Virus record (IMG/VR): IMGVR_UViG_3300010400_000033
Span: 1-40,233 of that record
Length of the DNA stretch: 40,233 nucleotides
DNA from: a virus
Strand: one strand, 5' to 3'
In this document: positions 1 to 40,233 of the stretch, piece after piece
Numbering within the stretch: the stretch's first letter is position 1
Layout: each line of letters starts with the position of its first letter
Notes under the pieces: generated by a model
Told to the model about the DNA's origin: nothing
Databases searched by the model: none
Seen by the model: only the letters and a program-made list of their open reading frames with translations
Made by a program: the position numbers and the translations under genes

Positions 1-1
1 A

Positions 2-130
2 ACTTGGATCGGACTCTATGACGACGACCGACTCAGGATTGTAAAAGCTTGTAAGAAGCTTCGTTCCATTTCACAAAGTGAATTCGGACGACTGGCTATT
101 CTAGAGAAACTTGAGAGCCTGGGGTGTTAA
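2..130 (+). CDS. Ribbon-helix-helix regulator, C-terminal part (gene crosses the window ends)
   Basis: The frame is open from base 2 to the TAA at 128-130 and continues exactly from the ATG at 40214, giving a 49-residue protein across the junction. The joined product has the CopG/Arc-type layout: a short beta strand (TWIGLYDDDRL), helix 1 (RLRIVKACKKL), a turn (RSIS) and helix 2 (QSEFGRLAILEKLESLG). Such proteins usually bind operator DNA as dimers and often repress their own promoter. It is the first gene of the rightward block and lies behind a large inverted repeat. Continuity across the ends is the best evidence that the molecule is circular. Confidence 0.75.
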   Translation, partial: TWIGLYDDDRLRIVKACKKLRSISQSEFGRLAILEKLESLGC

Positions 131-235
131 GGAACTTTTAATGTATCTTAATTCTACTCACGTACACATTACTTAGTCAATAGTTTTAACTATATTTTAA
201 TGCTTATTAAATTTATTAAGTTATAATTAATATTT
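131..235 (+). promoter_or_regulatory. AT-rich intergenic stretch with a -10 box
   Basis: No gene is seen here. The stretch is almost entirely A/T and carries a perfect TATAAT at 222-227, only 8 bases before the ATG at 236, so a transcript from it would have almost no 5' leader. No good -35 is visible. It may be a weak or activator-dependent promoter for the small membrane genes that follow. Confidence 0.4.
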
Positions 236-331
236 ATGCAAACTCTTCGTTTTTCATTGGCTCTGCTGGGATTGCTCTTAGTACCTATCATTTATGCGTA
301 TTTGAGTATTGCTTTACGCCTTTATTTTTAA
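236..331 (+). CDS. Small single-span membrane protein (31 aa)
   Basis: A 31-residue ORF that is nearly all hydrophobic, with one transmembrane segment from about residue 7 to 26 and an N-terminal Arg that suggests the start of an inner-membrane anchor. It starts 8 bases after a TATAAT box and ends 3 bases before the next gene. I do not recognise a family. Small early phage membrane proteins often modify the host envelope or block superinfection, but nothing in the sequence proves that here. Confidence 0.45.
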   Translation: MQTLRFSLALLGLLLVPIIYAYLSIALRLYF

Positions 332-334
332 GAC

Positions 335-517
335 ATGAGTTCCTCTGGAAAAAGTTGGCTCTATAGTCTATTAGGAAATGTAACTATTTTTTATATACTA
401 TTTATTAAAGATTTTTTAGGAGAAGGGGGAATTGGAGGATTCTTTGCGCGCAGTGCTTTAAGTGCGTGTGTTTGGATATTTTTAATGTGGACCTACGATT
501 TACTTTCCTCCAAATGA
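335..517 (+). CDS. Small membrane protein (60 aa)
   Basis: A 60-residue protein with two hydrophobic stretches (about residues 9-26 and 37-55) separated by a Gly-rich turn (GEGGIGG). It ends in a TGA that overlaps the ATG of the next gene (ATGA at 514-517), pointing to translational coupling. It belongs to a run of three consecutive small membrane proteins at the head of the rightward block. Family and function not recognised. Confidence 0.5.
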   Translation: MSSSGKSWLYSLLGNVTIFYILFIKDFLGEGGIGGFFARSALSACVWIFLMWTYDLLSSK

Positions 518-756
518 CCTCTTTTCAAGTCTTTAATGTAAAACCTATGAATTCATACCTTAGATTTAAAATGATTTTCCGTATAATTCTCTGTGTTTTG
601 TTTTCCCCGGCCATTTTAATTGCTGCTATTTTTATAACTTTTTTTGATGATTTTAACTTTTCCGGGGAATTATATCGACGTACTCCTCAAAACTGGAAAG
701 AATGGAAAGATTGCTTTTTGTGGGTAATTGAAACTTTTTTATTTGGTGAAAAATGA
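514..756 (+). CDS. Small membrane protein (80 aa)
   Basis: The start at 514 is chosen because its ATG overlaps the TGA of the previous gene; an internal ATG at 547 is an alternative. A strong transmembrane segment (FRIILCVLFSPAILIAAIFI) is followed by an acidic, Trp-rich tail (NWKEWKDCFLW). The stop overlaps the next start (ATGA at 753-756). Unknown function, probably made together with its neighbours. Confidence 0.5.
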   Translation: MTSFQVFNVKPMNSYLRFKMIFRIILCVLFSPAILIAAIFITFFDDFNFSGELYRRTPQNWKEWKDCFLWVIETFLFGEK

Positions 757-866
757 GCGAAGACCAAATCCAGCAATGGTTTATCGATTATCAACAAGAA
801 GTATCTGACTGGAGAAATGATCTCCTGTCTGAGCAAAGGGAAGACGTAAAACGATATAGTGATTAA
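753..866 (+). CDS. Hypothetical small acidic protein (37 aa)
   Basis: A 37-residue ORF that starts within the stop of the upstream gene (ATGA) and ends 23 bases before the ssDNA-annealing candidate. It is hydrophilic, rich in Gln, Asp and Trp, and probably one amphipathic helix. No family recognised; support comes from the overlapping start and tight packing. Confidence 0.4.
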   Translation: MSEDQIQQWFIDYQQEVSDWRNDLLSEQREDVKRYSD

Positions 867-889
867 ATTTTTCTTTCTTTTTCCTCTCT

Positions 890-1474
890 ATGTCAGATTC
901 TCCCGACAAGTCTCTAAAATCAAAGGCGATTAAAGTACAAGGAGGGAAACAATATGTCCTTGTGGCCGATCGCGTGATCTTTTTTAATGAGACTTATCCG
1001 CAAGGCTGTATTCAGACTGAAATAGCTAAATGGGAAGGCGATATGATCGTAATTAAGGCCACGGCCTACCCAGATGGTCTTGGTGGGAGGTTCTTTACCG
1101 GCTTCGCTCAGGAAATCAGTGGGACTGGCACGGTGAACAAAACCTCAGCTCTAGAAAATGCGGAAACTTCGGCTGTGGGAAGATGTCTCGCCTTTATGGG
1201 AATAGGAGTTATTGACTCTATTGCTTCGGTAGATGAGATCAACAAAGCAAAAAATCGTACCCCAGTGCAAGATGATATGCCTTCGCTTGACTATCCGGCT
1301 GTTGAATACAAAGCTTCTTGTAAGAAATGCGGTCTCGAAGGATTAGCTACTGAGCTTAGTAAGGCTACAGCTTACGGTGCGAAATTCCGCTTGAACTGTG
1401 AGTGCGGCCAGGTGAACTGGTTAGCACAAAAAGATGTCCAACAAACTCTTTCTAAAGAAGATGGAAATAGCTGA
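890..1474 (+). CDS. Putative Rad52/ERF-like ssDNA-annealing protein with C-terminal zinc ribbon
   Basis: A 194-residue protein. Residues 20-110 form a compact domain ending in the motif NKTSALENAETSAVGRCLAF, which resembles the conserved helix seen in ERF/Sak-type phage single-strand annealing proteins and related unnamed phage families. The C-terminal third carries CxxC pairs (CKKCG near residue 144, CECG near 181), a zinc ribbon. Annealing proteins coat phage ssDNA and promote recombination and recombination-dependent replication. The gene is preceded by a long U/C tract (866-889) instead of a Shine-Dalgarno site and overlaps a coiled-coil partner gene. The family link is from motif memory and could be wrong; a plain ssDNA-binding role is the main alternative. 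Confidence 0.5.
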   Translation: MSDSPDKSLKSKAIKVQGGKQYVLVADRVIFFNETYPQGCIQTEIAKWEGDMIVIKATAYPDGLGGRFFTGFAQEISGTGTVNKTSALENAETSAVGRCLAFMGIGVIDSIASVDEINKAKNRTPVQDDMPSLDYPAVEYKASCKKCGLEGLATELSKATAYGAKFRLNCECGQVNWLAQKDVQQTLSKEDGNS

Positions 1475-1823
1475 TATTCAACAACGGCTCCGCGATCTTC
1501 CGCATGATATTCAAAAAGCCGGAGAAAAGTACGCTGAAGACAAGGCAGATTTAGAATTCAAGGAAGACATGAAAAAGGCCGTATTAGCGAAGAGAATGAT
1601 GGAGGTGGCTAAATCTTTCAAGGAGAAGAAAGAAAACGCCTCAGAATGGAAGATTCGGTTCATAGCGGAGGCAGATGATGTGTACACGATGTTCCTAGAG
1701 GAACTTAGGGCGAGTCGGGAGAGGTCTTTAAAATCGCAAGTTCGGTATAACGCTTTGCAAACTGAATTTGAAGCAATCCGCTCACTCTCCGCCTTGGAGA
1801 AAGCTATGACTAAAAACTTATGA
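1461..1823 (+). CDS. Coiled-coil protein, probable partner of the annealing protein
   Basis: Start chosen at the ATG at 1461, which overlaps the upstream gene by 14 bases; an upstream in-frame start would add nine residues. The 120-residue product is almost wholly charged helix (Lys/Glu/Arg with heptad-like hydrophobics), with no Cys. Phage recombination operons often pair an annealing protein with a small helical protein that helps host SSB binding or nuclease loading; this is inference from position only. Confidence 0.55.
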   Translation: MEIADIQQRLRDLPHDIQKAGEKYAEDKADLEFKEDMKKAVLAKRMMEVAKSFKEKKENASEWKIRFIAEADDVYTMFLEELRASRERSLKSQVRYNALQTEFEAIRSLSALEKAMTKNL

Positions 1824-1854
1824 GAGCAGAGATTCTTAAATTTCAAGGATTACA

Positions 1855-2007
1855 ATGAACAGAAAAGAAATAATCAAAGCACTTGAAATGGAAATATCTG
1901 TGAAGGAAAAAGTGAAGAAAAAAGGATTTCGTATGGAAGAGTGGTATGACTGGTATATTGCAGGACTCAGAACGGCCTTAAATCTTTTAAAATCTAAAAG
2001 CCAATGA
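1855..2007 (+). CDS. Hypothetical small protein (50 aa)
   Basis: ORF of 50 residues with two Lys-rich amphipathic helices around an aromatic centre (EEWYDWYIAGLR). Its TGA overlaps the ATG of the next gene (2004-2007), which supports expression. No family recognised. Confidence 0.45.
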   Translation: MNRKEIIKALEMEISVKEKVKKKGFRMEEWYDWYIAGLRTALNLLKSKSQ

Positions 2008-2168
2008 ATTGCGATCTTTGCGGGAAAAAACTTCTGGCTCACGAAACATGGCTTAAAAGACTCCAAAAAGTAAATGGAAAATTCGTAGAAATAGATATTT
2101 ATGTTCATGAGAATTGCGCCAAAGACAATGGATTACTTAAAAATTACACTTTAGAAGATAATGACTGA
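2004..2168 (+). CDS. Small zinc-finger-like protein (54 aa)
   Basis: Begins MNCDLCGKKL and carries a later HENC pair, a CxxC-x(n)-HxxC pattern consistent with one zinc site. It overlaps both neighbours (ATGA at 2004, and the next gene starts at 2161 inside it). Such short zinc modules are common in phage early regions; the specific role is unknown. Confidence 0.5.
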   Translation: MNCDLCGKKLLAHETWLKRLQKVNGKFVEIDIYVHENCAKDNGLLKNYTLEDND

Positions 2169-2523
2169 TCTCTCTACTCTCTCCGGCCAAATCTATGAAT
2201 GCCTCTTATGGTATCCTGAGACCAGAGTAGGCGGGAAAGTATTCTTTCAGAAGTTCATGGAAATATACTATCCTGAGAGAGATTTCAGTACTTTACCATT
2301 TGATGTGCAGAGTATTGGCAGGCTACAAAGGAATGAACAGAAAAAAGACCGTGATAGTGGTGAGAATAAGATCCAGCCACCCAAAGATATTAAATTAGAG
2401 CACGCTCATAAAGAGATGATGAGTCATACAACATATAGACGTCCACGAAATTTTGATTCGCAAGGAAATCCGACCCTTTTTCCTATTTCTCCTCCACCTT
2501 ATGCTCAAGAATCGCGGTATTAA
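2161..2523 (+). CDS. Hypothetical protein (120 aa)
   Basis: A 120-residue protein with an ordered N-terminal half (aromatic-rich, VGGKVFFQKFMEIYYPER) and a basic, Pro-rich C-terminal tail (RRPRNF and SPPPYAQ). It overlaps the upstream zinc-finger gene by 8 bases and the downstream gene by 23 bases in another frame. No catalytic motif recognised. Confidence 0.5.
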   Translation: MTDLSTLSGQIYECLLWYPETRVGGKVFFQKFMEIYYPERDFSTLPFDVQSIGRLQRNEQKKDRDSGENKIQPPKDIKLEHAHKEMMSHTTYRRPRNFDSQGNPTLFPISPPPYAQESRY

Positions 2524-2770
2524 AGAGTTTACGAAAATAATCTGGGATTTGTATTTAGAAATTAAAAAGTCCTCGCATCAAGAGCTGCTCATTGATGATA
2601 TTCTTGAGAAAATACGCTATGCCCACAAAGAATTCCTAGAAAGTTTGCACGGATCAGAAAAAACCGCTTATGAATCGGCGCGATCAAGATTTAATCGGGA
2701 AATTCGGGAAGTCTATGCGATTAAAAATGGCAGAGGATTGACAAAGAAGGAATTCATTAACTCTTGGTAA
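2501..2770 (+). CDS. Hypothetical helical protein (89 aa)
   Basis: The ATG at 2501 is preferred over an earlier start at 2453 because it follows a pyrimidine tract (TTTCTCCTCCACCTT), the signal seen before many starts in this genome. The product is helical and charged with a Lys/Arg-rich C-terminus, plausibly nucleic-acid binding. No family recognised. Confidence 0.5.
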   Translation: MLKNRGIKEFTKIIWDLYLEIKKSSHQELLIDDILEKIRYAHKEFLESLHGSEKTAYESARSRFNREIREVYAIKNGRGLTKKEFINSW

Positions 2771-2796
2771 GTTTTATTCTCTGTAATGAAGAATGT

Positions 2797-2940
2797 ATGA
2801 AGACAATTCAGAACCAAATATTTTGGGGGATTATGATTTTACTGGGATTGCTTAATCCTGAAAAATCTTTATTTCGGTGGATTGTAATTTTTATTGAGTG
2901 CTTAATTTTTATTTATTTTTCATTTAAAAAAACAGAATAA
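2797..2940 (+). CDS. Small two-span membrane protein (47 aa)
   Basis: A 47-residue ORF with two hydrophobic segments (about residues 8-20 and 28-43) separated by a short polar loop containing an Arg, ending in KKTE. An overlapping ATG at 2786 gives only a four-codon frame, so 2797 is the start. Function unknown; the layout would fit a host-envelope modifier. Confidence 0.4.
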   Translation: MKTIQNQIFWGIMILLGLLNPEKSLFRWIVIFIECLIFIYFSFKKTE

Positions 2941-2960
2941 ATTCTATAATATCACATCTC

Positions 2961-3131
2961 ATGCCCCATCTTGATATAGCTCCTGTTGGCGAAGACGTAA
3001 TTCAAGAGCATCTACTTGCCTTGAGATCTCAAGAACAAACGATTCTCTCCAGGAGACTCGTTAATATCATACAGCTGAGAGATCTTCGCGCAGAGATAGA
3101 AAGATGGCTTCTACTTTTAGATCAAAAATAA
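2961..3131 (+). CDS. Hypothetical helical protein (56 aa), last gene of rightward block
   Basis: A 56-residue, helix-rich protein with regularly spaced Leu and Arg, possibly a short coiled coil. The stop codon runs straight into the A-rich flank of the bidirectional terminator at 3131-3170. No family recognised. Confidence 0.45.
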   Translation: MPHLDIAPVGEDVIQEHLLALRSQEQTILSRRLVNIIQLRDLRAEIERWLLLLDQK

Positions 3132-3170
3132 AAAGAACCCCATAAGGACGGAACCTTATAGGGGGCTTTT
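3131..3170. terminator. Bidirectional rho-independent terminator
   Basis: An inverted repeat (ACCCCATAAGG / CCTTATAGGGGG around a short loop) is flanked by an A-rich run on the left and TTTT on the right, so it can stop rightward transcription after 3131 and leftward transcription after the endolysin gene. It sits exactly between two converging blocks. Confidence 0.8.
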
Positions 3171-3229
3171 CGTAGTGACTACTAGTAGAGAACCCCTCAT
3201 CTTTGAGAGATTGAGGACAAATTGATCAT

Positions 3230-3257
3230 ACCATTTTGTCGACATTAGCAAAATGGT
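3230..3257 (-). terminator. Hairpin just downstream of the endolysin gene
   Basis: A perfect 9-bp inverted repeat (ACCATTTTG / CAAAATGGT, 10-base loop) begins 4 bases after the endolysin stop on the leftward transcript. The U-run after it is poor, so it may protect the 3' end or act with a second hairpin (TCCTCA/TGAGGG near 3195-3217) and the terminator at 3131. Confidence 0.45.
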
Positions 3258-3260
3258 CTT

Positions 3261-3761
3261 CTACAAAAACACTTTCAAATCTTCATTACAATCATGCAGC
3301 GCTAATCTGGCAGCTTCAGTACCCTGGAATTGATAAAGCTTATTCCAATTCTCGGAATTATCTTGCATGATCTGATCAATGAGCGCTTTATCGGGCTTAG
3401 GAATTTGCACCTTCTTGATCTCAAAATGCGGTTTATCTTGCTTATAGAGACCGTAAAGCCATTGCAGTCCCAGTTTATTCGCATCCGCTGCTACGGCGTT
3501 CCAAGGAGCAATATCTGTAGGATATGGAACTGGCCCTTTAAAACATATATCAAAAGCCACTCCATCTTGATGATTGGAATGTTTCACCCAAGTAACTATG
3601 GGGCCTGGTGTTGTACGCCCCTGTGCGTAGAGTTCGGCTTGCCTTTCCGCAGTTCTAAGGGTTTCAGTCAAGCGAATCTCAGGATGTAATCTGAGCAGTT
3701 CTAAACACGCCTCCTTTACCGGAGACTTAAGTTGTTGAGGATCATTTATGACAGAGCTCAT
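3261..3761 (-). CDS. Endolysin, M15-family L,D- or D,D-carboxypeptidase
   Basis: A 166-residue protein with the M15 (VanY/T5 endolysin-like) signature: TETLRTAERQAELYAQGRT near residues 32-50, the zinc motif HSNHQDGVAFD with H64 and D71 as ligands, and DKPHFE supplying D109 and H112. The fold removes or cuts stem peptides in peptidoglycan. About 50 residues after the catalytic part could bind the cell wall. There is no signal peptide, so release depends on a holin from the adjacent cassette. The ATG overlaps the stop of the upstream gene (3758-3761). It is the last gene of the lysis operon. Confidence 0.88.
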   Translation of the reverse strand: MSSVINDPQQLKSPVKEACLELLRLHPEIRLTETLRTAERQAELYAQGRTTPGPIVTWVKHSNHQDGVAFDICFKGPVPYPTDIAPWNAVAADANKLGLQWLYGLYKQDKPHFEIKKVQIPKPDKALIDQIMQDNSENWNKLYQFQGTEAARLALHDCNEDLKVFL

Positions 3762-3904
3762 GCAAGTTTTAAAAATTCTTCTACCGTATAAAACACCATT
3801 TTTTCAGGATGTTTTCTCATTTCTTCAGCTTCTTTCAGTGCCTTTCGTAAATCTTCAGTAGGTTCAAATTCATGTATGGTGCCGTATTCGTCCATGATCT
3901 CCAT
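3758..3904 (-). CDS. Hypothetical small acidic protein (48 aa)
   Basis: A 48-residue charged protein of two predicted helices (EDLRKALKEAEEMRK and VEEFLKLA). It ends in a TGA overlapping the endolysin ATG, so the two are probably translationally coupled. No family recognised. Confidence 0.5.
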   Translation of the reverse strand: MEIMDEYGTIHEFEPTEDLRKALKEAEEMRKHPEKMVFYTVEEFLKLA

Positions 3905-4076
3905 GATGCAAACGATAATACCAACGCCATGCTCTCACCTTTTTACAGAGAAAGTCAAATTCCATGATCACGCTTAACAGGCTCCAGCCTATTACTGCTA
4001 ACCAATAGTTATTGATACAGAAGATAAAAGGATTAAGCCCTTCCGGTACTCCGACGAGCAACTTTGCCTTGTCCAC
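3870..4076 (-). CDS. Possible small membrane protein (68 aa or shorter)
   Basis: Open frame with one hydrophobic span (NNYWLAVIGWSLLSVI). It overlaps both neighbours in other frames, and its only upstream starts are GTG or TTG. It fills a 128-base gap between two better supported genes in a region where every neighbour is a small membrane protein. A spurious frame is possible. Confidence 0.3.
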   Translation of the reverse strand: MDKAKLLVGVPEGLNPFIFCINNYWLAVIGWSLLSVIMEFDFLCKKVRAWRWYYRLHHGDHGRIRHHT

Positions 4077-4182
4077 GAGGATAAGGAATCGGTGCTTTTG
4101 GATAATTCGTTTTTACTAAAGTAATAACTTTGCCGGTGTTTTTATTGAGCAACTTCACTTTGCTTACAATCGGACGTGCCAT
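4033..4182 (-). CDS. Hypothetical small basic protein (49 aa)
   Basis: A 49-residue, very basic protein (KVKLLNKNTGKVITLVKTN then GQGKVARRSTGRA) with no acidic residues. Its first residues are read from the same DNA as the end of the upstream gene (overlap 4142-4182). Basic C-terminus suggests nucleic-acid or membrane-surface binding; no family recognised. Confidence 0.45.
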   Translation of the reverse strand: MARPIVSKVKLLNKNTGKVITLVKTNYPKAPIPYPRGQGKVARRSTGRA

Positions 4183-4297
4183 ATAAACATAAAGAGTTAA
4201 AAGCTTTATCCATATTATACACTTTTACTGAAATAAAAACCTCAAGAGCGAAAATCCCTAAAAGGATTATGCCGAGAAGTACATAGACAAGCTTCAT
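4142..4297 (-). CDS. Small single-span membrane protein (51 aa)
   Basis: Start at 4297 because the ATG overlaps the upstream TGA (ATGA). N-terminal transmembrane segment (KLVYVLLGIILLGIFALEVF), then a polar tail with two Cys (LCLYGTSDCKQ) that would face the outside if the N-terminus is in the cytoplasm, compatible with a disulfide. Part of the lysis cassette; could be a spanin-like or antiholin-like element, unproven. Confidence 0.5.
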   Translation of the reverse strand: MKLVYVLLGIILLGIFALEVFISVKVYNMDKAFNSLCLYGTSDCKQSEVAQ

Positions 4298-4557
4298 TTT
4301 GGCATTAGAAAGGAAACAGTATGCTTGCAACTCATATCAGCAGGATTCACGAAACATTTGATTTCGTCAAGTTTTTCATTTATAATTCCGCGATTTTCTG
4401 GCGCTACTTTTAAAGTATTCCAAAGATCAAAGATAAGATGCCCTGATTTGACGAGAAGAATGGTAATAAGTAGTCCAATACACCAATATAACAATTTACG
4501 TGTCTTTTTATGAGCCTCTAGAGAAGTTTTTAAAGCAAGGGTAAGTGGATCTGTCAT
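4294..4557 (-). CDS. Single-span membrane protein (87 aa), lysis cassette
   Basis: Polar, basic N-terminus (about 20 residues), a transmembrane helix (LLYWCIGLLITILLVKSGHL) and a long outside-type domain containing two Cys (IKCFVNPADMSCKH). The arrangement N-in, one TM, soluble C-terminal domain recalls inner-membrane spanins, but family similarity was not recognised. Coupled to neighbours by ATGA overlaps at both ends. Confidence 0.5.
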   Translation of the reverse strand: MTDPLTLALKTSLEAHKKTRKLLYWCIGLLITILLVKSGHLIFDLWNTLKVAPENRGIINEKLDEIKCFVNPADMSCKHTVSFLMPK

Positions 4558-4775
4558 TTGGAAAATAAAAATGCAATGCTAGAAAAGAAATCACTGTCTG
4601 GATGCCTAATAGTATTATATAAAAGTTTTGTAGAAAGAAATATGGAAAGCAAGATAAGACTGTATCCGATAAGCTGCACCCACCAAGGCAAGACTTTTTT
4701 CTTAGCGTTCTCTTTTTGAAGTGCAAGGATCTGAAGAATAACCTCATCCGATGGCTTCTTTTTTTCCTCTATCAT
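4554..4775 (-). CDS. Single-span membrane protein (73 aa), lysis cassette
   Basis: N-terminal charged helix (EEKKKPSDEVILQILALQKENAKKK broken across residues 3-27), then a transmembrane segment around WVQLIGYSLILLSIFLSTKLL and a short tail. The lysine-rich end just before the membrane span predicts a cytoplasmic N-terminus. Start and stop both overlap the adjacent genes. Confidence 0.5.
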   Translation of the reverse strand: MIEEKKKPSDEVILQILALQKENAKKKVLPWWVQLIGYSLILLSIFLSTKLLYNTIRHPDSDFFSSIAFLFSK

Positions 4776-4954
4776 GATGAACGAAAATAAAGAGTGACGA
4801 ATAGCAAGAGGGCGGATATTAACAATCCAAAGATTGAATTTCGATAGAATTTATTAGATTCCTTGAGTTCGCTAATGCTTTTCTCCTGGTATTTGCAGAG
4901 TTCTTCGAGAGCAATGATTCTGCCAAGAAGTTCTTGGTTATCGTTTCGAGACAT
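4772..4954 (-). CDS. Small coiled-coil plus membrane-anchor protein (60 aa)
   Basis: Residues 6-36 form a short coiled coil (LLGRIIALEELCKYQEKSI region) followed by one C-terminal transmembrane span (FGLLISALLLFVTLYF). Overlaps its downstream neighbour by ATGA and is separated by 22 bases from the holin-like gene upstream. Confidence 0.5.
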   Translation of the reverse strand: MSRNDNQELLGRIIALEELCKYQEKSISELKESNKFYRNSIFGLLISALLLFVTLYFRSS

Positions 4955-4976
4955 TTCATTATATCACAGAATAAGG

Positions 4977-5291
4977 TTAAAGATTTGGAGTCTCTGTCGA
5001 GACATTTGCTGGTGTATCATTAGGCGTAGTTGTTTGCGAAGAAGTGGTCACAGTAGAAGTACTTCCAGAAGCCGCTCCTGGTGTTACCGTGACCGAGCCT
5101 GGATTGGACTGGCCTTTTCCAAAATAATAAGAAAACACTGCTACAATAATATTCCCAAAGAGAATCACAAGCGGCAGAGTTATTTTCTCGTTATCGAGAT
5201 TTTTCAAAACTATTACCGTAACGATAATACAAAGATTCAGTGAAAACATTAATAAAACAAGCTTTGTTGCCGATTGCAGGTGTTTCCACAT
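4977..5291 (-). CDS. Holin-like two-span membrane protein (104 aa)
   Basis: The ATG at 5291 is used because an upstream GTG at 5312 would lie before the transcription start expected from the promoter at 5313-5340. Two transmembrane segments (about residues 10-29 and 40-58) are joined by a short charged loop, followed by a 45-residue Ser/Thr/Pro-rich tail. Size, topology and position as the first gene of the cassette that ends in the endolysin fit a class II holin; no family was recognised. Confidence 0.5.
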   Translation of the reverse strand: MWKHLQSATKLVLLMFSLNLCIIVTVIVLKNLDNEKITLPLVILFGNIIVAVFSYYFGKGQSNPGSVTVTPGAASGSTSTVTTSSQTTTPNDTPANVSTETPNL

Positions 5292-5312
5292 ATGACGAAA
5301 GAAATTGCTCAC

Positions 5313-5340
5313 ATTGTAGCAATCCCTTGTGGTCTGTAAA
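5313..5340 (-). promoter_or_regulatory. Lysis-cassette promoter (extended -10)
   Basis: On the minus strand TTTACA (5335-5340) and TACAAT (5313-5318) are 16 bases apart, and TGC lies directly before TACAAT, an extended -10. It would start transcription near 5306, 15 bases before the holin-like ATG. It gives the lysis genes a promoter separate from the structural operon. Confidence 0.7.
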
Positions 5341-5377
5341 GTTTTTTACCTACTAGTAGTTTAATATATGTTAAGTC

Positions 5378-5563
5378 TTAAAACTTCACCTTCGAAGCCA
5401 TATTGAGAACATTTTGAATACTTCCCAATGCACTCGCTAAATATTCAATTTGATTTTTCATTGTGCCATTCTCTCTTTGAAGTCGCGCCAGTTCTGGTTC
5501 TTGCATTGGCTTATCGAGTGAATCGGTCTTAGCAACTTCAGGAGTAGGAACTTCTTTCGTCAT
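5378..5563 (-). CDS. Small coiled-coil protein (61 aa)
   Basis: Pro/Glu-rich N-terminus, then a short coiled coil (LARLQRENGTMKNQIEYLAS) and a hydrophobic end. The start overlaps the upstream stop (ATGA, 5560-5563). It is the last gene of the structural operon before the lysis promoter. Function unknown. Confidence 0.5.
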   Translation of the reverse strand: MTKEVPTPEVAKTDSLDKPMQEPELARLQRENGTMKNQIEYLASALGSIQNVLNMASKVKF

Positions 5564-5892
5564 GGCAGTAAAGCATAAAGCGCCCCCTTTATAGCAGAAA
5601 ACTTTTCAATTGTAAAGATGGTTATCAATAATACCAAAATAATTGAAATCAGAATTGTAAACTTTACAATTGCTGACTTTGGAATTCGTAAGACGTTCGC
5701 CGAGAACTTTCCTTTTATTGCTTGGGCAATGTGCAAATAGTTCTGCGAGAATCCCTTGGCAAAACCTACCACCTTAATATTCTCTTCGTCTTCTATTTGA
5801 ACTTCTTTCATCCAGCCAGGTAGATTCCCAGAGTCTCTTGCTTCAACAAGTATAAGGCTGCCTTCTTTGACTGACTCTTCAATGTTTTCCAC
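5560..5892 (-). CDS. Membrane-anchored hypothetical protein (110 aa)
   Basis: Soluble beta-rich N-terminal part of about 75 residues (VEARDSGNLPGWMKEVQI) and one transmembrane span near the end (FTILISIILVLLITIFTI) with a short tail. Overlaps both neighbours (8 bases into the upstream gene). Function unknown. Confidence 0.5.
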   Translation of the reverse strand: MENIEESVKEGSLILVEARDSGNLPGWMKEVQIEDEENIKVVGFAKGFSQNYLHIAQAIKGKFSANVLRIPKSAIVKFTILISIILVLLITIFTIEKFSAIKGALYALLP

Positions 5893-6295
5893 TAAAAGAC
5901 GTAAAAGGAACGCCGGGGTTTGTAGATAGCTCTACGTTCGCCCAATCGAATAAATCATTCGGTGGTTTCTTATCCTTTAAGTATTTTGTGATTATAAACT
6001 GTATAAAAGTTCGTGCCGTGGGATTAGAAGGGCCAGCATAAATTGCCGTCTCAAAATAATCAATATAATCCTGATCCTTTATTATAACTGTAAGAACTGG
6101 GGAAATTGGCAAAACCGCTTGCCCGGAAATATAGTCCTCATAAGCAGTGGCGCTTTCCCAGAGATATGCTCTTGCTTCCACCCTCTTTCCTGGCGTAAAT
6201 TCACTCTTTACTACTCCAAGGATTGCGTTATTTACCGGTCGACGCGAACCATCATCATACGGAAAGCCATCCATTAATTGTAAATATGCGGTCAT
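5879..6295 (-). CDS. Hypothetical protein following the tail-fibre gene (138 aa)
   Basis: A 138-residue soluble protein, beta-rich at first (NNAILGVVKSEFTPGKRVEAR) then helical (YIDYFETAIYAG). It is coupled to the fibre gene by ATGA (6292-6295). A role in fibre assembly or attachment is suggested only by position. Confidence 0.45.
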   Translation of the reverse strand: MTAYLQLMDGFPYDDGSRRPVNNAILGVVKSEFTPGKRVEARAYLWESATAYEDYISGQAVLPISPVLTVIIKDQDYIDYFETAIYAGPSNPTARTFIQFIITKYLKDKKPPNDLFDWANVELSTNPGVPFTSFSGKH

Positions 6296-7758
6296 GCAGA
6301 AAGATTAATACCTGTTGAAGAGTTTAGCAATGCCTCAAGAGCATTTATTTTAGCAATCAAATCAGCAAAGTTATTATTGATGTCTGCATCCGCCCCAGTT
6401 CCACTAATTGCCACCACTGTATTGTTCGCAGTTCCACCAGTGCTATCAGTAAGTTGACCAATGGCTGCGGCGCGTACGACTGGTGTTCCCCCATAAAAAG
6501 CAATCTTTGCAGCCGATCCGCTGGCCTCAATTGCAAATCCTTCTCTTTCCGCAGTGTCAAAGGCAGAAAATGTGACCTTGGCCTTACGCGTAGCATTTGT
6601 TGAATCTATCCAAGAAAGATTGATAGCACCTCTTTCTTTTATACTTGCCCCGGTTCCTGTGGAGTTTCCTTCAAAAAGGATTCTATTAGCATACGGTGAG
6701 AATGCAGCATCATTACTGGCAAAGGGCTCCGCTTCCATCCCGAGACAGGTCACGTAGTTCAAATTATTCGTACTCGGCCCGCGTCCACTTCCTGCACACT
6801 GGAATCCGAGATATGTATTATTTATACCTGTTGTGTTATAATAACCAGAAGAATGCCCAATACCAGTATTGAAGTTTGAAGTTGTCTGGCTATAGAGAGC
6901 ATTTGCACCATAAGCTGAATTATATGAGCCAGTAGAAAGATTATTCGCCGCATTTGCACCATTAATAGAATTTTCCGTACCAGTTGTGAGGTTTGGTGCA
7001 GCATTTGTAGCAATAAGCACATTGTTTCCTCCCGTAGTTACCTTTGCACCTGCTTTAAATCCAATTGCGATATTGCTATTAGCTGTAGTTAATAATTGTG
7101 CAGCTTCAGTTCCAATGATTGTATTATTTCCACCAGAAGTGATCCCGGCTCCTGCTGATTCACCGATACAAATATTACTAGCACCAGTGGTAATACTTGA
7201 TCCAGCAAAAGCCCCGAAAAGGCTATTTTGATTTCCTGAAGTAAGTGCACTGCCAGCACTAAAACCAAAAAGACTGTTATAACTTCCAGTGGAAACTAAG
7301 CCCGCAGAAGCACCAAACATTTCATTCTGAATGCCCGATCCTGTTCCGGGATTAGAAAATCTTAAGGTCGAAGTAACTCGTGCGCCAACAGTTCCTGCTG
7401 AATTCACAACCTGCCAAATATCCACTGTTTGTACTGAGAATGCTTTCAAAGTCAGAGCAGTTCTGTCTGCTGTTGGTGTGATTATATTTCGTGTAGAAGT
7501 GGTTGGAGAAAGAAAGATATATTGAGTATGTGGATCTCCAGAAGTAAGTCCAGCAAGAGTATTATGACTTATCCCTCCAGGAATAACGCTCGCACTTAGA
7601 ATTCCTGCCGAATAAGATAGATCAATAGTTGAAGTATCTACCACGGTTAGTCCAGGAAGCTCAGTTTGGCGCTGCCTTATTTTTGGGATTCCTCCGGTTT
7701 TACCAGTTGGCTCTGGTCTTTTTGGAGTCACCGAAGGTAAAGACGGAAGAAGTTCCAT
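6292..7758 (-). CDS. Tail fibre/adhesin with 17-residue repeats (488 aa)
   Basis: N-terminal 90 residues probably dock to the virion. Residues about 142-325 are some ten tandem 17-residue repeats of the type NQNSLFGAFAGSSITTG, the pattern of trimeric beta-roll adhesin heads (YadA/Hep_Hag-like) also found in phage receptor-binding fibres. A beta-rich region and a short helical C-terminus (LIAKINALEALLNS) follow, typical of a trimerisation tip. Expected to sit at the tail and bind the host surface. Start is directly at the stop of the upstream gene. Confidence 0.7.
   Translation of the reverse strand: MELLPSLPSVTPKRPEPTGKTGGIPKIRQRQTELPGLTVVDTSTIDLSYSAGILSASVIPGGISHNTLAGLTSGDPHTQYIFLSPTTSTRNIITPTADRTALTLKAFSVQTVDIWQVVNSAGTVGARVTSTLRFSNPGTGSGIQNEMFGASAGLVSTGSYNSLFGFSAGSALTSGNQNSLFGAFAGSSITTGASNICIGESAGAGITSGGNNTIIGTEAAQLLTTANSNIAIGFKAGAKVTTGGNNVLIATNAAPNLTTGTENSINGANAANNLSTGSYNSAYGANALYSQTTSNFNTGIGHSSGYYNTTGINNTYLGFQCAGSGRGPSTNNLNYVTCLGMEAEPFASNDAAFSPYANRILFEGNSTGTGASIKERGAINLSWIDSTNATRKAKVTFSAFDTAEREGFAIEASGSAAKIAFYGGTPVVRAAAIGQLTDSTGGTANNTVVAISGTGADADINNNFADLIAKINALEALLNSSTGINLSA
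6826..7335 (-). repeat. About ten 51-bp coding repeats in the fibre gene
   Basis: Each 51-bp unit encodes one 17-residue adhesin repeat with conserved N, IG, AG and TTG positions. The DNA copies have diverged, so they are old at the DNA level, but the repeat length is strictly kept. Repeat number may vary between relatives. Confidence 0.7.
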
Positions 7759-9200
7759 TAATAAATTTCAATTTTCGTAACTTCTGGAAAAGTGAGTCCA
7801 GAAGAAGTAAAAGCTAATTTAAACTGCAAATTTTGCGCACGCGTATAAATTCCATAGAGAATCTGATTTTGATTCGTGGAAGTCAAAGTCCCCAAAGAAG
7901 TATATGTACCCGTCTGATCAGCATCATACAGCACCTGAAGGCTTGTACTGGCTGGCAATGGATTCATATCAATCTTTACGCCTTTGATTAAATTCGGGAA
8001 TCCATTCGTGTCCACTTCGTAAATTTGACTTTCTACATAACCATTATTGGCTGTTGTAGTTGAGAGTGCTGCCACACCATAGCTGCTATTTTCATCAAAG
8101 CTAAAGAAATATTTATTCTGGAAAACTTTCAAGGCGCCGATTTTTACCTTGCTCTGTTCTCCACTGGGCAAGAGATTATCCAAAGATAATGCTCGCCCAT
8201 CTTTATTCCGAAGTCTGCCGAATTTGTAAATTCCATTCATATATCCAGTTGCATGAGAAACCAGACTCGTCCCAAAAATAAGATCATTGTTATAATTCTC
8301 CACTGCACTCGCATACATACGTGTATCTCCCGATTCAGCATCAATTGTCGGAACTGTTTTCAGTAAAAGAAAATCGGCCCCATTATAATAATAAATATCA
8401 ATCCCGCCTGGAGCCGGAGGAGTGGTATTCCGGGCAAAAAGAAAAAGAGTGTTATCAATCGTTTTTAAAGCTTGGCTGCCACCTACTGCGGAAATATCGA
8501 TAATAGCCTCTGGTTTCGTATCTACTCCGTCCCAGATGAATACAGTGGATTTTGAATTATCACTGGAAGTAGCGCTATCTCCACCACAAGCAATAGCCAA
8601 TCGATCATTGATGATTTCAATTTGCCGAATTCGATAACCAAGAGGAAGAACAAGTGCTTGGGCGGTAAATATTGCCGAAGTATCAATAGAAGAAATATAT
8701 CGTCCGTCACCAATGAAAAGTTTATCAAGATACCCCTTCATTGGCTTCCAGGAATCATCTTGAGCAGGAAGAGTACCGGCAAGTGTCGCAGTAAGATAAT
8801 TATCAACGTAGGTTGTTCCAGTGAGTCTTCCGACATTTGTCTTCGTTGCATAATAAAGAGCCCCGTTCCAGTGTACCATTGTAGGAGTATCGAGGAGTGC
8901 GGTCGTCCCAGAAAGCGTTCGGTCTACCGACCAAGTGGTGGTTGTCCTTTTGTATATTTTCGATCCATCAAAACCATAGAGCTTATCCGTACCATCCCCG
9001 TCAAAGTTATCTATCGCCGTAATGAATCCAGTTACCGCTGCCGTTGTTTCCGCAGTGGTGGAAACGCTTGGCCGCATAATTCCTGGTTTACTGAAAATAT
9101 CTACCCCGACGATTTTCTGAAATCCATTAGAAGATTGTTCTGTCGGATCATCGAGAATTCCTCCTGAAAAATCGGCGATAGTGATGAGTGGATTGGGCAT
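7758..9200 (-). CDS. Tail protein, probable beta-propeller or fibre-hub (480 aa)
   Basis: A 480-residue protein opening with DFSGGILDDPTEQ, a start typical of phage structural proteins, followed by beta-strand units of about 45-60 residues with recurrent KLYGFDGSKIYKR, LFIGDGRYISS and RLAIACGGD-like blades, as in WD/YVTN-type propellers. It lies between the repeat fibre and other tail proteins. A tail hub or stopper is the likely role; the family is not recognised. Confidence 0.55.
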   Translation of the reverse strand: MPNPLITIADFSGGILDDPTEQSSNGFQKIVGVDIFSKPGIMRPSVSTTAETTAAVTGFITAIDNFDGDGTDKLYGFDGSKIYKRTTTTWSVDRTLSGTTALLDTPTMVHWNGALYYATKTNVGRLTGTTYVDNYLTATLAGTLPAQDDSWKPMKGYLDKLFIGDGRYISSIDTSAIFTAQALVLPLGYRIRQIEIINDRLAIACGGDSATSSDNSKSTVFIWDGVDTKPEAIIDISAVGGSQALKTIDNTLFLFARNTTPPAPGGIDIYYYNGADFLLLKTVPTIDAESGDTRMYASAVENYNNDLIFGTSLVSHATGYMNGIYKFGRLRNKDGRALSLDNLLPSGEQSKVKIGALKVFQNKYFFSFDENSSYGVAALSTTTANNGYVESQIYEVDTNGFPNLIKGVKIDMNPLPASTSLQVLYDADQTGTYTSLGTLTSTNQNQILYGIYTRAQNLQFKLAFTSSGLTFPEVTKIEIY

Positions 9201-9208
9201 GGCATAGG

Positions 9209-9397
9209 TTAATACTTATTGGCATTGGAACGGGCTATTGCTACGGCCTGCATGATTTTCGCTCTTTCAGGGGTAATGTGCATATTTCTTGCCATTGTCA
9301 TCATGCCCTTTTTCCGAGTTTTTCCCGGTTTTGTATGCACTAGTTCACGGATATTCTTTCCGATTATAGCCGAAGATTTTCCAGAAAGAAGTGGCAT
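9209..9397 (-). CDS. Small basic structural-region protein (62 aa)
   Basis: ATG at 9397 shares a base with the stop of the upstream gene (TGATG). Basic and Met-rich, with a central KPGKTRKKG patch and a C-terminal helix (ERAKIMQAVAIARSNA). Similar small basic proteins occur among virion genes of podoviruses; the role is unknown. Confidence 0.5.
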   Translation of the reverse strand: MPLLSGKSSAIIGKNIRELVHTKPGKTRKKGMMTMARNMHITPERAKIMQAVAIARSNANKY

Positions 9398-9810
9398 CAA
9401 AAGGTGAAAAGATTTGTCCCGTTAGAATAAATCTGTAAACTTCCATAATCTGAGTCGATGGTTTTAGTTAAACCCCCATCAATTGTTACCCCATCCTCTG
9501 TTATAATTGTAATGTTATTTGCTGAAGCATTTCCAGATTCATCTTTAATAACCAATTTAAAGCCTTGTTTATCAATAAGTTGATTATTCAAAGTAATTGT
9601 CACTGCTTCTGTAGCATTTACTCCTAGAATATTATGTTGTCCGTAAGCAGTATGGGCATTTCCAGAAACATTTCCATATTGCTGTATAATAGCCCCTGGA
9701 TGTAATTCCATAAAAAGATTACATATTCCGTTCGGAATATCTATTTCCATGGAATCCTCAAAAATTTTCAAAATACCGGTGGTGTCATCTCTTTCAACTA
9801 AAACTGACAT
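9397..9810 (-). CDS. Probable tail/baseplate beta protein (137 aa)
   Basis: Start at the ATG at 9810, preceded by a T-rich tract; the longer upstream reading gives an implausible hydrophobic N-terminus. The protein is beta-rich with SGNASANNITIITEDGVTIDGG, a pattern of phage fibre and spike tips. It directly follows a large fibre gene and overlaps the next gene by TGATG. Confidence 0.55.
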   Translation of the reverse strand: MSVLVERDDTTGILKIFEDSMEIDIPNGICNLFMELHPGAIIQQYGNVSGNAHTAYGQHNILGVNATEAVTITLNNQLIDKQGFKLVIKDESGNASANNITIITEDGVTIDGGLTKTIDSDYGSLQIYSNGTNLFTF

Positions 9811-9829
9811 ATAAAAAAAGAAAAATAAT

Positions 9830-11011
9830 TTAAAAAGTAGTAATAGCAATACGTTTCCAGGTGTTAGTAGCCACGCAAATATAAATAAAATTCGAATCAT
9901 AAGTAATCGTTCCGGCAACTCCAACTGAGCTCGAAAGAAGAGGTGCATTACTACTAATCACCAAGGGGTTCAACATATTTATAGTTGTAGCTGAAGAAAG
10001 TTCCAGATCACCACCTTCTGTCATATAAATAAATCCTCCGGTTGGGGTTCCAATTGAACAATCCTGTCCTGTATCAGAAATAATTCCCGTACCCCCGAAT
10101 AGCTTCATTTCTGTATTTGCCAAGCCCATTAATTTTGTGATCGATCCAGATTGAGAAACATAAAAATTAAGCTTTCCGGCCTCCGCTCCTGCTCCATCGC
10201 CTAGTATTTCCTGTTCAATACGTGCAAATTCCTTCTTTGCGGCTGCATCATTATTAGCATTGAACTGAATCAATCCAGTTACGTCTGAATTGGCTGGACT
10301 CGCGGAGTTATGATAGAGCGAAAGAGACGGACCAGTAGCGCCAGCACTGGTGGAAATAGTTTCTATGTCTCCGGTATCACTCAGAGTTGCCGAAGAATTC
10401 TGAATCAGTTTCCCAGTTGTCCCATCATATCGAGTAATTGCATTGTCAGTGGCACTTCCTGGCCCAACCACATCACCAGTACTTGATCCATCCGCCCCCT
10501 TATCTCCGGTTGCTAAAAAAAGAATAGAAATATTCTCATTATTAGAAAGTGTCGTTAGATTTCCTGAAATATAAGTAATTGTAAATCGATCATAAGTACC
10601 ACTATCAGTAATGCTTCCGGTAATTTGGAAAAGGACATATTTGGTTGGATCACTTGTTTCGGTAATTTTAATTTTTCCTTTTACTGTTGAAGTAGAATCA
10701 TCCCAAGTAGCGAGTTCCGCTGCTAAGCTGTTGGAATCATTATCCGTTTCCGAAATATAGAGAACCGTAGCAGAAGAGAAAGTGGCATTATTGAATTTCA
10801 ATTTTCCGCTGCCAGGATCACTAGCCGCTGTATTCGTATTGAATTGATACAAAAATCCGGCATTTCGTCCATCTGCGCCAGCGGTAGTGCTTTCCACCAA
10901 AACCCGCCCCGTATTTGGATTAATTTTCAACGGAAGAGGTGTTACCCCATCGGCAGAGCTTACTCCTAAAATCCCGGCGACCCGATTGTCATCATGTTGC
11001 GCATTTGTCAT
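9830..11011 (-). CDS. Tail fibre-like protein (393 aa)
   Basis: Beta-rich and Ser/Thr/Gly/Asn-rich. It contains DVVGPGSATDNAITRYDG, a segment common in phage and prophage tail fibre proteins. The N-terminus (MTNAQHDDNRV) matches those of the next two genes, suggesting a shared attachment peptide. The C-terminus has a triple-beta type segment (GVAGTITYDSNFIYICVATN) often seen in fibre tips. Overlaps its upstream neighbour by ATGA. Confidence 0.65.
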   Translation of the reverse strand: MTNAQHDDNRVAGILGVSSADGVTPLPLKINPNTGRVLVESTTAGADGRNAGFLYQFNTNTAASDPGSGKLKFNNATFSSATVLYISETDNDSNSLAAELATWDDSTSTVKGKIKITETSDPTKYVLFQITGSITDSGTYDRFTITYISGNLTTLSNNENISILFLATGDKGADGSSTGDVVGPGSATDNAITRYDGTTGKLIQNSSATLSDTGDIETISTSAGATGPSLSLYHNSASPANSDVTGLIQFNANNDAAAKKEFARIEQEILGDGAGAEAGKLNFYVSQSGSITKLMGLANTEMKLFGGTGIISDTGQDCSIGTPTGGFIYMTEGGDLELSSATTINMLNPLVISSNAPLLSSSVGVAGTITYDSNFIYICVATNTWKRIAITTF

Positions 11012-11289
11012 GGAAATTCTACTAAAAGGGCTCCGTTTGGAGAAATTAAGAGCGGGGCAATTGTTGTGGTAAAAATACTCTCGGTTCGACCATAACTTAC
11101 CGGAATACGATTTCGATCCCTAGGGATTATCGATCCTCCAAGTGTAACTGTGAGCCCTTCATTAGCAATTGATACCTTAAGACTCCCTGTAGCTGGATTT
11201 ATTTGCGCCAAAGTGATTTGCGTGGCATCCGTGGAATTCTTTCCAATTAAAGTTCTGACCCGATTTTGATCTCTTTTAGCGTTGCTCAT
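11008..11289 (-). CDS. Small tail-associated beta protein (93 aa)
   Basis: N-terminus MSNAKRDQNRVRTLIGKNS and a following INPATGSLKVSI are close to the same stretch of the 393-residue fibre, so it looks like the N-terminal docking domain without the shaft. Coupled to both neighbours by ATGA overlaps. Probably a virion-bound adaptor or short fibre. Confidence 0.55.
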   Translation of the reverse strand: MSNAKRDQNRVRTLIGKNSTDATQITLAQINPATGSLKVSIANEGLTVTLGGSIIPRDRNRIPVSYGRTESIFTTTIAPLLISPNGALLVEFP

Positions 11290-11633
11290 ACGAGAACAAA
11301 GAAAAATTGGGTAACGGCATCAGAGCCGCCGTGTCTCTTTAAATACACGGTGTCAAGTCCCGCTACCGGGATTCTCAGCGGATTCGTGGCTGCTCCTAAA
11401 TACACAAAATACTGCGCCATACCAGTCACTTCGGAAATCCTCAGATCATTATCAACATCGGTAATCACCATCTCTACGGCATTCGATGGCACTGTAATGG
11501 CCACTTCTGCACTGGAAACCGTGAGCGGTGATGTTTTGGCCGAAACCGAGACATCTGCTGTGACAAAAGAATTGGCCATCGGAAGTGGCACTCTATTATC
11601 ATCTCGTGCCAATTGTCCGTAATTTTTAGCCAT
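11286..11633 (-). CDS. Small tail-associated beta protein (115 aa)
   Basis: A beta-sandwich-like protein (VTADVSVSAKTSPLTVSS) that again carries the RDDNRV element near its N-terminus, linking it to the two fibre-like genes downstream. Overlaps its upstream coiled-coil neighbour by 8 bases. Likely a minor virion protein. Confidence 0.5.
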   Translation of the reverse strand: MAKNYGQLARDDNRVPLPMANSFVTADVSVSAKTSPLTVSSAEVAITVPSNAVEMVITDVDNDLRISEVTGMAQYFVYLGAATNPLRIPVAGLDTVYLKRHGGSDAVTQFFFVLV

Positions 11634-12240
11634 GGGAAAGAGAAAAATGTTTTTGCGCGTTTAAAAGAGTTGCCCATTGGTCTTTGATTTTTTCCTCCTG
11701 ATCCTGAATCCATTTCTTCTTCCCTTCAAAAAGATTCCGGGATATTTCCGCCAACTTTATTTTTTCCTCAGCAATCCGCTCCTTCTCAATGACAATCTTG
11801 AACTTTGTTTCATACTGTGCATCCTTTTGGCGATTCTGCCCTTCTATCTCTTGGAGCAAACGGGAGAAATTCTCCTGTTCTACACTAAGCCCTTTTTTTG
11901 CCTCTCTGGCGCGTTTTAATTCCTTCTGAGCATCTTCCATCATTGAGAGAACAGAACGCTCTTTGGCGGCGATTTCAAGGGCTTGGTTTTCACCATCCTT
12001 TTCCTTTTTGGAAATTTCTACTTCTTTCTTCTGGATTTCCAGAGATTTGATTTTCACTTCTTTTTCTTTCTCCTGTAAATCCTGAATCTCTTTCTGGCGA
12101 GATTTCAGTTCGAGGTCATATTTCTCCTGTACTTCTTTGATTTTCGCAGTGATCTTTTGTTCTTCTTGGGAAATAAATTCGGAAAAATCTTCTTCGATCC
12201 TTTTCTTACGCGCCAAAATCGTATTGATCTCCCGCTCCAA
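11626..12240 (-). CDS. Long coiled-coil protein (204 aa), TTG start or frameshifted
   Basis: Almost continuous charged coiled coil (Glu/Lys/Gln heptads) over 200 residues. The only in-frame start is TTG at 12240, with no pyrimidine tract. The frame stays open upstream and encodes more coiled coil, and the 23-residue ORF at 12258-12329 encodes a matching coiled-coil N-terminus in another frame. Together they look like one gene broken by a frameshift. Possible roles: scaffold-like, minor tail or core protein. Confidence 0.5.
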   Translation of the reverse strand: MEREINTILARKKRIEEDFSEFISQEEQKITAKIKEVQEKYDLELKSRQKEIQDLQEKEKEVKIKSLEIQKKEVEISKKEKDGENQALEIAAKERSVLSMMEDAQKELKRAREAKKGLSVEQENFSRLLQEIEGQNRQKDAQYETKFKIVIEKERIAEEKIKLAEISRNLFEGKKKWIQDQEEKIKDQWATLLNAQKHFSLSHG

Positions 12241-12257
12241 TGTGGCTTTGAGGTCTT

Positions 12258-12329
12258 CTAAGTGATTACCTGAATCTCAAGTTCTCCTAACTGCCGCTGA
12301 AGGGAGAGCAGATACGTTTCTTCATTCAT
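12258..12329 (-). pseudogene. Mini-ORF, probable frameshifted N-terminus of the coiled-coil gene
   Basis: ATG at 12329 overlaps the upstream stop (ATGA), the normal coupling signal of this operon, and reads 23 residues (LLSLQRQLGELEIQ) before a TAG at 12258. About 20 bases on, the coiled-coil gene continues in another frame. Either an indel has split one gene or a programmed frameshift joins the two. Confidence 0.4.
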
Positions 12330-12793
12330 TGCATTTCGGCTAAAAGTTTCTTCCGTCCCTTCACATGAGCGTTCTTAATTCCTTTTTCCTTGGCTTTGGC
12401 GCGGAGTTCCTCTAAAGGAAGATTCTCCAAAGGCACATCGGCGCTCGGCGTATTCACTGGCGTATTCACCACATCGGCAACCACTGGTGTTTCTTTCTCT
12501 TCGACTTTGGCATTTTTCCCGCCATCAAGCAGAAGATCCATAGCACTTTTCAGATCTTCAATGACCATTACTTTGGCTGTTCTCTTTCCCGAAGAATCAA
12601 TGAGATCGTCAAACATCTTCCGTTCGCCATGAATGAGTATCCATTCGGCTAAATGCTTGGCTCCATGTTCCGCCAGAAACGTCGGATAAGTCTCCGTTTC
12701 TCCGGCTTTCAGAGTGTATTCCTGTTTATCCCAGGCGAAAGTAAAATCTTGATTCGTGATATTCGTAAGCGTGCGGGTGGATTTGTAATCCAT
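12326..12793 (-). CDS. Head/tail-region protein with SAP/HeH-like C-terminus (155 aa)
   Basis: The ATG at 12793 is chosen because a T-rich tract precedes it; the longer reading adds a spurious hydrophobic leader. Residues 1-75 are beta-rich (FTFAWDKQEYTLKAGETETY). The C-terminal 33 residues (LEELRAKAKEKGIKNA.. KGRKKLLAEM) match the HeH/SAP helix-extension-helix pattern seen in small phage head and neck proteins and in nucleic-acid binders. Confidence 0.55.
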   Translation of the reverse strand: MDYKSTRTLTNITNQDFTFAWDKQEYTLKAGETETYPTFLAEHGAKHLAEWILIHGERKMFDDLIDSSGKRTAKVMVIEDLKSAMDLLLDGGKNAKVEEKETPVVADVVNTPVNTPSADVPLENLPLEELRAKAKEKGIKNAHVKGRKKLLAEMQ

Positions 12794-12858
12794 AAAAATA
12801 AGAAAGAAAATTAAAAGTTCATTCAAGGGGCTATAGAGCCCCTTTTTGAGCCGTTAAT

Positions 12859-13347
12859 TTATACACAATCGAGCATGACCGCTACGGTGTTATTCGCGTC
12901 TACGTCAGCCGTAGTCGCTACACCATAAGGCTTGTAGGTTGTGGCGGTACCAGCGGCAACGCTATCCACTACCGCATCGGTAGAAGACTGAATCACCGTG
13001 TCACCGGCAGCAATATCATCGTCACCATTAGTAAGAACGGTGGCATGATACCCGGCGCACTGAATCCAGCCATAACTACCGGAAGCAATCGCGCCAACAC
13101 CAACACCGGAGGGCTGTCCTCTTTTGGCTGAAGCTACCGTTGTATGAATTTCTCTCTTATAGAGATCAGAATACATACACGGCGTGCCATTAGCCACGGT
13201 AGCATTGGCGAGCACATAGCGATACTTCTTCATCCCAGTAGTAACGTCGAGTTCATCACGAATAGTACCGAGAGGATATTTGGCGGTGGTGGATGAGTCG
13301 GTGACCGCATCCTGCCATGCCCGACTTTGAAGATGTCCAACAGACAT
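12859..13347 (-). CDS. Head decoration-like protein (162 aa)
   Basis: A 162-residue beta-rich protein with Gly, Ala and Val blocks (GVGVGAIASGSYGWIQCAGYHATVL, broken by loops) and the pattern AAGDTVIQSS typical of capsid-decoration proteins (DUF2190/gpD-like). A role in stabilising the capsid is likely by fold and by location three genes before the capsid in map order, but homology was not tested. Confidence 0.5.
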   Translation of the reverse strand: MSVGHLQSRAWQDAVTDSSTTAKYPLGTIRDELDVTTGMKKYRYVLANATVANGTPCMYSDLYKREIHTTVASAKRGQPSGVGVGAIASGSYGWIQCAGYHATVLTNGDDDIAAGDTVIQSSTDAVVDSVAAGTATTYKPYGVATTADVDANNTVAVMLDCV

Positions 13348-13370
13348 AAGAAAAAATTAAAGAGTGAAAA

Positions 13371-14192
13371 TTAAGTAGTTGAGGTTCCCAGGGAATAGAG
13401 CGTATATGCTTCGGAAGAAGCAGTGACGTTATCTAATCTCACCAGAAACCGTTTACAATTATTTTGAGCAATAGTAGCGGTACCGACGATAGTACAATTC
13501 GTACCAGCAGTAACCGTTATTGTTTCGCTGGCATCTGCTGTATTGACGATTTCAAATTCAAATGAAGTACCTACAGGACAACCAGGGAAAGCTGCGACCA
13601 AAAGAGCCGCCGTAGGTGTGACATCACTCCGTCCAGCCCCATTCGGGTCACGGAGAATGAGTCCACCCTTCAGCATAGCTGCGGTATAAGTGAGTGCTCC
13701 GGCGGTAGTATCAGTTGTTACGGTGAGTTTTGTTGGAACACCGAGCCCGCTGATAACTGTAGAATACGGTACACCTGTTCCTTTTGGGGTGAGATTGATA
13801 CCGATGTTGGTATCTCCACCAGATGCGGCAATGGACGGATTCGTAGCAGTTGCTGCCGAGGAAACAGTGAATTCATTCACCGCTGAGGCAACATCTGGAA
13901 GAATAAGAAGCTCACGGCCTTTTGTACCAGACCATAAAGTAATTCCACCAGTGCCTTTGGAAGTAACATCCATTCCGACATTGGTATCATCACCGATAAC
14001 GGAAAGGAGAGGATTTGTTCCAGTGGCGGCATTTGCCACTTCAAAATTGTTCACTGCCGAAGCAACGGTGTCTCCAGTAAGAAGTTCATTTCCATTCGCA
14101 TCGGTTAAACTTCCGATATCGGAGATGGGGATATTATCCAGAACACCGCCATATTTTGCTGCCGGGAGATAGTTTTTTACACTGATAGCCAT
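13371..14192 (-). CDS. Minor structural protein with an internal duplication (273 aa)
   Basis: Two tandem copies of a unit of about 45 residues (VASAVNNFEVANAATGTNP.. then VASAVNEFTVSSAATATNP.., each ending DTN(V/I)G followed by KGTG) are followed by a beta-rich domain of about 120 residues. It lies immediately after the major capsid gene in transcription order and is probably a capsid-surface or fibre-like decoration. Confidence 0.5.
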   Translation of the reverse strand: MAISVKNYLPAAKYGGVLDNIPISDIGSLTDANGNELLTGDTVASAVNNFEVANAATGTNPLLSVIGDDTNVGMDVTSKGTGGITLWSGTKGRELLILPDVASAVNEFTVSSAATATNPSIAASGGDTNIGINLTPKGTGVPYSTVISGLGVPTKLTVTTDTTAGALTYTAAMLKGGLILRDPNGAGRSDVTPTAALLVAAFPGCPVGTSFEFEIVNTADASETITVTAGTNCTIVGTATIAQNNCKRFLVRLDNVTASSEAYTLYSLGTSTT

Positions 14193-14213
14193 GGTAATAA
14201 GGGGTTAAAGAAA

Positions 14214-15266
14214 TTAAACGCCCGTAATACCGAGCAAAACACCCGAACGATTCGGGTTTTTATTGATGAGTTCTCCGTAAAGAATGAATTGACCCGTACG
14301 CGCATCCTGGTTCGTTGGACGCTTCCAGTCTGTCCAAGAGAATACCGGGACTTCATGACCAGCCTCCGAATAAACCCCTTCAATTACATTAGAACCAGAA
14401 CCAACCATCGTATTCTCAGGATGTGGTAAGGAAACCCATTTGAGATAGTTCATATTCAGGAAATACATATATCCTGAAGAACATTTCTCATCAGCCACAA
14501 TCGGCGCACCCCGATAGAACAGGGCATCAAAGCCGATTTCGCCTTTGAGAGCAGAGCGATTCTGAGCTGAGCCATCCATAGTTACCTGACGATATCCATC
14601 GACATTGGTCACTACAGTCGGCTGAGTCAAAGATTCATAGTAATTCCAGACGGTCTCAGTTGTTACGATAAGATCAGGGCGGTCTGTTCCAACCTTGCAG
14701 GAATTGTACATGGTACCCATTCCCGAAAGCGTCAGATTTCCCACAGAAGCAGTACGATTCGCTTTAATGGTCGTATACGTCGAACGAAGAAGTCCGCCAT
14801 AAGTAGCTGTGACCGTTCCATCATCGACTGCGGCCTTGAGACCAGAGAAATCAGCACCGCCATTTCCCGTTCCATCGGAATAGAAAATGGTACCAATACC
14901 ATCGGCCATGGAATTCTTGGCCATTTCCATCTGAGATTCAATCACGTTAATAACACCTTCTTGTCCTTTATTCACCGCAATTTCCAAATTGGAAAGTGTG
15001 ACAGACTGATAGTAGGCTTTCGGTGAGAACGACATGATATTCGTCAAATTCTGCCGTTGCGTACTAAACGTGTCATACGGATTAAAAGAACCACCGGCAG
15101 TAGAAGCCGATGTTTGGATCGGTTGCACATAGGTTGTACCTCTCCAGGGAATTGGATTTCCGAGGAGTTTTAAACAGAGCACATTACTCGCTAGAACGGT
15201 GTCCACAATATTCGGAACAACGTATCTTTGGGTAATATCTGTTAAGAAATTATCAAATGTAGCCAT
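14214..15266 (-). CDS. Major capsid protein, HK97-fold type (350 aa)
   Basis: Length, position between scaffold and decoration genes, and order of elements fit an HK97-fold coat: an N-arm, a long spine-helix region (residues about 90-130, EIAVNKGQEGVINVIESQ), and the P-domain/A-domain region with DRPDLIVTTETVWNYYESL and GAPIVADEKCSSGYMYFLN, motifs common in phage coats of this class. It is preceded by a T-rich tract before the ATG and follows the scaffold gene by 8 bases. Confidence 0.85.
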   Translation of the reverse strand: MATFDNFLTDITQRYVVPNIVDTVLASNVLCLKLLGNPIPWRGTTYVQPIQTSASTAGGSFNPYDTFSTQRQNLTNIMSFSPKAYYQSVTLSNLEIAVNKGQEGVINVIESQMEMAKNSMADGIGTIFYSDGTGNGGADFSGLKAAVDDGTVTATYGGLLRSTYTTIKANRTASVGNLTLSGMGTMYNSCKVGTDRPDLIVTTETVWNYYESLTQPTVVTNVDGYRQVTMDGSAQNRSALKGEIGFDALFYRGAPIVADEKCSSGYMYFLNMNYLKWVSLPHPENTMVGSGSNVIEGVYSEAGHEVPVFSWTDWKRPTNQDARTGQFILYGELINKNPNRSGVLLGITGV

Positions 15267-15274
15267 AAAAAAAG

Positions 15275-15949
15275 TTAGAGATTATTAAAAGTAGATGCTT
15301 GTTTTCGCAATTGCGCATACATTTCACTGGTGTTGCGAAATTTTTGCGGAAAATCCATCGTCATGGAAGAGGTTTCCTTGACGGATTTTGACGGCCTGGT
15401 ATCAGGCGCTTTCTTTCCACCACCCATGTCTTTCCAGAGCTTATAAGCAATATCGGGACGAAGCGGAACTTTTTGTCCGCCTTCGGTATCCTCAGCATAC
15501 TTTTCCGCCAAACTATAGATTTCTTCGCGCTCGGAGTCAGATAGCTTTTCTTCTTTTTGAAGTGTATCGAGTCCTTCGTCGAGTTGGTCGAAGAGGTCTT
15601 CAGTTTTCACTAGCACCTCTTGCGGAGGTTTGTACTCTTCGCCTTTTTGTTCGGCGTACATTTGCTCCAGTTTCTCATTCTGTTTGCGGATCAGCTCAAG
15701 GGCTTCCTTGCCTACAGATTTGAGAGTTTTGATCTCACGGTTCATTTTCTGGAACCGCGGGTGTTCATGGAAAGGTTTTTGGGAAAGATCATCGTCTTCC
15801 TTTTCGGAAGACACAACCGCTTCTTCCTTTTTAGCGTCAGGAACGACGGGCGTTTTCGCTGGTTGTTCAGGACTTTTAGGAGTAACGGGCTCCTGGACGG
15901 CTTCCTGTCCGTCTGGCAATGCGCTTGCCTGGGCGTTCGTTGGATTCAT
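15275..15949 (-). CDS. Scaffolding protein (224 aa)
   Basis: Highly charged, Pro/Glu/Lys-rich N-terminal half and a helical middle (LKSVGKEALELIRKQNEKLEQ), directly upstream of the major capsid gene: the usual composition and place of a phage scaffold that guides procapsid assembly and is then removed. The ATG at 15949 is chosen; it follows a U/C tract downstream of a terminator-like hairpin. A basic, helical C-terminus (FRNTSEMYAQLRKQ) would bind coat protein. Confidence 0.8.
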   Translation of the reverse strand: MNPTNAQASALPDGQEAVQEPVTPKSPEQPAKTPVVPDAKKEEAVVSSEKEDDDLSQKPFHEHPRFQKMNREIKTLKSVGKEALELIRKQNEKLEQMYAEQKGEEYKPPQEVLVKTEDLFDQLDEGLDTLQKEEKLSDSEREEIYSLAEKYAEDTEGGQKVPLRPDIAYKLWKDMGGGKKAPDTRPSKSVKETSSMTMDFPQKFRNTSEMYAQLRKQASTFNNL

Positions 15950-15955
15950 AGGTAG

Positions 15956-15983
15956 AAAAAAAGCCACCTGCTTATGAGGTGAC
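15956..15983 (-). terminator. Terminator hairpin just before the scaffold gene
   Basis: On the leftward RNA, GUCACCU (15983-15977) pairs with AGGUGGC (15969-15963) around a 7-base loop, followed at once by seven U (15962-15956). The scaffold ATG is only 6 bases later. A terminator here would limit scaffold and capsid expression unless relieved by the upstream structure. Confidence 0.65.
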
Positions 15984-16079
15984 TTGCAACCCGAAATTGA
16001 CTGCCGGAAATCTCGGGGTGCAAACTTATCGCAACTTAGAGTTGCAAGTCACACCATAAAAACTTGGCAGTCTTTTCGG
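15979..16079 (-). promoter_or_regulatory. Structured leader with overlapping anti-terminator repeats
   Basis: Two interleaved inverted repeats lie in the 145-base gap between portal and scaffold. On RNA the order is a (16079-16066), b (16052-16041), a' (16005-15991), b' (15990-15979). b and b' are a perfect 12-bp match (GTGACTTGCAAC/GTTGCAAGTCAC); a and a' pair 6+7 bp. b' shares five bases with the left arm of the terminator, so b:b' pairing and the terminator exclude each other. This is the layout of an attenuator or ligand/protein-responsive leader. Confidence 0.55.
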
Positions 16080-16094
16080 TGATTCAAAGAACTA

Positions 16095-18032
16095 CTAGGA
16101 CTGTACAGGCATTTTACCGCCATTGTCAATTAAATCTTTCGGCGAAAGCGCTTCTTGTTGCTTTTGTGCGCCGAGCTTATCTTGCACCATCTGAATTTCT
16201 GGCTTCATATGATTGATAAATGCCTGCTTTACTTCTGGTGAAACTTGCGCAAATTGAGGATCATTAATGACTTCTTGGTGGATAGCCAGGTGCTGTGAGG
16301 TCGCCTTAGCATACGGTGGCGTCGGTTGTCCGGCCAGAAGTGATTTGTTTTCCAATCCAGCCTGAATAACAGATTGTAAAATCTCCTGCTCCTGCTCAGT
16401 CTGAGTAGCATGGCTGTATTCTTCATGTACTCTCTGAAAGAGTTTTTCTGGCTGAGTATTCCATAAATAGAACCGCTCCGCGGTCTTAAGCGGTGTCGGA
16501 TCACCGATACGCTCAAAAAGCGTGATCGGATCAAGTGCTTTATTTTGCCAAAGCACAATCGCTTCCTGTGAAAGTGTCGGTTTATCTTTGGCCAAGGTAG
16601 TACCTTGGCGGACTTTTATCTTAAGTCCATCCCGGATAATCTTGTCATCTATTTTAAGTTGTTTCTCGGTTCCATCAGGGGAAAGATATACGGAATATTG
16701 TTCTTTCTTGAAATGAATTCTAATAAGTTGTGCAAAAGCATTATAAATATCCTCAGATACACGCTCCAACATCCTCACCAGCTCTCCAATACGGAGCTGA
16801 TCGGATTCTTTGAGAAGCTGTCTCCCGGAGAATGTTTCCTCTCCCGGAGTCTTTTCTCCTCTGGTGGTAGCATGAGTCCCAGCGAGATTATCAATTTCCT
16901 GGATGGTGTGCACCATATCATCAAAAACGAACTGTTGGAGTTGTTGTCCGCTAAAATGTGTAGCGGCACCAATATCCGCATTTTCCAAAAATACAACACC
17001 ATCAGGACGTTGTCGCGCCGCCTCAAGTACAGCAGCTTCTTCCTTGGTCACTTTCCCCGCTCCATACGCTACAATGACCCCGTTTGCCCGATCAGCATTA
17101 TCAGATATTTGGCGCTTCCGTTTATTCACCGCGTCCTGAAGTGTTAGGATTTGATCGATCAAAGTTGTTTGGGCGTAGTGCCCTTTTCCTAAAGTAAAGA
17201 GATCAGAAAAAATATAATCCATTTTCGGTTCCTTCCAGTGGTTCCGTTTCTTGTTCTTGAAATCATAATGCGGATTTTCTTGTTTATCCAAGAGCAAATC
17301 GTATACTTTCCAGAATTTAAATTCTTCTGTCGTGATCTCGAAATACCCAATGCGTGTGCCCATGAGCTTATTACTCATGCGCTGACGGTTATTTTCCATC
17401 AAAAATCTTTCCTGTAATTTCTCAGCCATTTTTGGGAATTGTTCTTTAAGGCAATTCAAAGTAGCTTCGTGAAATTCAATTACATATTCTCCATGTGGAT
17501 ACGGAGGAATAAATAAGCGTTGCGGTCTGATATTCTCAACCCAAATAGATTGGCAATCCTCATCGTAGCCAAATTTAATTACCCCTAAATAATAGAGCTG
17601 GTGGAATCGCAAAAATTCCTTAAGCTTCATTGAGAGGTCTTGTTCTTCAGCAATAGCGAGCATGGTTTCTTCAATTTGCGTAGTGTATTTGCGATAATCC
17701 ACTTCTTTTCCAGGTTCGTCCGTTTCTGGAGTCGAAGCCATCGGTGCAGGAAGATTCTCCACCGCTCGCGGAATGATTGTCTCTAGCGTTTGAAATATCT
17801 TATTCAGAATAATCTTCGCCTGAAAATCTTTGAGCTTTTTATCATCAAGCTGCATCCCCAAATAATAGTTTTCATTTTTCTCCTGTTTGCGCAGCATCGT
17901 ATCATGAAGAGACCGGGATTCTTGTATCCAGGCATTCGCTACTTCAATAAGAGTCTCATCCGTATCATCGAACGAAACCGAACTGCGCTGCTTGATAAGA
18001 CCCTCACGGGTCTGGTCTTGATTTTGTTCCAT
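16095..18032 (-). CDS. Portal protein (645 aa)
   Basis: A 645-residue protein with the length and composition of podovirus-like portals: an N-terminal charged part, a clip/stem region (RFLMENNRQRMSNKLMGTR), a central alternating helix/beta core and the barrel-type C-terminus rich in Gln/Glu. The portal is the dodecameric ring through which DNA enters. It is placed between connector/ejection genes and scaffold, as expected. The start at 18032 is an ATG; a TTG nine bases upstream is less likely. Confidence 0.85.
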   Translation of the reverse strand: MEQNQDQTREGLIKQRSSVSFDDTDETLIEVANAWIQESRSLHDTMLRKQEKNENYYLGMQLDDKKLKDFQAKIILNKIFQTLETIIPRAVENLPAPMASTPETDEPGKEVDYRKYTTQIEETMLAIAEEQDLSMKLKEFLRFHQLYYLGVIKFGYDEDCQSIWVENIRPQRLFIPPYPHGEYVIEFHEATLNCLKEQFPKMAEKLQERFLMENNRQRMSNKLMGTRIGYFEITTEEFKFWKVYDLLLDKQENPHYDFKNKKRNHWKEPKMDYIFSDLFTLGKGHYAQTTLIDQILTLQDAVNKRKRQISDNADRANGVIVAYGAGKVTKEEAAVLEAARQRPDGVVFLENADIGAATHFSGQQLQQFVFDDMVHTIQEIDNLAGTHATTRGEKTPGEETFSGRQLLKESDQLRIGELVRMLERVSEDIYNAFAQLIRIHFKKEQYSVYLSPDGTEKQLKIDDKIIRDGLKIKVRQGTTLAKDKPTLSQEAIVLWQNKALDPITLFERIGDPTPLKTAERFYLWNTQPEKLFQRVHEEYSHATQTEQEQEILQSVIQAGLENKSLLAGQPTPPYAKATSQHLAIHQEVINDPQFAQVSPEVKQAFINHMKPEIQMVQDKLGAQKQQEALSPKDLIDNGGKMPVQS

Positions 18033-18115
18033 GGGAAACAAGTGGCGCAGTCGCTGACATGATACATTTTTCTATTTGAAAGTAAAGCCCCTTACTTATC
18101 ACTAGATAAAAACTA

Positions 18116-18144
18116 TTGATTTGTGTCAAAATCTGTGCTAATAT
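18116..18144 (+). promoter_or_regulatory. Rightward promoter of the moron-like insert
   Basis: TTGATT (18116-18121) and TAATAT (18139-18144) are 17 bases apart, the only sigma70-like pair on this strand inside the leftward structural block. Its transcript would start near 18151, run through a 7-bp hairpin (ATAGCCC/GGGCTAT, 18198-18220) and serve the two small genes behind it. Confidence 0.5.
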
Positions 18145-18279
18145 TTATGCGTATAGTAATTCAGAAGACCTTTAACACCGCCCCTAACCAAACAGAAATA
18201 GCCCAGACTGCCAGGGCTATAACTGCAATTTTATTCAATCACACTTATCGTACACTTTTTATTCTTTTAATCAATATAT

Positions 18280-18459
18280 ATGCCCTGCATACCAGAAAAA
18301 ATCATCGACAAAAATAATGCCCTCGTTTGTAATTTTGCTAAAAACCCTGATGCCGGAAAACGCACAGCGCGTCTCAGTAAGACAATTAAGAATGTCTCAA
18401 CCTATGTCTGTGATTGGCATGCTGCTGATCCGAAAAGACTGCCAAAAGAATGGCGCTAA
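18280..18459 (+). CDS. Small Cys/His protein (59 aa), moron-like
   Basis: A 59-residue basic protein with Cys and His at 3, 17, 44 and 47 (VCNF and YVCDWHAAD), compatible with one metal site. Opposite in direction to all flanking structural genes. No family recognised. Confidence 0.5.
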   Translation: MPCIPEKIIDKNNALVCNFAKNPDAGKRTARLSKTIKNVSTYVCDWHAADPKRLPKEWR

Positions 18460-18488
18460 TTTTTTTATAAATTCTTTTCCCCATTAAC

Positions 18489-18761
18489 ATGAAAAAAATA
18501 TTTTTATTATTTCCCCTCTCTCTTTTATTACTTTCAGCTTGTTCAGAAGTTAAAAAAACGGAAATTCCTCTTGGTGTAACAGGTTGTAATTTAAGCAAAG
18601 ATGGTGAATGTCATGATCTTGAAGTTGATTCAAAAGATGGTGAAATTACAAAAATCTACTATCCAAATGGACAATCCATAGGAACAATTACATCTTCTTG
18701 TGAAGAAAACAATTGTTCTGCTACAGATGATAATGGAGAAATTTGGAAATTTAATTGGTAG
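18489..18761 (+). CDS. Lipoprotein (90 aa), possible superinfection-exclusion moron
   Basis: Clear lipoprotein signal: basic MKK, hydrophobic stretch, lipobox LSAC with Cys18 as the lipid-modified residue, so the mature part is tethered outside the membrane. The mature domain is acidic with four further Cys (GCNLSKDGEC, SSCEENNC) and NGEIW. Encoded opposite to the virion operon, converging with the giant gene by an 11-base overlap at 18751-18761. Phage lipoproteins of this sort often block reinfection or alter receptors; the exact target is unknown. Confidence 0.65.
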   Translation: MKKIFLLFPLSLLLLSACSEVKKTEIPLGVTGCNLSKDGECHDLEVDSKDGEITKIYYPNGQSIGTITSSCEENNCSATDDNGEIWKFNW

Positions 18762-21700
18762 ATTTTGGAATTTTACTTCTAATCTTTTGAGCTGATTCTA
18801 TTTCCTTATCTGTAAATTCTCCAGATTTTTTCTTTTCTTCAAGGAGTTTATTAAATTCTGCATCTGATAGATTTTTATATTCAGCAACAAATCCTTTCGT
18901 GCCCATTGATTCAAGAATTTTTCCTTTTTCTAAAAGTTTATTATCCATAACAAATCTAAGTTTCATAACCTCTATTATTACTTTACGCGCTGAATCAACA
19001 AGACCTTGCTGATCTTCTATGGGTAATTCCTTAAATTTTTTATTATTTACTAATTTAATTAAAGCTTTATAAGTTTTCCCTCCAACTAATGTTGAAAATT
19101 TTTCATACTGCCTATTATTTAGCTTTATTTCTTGTCCTAAAACTTTAAAGCTTTGAGGCGGAAGTGCTAAAAAAGTACCAGTATCAGAAAGAAGACTGGT
19201 CACTGGATCAACCTTTGAAGTATCTCCAGAAAGAAAAGGATTAAAAAAAGCATTAAGTCCTTTGCTGGCTCGATCAGAAGTATTGCCAATGGCATTGATT
19301 TTAGCTGGTAATTGCTTGGATAAATACGGAATTTGAGATAAAAATGCATCTTTGAGCGTCTCTGGATTTCGTATGGTTGGATCAATAGCTCGTGCCGCTG
19401 CACCAATAAAACTCGGTAAAGCCACTCCAGTAACCAATTGCTTGAGTACTTGTTCTTTTTCCCATTCCTCTCCAGTAGTCAATTTCAAGAAATCATCAAG
19501 TCCCTGTAGAAAAGTTTTATCTCGTAATTGTTTCCCAATTAATGTGGTATAATAAGGAAATGTTGTTGTATCCAAATGATCGACATTATTTGCCAAATCT
19601 GCTGCGAGTCCGAGAACAGTAGCAAATGGGTCAATTCTTTTATATTGATACCATTTATCTCCTATTTTTACTGAATAGGGAAGTTTTCCTTCACGATAAA
19701 ACTGATCGGCTTCGGCTTTATTAGAAGGCGCCGCCCCAGTAATGATACCATCTTTCGTTTTCTGCCAGAACCAAAACAGGAGTCCCGTGCCGATGGCGGC
19801 CTCAGCGAAGACTCTTCTATTGGCCTCACTGAATCTTTCGCTCGGTTTGATATTTTTCAACCCCGCTGGCGTGAAATCTACAAAAGCCTGTTTCATCAAA
19901 TTCATTGGTGTCTTTAGGAACGGTACAAATTGTCGAATCAGAAGCGCTAATCCTTTCACAGGCTTAGATTTATAATTCGCCGGTGTACGTAATTTATCGA
20001 CATTCCGCATGAAATCTCCCATTGATTCCTGAAAAGTCAATTTATCTGCGCTCGCCTTGGCCCGTTCCAGCATTTTCTCAGTTGGCTTGGTAATTAAATC
20101 CTTCGCCGGAATTCCTAATTTCTTGGATTCTACGGCAGCATCACGATAAAGACTCCGTTCAAAAGAAATTGCCCGGAATATCTCATCCTCAGCGGTAAGA
20201 AGACGCAATGGTATGCGCACCATCTTTCCAGTAGTTCCTTTGATCGCAGGGGCATTTCCCCCTCCTTCAATAAACTTGGAAAGTTGTTCCGCGTATCCTT
20301 CGTCAGAAAGTGCTCTTACAGCATTACGAAGTCCTTTGCCAAGTCCGGCAAAAGCCCCCGCAATATCCGCTGGGACAAGATGGGGGGTAATCGCTGACTG
20401 TACTGCTAGGTCGAAAACCTGACGTACCGTATTGGAAGCCTGATTCACAATATGAGTTGTCGGGTTCCAGAGTTTTGCAGCAGTAATATACTCCGCTGCT
20501 TTGTCAAAAAAGTCGGCTTTATTTAACTTATCCAAGAGCCTGATAAAATTCTTATTATTCTCTATTGGTGCTTTGGCGATTTCTTCAACTACCGCCTGTT
20601 GCTCTAAGGGCGTCTTGGTTTTAATGCGCTGATAGATAGCGCGCATACGAGAATCCACAGCTTCTACTTGCTGTTTTAGACCTTGGAGTGATCTCCCGGC
20701 CTCGGAGCCAAGAGCGAGTCTTACGATCTCCAGTTTTTTTAGTTTGAGTGTATTTTCGGCATAGGCGCGATTCAAAAGTTCGCCATCTTTTAATTTGGCA
20801 ATATCGCCACCTAATTGATTCTGAATCGTGGTGCGCTCATCAGCCGTCAGCGTCGGCCCCATTTCTACCAGTTGCTTGAATTTCAGATTTTCTTCCCTCT
20901 TGTTTTGGAGAAGCTGAGAAACCGCTGTGATCTGTTCTTTATTAAGAGTAGTACCTTTTTTTATATTCAAAGCTTCATCGAGCGTTACTTTCATTGTTCG
21001 CGCGCGGTCAATCGCTTCGGCATCGGTAATAATTCCTCTTTTTCGAGCAATGATTTCGTCAAGTGATTCTGGCGGGAGCAACATATCAGCGCGTTGTTGT
21101 GCTATCTCTACATCAGGAATTTTTTGATTCTGTTTATGAATCATGTCAATCGTTTCTTGGCGCAAATCTCTCCCATCTAAAGACTCACCTGGTTTTACTG
21201 AATAATGTAGCGTGGAACGATCCACTAGGCTTTTTAAATCCGGGGGGGCCTCAGAAGTAGGAGGATTTTCTGACACTATAGGATTTTGATTTTTAAATTT
21301 CTCTATTAGATATGCAGGAGTGTTTTGAAGTCCTAACGCACGCTCATGTATATATTGAAGTGCTTTTTCAGCTTCCATCATAGACTCTTGAAACCTTCCT
21401 TCAGAATAAAAATCCTGTGCAGTGTTCACAATATCTATAATTTTTTGCCCAAATTTTTCAATCGTCGCAGCGCCACCTTGAACAAGATTGGGATTTCGTG
21501 CCGCCGCCCGTAAATCATTTAAATAATTTTTTACTTCTCCATCAAATGCAATATCAAATCCTTTTATTCTAGCCGGAGAATTATGTAAATTATCAAGAGT
21601 TTCTTGAGCTGCTACTATTGGCTTCGCTGATGCAACTTCTGGTGCTGGAATTCCTGTAGGCTCTTGTGGCACTGGGGCTATTTGATCAGGCACTGCACCA

Positions 21701-22920
21701 CCTAGAGGATTCCGTACAGTGCCACGCTGGCTTTTTAATGCTTCGTAATTATCACTGAAAACTTGCGCTATTTTCTGAGAGAGTTCCGGGAAGAATTTCC
21801 GAGGGACTTTCGTTTCCAGTCCGGTCTTTATAGCCTGGTGAACAGCATCTCCACCTTCTTTAAAGAGTTCCCGAATCGCATCGACCTTTTCTGGCATAAC
21901 ACCAGAAGGGTTGTTCGTCGTAATCTCCTGAGCGGATTTAAATGCCTCCTCCGGGGTGATTTTGAGTGTCTTGGTAGTAAGTGCCTCACCGCCCAGAGAA
22001 AGTGCCTTGTGGGCCAAAATAAACGTGCCTACGTCGGCAATGATATTAAAAGCATCGTCGAAATGTACTGGATTGATACCAGTAGTTTTGGCGAATTTGT
22101 CCTTAATAGAATTATAAACCGGCGTACTTGATACCGATGTTTTGGCTTTTTGGAGCTGATCGAACGCACTATTGAGCACCTTTCCAGTATCAGGATGGGA
22201 GGAAAGGGCATTAAATATGACACCGAAAGGCGTTTGTCCAATTAATCCCATTCCAGCCTCACCTAATGCCTTCACTGGACGCCCCTGCTCGGCCGATTGC
22301 ACGGCTTGCCCCATGGCTTCTGTCGGCTTCGTGATAATCCCGGTAGCCGCTTGAAGCACTTTTCCAGTCGCTCCAAATCCTTTTTGTTGCAAATAATTGG
22401 AAAAATCATTCACCTTCTGGTCAATGACCGTGGATGCCTTTCCCAATTCTTTGAGCTGCGCTGCGGTTTTTGTTACTTCATTTTTTATTGCTGCCCCAAC
22501 AATAACACCTCCTGGCCCCAATTGAGGTTTTCCATTGGGACGATTTGCAGGTACATCTAATGATGAATTCAATTTCACCTTGCCCTTAGCAATATTTAAA
22601 CCTTTCTGATAGGCATCTGCTTCAAGTTTTTTTTTATTTTCTTCAAATGTATCAACTCCTTGAAATTGTTGTATCGGCCCCTCAGATGGTTTTTGTACAG
22701 GTCCCTGATGGGGACGAAAATCAGATTTTGCTGCGCCTGCCTGAAAAGCGTCGGAGATTCCTGCACCATAAATTTTAATTGGTTCTACTGGCTTCTGTGA
22801 TACTGGTCCTTGCAGTGGCGGTTGTTTTAATTTCCCGACCACATTAGCCACGACCTTTTTTGCTTCCGCGGAAACATTCGGATTTAGAGCCAGATTGAAG
22901 AGTGCGGTATATAGTCCCAT
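18751..22920 (-). CDS. Giant internal virion or DNA-ejection protein (1389 aa)
   Basis: The longest gene. Helix-rich, without repeats of tape-measure type. Residues 800-1250 contain long amphipathic helices and the stretch LIRQFVPFLKTPMNLMKQAF, a sequence type found in large podovirus internal virion proteins that cross the cell envelope. A hydrophobic region (AAIGTGLLFWFWQ) may contact membranes. Gene order (after connector and 692-residue protein, before portal) suits an ejection protein. The start at 22920 leaves 12 bases to the upstream gene. The alternatives are a tape measure or a polyvalent host-takeover protein carried in the capsid. Confidence 0.55.
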   Translation of the reverse strand: MGLYTALFNLALNPNVSAEAKKVVANVVGKLKQPPLQGPVSQKPVEPIKIYGAGISDAFQAGAAKSDFRPHQGPVQKPSEGPIQQFQGVDTFEENKKKLEADAYQKGLNIAKGKVKLNSSLDVPANRPNGKPQLGPGGVIVGAAIKNEVTKTAAQLKELGKASTVIDQKVNDFSNYLQQKGFGATGKVLQAATGIITKPTEAMGQAVQSAEQGRPVKALGEAGMGLIGQTPFGVIFNALSSHPDTGKVLNSAFDQLQKAKTSVSSTPVYNSIKDKFAKTTGINPVHFDDAFNIIADVGTFILAHKALSLGGEALTTKTLKITPEEAFKSAQEITTNNPSGVMPEKVDAIRELFKEGGDAVHQAIKTGLETKVPRKFFPELSQKIAQVFSDNYEALKSQRGTVRNPLGGAVPDQIAPVPQEPTGIPAPEVASAKPIVAAQETLDNLHNSPARIKGFDIAFDGEVKNYLNDLRAAARNPNLVQGGAATIEKFGQKIIDIVNTAQDFYSEGRFQESMMEAEKALQYIHERALGLQNTPAYLIEKFKNQNPIVSENPPTSEAPPDLKSLVDRSTLHYSVKPGESLDGRDLRQETIDMIHKQNQKIPDVEIAQQRADMLLPPESLDEIIARKRGIITDAEAIDRARTMKVTLDEALNIKKGTTLNKEQITAVSQLLQNKREENLKFKQLVEMGPTLTADERTTIQNQLGGDIAKLKDGELLNRAYAENTLKLKKLEIVRLALGSEAGRSLQGLKQQVEAVDSRMRAIYQRIKTKTPLEQQAVVEEIAKAPIENNKNFIRLLDKLNKADFFDKAAEYITAAKLWNPTTHIVNQASNTVRQVFDLAVQSAITPHLVPADIAGAFAGLGKGLRNAVRALSDEGYAEQLSKFIEGGGNAPAIKGTTGKMVRIPLRLLTAEDEIFRAISFERSLYRDAAVESKKLGIPAKDLITKPTEKMLERAKASADKLTFQESMGDFMRNVDKLRTPANYKSKPVKGLALLIRQFVPFLKTPMNLMKQAFVDFTPAGLKNIKPSERFSEANRRVFAEAAIGTGLLFWFWQKTKDGIITGAAPSNKAEADQFYREGKLPYSVKIGDKWYQYKRIDPFATVLGLAADLANNVDHLDTTTFPYYTTLIGKQLRDKTFLQGLDDFLKLTTGEEWEKEQVLKQLVTGVALPSFIGAAARAIDPTIRNPETLKDAFLSQIPYLSKQLPAKINAIGNTSDRASKGLNAFFNPFLSGDTSKVDPVTSLLSDTGTFLALPPQSFKVLGQEIKLNNRQYEKFSTLVGGKTYKALIKLVNNKKFKELPIEDQQGLVDSARKVIIEVMKLRFVMDNKLLEKGKILESMGTKGFVAEYKNLSDAEFNKLLEEKKKSGEFTDKEIESAQKIRSKIPKSTN

Positions 22921-22932
22921 ATATTTTCTGAA

Positions 22933-25011
22933 TTATAATCCCCCAATAAGTTCTCCCAATAATTGATTCTGTGCAGATTTGGCTGCATCAGTAATAATCT
23001 TTGCTTCTGCTGGAGTAAGTTCATCGGTCTTCTTATTTGGATCAATTCCATTTTGCACAGCAACAAGTTGTTGCGCGGCTGTTAATTTTGTTCCACTAGA
23101 ACCTGACCCAGAAGGCTTGATAGTCGCCTGCTTAACTTCCTGTTGGAAGAGCGTATCCATGTATTTCTTCACCTGTGGATTCTGACTAATAGCTGCTTGT
23201 ACTCCGGCCTGAATTTCACCAAGAGACTTCCCTTCGGCGGCCATCTGGTGGGCATCTTGGGCTACTTTATCAAAAGCGGCACTGGGAGTGGCACCCGCTT
23301 TCTGTACGAAATCTAAGGCATTTTGAAGAATTTTATCGACGGCTTCGTTAGTTTTCTGTTTCGTATCAGCCGTCGCCTTTGCTTGGGTAGCCGCCGCCTC
23401 TGCTGATAGTTTCTGGGTTTGCAATCCCTGTTCCCGGTCAGCTATGGCTTTCTGCACATCGAGTTGCAGTTGCCCCTGTAAAGCGGCATTGATGAGTGAT
23501 TGTTCGGCATCAGTCATGCCAGAATTGGCGAGTTGTTCTTTCGTCGCATCTATTGCTGCCTGAGAATCGGCTATTACCGCATTGAATTCTTTATCGGATA
23601 AGTCTTTAAGCTGACTATATCCGGCAGTAAGACTGTCGTGCGCACGGGTTAATTGGGAAAGTTGAGTGGTAAGATTTCCCCGTTCTTTGGCATCAATGCG
23701 ATTTCTTCCGCCAGATGTAATTGCTACATCCTGAGTAGACTGATCAATATCTTTCTGGAGAGAATCTAAATTCCCTAGAACATCGCCCATTTGTTGTTCC
23801 ACCGTCCGAATAGATGGTGCAAAGAAACTGGAGAGTCGGGAGTCTGGGCCATAAATCTTATCAAAAGTTGATTTCTGGAGATTTTGCTGTGCCGCCATCT
23901 GATCTTGTAATTTTTTAGCAATAGCATCTCGTTGCGCCTGTCCTTGTTGAACGAGTCCTAAGGCTTGCTGAAATGCGGGAGTATCAAAAATAGAATCACT
24001 TGTCGTAGAAGGAGCTGTGATGGTCGTAGTATTTGTCGGTATGGATGCCGCTGCTGTTGCCACTGGCGGTGTAGCATTTACCGTTGCTGTGCCAGAGGAA
24101 CCACCAGGAGCGGCCTGATTTGACGCTTGATTGGCCGCATAATTCGTTACTACTCCGCGACTCGCCTGAAAATCAAGCGCCGCTTGTTTCCGCGGATCAA
24201 TAGAAGGGGCTGCGCTGGCAGCCACTGGCACACCCCGTTGGGCAGCCACCTGAGTAACAACCTGACTGCGCGTCGGCGTGCCAGAAATGGGTATGGCTCC
24301 AGCTGATGTTTGTGGATTTAAACGCGCATTAAAAGCATCCAGAGCAGCTTGTCCGCTGGTATTCAGGCTGCCATTCAATTTCTGCGCATTTAAAAGAGCA
24401 TTATATTTCTGTTGTTCCGATGCGGTAAGTGGGGTAGATGCCATGGGCGTAAAAGAAGAAGAGGATGCAGCAGGAGCTTGGTAGGGCGTTGGCGGGGGAA
24501 TAGAAACTTGCGCCGGAGTACTCGTGGTTTGATTGGCAGCATCATATTCGGCCTGCGTCATTCCTTTCGCTAAGGAGTTTTTTGCGAGTCCGTAATTATC
24601 CTGAATACTCTGTCCGGTCAACGGACTCCCAATGTCCGGTAAAATCTTATACACCTCACCATAGGCGCTATTTAAAGGATCATTCGCATTCGTTTGCAGA
24701 TATTTGGCCCGATTGACTTCCTGCTGAAGATCCCCGGAAAGGAATGAAAATTCCTGTGGTGATAAATTCAAAGTGCCATTGTAGGCCCCCTTAATAAGCT
24801 GCAACCCATTGAGATCCTTAAATTCCGGTCGATACTGTGCAATCCCCGAGATTCCCGATCCACCGGCAACAACAAAGTCCGGGTTTTGGAATGCTAATGT
24901 TCCACTCTGGAGCTTTTGTCCAAGAGTGGTATTGGGGCCATAGATGGAATTGGTCTTATTTAAGACGTCTGGGGAAAGGCCGGAAATCGCTGTATTCCAG
25001 TCAAAGGCCAT
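22933..25011 (-). CDS. Large Ala/Gln/Thr-rich virion protein (692 aa)
   Basis: Residues 1-160 are folded; residues 160-350 are a low-complexity Pro/Thr/Ala/Ser linker (TPAQVSIPPPTPYQAPAASS region), then 350-680 is mostly coiled coil with Gln- and Ala-rich heptads. Such proteins are typical ejection-core or tail-core components. It lies directly before the 1389-residue protein in map order and 1 base after the connector gene. No family recognised. Confidence 0.5.
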   Translation of the reverse strand: MAFDWNTAISGLSPDVLNKTNSIYGPNTTLGQKLQSGTLAFQNPDFVVAGGSGISGIAQYRPEFKDLNGLQLIKGAYNGTLNLSPQEFSFLSGDLQQEVNRAKYLQTNANDPLNSAYGEVYKILPDIGSPLTGQSIQDNYGLAKNSLAKGMTQAEYDAANQTTSTPAQVSIPPPTPYQAPAASSSSFTPMASTPLTASEQQKYNALLNAQKLNGSLNTSGQAALDAFNARLNPQTSAGAIPISGTPTRSQVVTQVAAQRGVPVAASAAPSIDPRKQAALDFQASRGVVTNYAANQASNQAAPGGSSGTATVNATPPVATAAASIPTNTTTITAPSTTSDSIFDTPAFQQALGLVQQGQAQRDAIAKKLQDQMAAQQNLQKSTFDKIYGPDSRLSSFFAPSIRTVEQQMGDVLGNLDSLQKDIDQSTQDVAITSGGRNRIDAKERGNLTTQLSQLTRAHDSLTAGYSQLKDLSDKEFNAVIADSQAAIDATKEQLANSGMTDAEQSLINAALQGQLQLDVQKAIADREQGLQTQKLSAEAAATQAKATADTKQKTNEAVDKILQNALDFVQKAGATPSAAFDKVAQDAHQMAAEGKSLGEIQAGVQAAISQNPQVKKYMDTLFQQEVKQATIKPSGSGSSGTKLTAAQQLVAVQNGIDPNKKTDELTPAEAKIITDAAKSAQNQLLGELIGGL

Positions 25012-25012
25012 A

Positions 25013-25933
25013 TTAAGTTGTTAGCCCCGTGGGGGAAAGATTCGGATCTTCGCGTGATCTCAGTCCTGTTACCGCGACAAAGGGGCTGGAGAATAGATTC
25101 TTACGCAGTTTCATGAGCTTCTGTAAAGCCATATTATATTTATTCTCGAAATACTTTGCCCGTCCACCCTGGGCGCTCATATCCTCTCTTTTTTCAAATA
25201 GTTCCATCAGGACGCCGTAAGCAATGACCTTCCAGCCTTCTTCCGGGATAATATTGTCTCCGCCCACGGCAAAAGGCAGTGTACCGATACGAAAAGTTGA
25301 TCCTGAAACGGAAGACCCTTTGAGTGCCTTGGAAATCGTGATGCTCGTGGCACTCGCGTAGGCGGAAATACGGTACCAGAAACCGTCAGTATCGGCTCTA
25401 ATAAACCGATTTACCATGGTGGCGGCGAACGTCGTCCCGGAACCGGTGACTGTCGTTGCGGCATTGGTGATCGAAACCGTTCCCGTCGTGTAATCGGTAA
25501 AATCCCCACTCGCCAAATCACGTACGCGGGTGTCATATTCCAAGGTATAAGTTACGCTGGAGGAAGAAGGAGTGGGAAACAAATAAAATTTATCCCCTTT
25601 TAGGAAGGAGTATTGCGGAATATCATTATAAATCGTTCCTGTACCTTCATTCAGACGATTCCATTCGTATTCATTGGTGAGAATCGGCGGATAATAGGCC
25701 ACTCCGCCAATCGTCGCTTTGAAAGCGATCATGCGATTGTAATCTACAGGAAGAGAGTAGCCCTGTTGCTGAGCGACTGAAGTAGCGGTGGTAGAAGACC
25801 GTGAAGACGGCCAGTTCGTTTCGCTCAGAACCTCTTTATGGTAATCATTAATCAGCCCCTGGACTAAGGTAGACTGGGAAGTGTCATTATAAATTGATTC
25901 GATATAGGACTGTACCTGCGCAAAGGTTCGCAT
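25013..25933 (-). CDS. Head-tail connector protein (306 aa)
   Basis: N-terminal helical part (RTFAQVQSYIESIYND) then Ile- and Thr-rich beta core (GDKFYLFPTPSSSSVTYTLEYDT) and a basic helical tail. This mosaic is typical of podovirus gp4/adaptor-like head completion proteins, which plug the portal and recruit the tail. Its place between terminase and the ejection genes supports this. The ATG follows a U/C tract. Confidence 0.6.
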   Translation of the reverse strand: MRTFAQVQSYIESIYNDTSQSTLVQGLINDYHKEVLSETNWPSSRSSTTATSVAQQQGYSLPVDYNRMIAFKATIGGVAYYPPILTNEYEWNRLNEGTGTIYNDIPQYSFLKGDKFYLFPTPSSSSVTYTLEYDTRVRDLASGDFTDYTTGTVSITNAATTVTGSGTTFAATMVNRFIRADTDGFWYRISAYASATSITISKALKGSSVSGSTFRIGTLPFAVGGDNIIPEEGWKVIAYGVLMELFEKREDMSAQGGRAKYFENKYNMALQKLMKLRKNLFSSPFVAVTGLRSREDPNLSPTGLTT

Positions 25934-25996
25934 AGGAAAGGAATAGCGCAGTCACAGAGGTTGTAGCACATTCTCTCCTGCTTTGCAAATTTATCT

Positions 25997-27649
25997 TTAA
26001 GTATAGAGCCAATCATCCGGGGAAGCTTTGGCCTCAAATTGTGGTACTTTATCCGCGGGGATTCTGCCAGCCAGGAAGTCGTGCGAAAGGAGAAATCCTT
26101 TCGGGGGATTTAATTCGGTATATTCCATCTTCTGCACCCTGGAGATAGCTATTTTCCAGTAGACCGTAGCATGGACGAAGTGATCCGGGCCGGAAGTGTC
26201 CCAGCGGGAATGTGGGATGCCGAAAGTATCCGTCTCCACCACGCGATAAATATTGCCCCAGTGTTTCAGATACTCTTCGAGTTCATTATCAGCATAAGAT
26301 TCAGGTGAGCGCATCAAACAGGTGAACTTTATCTTCTGGAAATTGAAATCCTCCACCACACTTTGGATAATGGCATTGCGATCAGCATAGACATAGCCAC
26401 GGCGATCCTGCGCGCCGAAAGTATAGATATCTTTTTTCTCGCGGTCTTTCTTATAAAAGCAGCAGTAGACCTGGTTGGGATACTTCGGTCGGAGAATATC
26501 CCGCGCATAGAAATCAGGATTGGCATCGATCACCGTGACGGGGTTATATCGTTTAATGAGTTCCTCGACCTCATCCCAGGATTCGGCTTCACCGACTTTA
26601 AAGATGCCCTCGTGGTTGCCGAGGACGTAGTGTTTATATTTATGCCCGACGTCTACCCCCATGGCATTTCTGAGTTGGGAGTTCTCTTTTTGCTCGATAC
26701 AACGCGTAATAATACGTTTATCCACCACATCATCTTTCTCCACATAAGGGATCCCCAGGATCATGTTATAGAAGTACTGTGGAGATTTGGTCTTTTGAGC
26801 GAAAATGAGTTCCTTGGCAGTAACCCACATAGCCATAAGTTGGTTAATATGGTAGCCGTGCATATCCCGACCAGGAAATTCAGCGACCCATTCGCCGTCA
26901 TGACGCACAGCATCGGACATTTCCTGGCCACACTTACTACAAATATATATTTCTTTCTTCATGTCAATATTCTGGAAAAAGTCCAGAGCTTGAAAGTGGT
27001 TACAGTGTTCACATTTCACCATCCAGTGGCGCATATCGGAGAGTTCGTACTTCTTGGCAATGCCACGTTCCGATGGCATGATTGGATTCGAGAACCACCA
27101 TTCCCCCTTATACTTACTCTTCTGCAAACGAGATGAATACATATCTACGACATCCGGTTTACTGGCATCAAGCTCATCGTAAGCAATGAGATCAGCCGTG
27201 TGCATAATGGCGGCCTTTTTCCCATGGGTTCCACGATACCAGATAAAATTATTCCCGATTTGCTTTTTGGTCATGGCGTCACTTTCCTTTTGACCATCAG
27301 CTCCCCTGAGTAACTTATCCCGAATAATCGGATTATTCCAAGCGATCTGATCCACTTTGGAAGGTACGAAATCCCGGATGTCATCAAAAGTCGGTAACGT
27401 ATATATGATGTTATACCCACGATAGGCAGCAGCGTAAAAGGTCTTGATGATCGCTAAGGTAGACCAGCCTACCTGGGCGGACTTCATACAACATTGTTTC
27501 CAATGCCAATCGGCAAATGGTTCGATGAGGAAATTATGATCATCGAATTCAATCGGATCACCACGTTCATTTAAGATACCGTATTTGAGTATCCAACCAA
27601 GGACTGATTCCTCGAGGTCAATGCCTTTAAAAGCTTCAAGATCAAGCAT
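25997..27649 (-). CDS. terL: Large terminase subunit, GpA type (550 aa)
   Basis: ATPase: Walker A-like KSAQVGWST (residues 56-64) and Walker B IAYDELD with D158 E159. A zinc ribbon follows in the ATPase-nuclease linker (C213, C216, C237, C240), as in the lambda GpA-type family. The C-terminal nuclease has the RNase H-like starts GVDVGHKY and DANPDFYA. It packages DNA into the procapsid and cuts it. The start overlaps the upstream Phd/zinc gene by 8 bases, so the two are co-translated. Confidence 0.9.
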   Translation of the reverse strand: MLDLEAFKGIDLEESVLGWILKYGILNERGDPIEFDDHNFLIEPFADWHWKQCCMKSAQVGWSTLAIIKTFYAAAYRGYNIIYTLPTFDDIRDFVPSKVDQIAWNNPIIRDKLLRGADGQKESDAMTKKQIGNNFIWYRGTHGKKAAIMHTADLIAYDELDASKPDVVDMYSSRLQKSKYKGEWWFSNPIMPSERGIAKKYELSDMRHWMVKCEHCNHFQALDFFQNIDMKKEIYICSKCGQEMSDAVRHDGEWVAEFPGRDMHGYHINQLMAMWVTAKELIFAQKTKSPQYFYNMILGIPYVEKDDVVDKRIITRCIEQKENSQLRNAMGVDVGHKYKHYVLGNHEGIFKVGEAESWDEVEELIKRYNPVTVIDANPDFYARDILRPKYPNQVYCCFYKKDREKKDIYTFGAQDRRGYVYADRNAIIQSVVEDFNFQKIKFTCLMRSPESYADNELEEYLKHWGNIYRVVETDTFGIPHSRWDTSGPDHFVHATVYWKIAISRVQKMEYTELNPPKGFLLSHDFLAGRIPADKVPQFEAKASPDDWLYT

Positions 27650-28247
27650 GAGATGGTTTCTTCTTCTCTTTTTTAACAGGCTTGGGAAGGGGATTGAAGT
27701 CTTTAAATGTAGCCGGAGCCCTCATTGTAAATGACAATTTCCCATTTCCAGTCTCAATTTCATTCGTCCATTGTACTTTTCTCCTCGTTCTCAGAAATGC
27801 CTCAAACTGTGCCGGTACCTTCTCCGGCATTCTCACTGCAAAACAATTTCGGCACACGCTCCGTTCAACTCCGTCTTCTTCGTGTTCCCAGAGTTCTTTA
27901 GAGGGGCTACCGCAAATATCACAAGTGCCAACAAAAACCTCATCAGTCCTTGTCGCTGTCACTTCTGGAGGATTATTCAACGCATCTTGTAAATGATCTT
28001 CCCGCAAAGAGGTAGGAATGTTTACAGTTTCTATTTGCTCTTTCAATTCTTGGAACTTCTGCTCTTTGTCTGACAAATGTTGTACATCTTTTTCTTCTTG
28101 TACAACATTCTTATTTTCATATTGTACATAAGGTGAAAGAACCGCTATTCTACGCCCATAACTCGTGATATAAAATACTTCGCCTTGGCTTACTTTCTCC
28201 AGATGATCGGCCATTTTTTGTCTCAATTCAGCGACACTGATATCCAT
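27642..28247 (-). CDS. Phd/YefM-domain plus zinc-ribbon protein (201 aa)
   Basis: Residues 1-40 (MDISVAELRQKMADHLEKVSQ.., then FYITSYGRRIAVLSPY) match Phd/YefM antitoxin DNA-binding domains. A Glu/Lys-rich helix follows, then a CDICGS...CRNC zinc ribbon and a basic tail (KKEKKKPSHA). No toxin gene lies beside it; the neighbour is the large terminase, which it overlaps. The promoter and the first part of the gene are full of TGTACA palindromes, the operator core used by YefM-type proteins, so it probably represses its own operon. A role as regulator of packaging genes is inferred. Confidence 0.65.
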   Translation of the reverse strand: MDISVAELRQKMADHLEKVSQGEVFYITSYGRRIAVLSPYVQYENKNVVQEEKDVQHLSDKEQKFQELKEQIETVNIPTSLREDHLQDALNNPPEVTATRTDEVFVGTCDICGSPSKELWEHEEDGVERSVCRNCFAVRMPEKVPAQFEAFLRTRRKVQWTNEIETGNGKLSFTMRAPATFKDFNPLPKPVKKEKKKPSHA

Positions 28248-28320
28248 TTTGTACAAGATAAAGAATAAATCTATCTAAATTGTACATAATTCAATAGTTT
28301 TGTACAAGATATTTTGTACA
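28081..28320. promoter_or_regulatory. Cluster of seven TGTACA operator sites with a promoter
   Basis: TGTACA occurs at 28081, 28099, 28123, 28250, 28281, 28301 and 28315 (an eighth at 28451), usually as TTGTACA(A/T). Chance expectation for a 6-mer in 40 kb is about ten. The minus-strand TACAAT (28279-28284) with TTGTAC 17 bases upstream (28302-28307) overlaps sites 5 and 6. Sites 1-3 lie inside the gene and encode Val-Gln each time. YefM-type repressors bind this palindrome. Confidence 0.65.
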
Positions 28321-28334
28321 ACATTCGATTATTT

Positions 28335-28421
28335 TAGAAATTTATTTCTGTGGGGAATGGACTCCACGCTTTTTGACGCCACCCCCGTCACCCCCATGCC
28401 CCCCTACCCTAGAAATTTATT
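28335..28421. repeat. 12-bp direct repeats around a C-rich (G4-forming) tract
   Basis: TAGAAATTTATT occurs at 28335-28346 and 28410-28421. Between them are four C runs of 5, 5, 6 and 3 at 28382-28409, so the minus strand meets the G3+N1-7 quadruplex pattern, in an otherwise AT-rich genome. A 6-bp hairpin followed by T5 (near 28350-28378) lies in the same interval. The position between large and small terminase genes suits a packaging or cleavage site. Confidence 0.5.
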
Positions 28422-28508
28422 CCAATAGCTACCCGTAGCCAATAAGAGCGTGTACACAGGGAGTACTACCTGTTCTGAGCGTATCAATAATCTCTCCTTA
28501 TTCAATTG

Positions 28509-28637
28509 TTAACACCAGGATGATGGCTCTGATGGCTGAACATTACACAACATATATTGTGCACAGTTTGAATTGAGAAAATCTATGGAATTAACTCCTA
28601 TCTCCTCATTTAATGGCAAGCTAAAGCCAATGTGCAT
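28509..28637 (-). CDS. Doubtful small ORF (42 aa)
   Basis: An ATG frame of 42 residues with plausible composition (GFSLPLNEEIGVNSIDFLNS) but no recognisable domain, no pyrimidine tract upstream and no overlap with neighbours. Kept only because the surrounding stretch is otherwise unexplained. Confidence 0.18.
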   Translation of the reverse strand: MHIGFSLPLNEEIGVNSIDFLNSNCAQYMLCNVQPSEPSSWC

Positions 28638-28703
28638 AAATAACACATTACTTATTGTCTCTATCTATTTGTCGGTAGAGAGTTATGATGTCATCTAGGT
28701 AAT

Positions 28704-28958
28704 CTATAGATCTCTGAAGCTCTGGTTTATTGCTGCGCTGATGCTTCTTGAATAGCTTCTGGGCCTCCGCGCCAATTTTGCCCAATCTATCGTCCCGAGA
28801 GCAATAATTCTTTTGCACCTTCCGCAATACAAATCTAAAAGCATTTCCGAAAATCCAACATTCTGAGTCTTCTTAATCATGATCCTTGCCCTACAACAGT
28901 CCGACTGTAATTTCTCCCCTTTGTCATCTTTTGCCTTGTTTTCTCTCTTTTTACTCAT
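28704..28958 (-). CDS. Zinc-ribbon protein (84 aa)
   Basis: Two Cys pairs (DCCRA near residue 21, YCGRC near 44) form a zinc ribbon between a very basic N-terminus (SKKRENKAKDDKG) and a basic tail (ARRPRSYSRS). Probably DNA binding. The gap to the upstream gene is 67 bases. Function unknown. Confidence 0.5.
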   Translation of the reverse strand: MSKKRENKAKDDKGEKLQSDCCRARIMIKKTQNVGFSEMLLDLYCGRCKRIIALGTIDWAKLARRPRSYSRSISAAINQSFRDL

Positions 28959-29025
28959 TTGTGCTTCATTTAAATTCGATATAAGGCGCGTTTTGACTTT
29001 GCAGAAGGGTATCTATGCCTGAGAC

Positions 29026-29325
29026 TTATTTAATCCCGAGGAATCTCTTAATCTGCTGTAAATGAGCTTTCTTAAGGATCGCATTGAAATCACTGATGAT
29101 CTGCATGGCCTTTTGTATTCCTTTCCTACCCCCGCTGACTTTCACATTCATGAGATACCAACCGTATTTTCTTTTTGATTCTTCAATCTCTTTCGGAATT
29201 GGCATCATTTTTCCTTCTCTCTGTTTTACCTCTTGTATCACTGCTTTTGCCTTTTTACGTTGTTTTGAGGGTGAACTGTGCACAATGTCGTTGTTTAAAT
29301 ACGTTTTAAGCCCCGATTTTATCAT
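29026..29325 (-). CDS. Hypothetical basic protein (99 aa)
   Basis: Lys-rich helices (SKQRKKAKAVIQEVKQREGK) around a short beta part (YGWYLMNVKVSGGRKG), ten bases after the previous gene in the leftward operon with the terminase genes. No family recognised. Confidence 0.5.
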   Translation of the reverse strand: MIKSGLKTYLNNDIVHSSPSKQRKKAKAVIQEVKQREGKMMPIPKEIEESKRKYGWYLMNVKVSGGRKGIQKAMQIISDFNAILKKAHLQQIKRFLGIK

Positions 29326-29334
29326 TCAATGAGC

Positions 29335-29523
29335 CTACATAGCCTGACCTTGCGAAACGCGCAGCCCGTTTTTCGTGTAGCTATCCACAACCGTGAAATC
29401 ACAAGCCTGACAGTTATTACTCTCCAAAACCAGGATGATCTCGCTTTTTACCTTCTCCAAGTCCTTCACATCAACGAGTGCTTGCAACTTGAGCATCGCC
29501 GGTGCTGGTGGTTTCAAGTTCAT
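29335..29523 (-). CDS. Hypothetical protein (62 aa)
   Basis: Small alpha/beta protein (LQALVDVKDLEKVKSEIILVLE) whose ATG overlaps the stop of the small terminase (ATGA, 29520-29523). Possibly a packaging-associated factor; the family is unknown. Confidence 0.5.
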   Translation of the reverse strand: MNLKPPAPAMLKLQALVDVKDLEKVKSEIILVLESNNCQACDFTVVDSYTKNGLRVSQGQAM

Positions 29524-29969
29524 TGTGCTTTTTTATAAGCCCTCGCTAAAAGTCCGGCAATCAGATTCTCACTCGTGTCCTTAGCTTTCACTTCGATCTT
29601 GATAGAACGCGATTCGTTCTTGGTCACGTTGAATTCACCAATACCTAGAAGCTTGGCTAGAATATTTACATACTTCGGGATAGCGATATTGTCCGGCAAA
29701 TCACTTTCCACCAATTCTCCGCGCGCTTTATCAAAATACTGTGCTTTGGCATTGAGTCCTTTCTTAATAGGCTCAATAATATTAATTTCGTTGAGTCCGT
29801 ACTGCGCCGCCAAAGCTTTGAATCCGGCAGAGTTTGTCAGCAATTGCGGATTGTCCGCCGTTTTTTCCGAATAATCGCTCATCCTCATAGCTTCACCCAC
29901 ACTCAAATCACCCCCATGTTCCAAATAAATTGTCGTCGCCTTCTTTTGCTTTGCAGTAGGTCGTTTCAT
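29520..29969 (-). CDS. terS: Small terminase subunit (149 aa)
   Basis: An N-terminal helix-turn-helix region (residues 18-60, LSVGEAMRMSDYSEKTADNP.. then LTNSAGFKALAAQYGL) resembles the DNA-recognition domains of phage small terminases, followed by a basic C-terminal half (SIKIEVKAKDTSENLI). It is the first gene of the leftward packaging operon. The start follows a poly-pyrimidine run. It probably recognises the packaging site and loads the GpA-type subunit. Confidence 0.65.
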   Translation of the reverse strand: MKRPTAKQKKATTIYLEHGGDLSVGEAMRMSDYSEKTADNPQLLTNSAGFKALAAQYGLNEINIIEPIKKGLNAKAQYFDKARGELVESDLPDNIAIPKYVNILAKLLGIGEFNVTKNESRSIKIEVKAKDTSENLIAGLLARAYKKAQ

Positions 29970-30035
29970 TGCTCAAATCCTAGCCTTTTTCAAGAAAAAA
30001 AGCAAGAGAATTGTATGATTTTACCCTTATTTACT

Positions 30036-30085
30036 ATTCCTTGATATACGATTGTAATTGACAAAGGAATATTAAGGAATATAAT
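30036..30085 (+). promoter_or_regulatory. Consensus promoter with AAGGAATAT repeats
   Basis: TTGACA (30058-30063) and TATAAT (30080-30085) are 16 bases apart. The direct repeat AAGGAATAT (30064-30072, 30074-30082) lies in the spacer and runs into the -10, and an inverted copy TATTCCTT lies at 30036-30043. A repressor could bind these repeats and block this strong promoter, which drives the rightward trio of genes. Confidence 0.75.
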
Positions 30086-30109
30086 GTAGGCACTTTTATT
30101 CCTTCTCCC

Positions 30110-30301
30110 ATGAAAACTTCTCCTTTCTTTGCCAAAATCATGGCTACTAAAAACAAATTCCGCCAAGACCTTCTAGAAAGGTCTAAAACAATTCAAGGCG
30201 CAAAAGAAATTATCAATGAATGCGAACATTATACTGGAGAAAGAGTCTCGATAAATGATGCCATCGCTCATCTCTCAACAGTTTATGCACTTATAGAATA
30301 A
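30110..30301 (+). CDS. Hypothetical small protein (63 aa)
   Basis: ATG at 30110 follows a pyrimidine tract (CTTTTATTCCTTCTCCC); an internal ATG at 30140 is possible. The product is helical and basic, with Cys 38 and a hydrophobic C-terminal helix (DAIAHLSTVYALIE). First gene behind the consensus promoter, so expressed strongly. Family unknown. Confidence 0.5.
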   Translation: MKTSPFFAKIMATKNKFRQDLLERSKTIQGAKEIINECEHYTGERVSINDAIAHLSTVYALIE

Positions 30302-30333
30302 TTATTTCTTTTTTGTCTTTTTTCCTTTCTCCT

Positions 30334-30498
30334 ATGTTAAACCTCTTCCTTTCTTTCAGCCTTTTTCTCGCCAGTCCAGGAGTTCATGGTACTAGAGCCG
30401 AAGCGCTCTTTAATGCCTATTCCTACGCCATTGAGAATCATTGCAAAGTTCTCGACGAAAGCACTCCCGACAATTGGCAATACATCGTAAGCTGCTAG
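30334..30498 (+). CDS. Small secreted or membrane-anchored protein (54 aa)
   Basis: ATG at 30334 after a T/C tract. An N-terminal signal-like hydrophobic segment (LNLFLSFSLFLASPGVHG) ends at a small-residue site, followed by a 35-residue acidic domain with Cys near its ends (NHCKV, VSC). No lipobox. Probably exported, perhaps disulfide-linked. Family unknown. Confidence 0.45.
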   Translation: MLNLFLSFSLFLASPGVHGTRAEALFNAYSYAIENHCKVLDESTPDNWQYIVSC

Positions 30499-30522
30499 TT
30501 ATTTTTACTCTCTTTTCTTTCT

Positions 30523-30669
30523 ATGAAAAAATATCCCGTCTGGCTCAAAGCCAATGTTCCTGTAGAACTCAGAGCGAAATATGAAAAAGCGGCCAAGAAT
30601 ATGCACTTAGAACTCGAAACCTATGTCCGCCTTGCTCTCATTAATTACTCAGAAGAACATAAACTCTAA
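30523..30669 (+). CDS. Ribbon-helix-helix protein (48 aa)
   Basis: Beta strand WLKANVP, helix 1 (ELRAKYEKAAKNM), helix 2 (ELETYVRLALINYSEEH): a short CopG-like repressor. It follows a U/C tract at 30505-30522. It may bind the AAGGAATAT repeats of its own promoter; this is inference. It is the last gene before the terminator at 30687. Confidence 0.55.
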   Translation: MKKYPVWLKANVPVELRAKYEKAAKNMHLELETYVRLALINYSEEHKL

Positions 30670-30686
30670 ATTACTGGCTCAAAATA

Positions 30687-30712
30687 AGCTCCGCTCATCG
30701 GGGCTTTTTATT
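30687..30712 (+). terminator. Rho-independent terminator
   Basis: AGCTCCG and CGGGGCT form a 7-bp stem with one wobble around a CTCAT loop, followed by TTTTTATTT. It ends the rightward trio. The T run overlaps the stop of the leftward zinc-ribbon gene. Confidence 0.8.
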
Positions 30713-30899
30713 TGCCCTGATTTCCGTAAAATTTTTCAAATTGCCCATCGGTGTAGGGCTGCAATATGTCCAGCTTATGCTCTTTCCCATATTCTCGATT
30801 ATCTACTCTCCCATTCACTTTATTCCACCATTTTGTCTTCCCACATTCCATACAGAATTCTCCAATCCCCGTGTCATCTTCCTCTTTCTTTTTCCACAT
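30708..30899 (-). CDS. Small zinc-ribbon protein (63 aa, start uncertain)
   Basis: Contains CMECGKTKWW. The frame remains open upstream of the ATG at 30899 and encodes more plausible zinc-site residues (GDCRKGFHMW), but I see no ordinary start there before about 30990. The longer form would have a C-x(4)-H pair to complete the zinc site. The start may be unusual, or an indel may have broken it. Family: zinc-ribbon phage proteins of unknown function. Confidence 0.45.
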   Translation of the reverse strand: MWKKKEEDDTGIGEFCMECGKTKWWNKVNGRVDNREYGKEHKLDILQPYTDGQFEKFYGNQGK

Positions 30900-30989
30900 G
30901 TGAAATCCTTTCCGACAATCTCCTCGTGAATGCCTTTGTAAATGGCCATAATCATCACTGCCGTTATTGGGAGAGGGGTTAGAAATCAG

Positions 30990-31036
30990 ATAAAATAGAT
31001 AGAAAGAGAAGTGACAACTCCCACAAGGGGCTTCTC
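30990..31036 (-). terminator. Hairpin at the end of the leftward RNA block
   Basis: GAGAAG (31006-31011) and CTTCTC (31031-31036) with an inner CCC/GGG pair form a hairpin on the leftward transcript, followed by TTTCTATCTATTTTAT. A plausible weak terminator after the small hydrophobic gene. Confidence 0.45.
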
Positions 31037-31075
31037 GGAAAAACTATGCTATTGCATGGCTTGACTTCCGAAGGC

Positions 31076-31189
31076 TCAGTCCGAGCCGCAAAATATTCCT
31101 GCCGCAAAAACCAAAACAACTTGATGAATAAAAATCCCAAAAACCAGAACTCCTACAGCCAACAATATTTTCAAGATTCCTAACAGCAT
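31076..31189 (-). CDS. Small hydrophobic membrane protein (37 aa)
   Basis: A 37-residue ORF, hydrophobic throughout (LLGILKILLAVGVLVFGIFI then VVLVFAAGIFCG). The ATG follows a strong pyrimidine tract (TTTTTCTTTCTCCCT), the start signal of this genome. Too short for a family assignment; possible membrane toxin-like or envelope factor. Confidence 0.5.
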   Translation of the reverse strand: MLLGILKILLAVGVLVFGIFIHQVVLVFAAGIFCGSD

Positions 31190-31211
31190 AGGGAGAAAGA
31201 AAAATCAAAGC

Positions 31212-31412
31212 GTATTACTCAAGGCAGGGATTTGGATGTGGAGGTCTCGCTCGTGACTCATAGTTTTTCACCTTCTTGTCACCCTGCATGGGGCAATATA
31301 CTTTAATGCCTCTGCGTATCAGTTTTACGAAGCATTTACGGCTTTGAGATACGCGCCCCGATTGCCACCTTACCGCGACTAGCGTCTACCTATTCCGCCA
31401 CTTGAGTAATAC
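31212..31412 (-). ncRNA. tRNA-Leu-like structured element with long insertion
   Basis: A perfect 12-bp inverted repeat (31212-31223 / 31401-31412) closes the element like an acceptor stem. After the minus-strand 5' arm comes TGGCGGAATAGGTAGACGC, a standard type II (Leu/Ser) tRNA D-arm with the GG and TAGACGC signature. The 3' end has a T-loop-like CCAAATCC next to the acceptor. The 120 bases between hold further inverted repeats (GCGTATC/GATACGC, GGCAAT/ATTGCC). No standard anticodon arm is found, so it is not a normal tRNA. Confidence 0.35.
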
Positions 31413-31568
31413 TCACTGACTTCTAACGGTGGTGTTAAACATCTTTTTAATGAATTTGTAAATCGGTGCGTACCAAGGGAGTTTTTTCCACACCTTGCCC
31501 CGAAAAACAAAATATTCTATTCCATGCGCATCCTTGACTTTGCCATTTTTAATCCATTGATTTGCCAT
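31413..31568 (-). CDS. Hypothetical small basic protein (51 aa)
   Basis: ATG at 31568 follows a U/C tract (TTCTTTTTCTCTCAGG). Very basic and aromatic (NGKVKDAHGIEYFVFRGKVWKK), likely nucleic-acid binding. It lies between two structured segments, with its TGA immediately next to the tRNA-like element. Family unknown. Confidence 0.5.
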   Translation of the reverse strand: MANQWIKNGKVKDAHGIEYFVFRGKVWKKLPWYAPIYKFIKKMFNTTVRSQ

Positions 31569-31590
31569 TCCTGAGAGAAAAAGAATTGAT

Positions 31591-31671
31591 GGTGGGAGCT
31601 AACACTAGCTAGAGTCAAAGTGCCGAAGCATCCTTGTCGCCTTATTCAGTATATTCGGGCAGACTCCCACC
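31591..31671 (-). ncRNA. tRNA-like structured segment B
   Basis: Closed by the 8-bp perfect repeat GGTGGGAG/CTCCCACC, with a type II-like D-arm (GCC...GGC) and a very stable hairpin with a UUCG tetraloop (TGCTTCGGCA) where the anticodon arm should be. No recognisable T-arm. The segment also includes a 24-codon ATG frame. Nature uncertain; it may be a remnant of a tRNA. Confidence 0.28.
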
Positions 31672-31679
31672 TGACACAT

Positions 31680-31729
31680 AACTACTAATTACTAGCGAAT
31701 TTCAAAAAATTAGTAGTTTATTAGTAGTT
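31680..31729. repeat. Three AACTACTAAT-type repeats
   Basis: AACTACTAATT (31680-31690) pairs with AATTAGTAGTT (31708-31718), and ATTAGTAGTT recurs at 31720-31729. The 11-bp inverted repeat forms an AT-rich hairpin just downstream of the tRNA-like element C; it may end its transcript or be a protein site. Confidence 0.45.
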
Positions 31730-31822
31730 GGATCAGAGAGCCAGGATTCGATACCTGGATGCTAGATTCGTAATACGCATTCTAGCTCGTGTCTCGTTAG
31801 CGGCTACTTTCGCCACTCTCCG
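31730..31822 (-). tRNA. tRNA-like cloverleaf remnant (possible Leu/Ser/Arg-type)
   Basis: Minus strand: acceptor CGGAGAG pairs with CTCTCTG (31816-31822 / 31734-31740), U8 is present, the D-stem is GCG/CGC, and the T-arm CCAGG...CCTGG lies exactly next to the 3' acceptor strand, as in a tRNA, with encoded (A)TCCA. The T-loop has one extra base (TATCGAAT). The middle has a 6-bp stem GCTAGA/TCTAGC around 14 bases containing TTACGAA, not a normal 7-base anticodon loop. Degenerate or unusual; not called a functional tRNA with confidence. Confidence 0.35.
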
Positions 31823-31930
31823 ATAGATGGTAAAGAACTCACGGCTGCGTACGTTTTCCAGACTCCTTGTGCACAGGGCCGGAATGGAGCTAATGCAGAG
31901 TTACTTGGCTTCACTCAACGAACGCATGCG
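31823..31930. other. Short intergenic tail upstream of tRNA-like segments
   Basis: Contains a further weak inverted repeat (AACTC/GAGTT, 31836-31840 / 31898-31902) and a CTGCGT/ATGCAG pair inside it, resembling a fourth structured unit. No gene seen; the long open frame on the minus strand has no normal start. Confidence 0.25.
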
Positions 31931-32119
31931 TCAATCCTCTACAGTGATGGAAAAGAACCTAAACTGATTACCAATGCAGTCCTTCAGCTTCTCTGGTTTT
32001 TGAGGTGCGGGGGCAATTTTTACTCTTGATTGTTCTTGCACATAGCACCCATCACACAATGATCCATGTTCCCAACCTTCTACCTTCTGAGAGCCACATT
32101 TTTGGCAGATTTGACTCAT
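31931..32119 (-). CDS. Zinc-ribbon protein (62 aa)
   Basis: N-terminal QICQKCGSQKVEGWEHGSLC then DGC: Cys at positions 5, 8, 22 and 25 for one zinc site, followed by a basic, Pro-rich stretch and an aromatic end. Its start overlaps the upstream stop (ATGA, 32116-32119). Function unknown. Confidence 0.55.
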   Translation of the reverse strand: MSQICQKCGSQKVEGWEHGSLCDGCYVQEQSRVKIAPAPQKPEKLKDCIGNQFRFFSITVED

Positions 32120-32457
32120 TCTTGAATTGAGATAGGATCAGCACCAACTCCTTTTTCATGATCTACCACTCGATTTCTGATGTCTGAATTCTCCTCTTTT
32201 TCTCCTAAATTGTCAATACTATCGCGCTTTTTCAGGATAATTACATATTCAATTTTTTGTGGTACAAATTCGTTGATACTACCGATTTCAATTCTTGAAT
32301 TCTGAACCTCAATATGATCTTCTACGAATTCATATTTTCCGATCTTATCATTTTGTCTTAGGTCTTTCCAGCAGAGTTCTATTCTTTTCGCATCAATCTC
32401 ATACCAACTGGTACTGCGGAGTTCTAAGCCGTCAGGGAGTTCTTTAATGTGAACCAT
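32116..32457 (-). CDS. Hypothetical protein (113 aa)
   Basis: Start at the ATG at 32457, 14 bases inside the end of the upstream gene. Beta-rich (LELRSTSWYEIDAKRIELC) with an acidic C-terminus. Family not recognised. Confidence 0.45.
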   Translation of the reverse strand: MVHIKELPDGLELRSTSWYEIDAKRIELCWKDLRQNDKIGKYEFVEDHIEVQNSRIEIGSINEFVPQKIEYVIILKKRDSIDNLGEKEENSDIRNRVVDHEKGVGADPISIQE

Positions 32458-32707
32458 TTTCTTCTGAAGAAATTTCAGCAAAAACTCCTTGAATAATTCC
32501 TTCAATTATATGAAAACTATCCAGCCTTCCTACATAATGTTTGAGCCTATGAATTGCTAATTTTTTAAATTCTCTTACTGCCTCAAGACGCTGGGATTTT
32601 ATGAATTTTTCTAGCCCTCTTTTATGCTTCGGTAAACAAATTTCATAAAGTCCGAGATCCTCAAAAAGCTTCTCCCATTTGGCCGTATTTTCTTCATTGT
32701 GAGGCAT
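32444..32707 (-). CDS. Hypothetical protein (87 aa)
   Basis: Helical, charged (EAVREFKKLAIHRLKHYVG) with an acidic tail. Lies 3 bases after the larger upstream gene and overlaps the downstream gene. Family not recognised. Confidence 0.45.
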   Translation of the reverse strand: MPHNEENTAKWEKLFEDLGLYEICLPKHKRGLEKFIKSQRLEAVREFKKLAIHRLKHYVGRLDSFHIIEGIIQGVFAEISSEENGSH

Positions 32708-32710
32708 GGA

Positions 32711-33340
32711 TTAGGAAATAAGATTTCGTTTGACTGGTTCTGCAATAGCAGAATTTATAATCACCCTATCAACCCCGTTTTCCTCTAAGACTTCATCAAT
32801 CGCCGTAGCAATTAATCCAATTTTCCTCTTATGGCAGGATTCCTGAGCCTCGAGGATTCTTGAAACTACTCCAATCAAAACAGAGCAGTCTATTCCAAGT
32901 TCTTTCGTTCCTGCATTCAAAAATTTGTTTTGCCAAGGCTCCTCTCTCCAGTCTTCCGATTTGCTCGGGACATCTTTGTCCATAGCATCCTTCTCATCCC
33001 CTCCTTCACTCTCTTTGAGGGCTTCAGGAACAGGAAGTCTATTGAAAATTTCTGGAAGGCGAACAGTGCAAAGATAGTTCAAATCGGAATCTATTCGGTT
33101 AATATCCTCTGGGTCTTTTCTCAAATTTCGTATTCCTCCAATGGCTAAATTTACATCTATAAGTTCTTGCCTGATATTCTGATATGGCTCCAGAGCTTCT
33201 TGGAGAATTTCGCGGACATCATCAATAGAAAGCCATATACCGCCATTTAAAGGAGAATTATCACGAAAATCTTTATGGGAGAAAATTACTTTACCTCTCT
33301 CTTTCAGCTTGGCTTCGATTTTGGGAGGAAGTTTATTCAT
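32711..33340 (-). CDS. Hypothetical protein (209 aa)
   Basis: A 209-residue protein, helical, with a Cys-containing C-terminal part (ELGIDCSVLIGVVSRILEAQESC). Its start overlaps the stop of the upstream 59-residue gene. No motif for known enzymes seen. It is the largest of this block of unknowns and may be a core member of it. Confidence 0.5.
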   Translation of the reverse strand: MNKLPPKIEAKLKERGKVIFSHKDFRDNSPLNGGIWLSIDDVREILQEALEPYQNIRQELIDVNLAIGGIRNLRKDPEDINRIDSDLNYLCTVRLPEIFNRLPVPEALKESEGGDEKDAMDKDVPSKSEDWREEPWQNKFLNAGTKELGIDCSVLIGVVSRILEAQESCHKRKIGLIATAIDEVLEENGVDRVIINSAIAEPVKRNLIS

Positions 33341-33516
33341 TTTGGAATTCTAAGAGAAAAAATTTCGCCGTTAATATCAACACACTCCCAATCCTGAAAA
33401 TTTCCCCATTCGTGAATTCTTGAAATCGTATATTCTTTGCCATTATTATCTTGAATTTTATCTCCCACCTTTTTCTCTTCAGGAGAGAGAGCCGATGGGG
33501 AAGATGGGGTTTTCAT
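33337..33516 (-). CDS. Small beta-type protein (59 aa)
   Basis: A 59-residue ORF with a Pro/Ser-rich start and a beta-barrel-like core (VGDKIQDNNGKEYTISRIHE, DINGEIFSLRIP). ATGA overlaps on both sides (33337-33340 and 33513-33516) support it. Resembles small SH3-like folds in general shape only. Confidence 0.5.
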   Translation of the reverse strand: MKTPSSPSALSPEEKKVGDKIQDNNGKEYTISRIHEWGNFQDWECVDINGEIFSLRIPK

Positions 33517-33689
33517 TTATACAAATTAAAATCTTTTCTGCGGTAAAGTCTTTCAACTGGCTTCTGCATTTTTTCAATAAATTCTTTAGCTCTACAATGT
33601 CTACAAATCGGAAGTGTCAATTTTACTCCCTTGCCTACAACTATGCTTCCTCCACACTTCCCACATTTATCAAAATCAATTTCATTCAT
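33513..33689 (-). CDS. Zinc-ribbon micro-protein (58 aa)
   Basis: Cys pairs KCGKCGGS and PICRHC form a zinc ribbon, then a basic helical tail (RLYRRKDF). It overlaps the downstream gene by ATGA. Function unknown. Confidence 0.5.
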   Translation of the reverse strand: MNEIDFDKCGKCGGSIVVGKGVKLTLPICRHCRAKEFIEKMQKPVERLYRRKDFNLYK

Positions 33690-33692
33690 ATC

Positions 33693-33995
33693 TCAAGAAT
33701 AACAAAGTTTTAAAAGTCTGATGCGCTCGGTACGATCAGGAATTTCATCAAATTCAATAATCTTTTTAATAAATTGAATAATTCGGTCGTGATCTTTTCG
33801 TCCCACTCTTTCACAAATCTGAAAACTTCCATAAATTTCTTCAAAAGGTTCTTCCCACCATTCCTCTTCCGGTTCATTGGGCGCTCCGAATTTTTCGGTT
33901 AGAATCTTCCGAATATCCATATCTTTTCCTCCTGAATTTTTAAATTCATAGATTTCATTTGCTATCTCCTCGATCTGTTCTTTAGAAAGTTTCAT
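33693..33995 (-). CDS. Hypothetical acidic protein (100 aa)
   Basis: Acidic and helical with a Trp-rich patch (PEEEWWEEPFEEIYG), the sort of surface that mimics DNA or binds a partner, but this is inference. Its start overlaps the upstream stop (ATGA at 33992-33995). Confidence 0.5.
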   Translation of the reverse strand: MKLSKEQIEEIANEIYEFKNSGGKDMDIRKILTEKFGAPNEPEEEWWEEPFEEIYGSFQICERVGRKDHDRIIQFIKKIIEFDEIPDRTERIRLLKLCYS

Positions 33996-34195
33996 AGTTT
34001 TTCTAAAAGAGATAAAAGGTCTTGGTCTTCAATGGAATTCAATACTCTCCCTAATCTGTAAGATTTTGTAAGCACGGACATAAAATCAAATCTTAGGTGC
34101 TTTCTTTTTACATCTTGCTTAACCGCTTTCCACCCTGCTTTCATTATCGCTTCTCCTATTCTCATCTTGCCAGGGATTTCAAGAGTGATTTTCAC
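33992..34195 (-). CDS. Hypothetical basic protein (67 aa)
   Basis: Begins with a beta strand (MKITLEIPGKM) then basic helices (AVKQDVKRKHLRFDF). ATGA overlaps at both ends with neighbours. Family not recognised. Confidence 0.5.
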   Translation of the reverse strand: MKITLEIPGKMRIGEAIMKAGWKAVKQDVKRKHLRFDFMSVLTKSYRLGRVLNSIEDQDLLSLLEKL

Positions 34196-34479
34196 GCGTC
34201 AAGAGTAATATGAACAAAATGCGCTCTTTCTGCACAAGGATTCCTAGACGGTTTTCCTAAGAGCATTTCTGAATCAGTTCTTATAAACCATCCATTTGCG
34301 GTGCCGCTTGGATTTTTTTGTTCTGCGAATCTTCTTACCTCTTCATCAGTCCAAGTTTCAGGTACACAGACCTGCATATCCAAAGCCCCTGTTCTAGTAA
34401 CTTCTGCAAAGGGGACTTGATAATCAATTTCCCCATCTCGCCTATGATCCTTTCGTTGAAATAGTTGTTGAAGATTCAT
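34192..34479 (-). CDS. Conserved-looking phage protein of unknown function (95 aa)
   Basis: Has a well-folded pattern (VPETWTDEEVRRFAEQ then GTANGWFIRTDSE and ERAHFVHITLDA) of a kind I have met in phage genomes without a known role. Last gene before the accessory cassette; the promoter region 34480-34589 is shared with the transposase. Confidence 0.55.
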   Translation of the reverse strand: MNLQQLFQRKDHRRDGEIDYQVPFAEVTRTGALDMQVCVPETWTDEEVRRFAEQKNPSGTANGWFIRTDSEMLLGKPSRNPCAERAHFVHITLDA

Positions 34480-34524
34480 AAATTATTTCAGATAAAGGTC
34501 TTTCACGAATTCGCTTTAAATTTT

Positions 34525-34582
34525 AGGTAATTATCCCTTGACATCACGTAATAGGTTTGATAGAGTGAGGCTGTAATTACCT
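34525..34582 (+). promoter_or_regulatory. Transposase promoter flanked by a 9-bp inverted repeat
   Basis: TTGACA (34538-34543) and TAGAGT (34561-34566) are 17 bases apart. The 9-bp arms AGGTAATTA (34525-34533) and TAATTACCT (34574-34582) bracket the promoter and could be a repressor operator or the left end of the element. No matching right end was found near 35441-35490. Confidence 0.6.
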
Positions 34583-34589
34583 TTTCTCT

Positions 34590-35441
34590 ATGAAGTACAC
34601 AATAAAAAGTTTCAGAAATGAGTTTCCAAACGATGATGTCTGTTTGGATTATATCTTTCAAAAGAAATTCGGGAAAGAACATACCTGCCCCAAGTGCGGG
34701 AAGAAGGGTTTTTATCGGATCAAAACTCGCAAGGTCTATTCCTGCTCTTGGTGCGCGTATCAGCTTTCGCCGACTGCTAATACAATCTTTCATAAGAGTC
34801 CTACGCCGCTCACGACTTGGTTTGAGGCGATGTACTGGCTTTCTCAAGCCAAGAACGGTATTTCTGCTTTGGAGCTTTCCCGAACTATCGGAGTCACCTA
34901 CAAATGCGCGTATAGAATTCATCACCAGTTGAGAAAAGTGATGGAGCAGGGTAGATCGTTTTTAGAAGATACTGTAGAAGCTGATGAAACGTATATCGGT
35001 GGAAAAGGAGGACACAACAAGAGGGGGCGCGGAGCGGAGAACAAAACGCCCGTCTTTGGCATGGTGCAGAGAAAAGCTCAAGTGATCGCCAAAGCAGTTA
35101 AGAATGTTAAATCTTCTACAGTCATGCCGATAATGAAAGCCAGTATAAAAATAGGAACGAACTTAATGACTGACGAATACAGAATTTATAATCCATGTGA
35201 AAGATATGGGTTCCGGCATCAGAGAGTAGACCACGGCAGAAAAGAGTATGTACGTGGAAACGTGCATACCAATACAATCGAAGGCTTTTGGAGTCAGCTA
35301 AAACGGTCTATTCACGGGACTTATCATTCCGTTTCCCCGAAGTACTTGCAGGCTTATTTGGACGAGTTTGCTTTCCGTTATAACTTGCGGTCTTCGTCCG
35401 TTCCTTTATTTGAGGTTTTGATGGCGCGGGTGCTTCAATAG
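34590..35441 (+). mobile_element. tnp: IS1595-type transposase (283 aa)
   Basis: N-terminal zinc finger (C33/C36 and C52/C55), a helix-turn-helix region (GISALELSRTIGVTYKCAY, residues 90-108), then the IS1595 DDE core with D132 (ADETYIGGK), D195 (TDEYRIY) and E231 in HTNTIEGFWSQLK. Length (283) and motif spacing fit this family. The gene reads rightward against the flanking leftward genes. No terminal inverted repeats matching the family were found, so the element is either degenerate or a domesticated transposase. A 57-codon frame overlaps its 3' end on the other strand. Confidence 0.9.
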
Positions 35442-35481
35442 CTCCATTCAAAAGATCGTAGAAACGTTTTCGGTCATTCAT
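35308..35481 (-). CDS. Antisense ORF over the transposase 3' end (57 aa)
   Basis: ATG at 35481, 40 bases outside the transposase gene, reads 57 codons into it on the opposite strand (MNDRKRFYDLLNGAI...). The end is basic and Ser/Thr/Gly-rich. Most of it is the mirror reading of a conserved transposase segment, so the frame may be forced by that. The first 13 codons lie outside the gene and read like a genuine start. Low confidence as a real protein. Confidence 0.3.
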   Translation of the reverse strand: MNDRKRFYDLLNGAIEAPAPSKPQIKERTKTASYNGKQTRPNKPASTSGKRNDKSRE

Positions 35482-35488
35482 AAGAATA

Positions 35489-36433
35489 CTATACTCGTTT
35501 CACATTGGAAAATCCATCACGCGTTTTCCTGAATTCTTCAAGCCAAGATTCGACAGATTCCTCAAAGCAAGTTTTCACTTTAGGAACTTCAAGTAAATCT
35601 AAGATTTTCCAAGCTGGCACTACGCCGTTAAAAAATGTGTTTTGCCAATCTTCATTACAAAGAAATCCCCAGTTAACTCCTAAAAGCCCATAAAATGTTT
35701 TAGGAGTTTCCTCTTTTAAATAGGCCAAATTTGTAGCAAGAGTCCTATAAACCATAACAGGAGAGCCAGAAAATCCCTCTTTTGATTTCATCTCTACAAC
35801 AAAACTTTCTTGATCTTTTCCAATATCTTCATTCCAAATTGGTACAGGCATCATGCTTATCGTCCCGAAACGGGCAGCAGGTTCATTCTTTTCCCTTCCT
35901 TGATACGCCATGAATCTTCCGATCATAAAAATTTCTTCTCCAAGGCCAAGCTCGTATTCCACTACTTTTTCTTTTGTAATGAAATCCTCTTGCTGAATAT
36001 AAGACGTATCACAATCAATGCTAGTTTTTTTAAGGGGAATTATTGCCAAATCATCTCCTTCAGGGTGTACAACCCAATCTGTATGTTCATAAGGAATAGG
36101 CTCTATACCACCACCTAAACGGTTTACCCGAGCGGTAGCATGTCCTTGTTTTTTAACTACGTGGCGATTAGAAACCAGAAAAAGTATGTGCGCAGTATGA
36201 ACCTCTCCACCATTTTCCAGAGTATAAAAGTAAGGCTTTCCTATTATAAAAGCAGTGCCTCCATAAGGAGAATGTTCTTGGGCATGCTCTGTAGAAGGGT
36301 ATAAATAAGCAATTGTTTTTGAAAAAGAATCAGGAAGTTTCGGCATGCTTAAGTTTTCTAAAGAATTTGGTATATTTAAGCATGCTCCTGCTTTATCAGT
36401 AAATGCCCCGACAGTAATGATATTCTTAATCAT
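35489..36433 (-). CDS. Trypsin-like serine protease (314 aa)
   Basis: Catalytic triad by motif: His91 (SNRHVV), Asp127/128 (GDDLAII), Ser222 (GFSGSP). The chymotrypsin fold covers residues 55-235, and the C-terminal 80 residues are helical (KILDLLEVPKVK). No signal peptide or membrane span, so it acts in the cytoplasm. It follows an HTH gene and overlaps it by 8 bases, so they form one transcription unit. Trypsin-like proteases of this kind occur as cargo on mobile elements and in defence or anti-defence loci; the substrate is unknown. An alternative start at the ATG 29 codons later (36346) is possible. Confidence 0.75.
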   Translation of the reverse strand: MIKNIITVGAFTDKAGACLNIPNSLENLSMPKLPDSFSKTIAYLYPSTEHAQEHSPYGGTAFIIGKPYFYTLENGGEVHTAHILFLVSNRHVVKKQGHATARVNRLGGGIEPIPYEHTDWVVHPEGDDLAIIPLKKTSIDCDTSYIQQEDFITKEKVVEYELGLGEEIFMIGRFMAYQGREKNEPAARFGTISMMPVPIWNEDIGKDQESFVVEMKSKEGFSGSPVMVYRTLATNLAYLKEETPKTFYGLLGVNWGFLCNEDWQNTFFNGVVPAWKILDLLEVPKVKTCFEESVESWLEEFRKTRDGFSNVKRV

Positions 36434-36638
36434 TACGTGAGGTCAAGGGATAGATACCAAATTTTAAATCTCCTTCCTCGTACATTTGCCGTAAAAACCC
36501 TGCTAAATGAATTCGTACCGATTCATGCGCAATTCCTAAAATCTCTCCCATTTCCCGATATGATTTCTTTCTCTGCATCCATAACTTGATAGCTTCTCTG
36601 TCTTCTGCCGTGAGATCATATATTGTCCGTCTTTTCAT
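36426..36638 (-). CDS. Helix-turn-helix protein (70 aa)
   Basis: The region DREAIKLWMQRKKSYREMGEILGI, followed by AHESVRIHLAGF, is a clear HTH of the sigma-70 region-4/resolvase type. The ATG lies 7 bases after the -10 of a TTGACA promoter, so the mRNA is essentially leaderless. It is the first gene of a two-gene unit with the protease and probably controls its own promoter. Confidence 0.65.
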   Translation of the reverse strand: MKRRTIYDLTAEDREAIKLWMQRKKSYREMGEILGIAHESVRIHLAGFLRQMYEEGDLKFGIYPLTSRND

Positions 36639-36644
36639 GTTCTA

Positions 36645-36673
36645 AGTGTATCAAATGAATTAAATATTGTCAA
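36645..36673 (-). promoter_or_regulatory. Promoter of the HTH-protease unit
   Basis: TTGACA (36668-36673) and TACACT (36645-36650) are 17 bases apart. The ATG begins 7 bases after the -10, giving a near-leaderless mRNA. It shares TTGACA-N12-TTTGATAnAnT with the transposase promoter at 34538. Confidence 0.7.
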
Positions 36674-36692
36674 CACCTTCTCTCTTGCCAAA

Positions 36693-36908
36693 TCAGCACA
36701 GATGTTTCATTTCACGAAAGTATTCTTTGATCTCTTTGACCACATCGGTAAACTTTGAATTTCTGGCGACCGTATCCAAATAATCGTTGTTTATTCCTGG
36801 GCTCATGGCTAAGTGAAGATCCCGAAGATTCTTATTCTTAATTCGCCCACTGGTTTTCCAGGTATGAATAAGCTCAAAAGCCTTTTCCTTAAGTTCTTGT
36901 GGTATCAT
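36693..36908 (-). CDS. Hypothetical protein (71 aa)
   Basis: ATG at 36908 overlaps the stop of the VRR-NUC gene (ATGA). Helical (ELKEKAFELIHTWKTSG, TDVVKEIKEYF). The last gene of the leftward replication operon before the accessory cassette. Function unknown. Confidence 0.5.
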   Translation of the reverse strand: MIPQELKEKAFELIHTWKTSGRIKNKNLRDLHLAMSPGINNDYLDTVARNSKFTDVVKEIKEYFREMKHLC

Positions 36909-37270
36909 AGAATATTGTCCTTCTCTAAAAACCATTCCAAATCATTCAAATTGTCCACCACACAAGCCAACCCTCCGTACCTATCTACCTTTTCTAGAAA
37001 TGCTTTTTGATCTGGTGTAAGACGTTCTACGGCTGGTTTCTTATCCAGTTTCTTAACTTCTACTGCGAGGAACTTCCCGTCTTTGAGTTGGCCGATAATA
37101 TCCGAACAGCCCTTGAAGCCATACCGTGTGAATCCGTAATGCGGAGCCCCCTCGTCATCATGATAGGTACTTTTAAATGCTCCGGTATTCATCCGTTCAC
37201 ACCATGCCACCTTGCGGTGCATTTTCAAGAACCTTATACAGTTGTTCAATACCTCACTTTCGGGCGTCAT
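36905..37270 (-). CDS. VRR-NUC domain nuclease (121 aa)
   Basis: PD-(D/E)XK-type VRR-NUC: SEVLNNCIRFLKMH at the N-terminus, then GCSDIIGQLKDGKFLAVEVKK (D and E-x-K catalytic residues) and LTPDQKAFLEKVDRYGGLA. Stand-alone VRR-NUC proteins cut branched DNA (Holliday-junction-like) in phage recombination and packaging. Located between HNH and hypothetical genes of the replication operon. Confidence 0.85.
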   Translation of the reverse strand: MTPESEVLNNCIRFLKMHRKVAWCERMNTGAFKSTYHDDEGAPHYGFTRYGFKGCSDIIGQLKDGKFLAVEVKKLDKKPAVERLTPDQKAFLEKVDRYGGLACVVDNLNDLEWFLEKDNIL

Positions 37271-37526
37271 GCTTTTTCAGGAAAAGAAGATGGATCTGCT
37301 TGGCGTACTTCGGACTAATGCGGTGGGATTCACAAGCTTCATGGCAGCGGCGACAGAGTGCCACCAAGTTTTCAATGTAATCTTTCGTCTTACTCGACCC
37401 CATCCTTCTTGGGTCGATGTGATGAATATCTACAGCTTTATTGCCACACATTTCACAGCAAATCCAGGTATCCTCATGGGCAGCGTATCCAAAATGCCGA
37501 AGGTAGATGGTCGTATGTTTCTTCAT
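37254..37526 (-). CDS. HNH endonuclease (90 aa)
   Basis: Single HNH domain with CEMCG..HHIDPRRMG..NLVALCRRCHE: zinc Cys pairs and the catalytic His-His/Asn/His. Small phage HNH proteins often act with the large terminase to cut packaging DNA. Overlaps the VRR-NUC gene by 17 bases. Confidence 0.85.
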   Translation of the reverse strand: MKKHTTIYLRHFGYAAHEDTWICCEMCGNKAVDIHHIDPRRMGSSKTKDYIENLVALCRRCHEACESHRISPKYAKQIHLLFLKKHDARK

Positions 37527-37599
37527 GGAATGGTCAAAAATGGTGTTTATCTTCGATTTGCGAGGCGTTTTTATTTTTTATGATGCGCAGTTCATTCCG

Positions 37600-37683
37600 T
37601 TATATTTTTTTACACCTGAGGCACTTTAAATCGTTTTCTTTGTACTTATGGCCGAAGAGGGTACAGATTTGTTTCTTGGTCAT
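37600..37683 (-). CDS. Micro zinc-ribbon protein (27 aa)
   Basis: ICTLFGHKYKENDLKCLRC gives CxxxxGHxY..CxxC, the core of the tiny DUF1660-type phage proteins. Its start overlaps the upstream stop (37680-37683, ATGA). Function unknown. Confidence 0.5.
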   Translation of the reverse strand: MTKKQICTLFGHKYKENDLKCLRCKKI

Positions 37684-37868
37684 GATTTTTGAGGCCCAAT
37701 GGTTATTTCTGGAAATTTTGTCTCAAAACATTTTATTTTCCCTCCATGAAGCTGGCTAAGAAGATCAACCACCATATTTTCTTCTGAATTTTGCAATATA
37801 ACTTGGTGAACATCACCAGTATTTGTTTCTACTAAAATTACGATTTTTTTAGCTAAAGACTTCTTCAT
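37680..37868 (-). CDS. Hypothetical protein (62 aa)
   Basis: Mixed alpha/beta (KKIVILVETNTGDVHQVILQ, ENMVVDLLSQLHGG). ATGA overlaps the downstream gene and its start follows the end of the 32-residue ORF by ATGA. No family recognised. Confidence 0.45.
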   Translation of the reverse strand: MKKSLAKKIVILVETNTGDVHQVILQNSEENMVVDLLSQLHGGKIKCFETKFPEITIGPQKS

Positions 37869-37963
37869 GATTTCCGAGATAAAATGTCCTGAGCTTCAAA
37901 TTTGAAGTAGGCGATATAATAATCTATGAGCCGATAATTTAAGATTTCAGATATATGGATCAT
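37865..37963 (-). CDS. Tiny ORF between helicase and 62-aa gene (32 aa)
   Basis: ATG at 37963 lies 17 bases inside the helicase end; the product is MIHISEILNYRLIDYYIAYF plus a short polar tail. It ends by ATGA into the next gene, filling an otherwise empty 80-base gap. Support is modest; it has no family. Confidence 0.35.
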   Translation of the reverse strand: MIHISEILNYRLIDYYIAYFKFEAQDILSRKS

Positions 37964-39134
37964 AGCTAATATGAGCGGTTTTCGTATTAAACTTATGCGT
38001 AAACATTCCCGTTTGCCCGAAGCGATTTTTCCGCAAAATGATCTTAAAAGGCACTTCCTCAAAATCCCCTTCGGCTTCAAATTCTCGATGCAGAACTATT
38101 CCGACATCGGCGGCACTTCCGATTGCTCCGCTCCCCTTAAATCCTAGAGTGCGGAAATTCTCGTTTTTCTTGTATTCCTCCGAAACCTGACTCAAAGCGC
38201 AAATAAATACGTTCTTTGATTTTGATAGCAACGCAAGGGTAGTAGCGACATTCGACATGCGTTCATACTCCGATTTATCAGAAGTAATGATGAGCTGTAA
38301 GTAATCTATAAACACACAATCGAAGTCATTCTCAGAAATATACCGCACGATTTGCTCCAAGCGAATCAGGTGTGTTGGGACTTGCATTTCATTCGTAACA
38401 ATCTCATTTGCTGCTTTTTCTTCTTTCATACCGCGATTTATTTTGATTTTTAAATATATCTCCATGAGATCATCACCGCGCATTTCCAGAGACAGAAAAC
38501 ATACTTTTGCTTTTTGAAGCTGTGCCTGGTCGCAAAGTTGCAAAGCAAACCGGGTCTTTCCCGTATTGGAATATCCACCGAGAACCCAAAAATGCCCACG
38601 CTTCATTCCCTTCGTGAACTGGTCGAGCTTTTGAAATTTCGTCTGAAATCCATTCGGCGATTCCCTATTTTTTAGAGCTTGCAGTAATAATTCAGCCGAT
38701 CCGGTTTTTACTTGCTCCTGAGAAAGTTCCTCAATTTTTTTCTGGTAGTGAGAGAGCTTCACGATAATATTCGGGTCTTTCGCCATTTCTGCCCCCATGC
38801 GCATAAGTTTTAATTTTACGGATTCTTCCCGCAACCTTCGTGCTGAATCTCGTAAAACAGGCCAATGTGCATCTTCCTGCATATCTCTAAGTACAACCAC
38901 ACTATGCGGCTCTGGCTTATCTTGTGGTACATCTTTCCTGAGTTCTTGAGTTACCGTCCAGAGATTGATTTGTTCTCCACGCCGAAAAACAGATTTTATG
39001 CCGCGGAAAATTATTTTTTGGTCAGGCGTCATGAAATCGTCTTCTGTAATCTTATCGAGGAAATACCCAACATCAGAGTCTACTTCTCCGAAACTGATAA
39101 GCCGACAAATAAATTCTTGGGCGGAATTGTTCAT
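37947..39134 (-). CDS. DnaB-type replicative helicase (395 aa)
   Basis: N-terminal helical domain (residues 1-110) then an SF4/RecA-type ATPase: Walker A GGYSNTGKT (186-194), Walker B FIDYLQ (275-280), and the sensor-like CALSQVSEE. Length is close to short DnaB forms from phages. The ATG at 39134 overlaps the stop of the initiator (ATGA). It would unwind the fork with host polymerase; no phage primase was seen. Confidence 0.85.
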   Translation of the reverse strand: MNNSAQEFICRLISFGEVDSDVGYFLDKITEDDFMTPDQKIIFRGIKSVFRRGEQINLWTVTQELRKDVPQDKPEPHSVVVLRDMQEDAHWPVLRDSARRLREESVKLKLMRMGAEMAKDPNIIVKLSHYQKKIEELSQEQVKTGSAELLLQALKNRESPNGFQTKFQKLDQFTKGMKRGHFWVLGGYSNTGKTRFALQLCDQAQLQKAKVCFLSLEMRGDDLMEIYLKIKINRGMKEEKAANEIVTNEMQVPTHLIRLEQIVRYISENDFDCVFIDYLQLIITSDKSEYERMSNVATTLALLSKSKNVFICALSQVSEEYKKNENFRTLGFKGSGAIGSAADVGIVLHREFEAEGDFEEVPFKIILRKNRFGQTGMFTHKFNTKTAHISYDPYI

Positions 39135-39799
39135 AGTTGGCGAATACCAGAAAAAGCGGAATCTTGCTTTTGTTCTCTCCCACGCCAAGTTCTTACAGAG
39201 GCTTTCCAGTCTTTCATTTTAATTCCGTTAGAGAGTTTCCATCCTTGGGCTTGGTAGTAATCAAAAAACTTCTGAGCTGAAAAGGAAGTGCATTTTATTT
39301 CTTCCAGATATTCCTGAATTTCTTTCACCTCTGGAATTTTGAAATTTTCTTTTTTACTTTCTTTATCCTTTCTCTCCTCTCCTCTCCTATCCTTGGATTC
39401 CATTTCAGAATCCATTTGGATTCCATTTGGATTTTTATTGGCTTCTTTCCTTTCTTTATCCCATCTAATTTTATTAGCAAGTACTGCCTTTTTACTTTTT
39501 TCATTCCGATCATTTATATCTGACAAGAGGCGATTTGACCAAAAAAATACATCATCTTTCTCGAACAAATTATACGATTGGATTACGTCCGCAATCCATT
39601 TGGATTCCATTTGGAGTTCAAAGGCCAACACATCTATATCAACTAACTTTAAACGGCCCTCCGAAGACTCTGCCAACTTTTCCAAAAGCATCCAATAAAT
39701 AGCATATCCAGTGCCATTTGAATATTTAGCACGCAATCGTAAAACTTTCTCATCATTGCGTGAGTTATAATCGTGCTTTAGGTAAAATGATTCTTTCAT
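39131..39799 (-). CDS. Replication initiator-like protein with DUF4373-type N-terminus (222 aa)
   Basis: Start at the ATG at 39799, preferred over a TTG 15 bases upstream. N-terminal YLKHDYNSRNDEKVLRLRAK and GTGYAIYWMLLEKLAES fit the DUF4373/Lin1244 domain found in phage initiators and DnaD-like loaders. A basic Lys/Glu linker and a C-terminal helical stretch (WKLSNGIKMKDWKASVRTW) follow, which resembles DnaD-like loading helices. First gene of the leftward replication operon, just upstream of the helicase. The motif KRxRxExK-like is not seen, and binding to the repeats in its own leader is inferred. Confidence 0.7.
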   Translation of the reverse strand: MKESFYLKHDYNSRNDEKVLRLRAKYSNGTGYAIYWMLLEKLAESSEGRLKLVDIDVLAFELQMESKWIADVIQSYNLFEKDDVFFWSNRLLSDINDRNEKSKKAVLANKIRWDKERKEANKNPNGIQMDSEMESKDRRGEERKDKESKKENFKIPEVKEIQEYLEEIKCTSFSAQKFFDYYQAQGWKLSNGIKMKDWKASVRTWRGREQKQDSAFSGIRQL

Positions 39800-39901
39800 G
39801 CTCTTGCTGGACAAATAAACTCAAAGGACACAACAACGAAAATCCCAGCAAGAGACTTATAGCTCGTTGTTGCGCCTTTTGAATCTACTCATCTTGCTGG
39901 G
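39800..39901 (-). promoter_or_regulatory. Repeat-rich leader or origin upstream of the initiator gene
   Basis: CCAGCAAG-type elements occur three times: 39892-39901, 39844-39855 (inverted) and 39800-39810, the last immediately before the ATG. CAACAACGA lies inverted at 39830-39839 and 39864-39873. The middle copy can pair over 10 bp with either outer copy, so two leader folds compete, one of them covering the start region. Equally, these may be iteron-like initiator sites of an origin. Confidence 0.55.
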
Positions 39902-40134
39902 TGAAAAGTAAATTTACGATACTCTATTATAGAGAATCCCTCCAGCGTTTACCCTTGAAAAAACCTTTAATTTGTTTTATTTCACAATTAGAAAAGCGGC
40001 TCCTCAAAAATGAGTCGCTGAGGAATGGCTTTCCAAAATAGATTGCGCACCAAACATTAAATCCGTGTGAAGTTTTCGAACTTTATGCCTTGCTTTTTAT
40101 ATAGTTTTTTGCTAGGGTTGCTTCAGACATCAAC
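39902..40134. other. Divergent intergenic region with promoter elements
   Basis: No gene. Contains the palindromic -10 at 39922-39934, a small pair of interleaved inverted repeats (AGCGGCT/AGTCGCT 39995-40001 and 40013-40019; TCCTCA/TGAGGA sharing those ends) and AT-rich stretches. Together with the leader and the inverted repeat at 40135 it is the best candidate origin/control region. Confidence 0.45.
39922..39934 (-). promoter_or_regulatory. Palindromic -10 of the replication operon
   Basis: CTCTATTATAGAG is a 13-base palindrome that contains TATAAT on the minus strand (39926-39931). No good -35 is present, so it may need an activator or be a repressor site. Transcription would start near 39919 and run into the leader before the initiator gene. 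Confidence 0.5.
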
Positions 40135-40187
40135 GGAGCGGGAAACAGTGCGAAATTCCATAAACGCTTAACTGAATTTCCCGCTCC
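40135..40187. repeat. 11-bp inverted repeat at the RHH promoter
   Basis: GGAGCGGGAAA (40135-40145) and TTTCCCGCTCC (40177-40187) are perfect partners; CAGT/ACTG extends the pair internally. The right arm lies a few bases before the -10 at 40193. Suggests the operator of the RHH protein or a structural element of the origin. Confidence 0.6.
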
Positions 40188-40192
40188 AAGAT

Positions 40193-40198
40193 TATAAT
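40193..40198 (+). promoter_or_regulatory. -10 box of the RHH gene
   Basis: Perfect TATAAT, 15 bases before the ATG at 40214 and 5 bases after the inverted repeat arm. The best -35 (TTAACT, 19 bases away) is weak. Confidence 0.5.
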
Positions 40199-40213
40199 CC
40201 TTTATCTTTATTT

Positions 40214-40233
40214 ATGCAAAAGACTGGGCGGCC
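40214..40233 (+). CDS. Ribbon-helix-helix regulator, first 20 bases
   Basis: ATG at 40214 begins MQKTGRP and continues in frame at base 2 of the window. The first base of the window completes the seventh codon. See the entry at 2-130. Confidence 0.75.

Follow-up and report, generated by a model that had tools for sequence, protein, structure and literature searches.

An antitoxin-fold small terminase candidate with a repeat array before and inside its own gene in an uncultured phage

Analysis of an IMG/VR virus record of 40,233 bases (the whole stretch, referred to here as the window) identified a gene at 27642-28247 on the minus strand which joins a Phd/YefM-type domain to a zinc ribbon, lies directly before the gene for the terminase large subunit (TerL) and carries seven TGTACA sites over its promoter and coding sequence. 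On balance, it is considered probable that the encoded protein is an antitoxin-fold small terminase whose cos or pac site is located around and inside its own gene.

The protein, assigned from its open reading frame together with profile and motif evidence, is 201 amino acids long when counted from the ATG at 28247 (position 28256 is merely an upstream in-frame TTG) and consists of a Phd domain (residues 1-45), a linker (40-105) and a zinc ribbon (106-140). Residues 3-45 matched PF02604 (Phd/YefM) with an E-value of 7.6e-6 and a score of 26 bits, which is below the gathering cut-off of 29.8 bits for that family; the first 40 residues were 43% identical to plasmid-borne proteins annotated as Phd/YefM antitoxins, and an HMM built from the plasmid antitoxins gave the window protein 55 bits. 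The C-terminal half contains the zinc ribbon, with CxxC pairs at residues 109-112 and 132-135, which is kept in relatives, while the disordered toxin-neutralising C-terminus of the antitoxin type is absent. An earlier note, made from the sequence alone, had proposed this fusion and the lack of a toxin partner, and both were borne out: the N-terminal DNA-binding domain of a type II antitoxin is present, the neighbours are TerL and small ORFs of unknown function in place of an adjacent cognate toxin, and none of the window ORFs scanned matched a toxin family (PHROGs matches, best 25 of 58 families). Profile searches returned no match of the protein to a TerS or HTH family, and the protein resembled none of the known small terminase families. 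An AlphaFold model of the full protein, built from 4 alignment rows, had a pLDDT of 48; a confident model was obtained only for a 40-amino-acid domain of a relative (G002, see below).

The TerL gene (25997-27649, minus strand) is of the GpA_ATPase type (PF05876, E = 2.4e-22; phrog_675, E = 1.8e-88). Its first 8 bp are also the last 8 bp of the Phd-zinc-ribbon gene, which stands where a small terminase gene would be expected, as the first gene ahead of TerL and the head genes. In this position contig L158, with a TerL that is 36% identical, has a canonical small terminase (PF03592, E = 5e-38; phrog_51), and more distant TerL relatives have one gene of about 210 amino acids there with no family match. 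No other small terminase was present among the ORF matches listed for the window.

Several further features of the window were recorded. An IS1595-type transposase gene (DDE_Tnp_IS1595, E = 8e-48, plus a transposase zinc ribbon) is located at 34590-35441 on the plus strand, opposite to its neighbours, and a 70-amino-acid protein encoded at 36426-36638 on the minus strand has an HTH_38 or sigma-70 region 4-like domain (E = 4.4e-6) and is possibly a separate phage transcription regulator. Of 27 gene starts examined, just 2 have a Shine-Dalgarno-like motif (AGGA, GGAG or GAGG) within 25 bases on their 5' side, and its rarity suggests a host group which initiates translation without Shine-Dalgarno sequences.

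TGTACA occurs 13 times in the window compared to 4.46 expected from shuffled sequences, and none of 100 shuffles reached 13; the extended form TTGTACA is the strongest 7-mer cluster of the window, with 7 of its 9 copies inside 240 bp. The seven clustered sites span 28081-28320, as the earlier note had described, and share an oriented flank (TTGTACAW on the plus strand, WTGTACAA on the gene strand). Four lie upstream of the ATG and three in linker codons 40-57, just past the Phd domain, at successive spacings of 14, 20, 31, 127, 24 and 18 bp. In the direction of the gene (all sites being assigned to the minus strand), site 1 (28315-28320) lies 61 bp past a G-rich element described below, site 2 (28301-28306) doubles as the sole -35-like hexamer upstream of the gene, site 3 (28281-28286) overlaps the -10-like hexamer TACAAT and site 4 (28250-28255) is immediately 5' of the ATG; site 5 (28123-28128) covers codons 40-42, where the Phd domain ends, and sites 6 (28099-28104) and 7 (28081-28086) fall in linker codons. 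On the gene strand, a single promoter-like match lies upstream of the gene, and two of the sites make it up. When the window protein was recoded with the phage's own codon usage, at least three TGTACA sites arose in just 66 of 20,000 trials, and the probability of the three linker sites, given the amino acids and the phage codon usage, was 7e-4; the claim that these sites are kept within coding DNA is upheld accordingly. The earlier note had also counted a TGTACA copy at 28451 (GTGTACAC) as an eighth site. This copy was dropped from the set because its flanks differ and about 4 copies are expected in the window by chance; it lies on the far side of the G-rich element and is probably a chance occurrence, unrelated to the array.

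TGTACA is the core of the YefM/Axe operator, in which two palindromes are placed 12 bp apart, centre to centre (PMC7730913). Of the proposed likeness to a YefM operator, the core sequence therefore stands and the geometry does not, as paired TGTACA palindromes with 12 bp between centres are not found in the window. More than 100 contigs were found to contain TTGTACA triplets, and none of the 119 loci retrieved contained a Phd-zinc-ribbon gene, so that TGTACA arrays alone are uninformative.

Searches of the viral_contigs and phages collections with the window protein, and likewise with the protein of contig L002, gave no further relatives, and the relatives with a Phd-like-zinc-ribbon gene were reached via TerL similarity. 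In two of these contigs a related fusion with upstream DNA is present near terL, and there the arrays are kept and the motif differs. The first relative, G002 (identical to L146; IMGVR_UViG_3300045118_000311), has a TerL which is 57% identical and a matching gene beside it. It contains 15 copies of YGACAGTCA, in one orientation, all within 11720-12093 and nowhere else, with six copies upstream and nine in the linker. The linker copies occur in all three reading frames, which indicates that the DNA itself is under selection; recoding of the G002 protein never gave more than five copies of GACAGTCA in 20,000 trials compared to the nine observed, so the array is kept as DNA. In L002 (TerL 58% identical) two small genes separate the Phd-like-zinc-ribbon gene from TerL, and five GTGACTAC repeats run into the ATG at spacings of 42, 23, 22 and 23 bp. 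The repeats of this contig (positions 50-170) are thus mostly about two helical turns apart, with the last one at the start codon. The L002 contig ends 51 bp before the first GTGACTAC repeat, which could reflect either a cut at a cos site or a run of G at which assembly broke off.

An array was present in all three cases in which the gene and its upstream DNA were both visible; in a further relative, L003, the zinc ribbon is kept and the gene start lies beyond the contig end. The four proteins are related to one another in their C-terminal parts (z = 3.8-7.5) and weakly in their N-terminal parts (shuffle P = 0.001-0.015), and sequence alone gave no significant Phd homology for the proteins of L002 and G002. 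The model of the 40-amino-acid N-terminal domain of G002 had a pLDDT of 90 and came closest in structure to VapB46, prevent-host-death and YefM domains; as the alignment used for this model contained the window's Phd row, the fold match is supportive and not independent. The Phd-zinc-ribbon protein is not universal in the clade: in L004/L005, L126 and G007, which are close by TerL similarity, TerL and the G-rich element are present and the gene is missing from beside TerL, and relatives lacking the gene there showed no array near TerL.

The G-rich element (GGGGGGCATGGGGGTGACGGGGG; 28382-28404, minus strand) is a cosN-like candidate flanked by two copies of a 12-bp direct repeat, TAGAAATTTATT, at 28335-28346 and 28410-28421. 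Its general form is GGGGG-YAT-R-GGGG...GGGG, occurring once per record, upstream of TerL, and its chance expectation in the window is zero. It is conserved upstream of TerL in the clade, being present there in all five distinct genomes with enough upstream sequence, at -755 relative to TerL in the window, -770 in G002, -380 in L126 and -145 in L004/L005, while G007 has a variant element at -2388. It thus shares one property of a cos site, that of a conserved DNA element linked to terminase genes. Measured from the end of the element, the first two sites lie at 61 and 75 bp in the window, compared to 60 and 73 bp in G002, a similar spacing in this comparison of two genomes although both the DNA and the motif differ; the gene starts are at +135 and +187, respectively.

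The element occurs in many other contigs; among 46 representatives of these, a TerL belonging to one of three families could be detected in 17. In these unrelated contigs it was found 0-2 kb upstream of the TerL domain in 10 of the 17 (2.2 expected; P about 2e-6), and in 7 of 12 when records over 12 kb were considered (0.76 expected), with mixed orientation. That the element is specific to the clade, as the lack of a GpA-type TerL in the other contigs carrying it had suggested, was considered and rejected, as the other TerL families showed enrichment near TerL. G-rich elements of the form GGGGGYATRGGGG...T...GGGG were seen in more than 100 viral contigs (L172-L250), and several AT-rich contigs have multi-copy G-rich arrays right before a short conserved sequence resembling a gene start (ATGAAGAAAGAAGC). 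A literature search for a G-rich cos found none; the G-rich cohesive ends CGCCGGGGGCC (PMC6893835) and ggcgaggcgggggaacgag (PMC5261728) have been reported.

The earlier note had taken the protein for an autoregulated regulator of the packaging operon. Autoregulation is possible, but the relatives point more towards a packaging-initiation protein, given the small-terminase slot, an array layout which is kept despite the change of motif and the similar distance to the G-rich element. In such a mechanism the Phd/YefM N-terminal domain would bind lineage-specific repeats (TTGTACAW in the window), which would serve as a loading array of the cosB or pac type around and within the gene; the zinc ribbon or C-terminal tail, conserved in relatives, would recruit or position TerL, and TerL would probably cut the concatemer at the G-rich element, some 60 bp ahead of the first repeat. 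Given the overlap of the sites with the promoter, repression of its own operon by the protein is probable as well, and the packaging-initiator and autoregulator roles could both hold.

This arrangement resembles cosN-cosB-Nu1-A of lambda, with a cut site (a candidate here), an interval of about 50-60 bp, several short repeats, a small DNA-binding gene of similar size (181 amino acids in lambda, 201 here) and a GpA-type TerL. In lambda, TerS binds the R sites of cosB; counted from the cos end, R3 occupies bp 50-65 and the start of Nu1 is at bp 191, compared to bp 89 for gene 1 of N15 (PMC9026076). There is no sequence similarity to the lambda system, however; a Phd/YefM fold with a zinc ribbon takes the place of the winged HTH, and there are 7-15 sites, extending into the gene, compared to three in lambda. 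The putative recognition sequence within a candidate small-terminase gene beside TerL is also reminiscent of headful packaging in P22 and SPP1, where pac is within or near terS; the pac site of P22 is inside terS (PMC9611059), but that pac is a single 22-bp sequence, and the TerL studied here is GpA-like and the protein fold is another.

The exact match of TGTACA to the YefM operator core counts against the small-terminase reading, as it fits autoregulation without any packaging role. The protein could be a plain antitoxin-derived repressor, acting on its own promoter and the early part of its gene to time the packaging or late operon; the two sites which form the only promoter-like match and the place of the gene ahead of TerL and the head genes agree with this, and given the core and these promoter sites autorepression is likely, in addition to or instead of packaging initiation. 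As the whole explanation, this is nevertheless judged rather unlikely. YefM employs two palindromes 12 bp apart compared to seven sites at 14-127 bp in the window and 15 in G002, the nine G002 sites deep in the linker, in three frames, are more than promoter repression needs, and the similar distance to a G-rich element which persists without the gene and is enriched near the terminases of unrelated phages is left unexplained. The protein has in common with the antitoxins YefM, P1 Phd and VapB46 its N-terminal domain and, as regards the window, also the TGTACA core; there is no toxin gene or toxin-binding tail, and relatives use other motifs. A role in counter-defence or as an orphan antitoxin, with the Phd domain acting as antidote to a host toxin or, via TGTACA, as repressor of a host toxin-antitoxin operon while the array merely tunes the gene's own expression, would suit the domain, the canonical core and the missing toxin partner in the ORFs scanned, but a zinc ribbon replaces the toxin-binding C-terminus, the unrelated motifs of relatives would not match host YefM operators and the position near TerL is kept; this is the least credible of the readings.

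The lambda ori repeats lie in the part of gene O that links the DNA-binding domain to a second one, and the linker repeats described here are similarly embedded in the gene of their predicted binder. The array could on that basis be an iteron-type replication origin or a partition site, bound by the protein as initiator or segregation factor, and the mostly even 22-23 bp spacing in L002 would agree. This, too, is improbable, because a separate initiator-like gene of the window (Lin1244_N, phrog_2562; 39131-39814, minus strand) lies 11 kb away beside a DnaB-like helicase and contains four CCAAATGGA repeats of its own in two pairs within the coding sequence (39411, 39422, 39595 and 39606), a region which is likely an iteron origin; the array gene, by contrast, goes with TerL.

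The antitoxin-fold small terminase thus remains the preferred reading. It is possible, and suggested here tentatively, that a class of packaging initiators exists in which a Phd/YefM fold replaces the HTH small terminase and a fast-evolving array lies in its own linker-coding sequence, together with a G-rich cos element widespread across unrelated phages; a literature search found no paper titled on antitoxin-fold or zinc small terminases. Known small terminases bind DNA weakly, and how they choose their own genome was described as still unclear and controversial in a 2022 review (PMC9611059). If the reading is correct, a packaging factor with a well-understood repressor fold and up to 15 repeats marking the site would make specific recognition directly testable, and a toxin-antitoxin domain would have been recruited into virion assembly, while the G-rich element could help to find packaging sites in uncultured phages.
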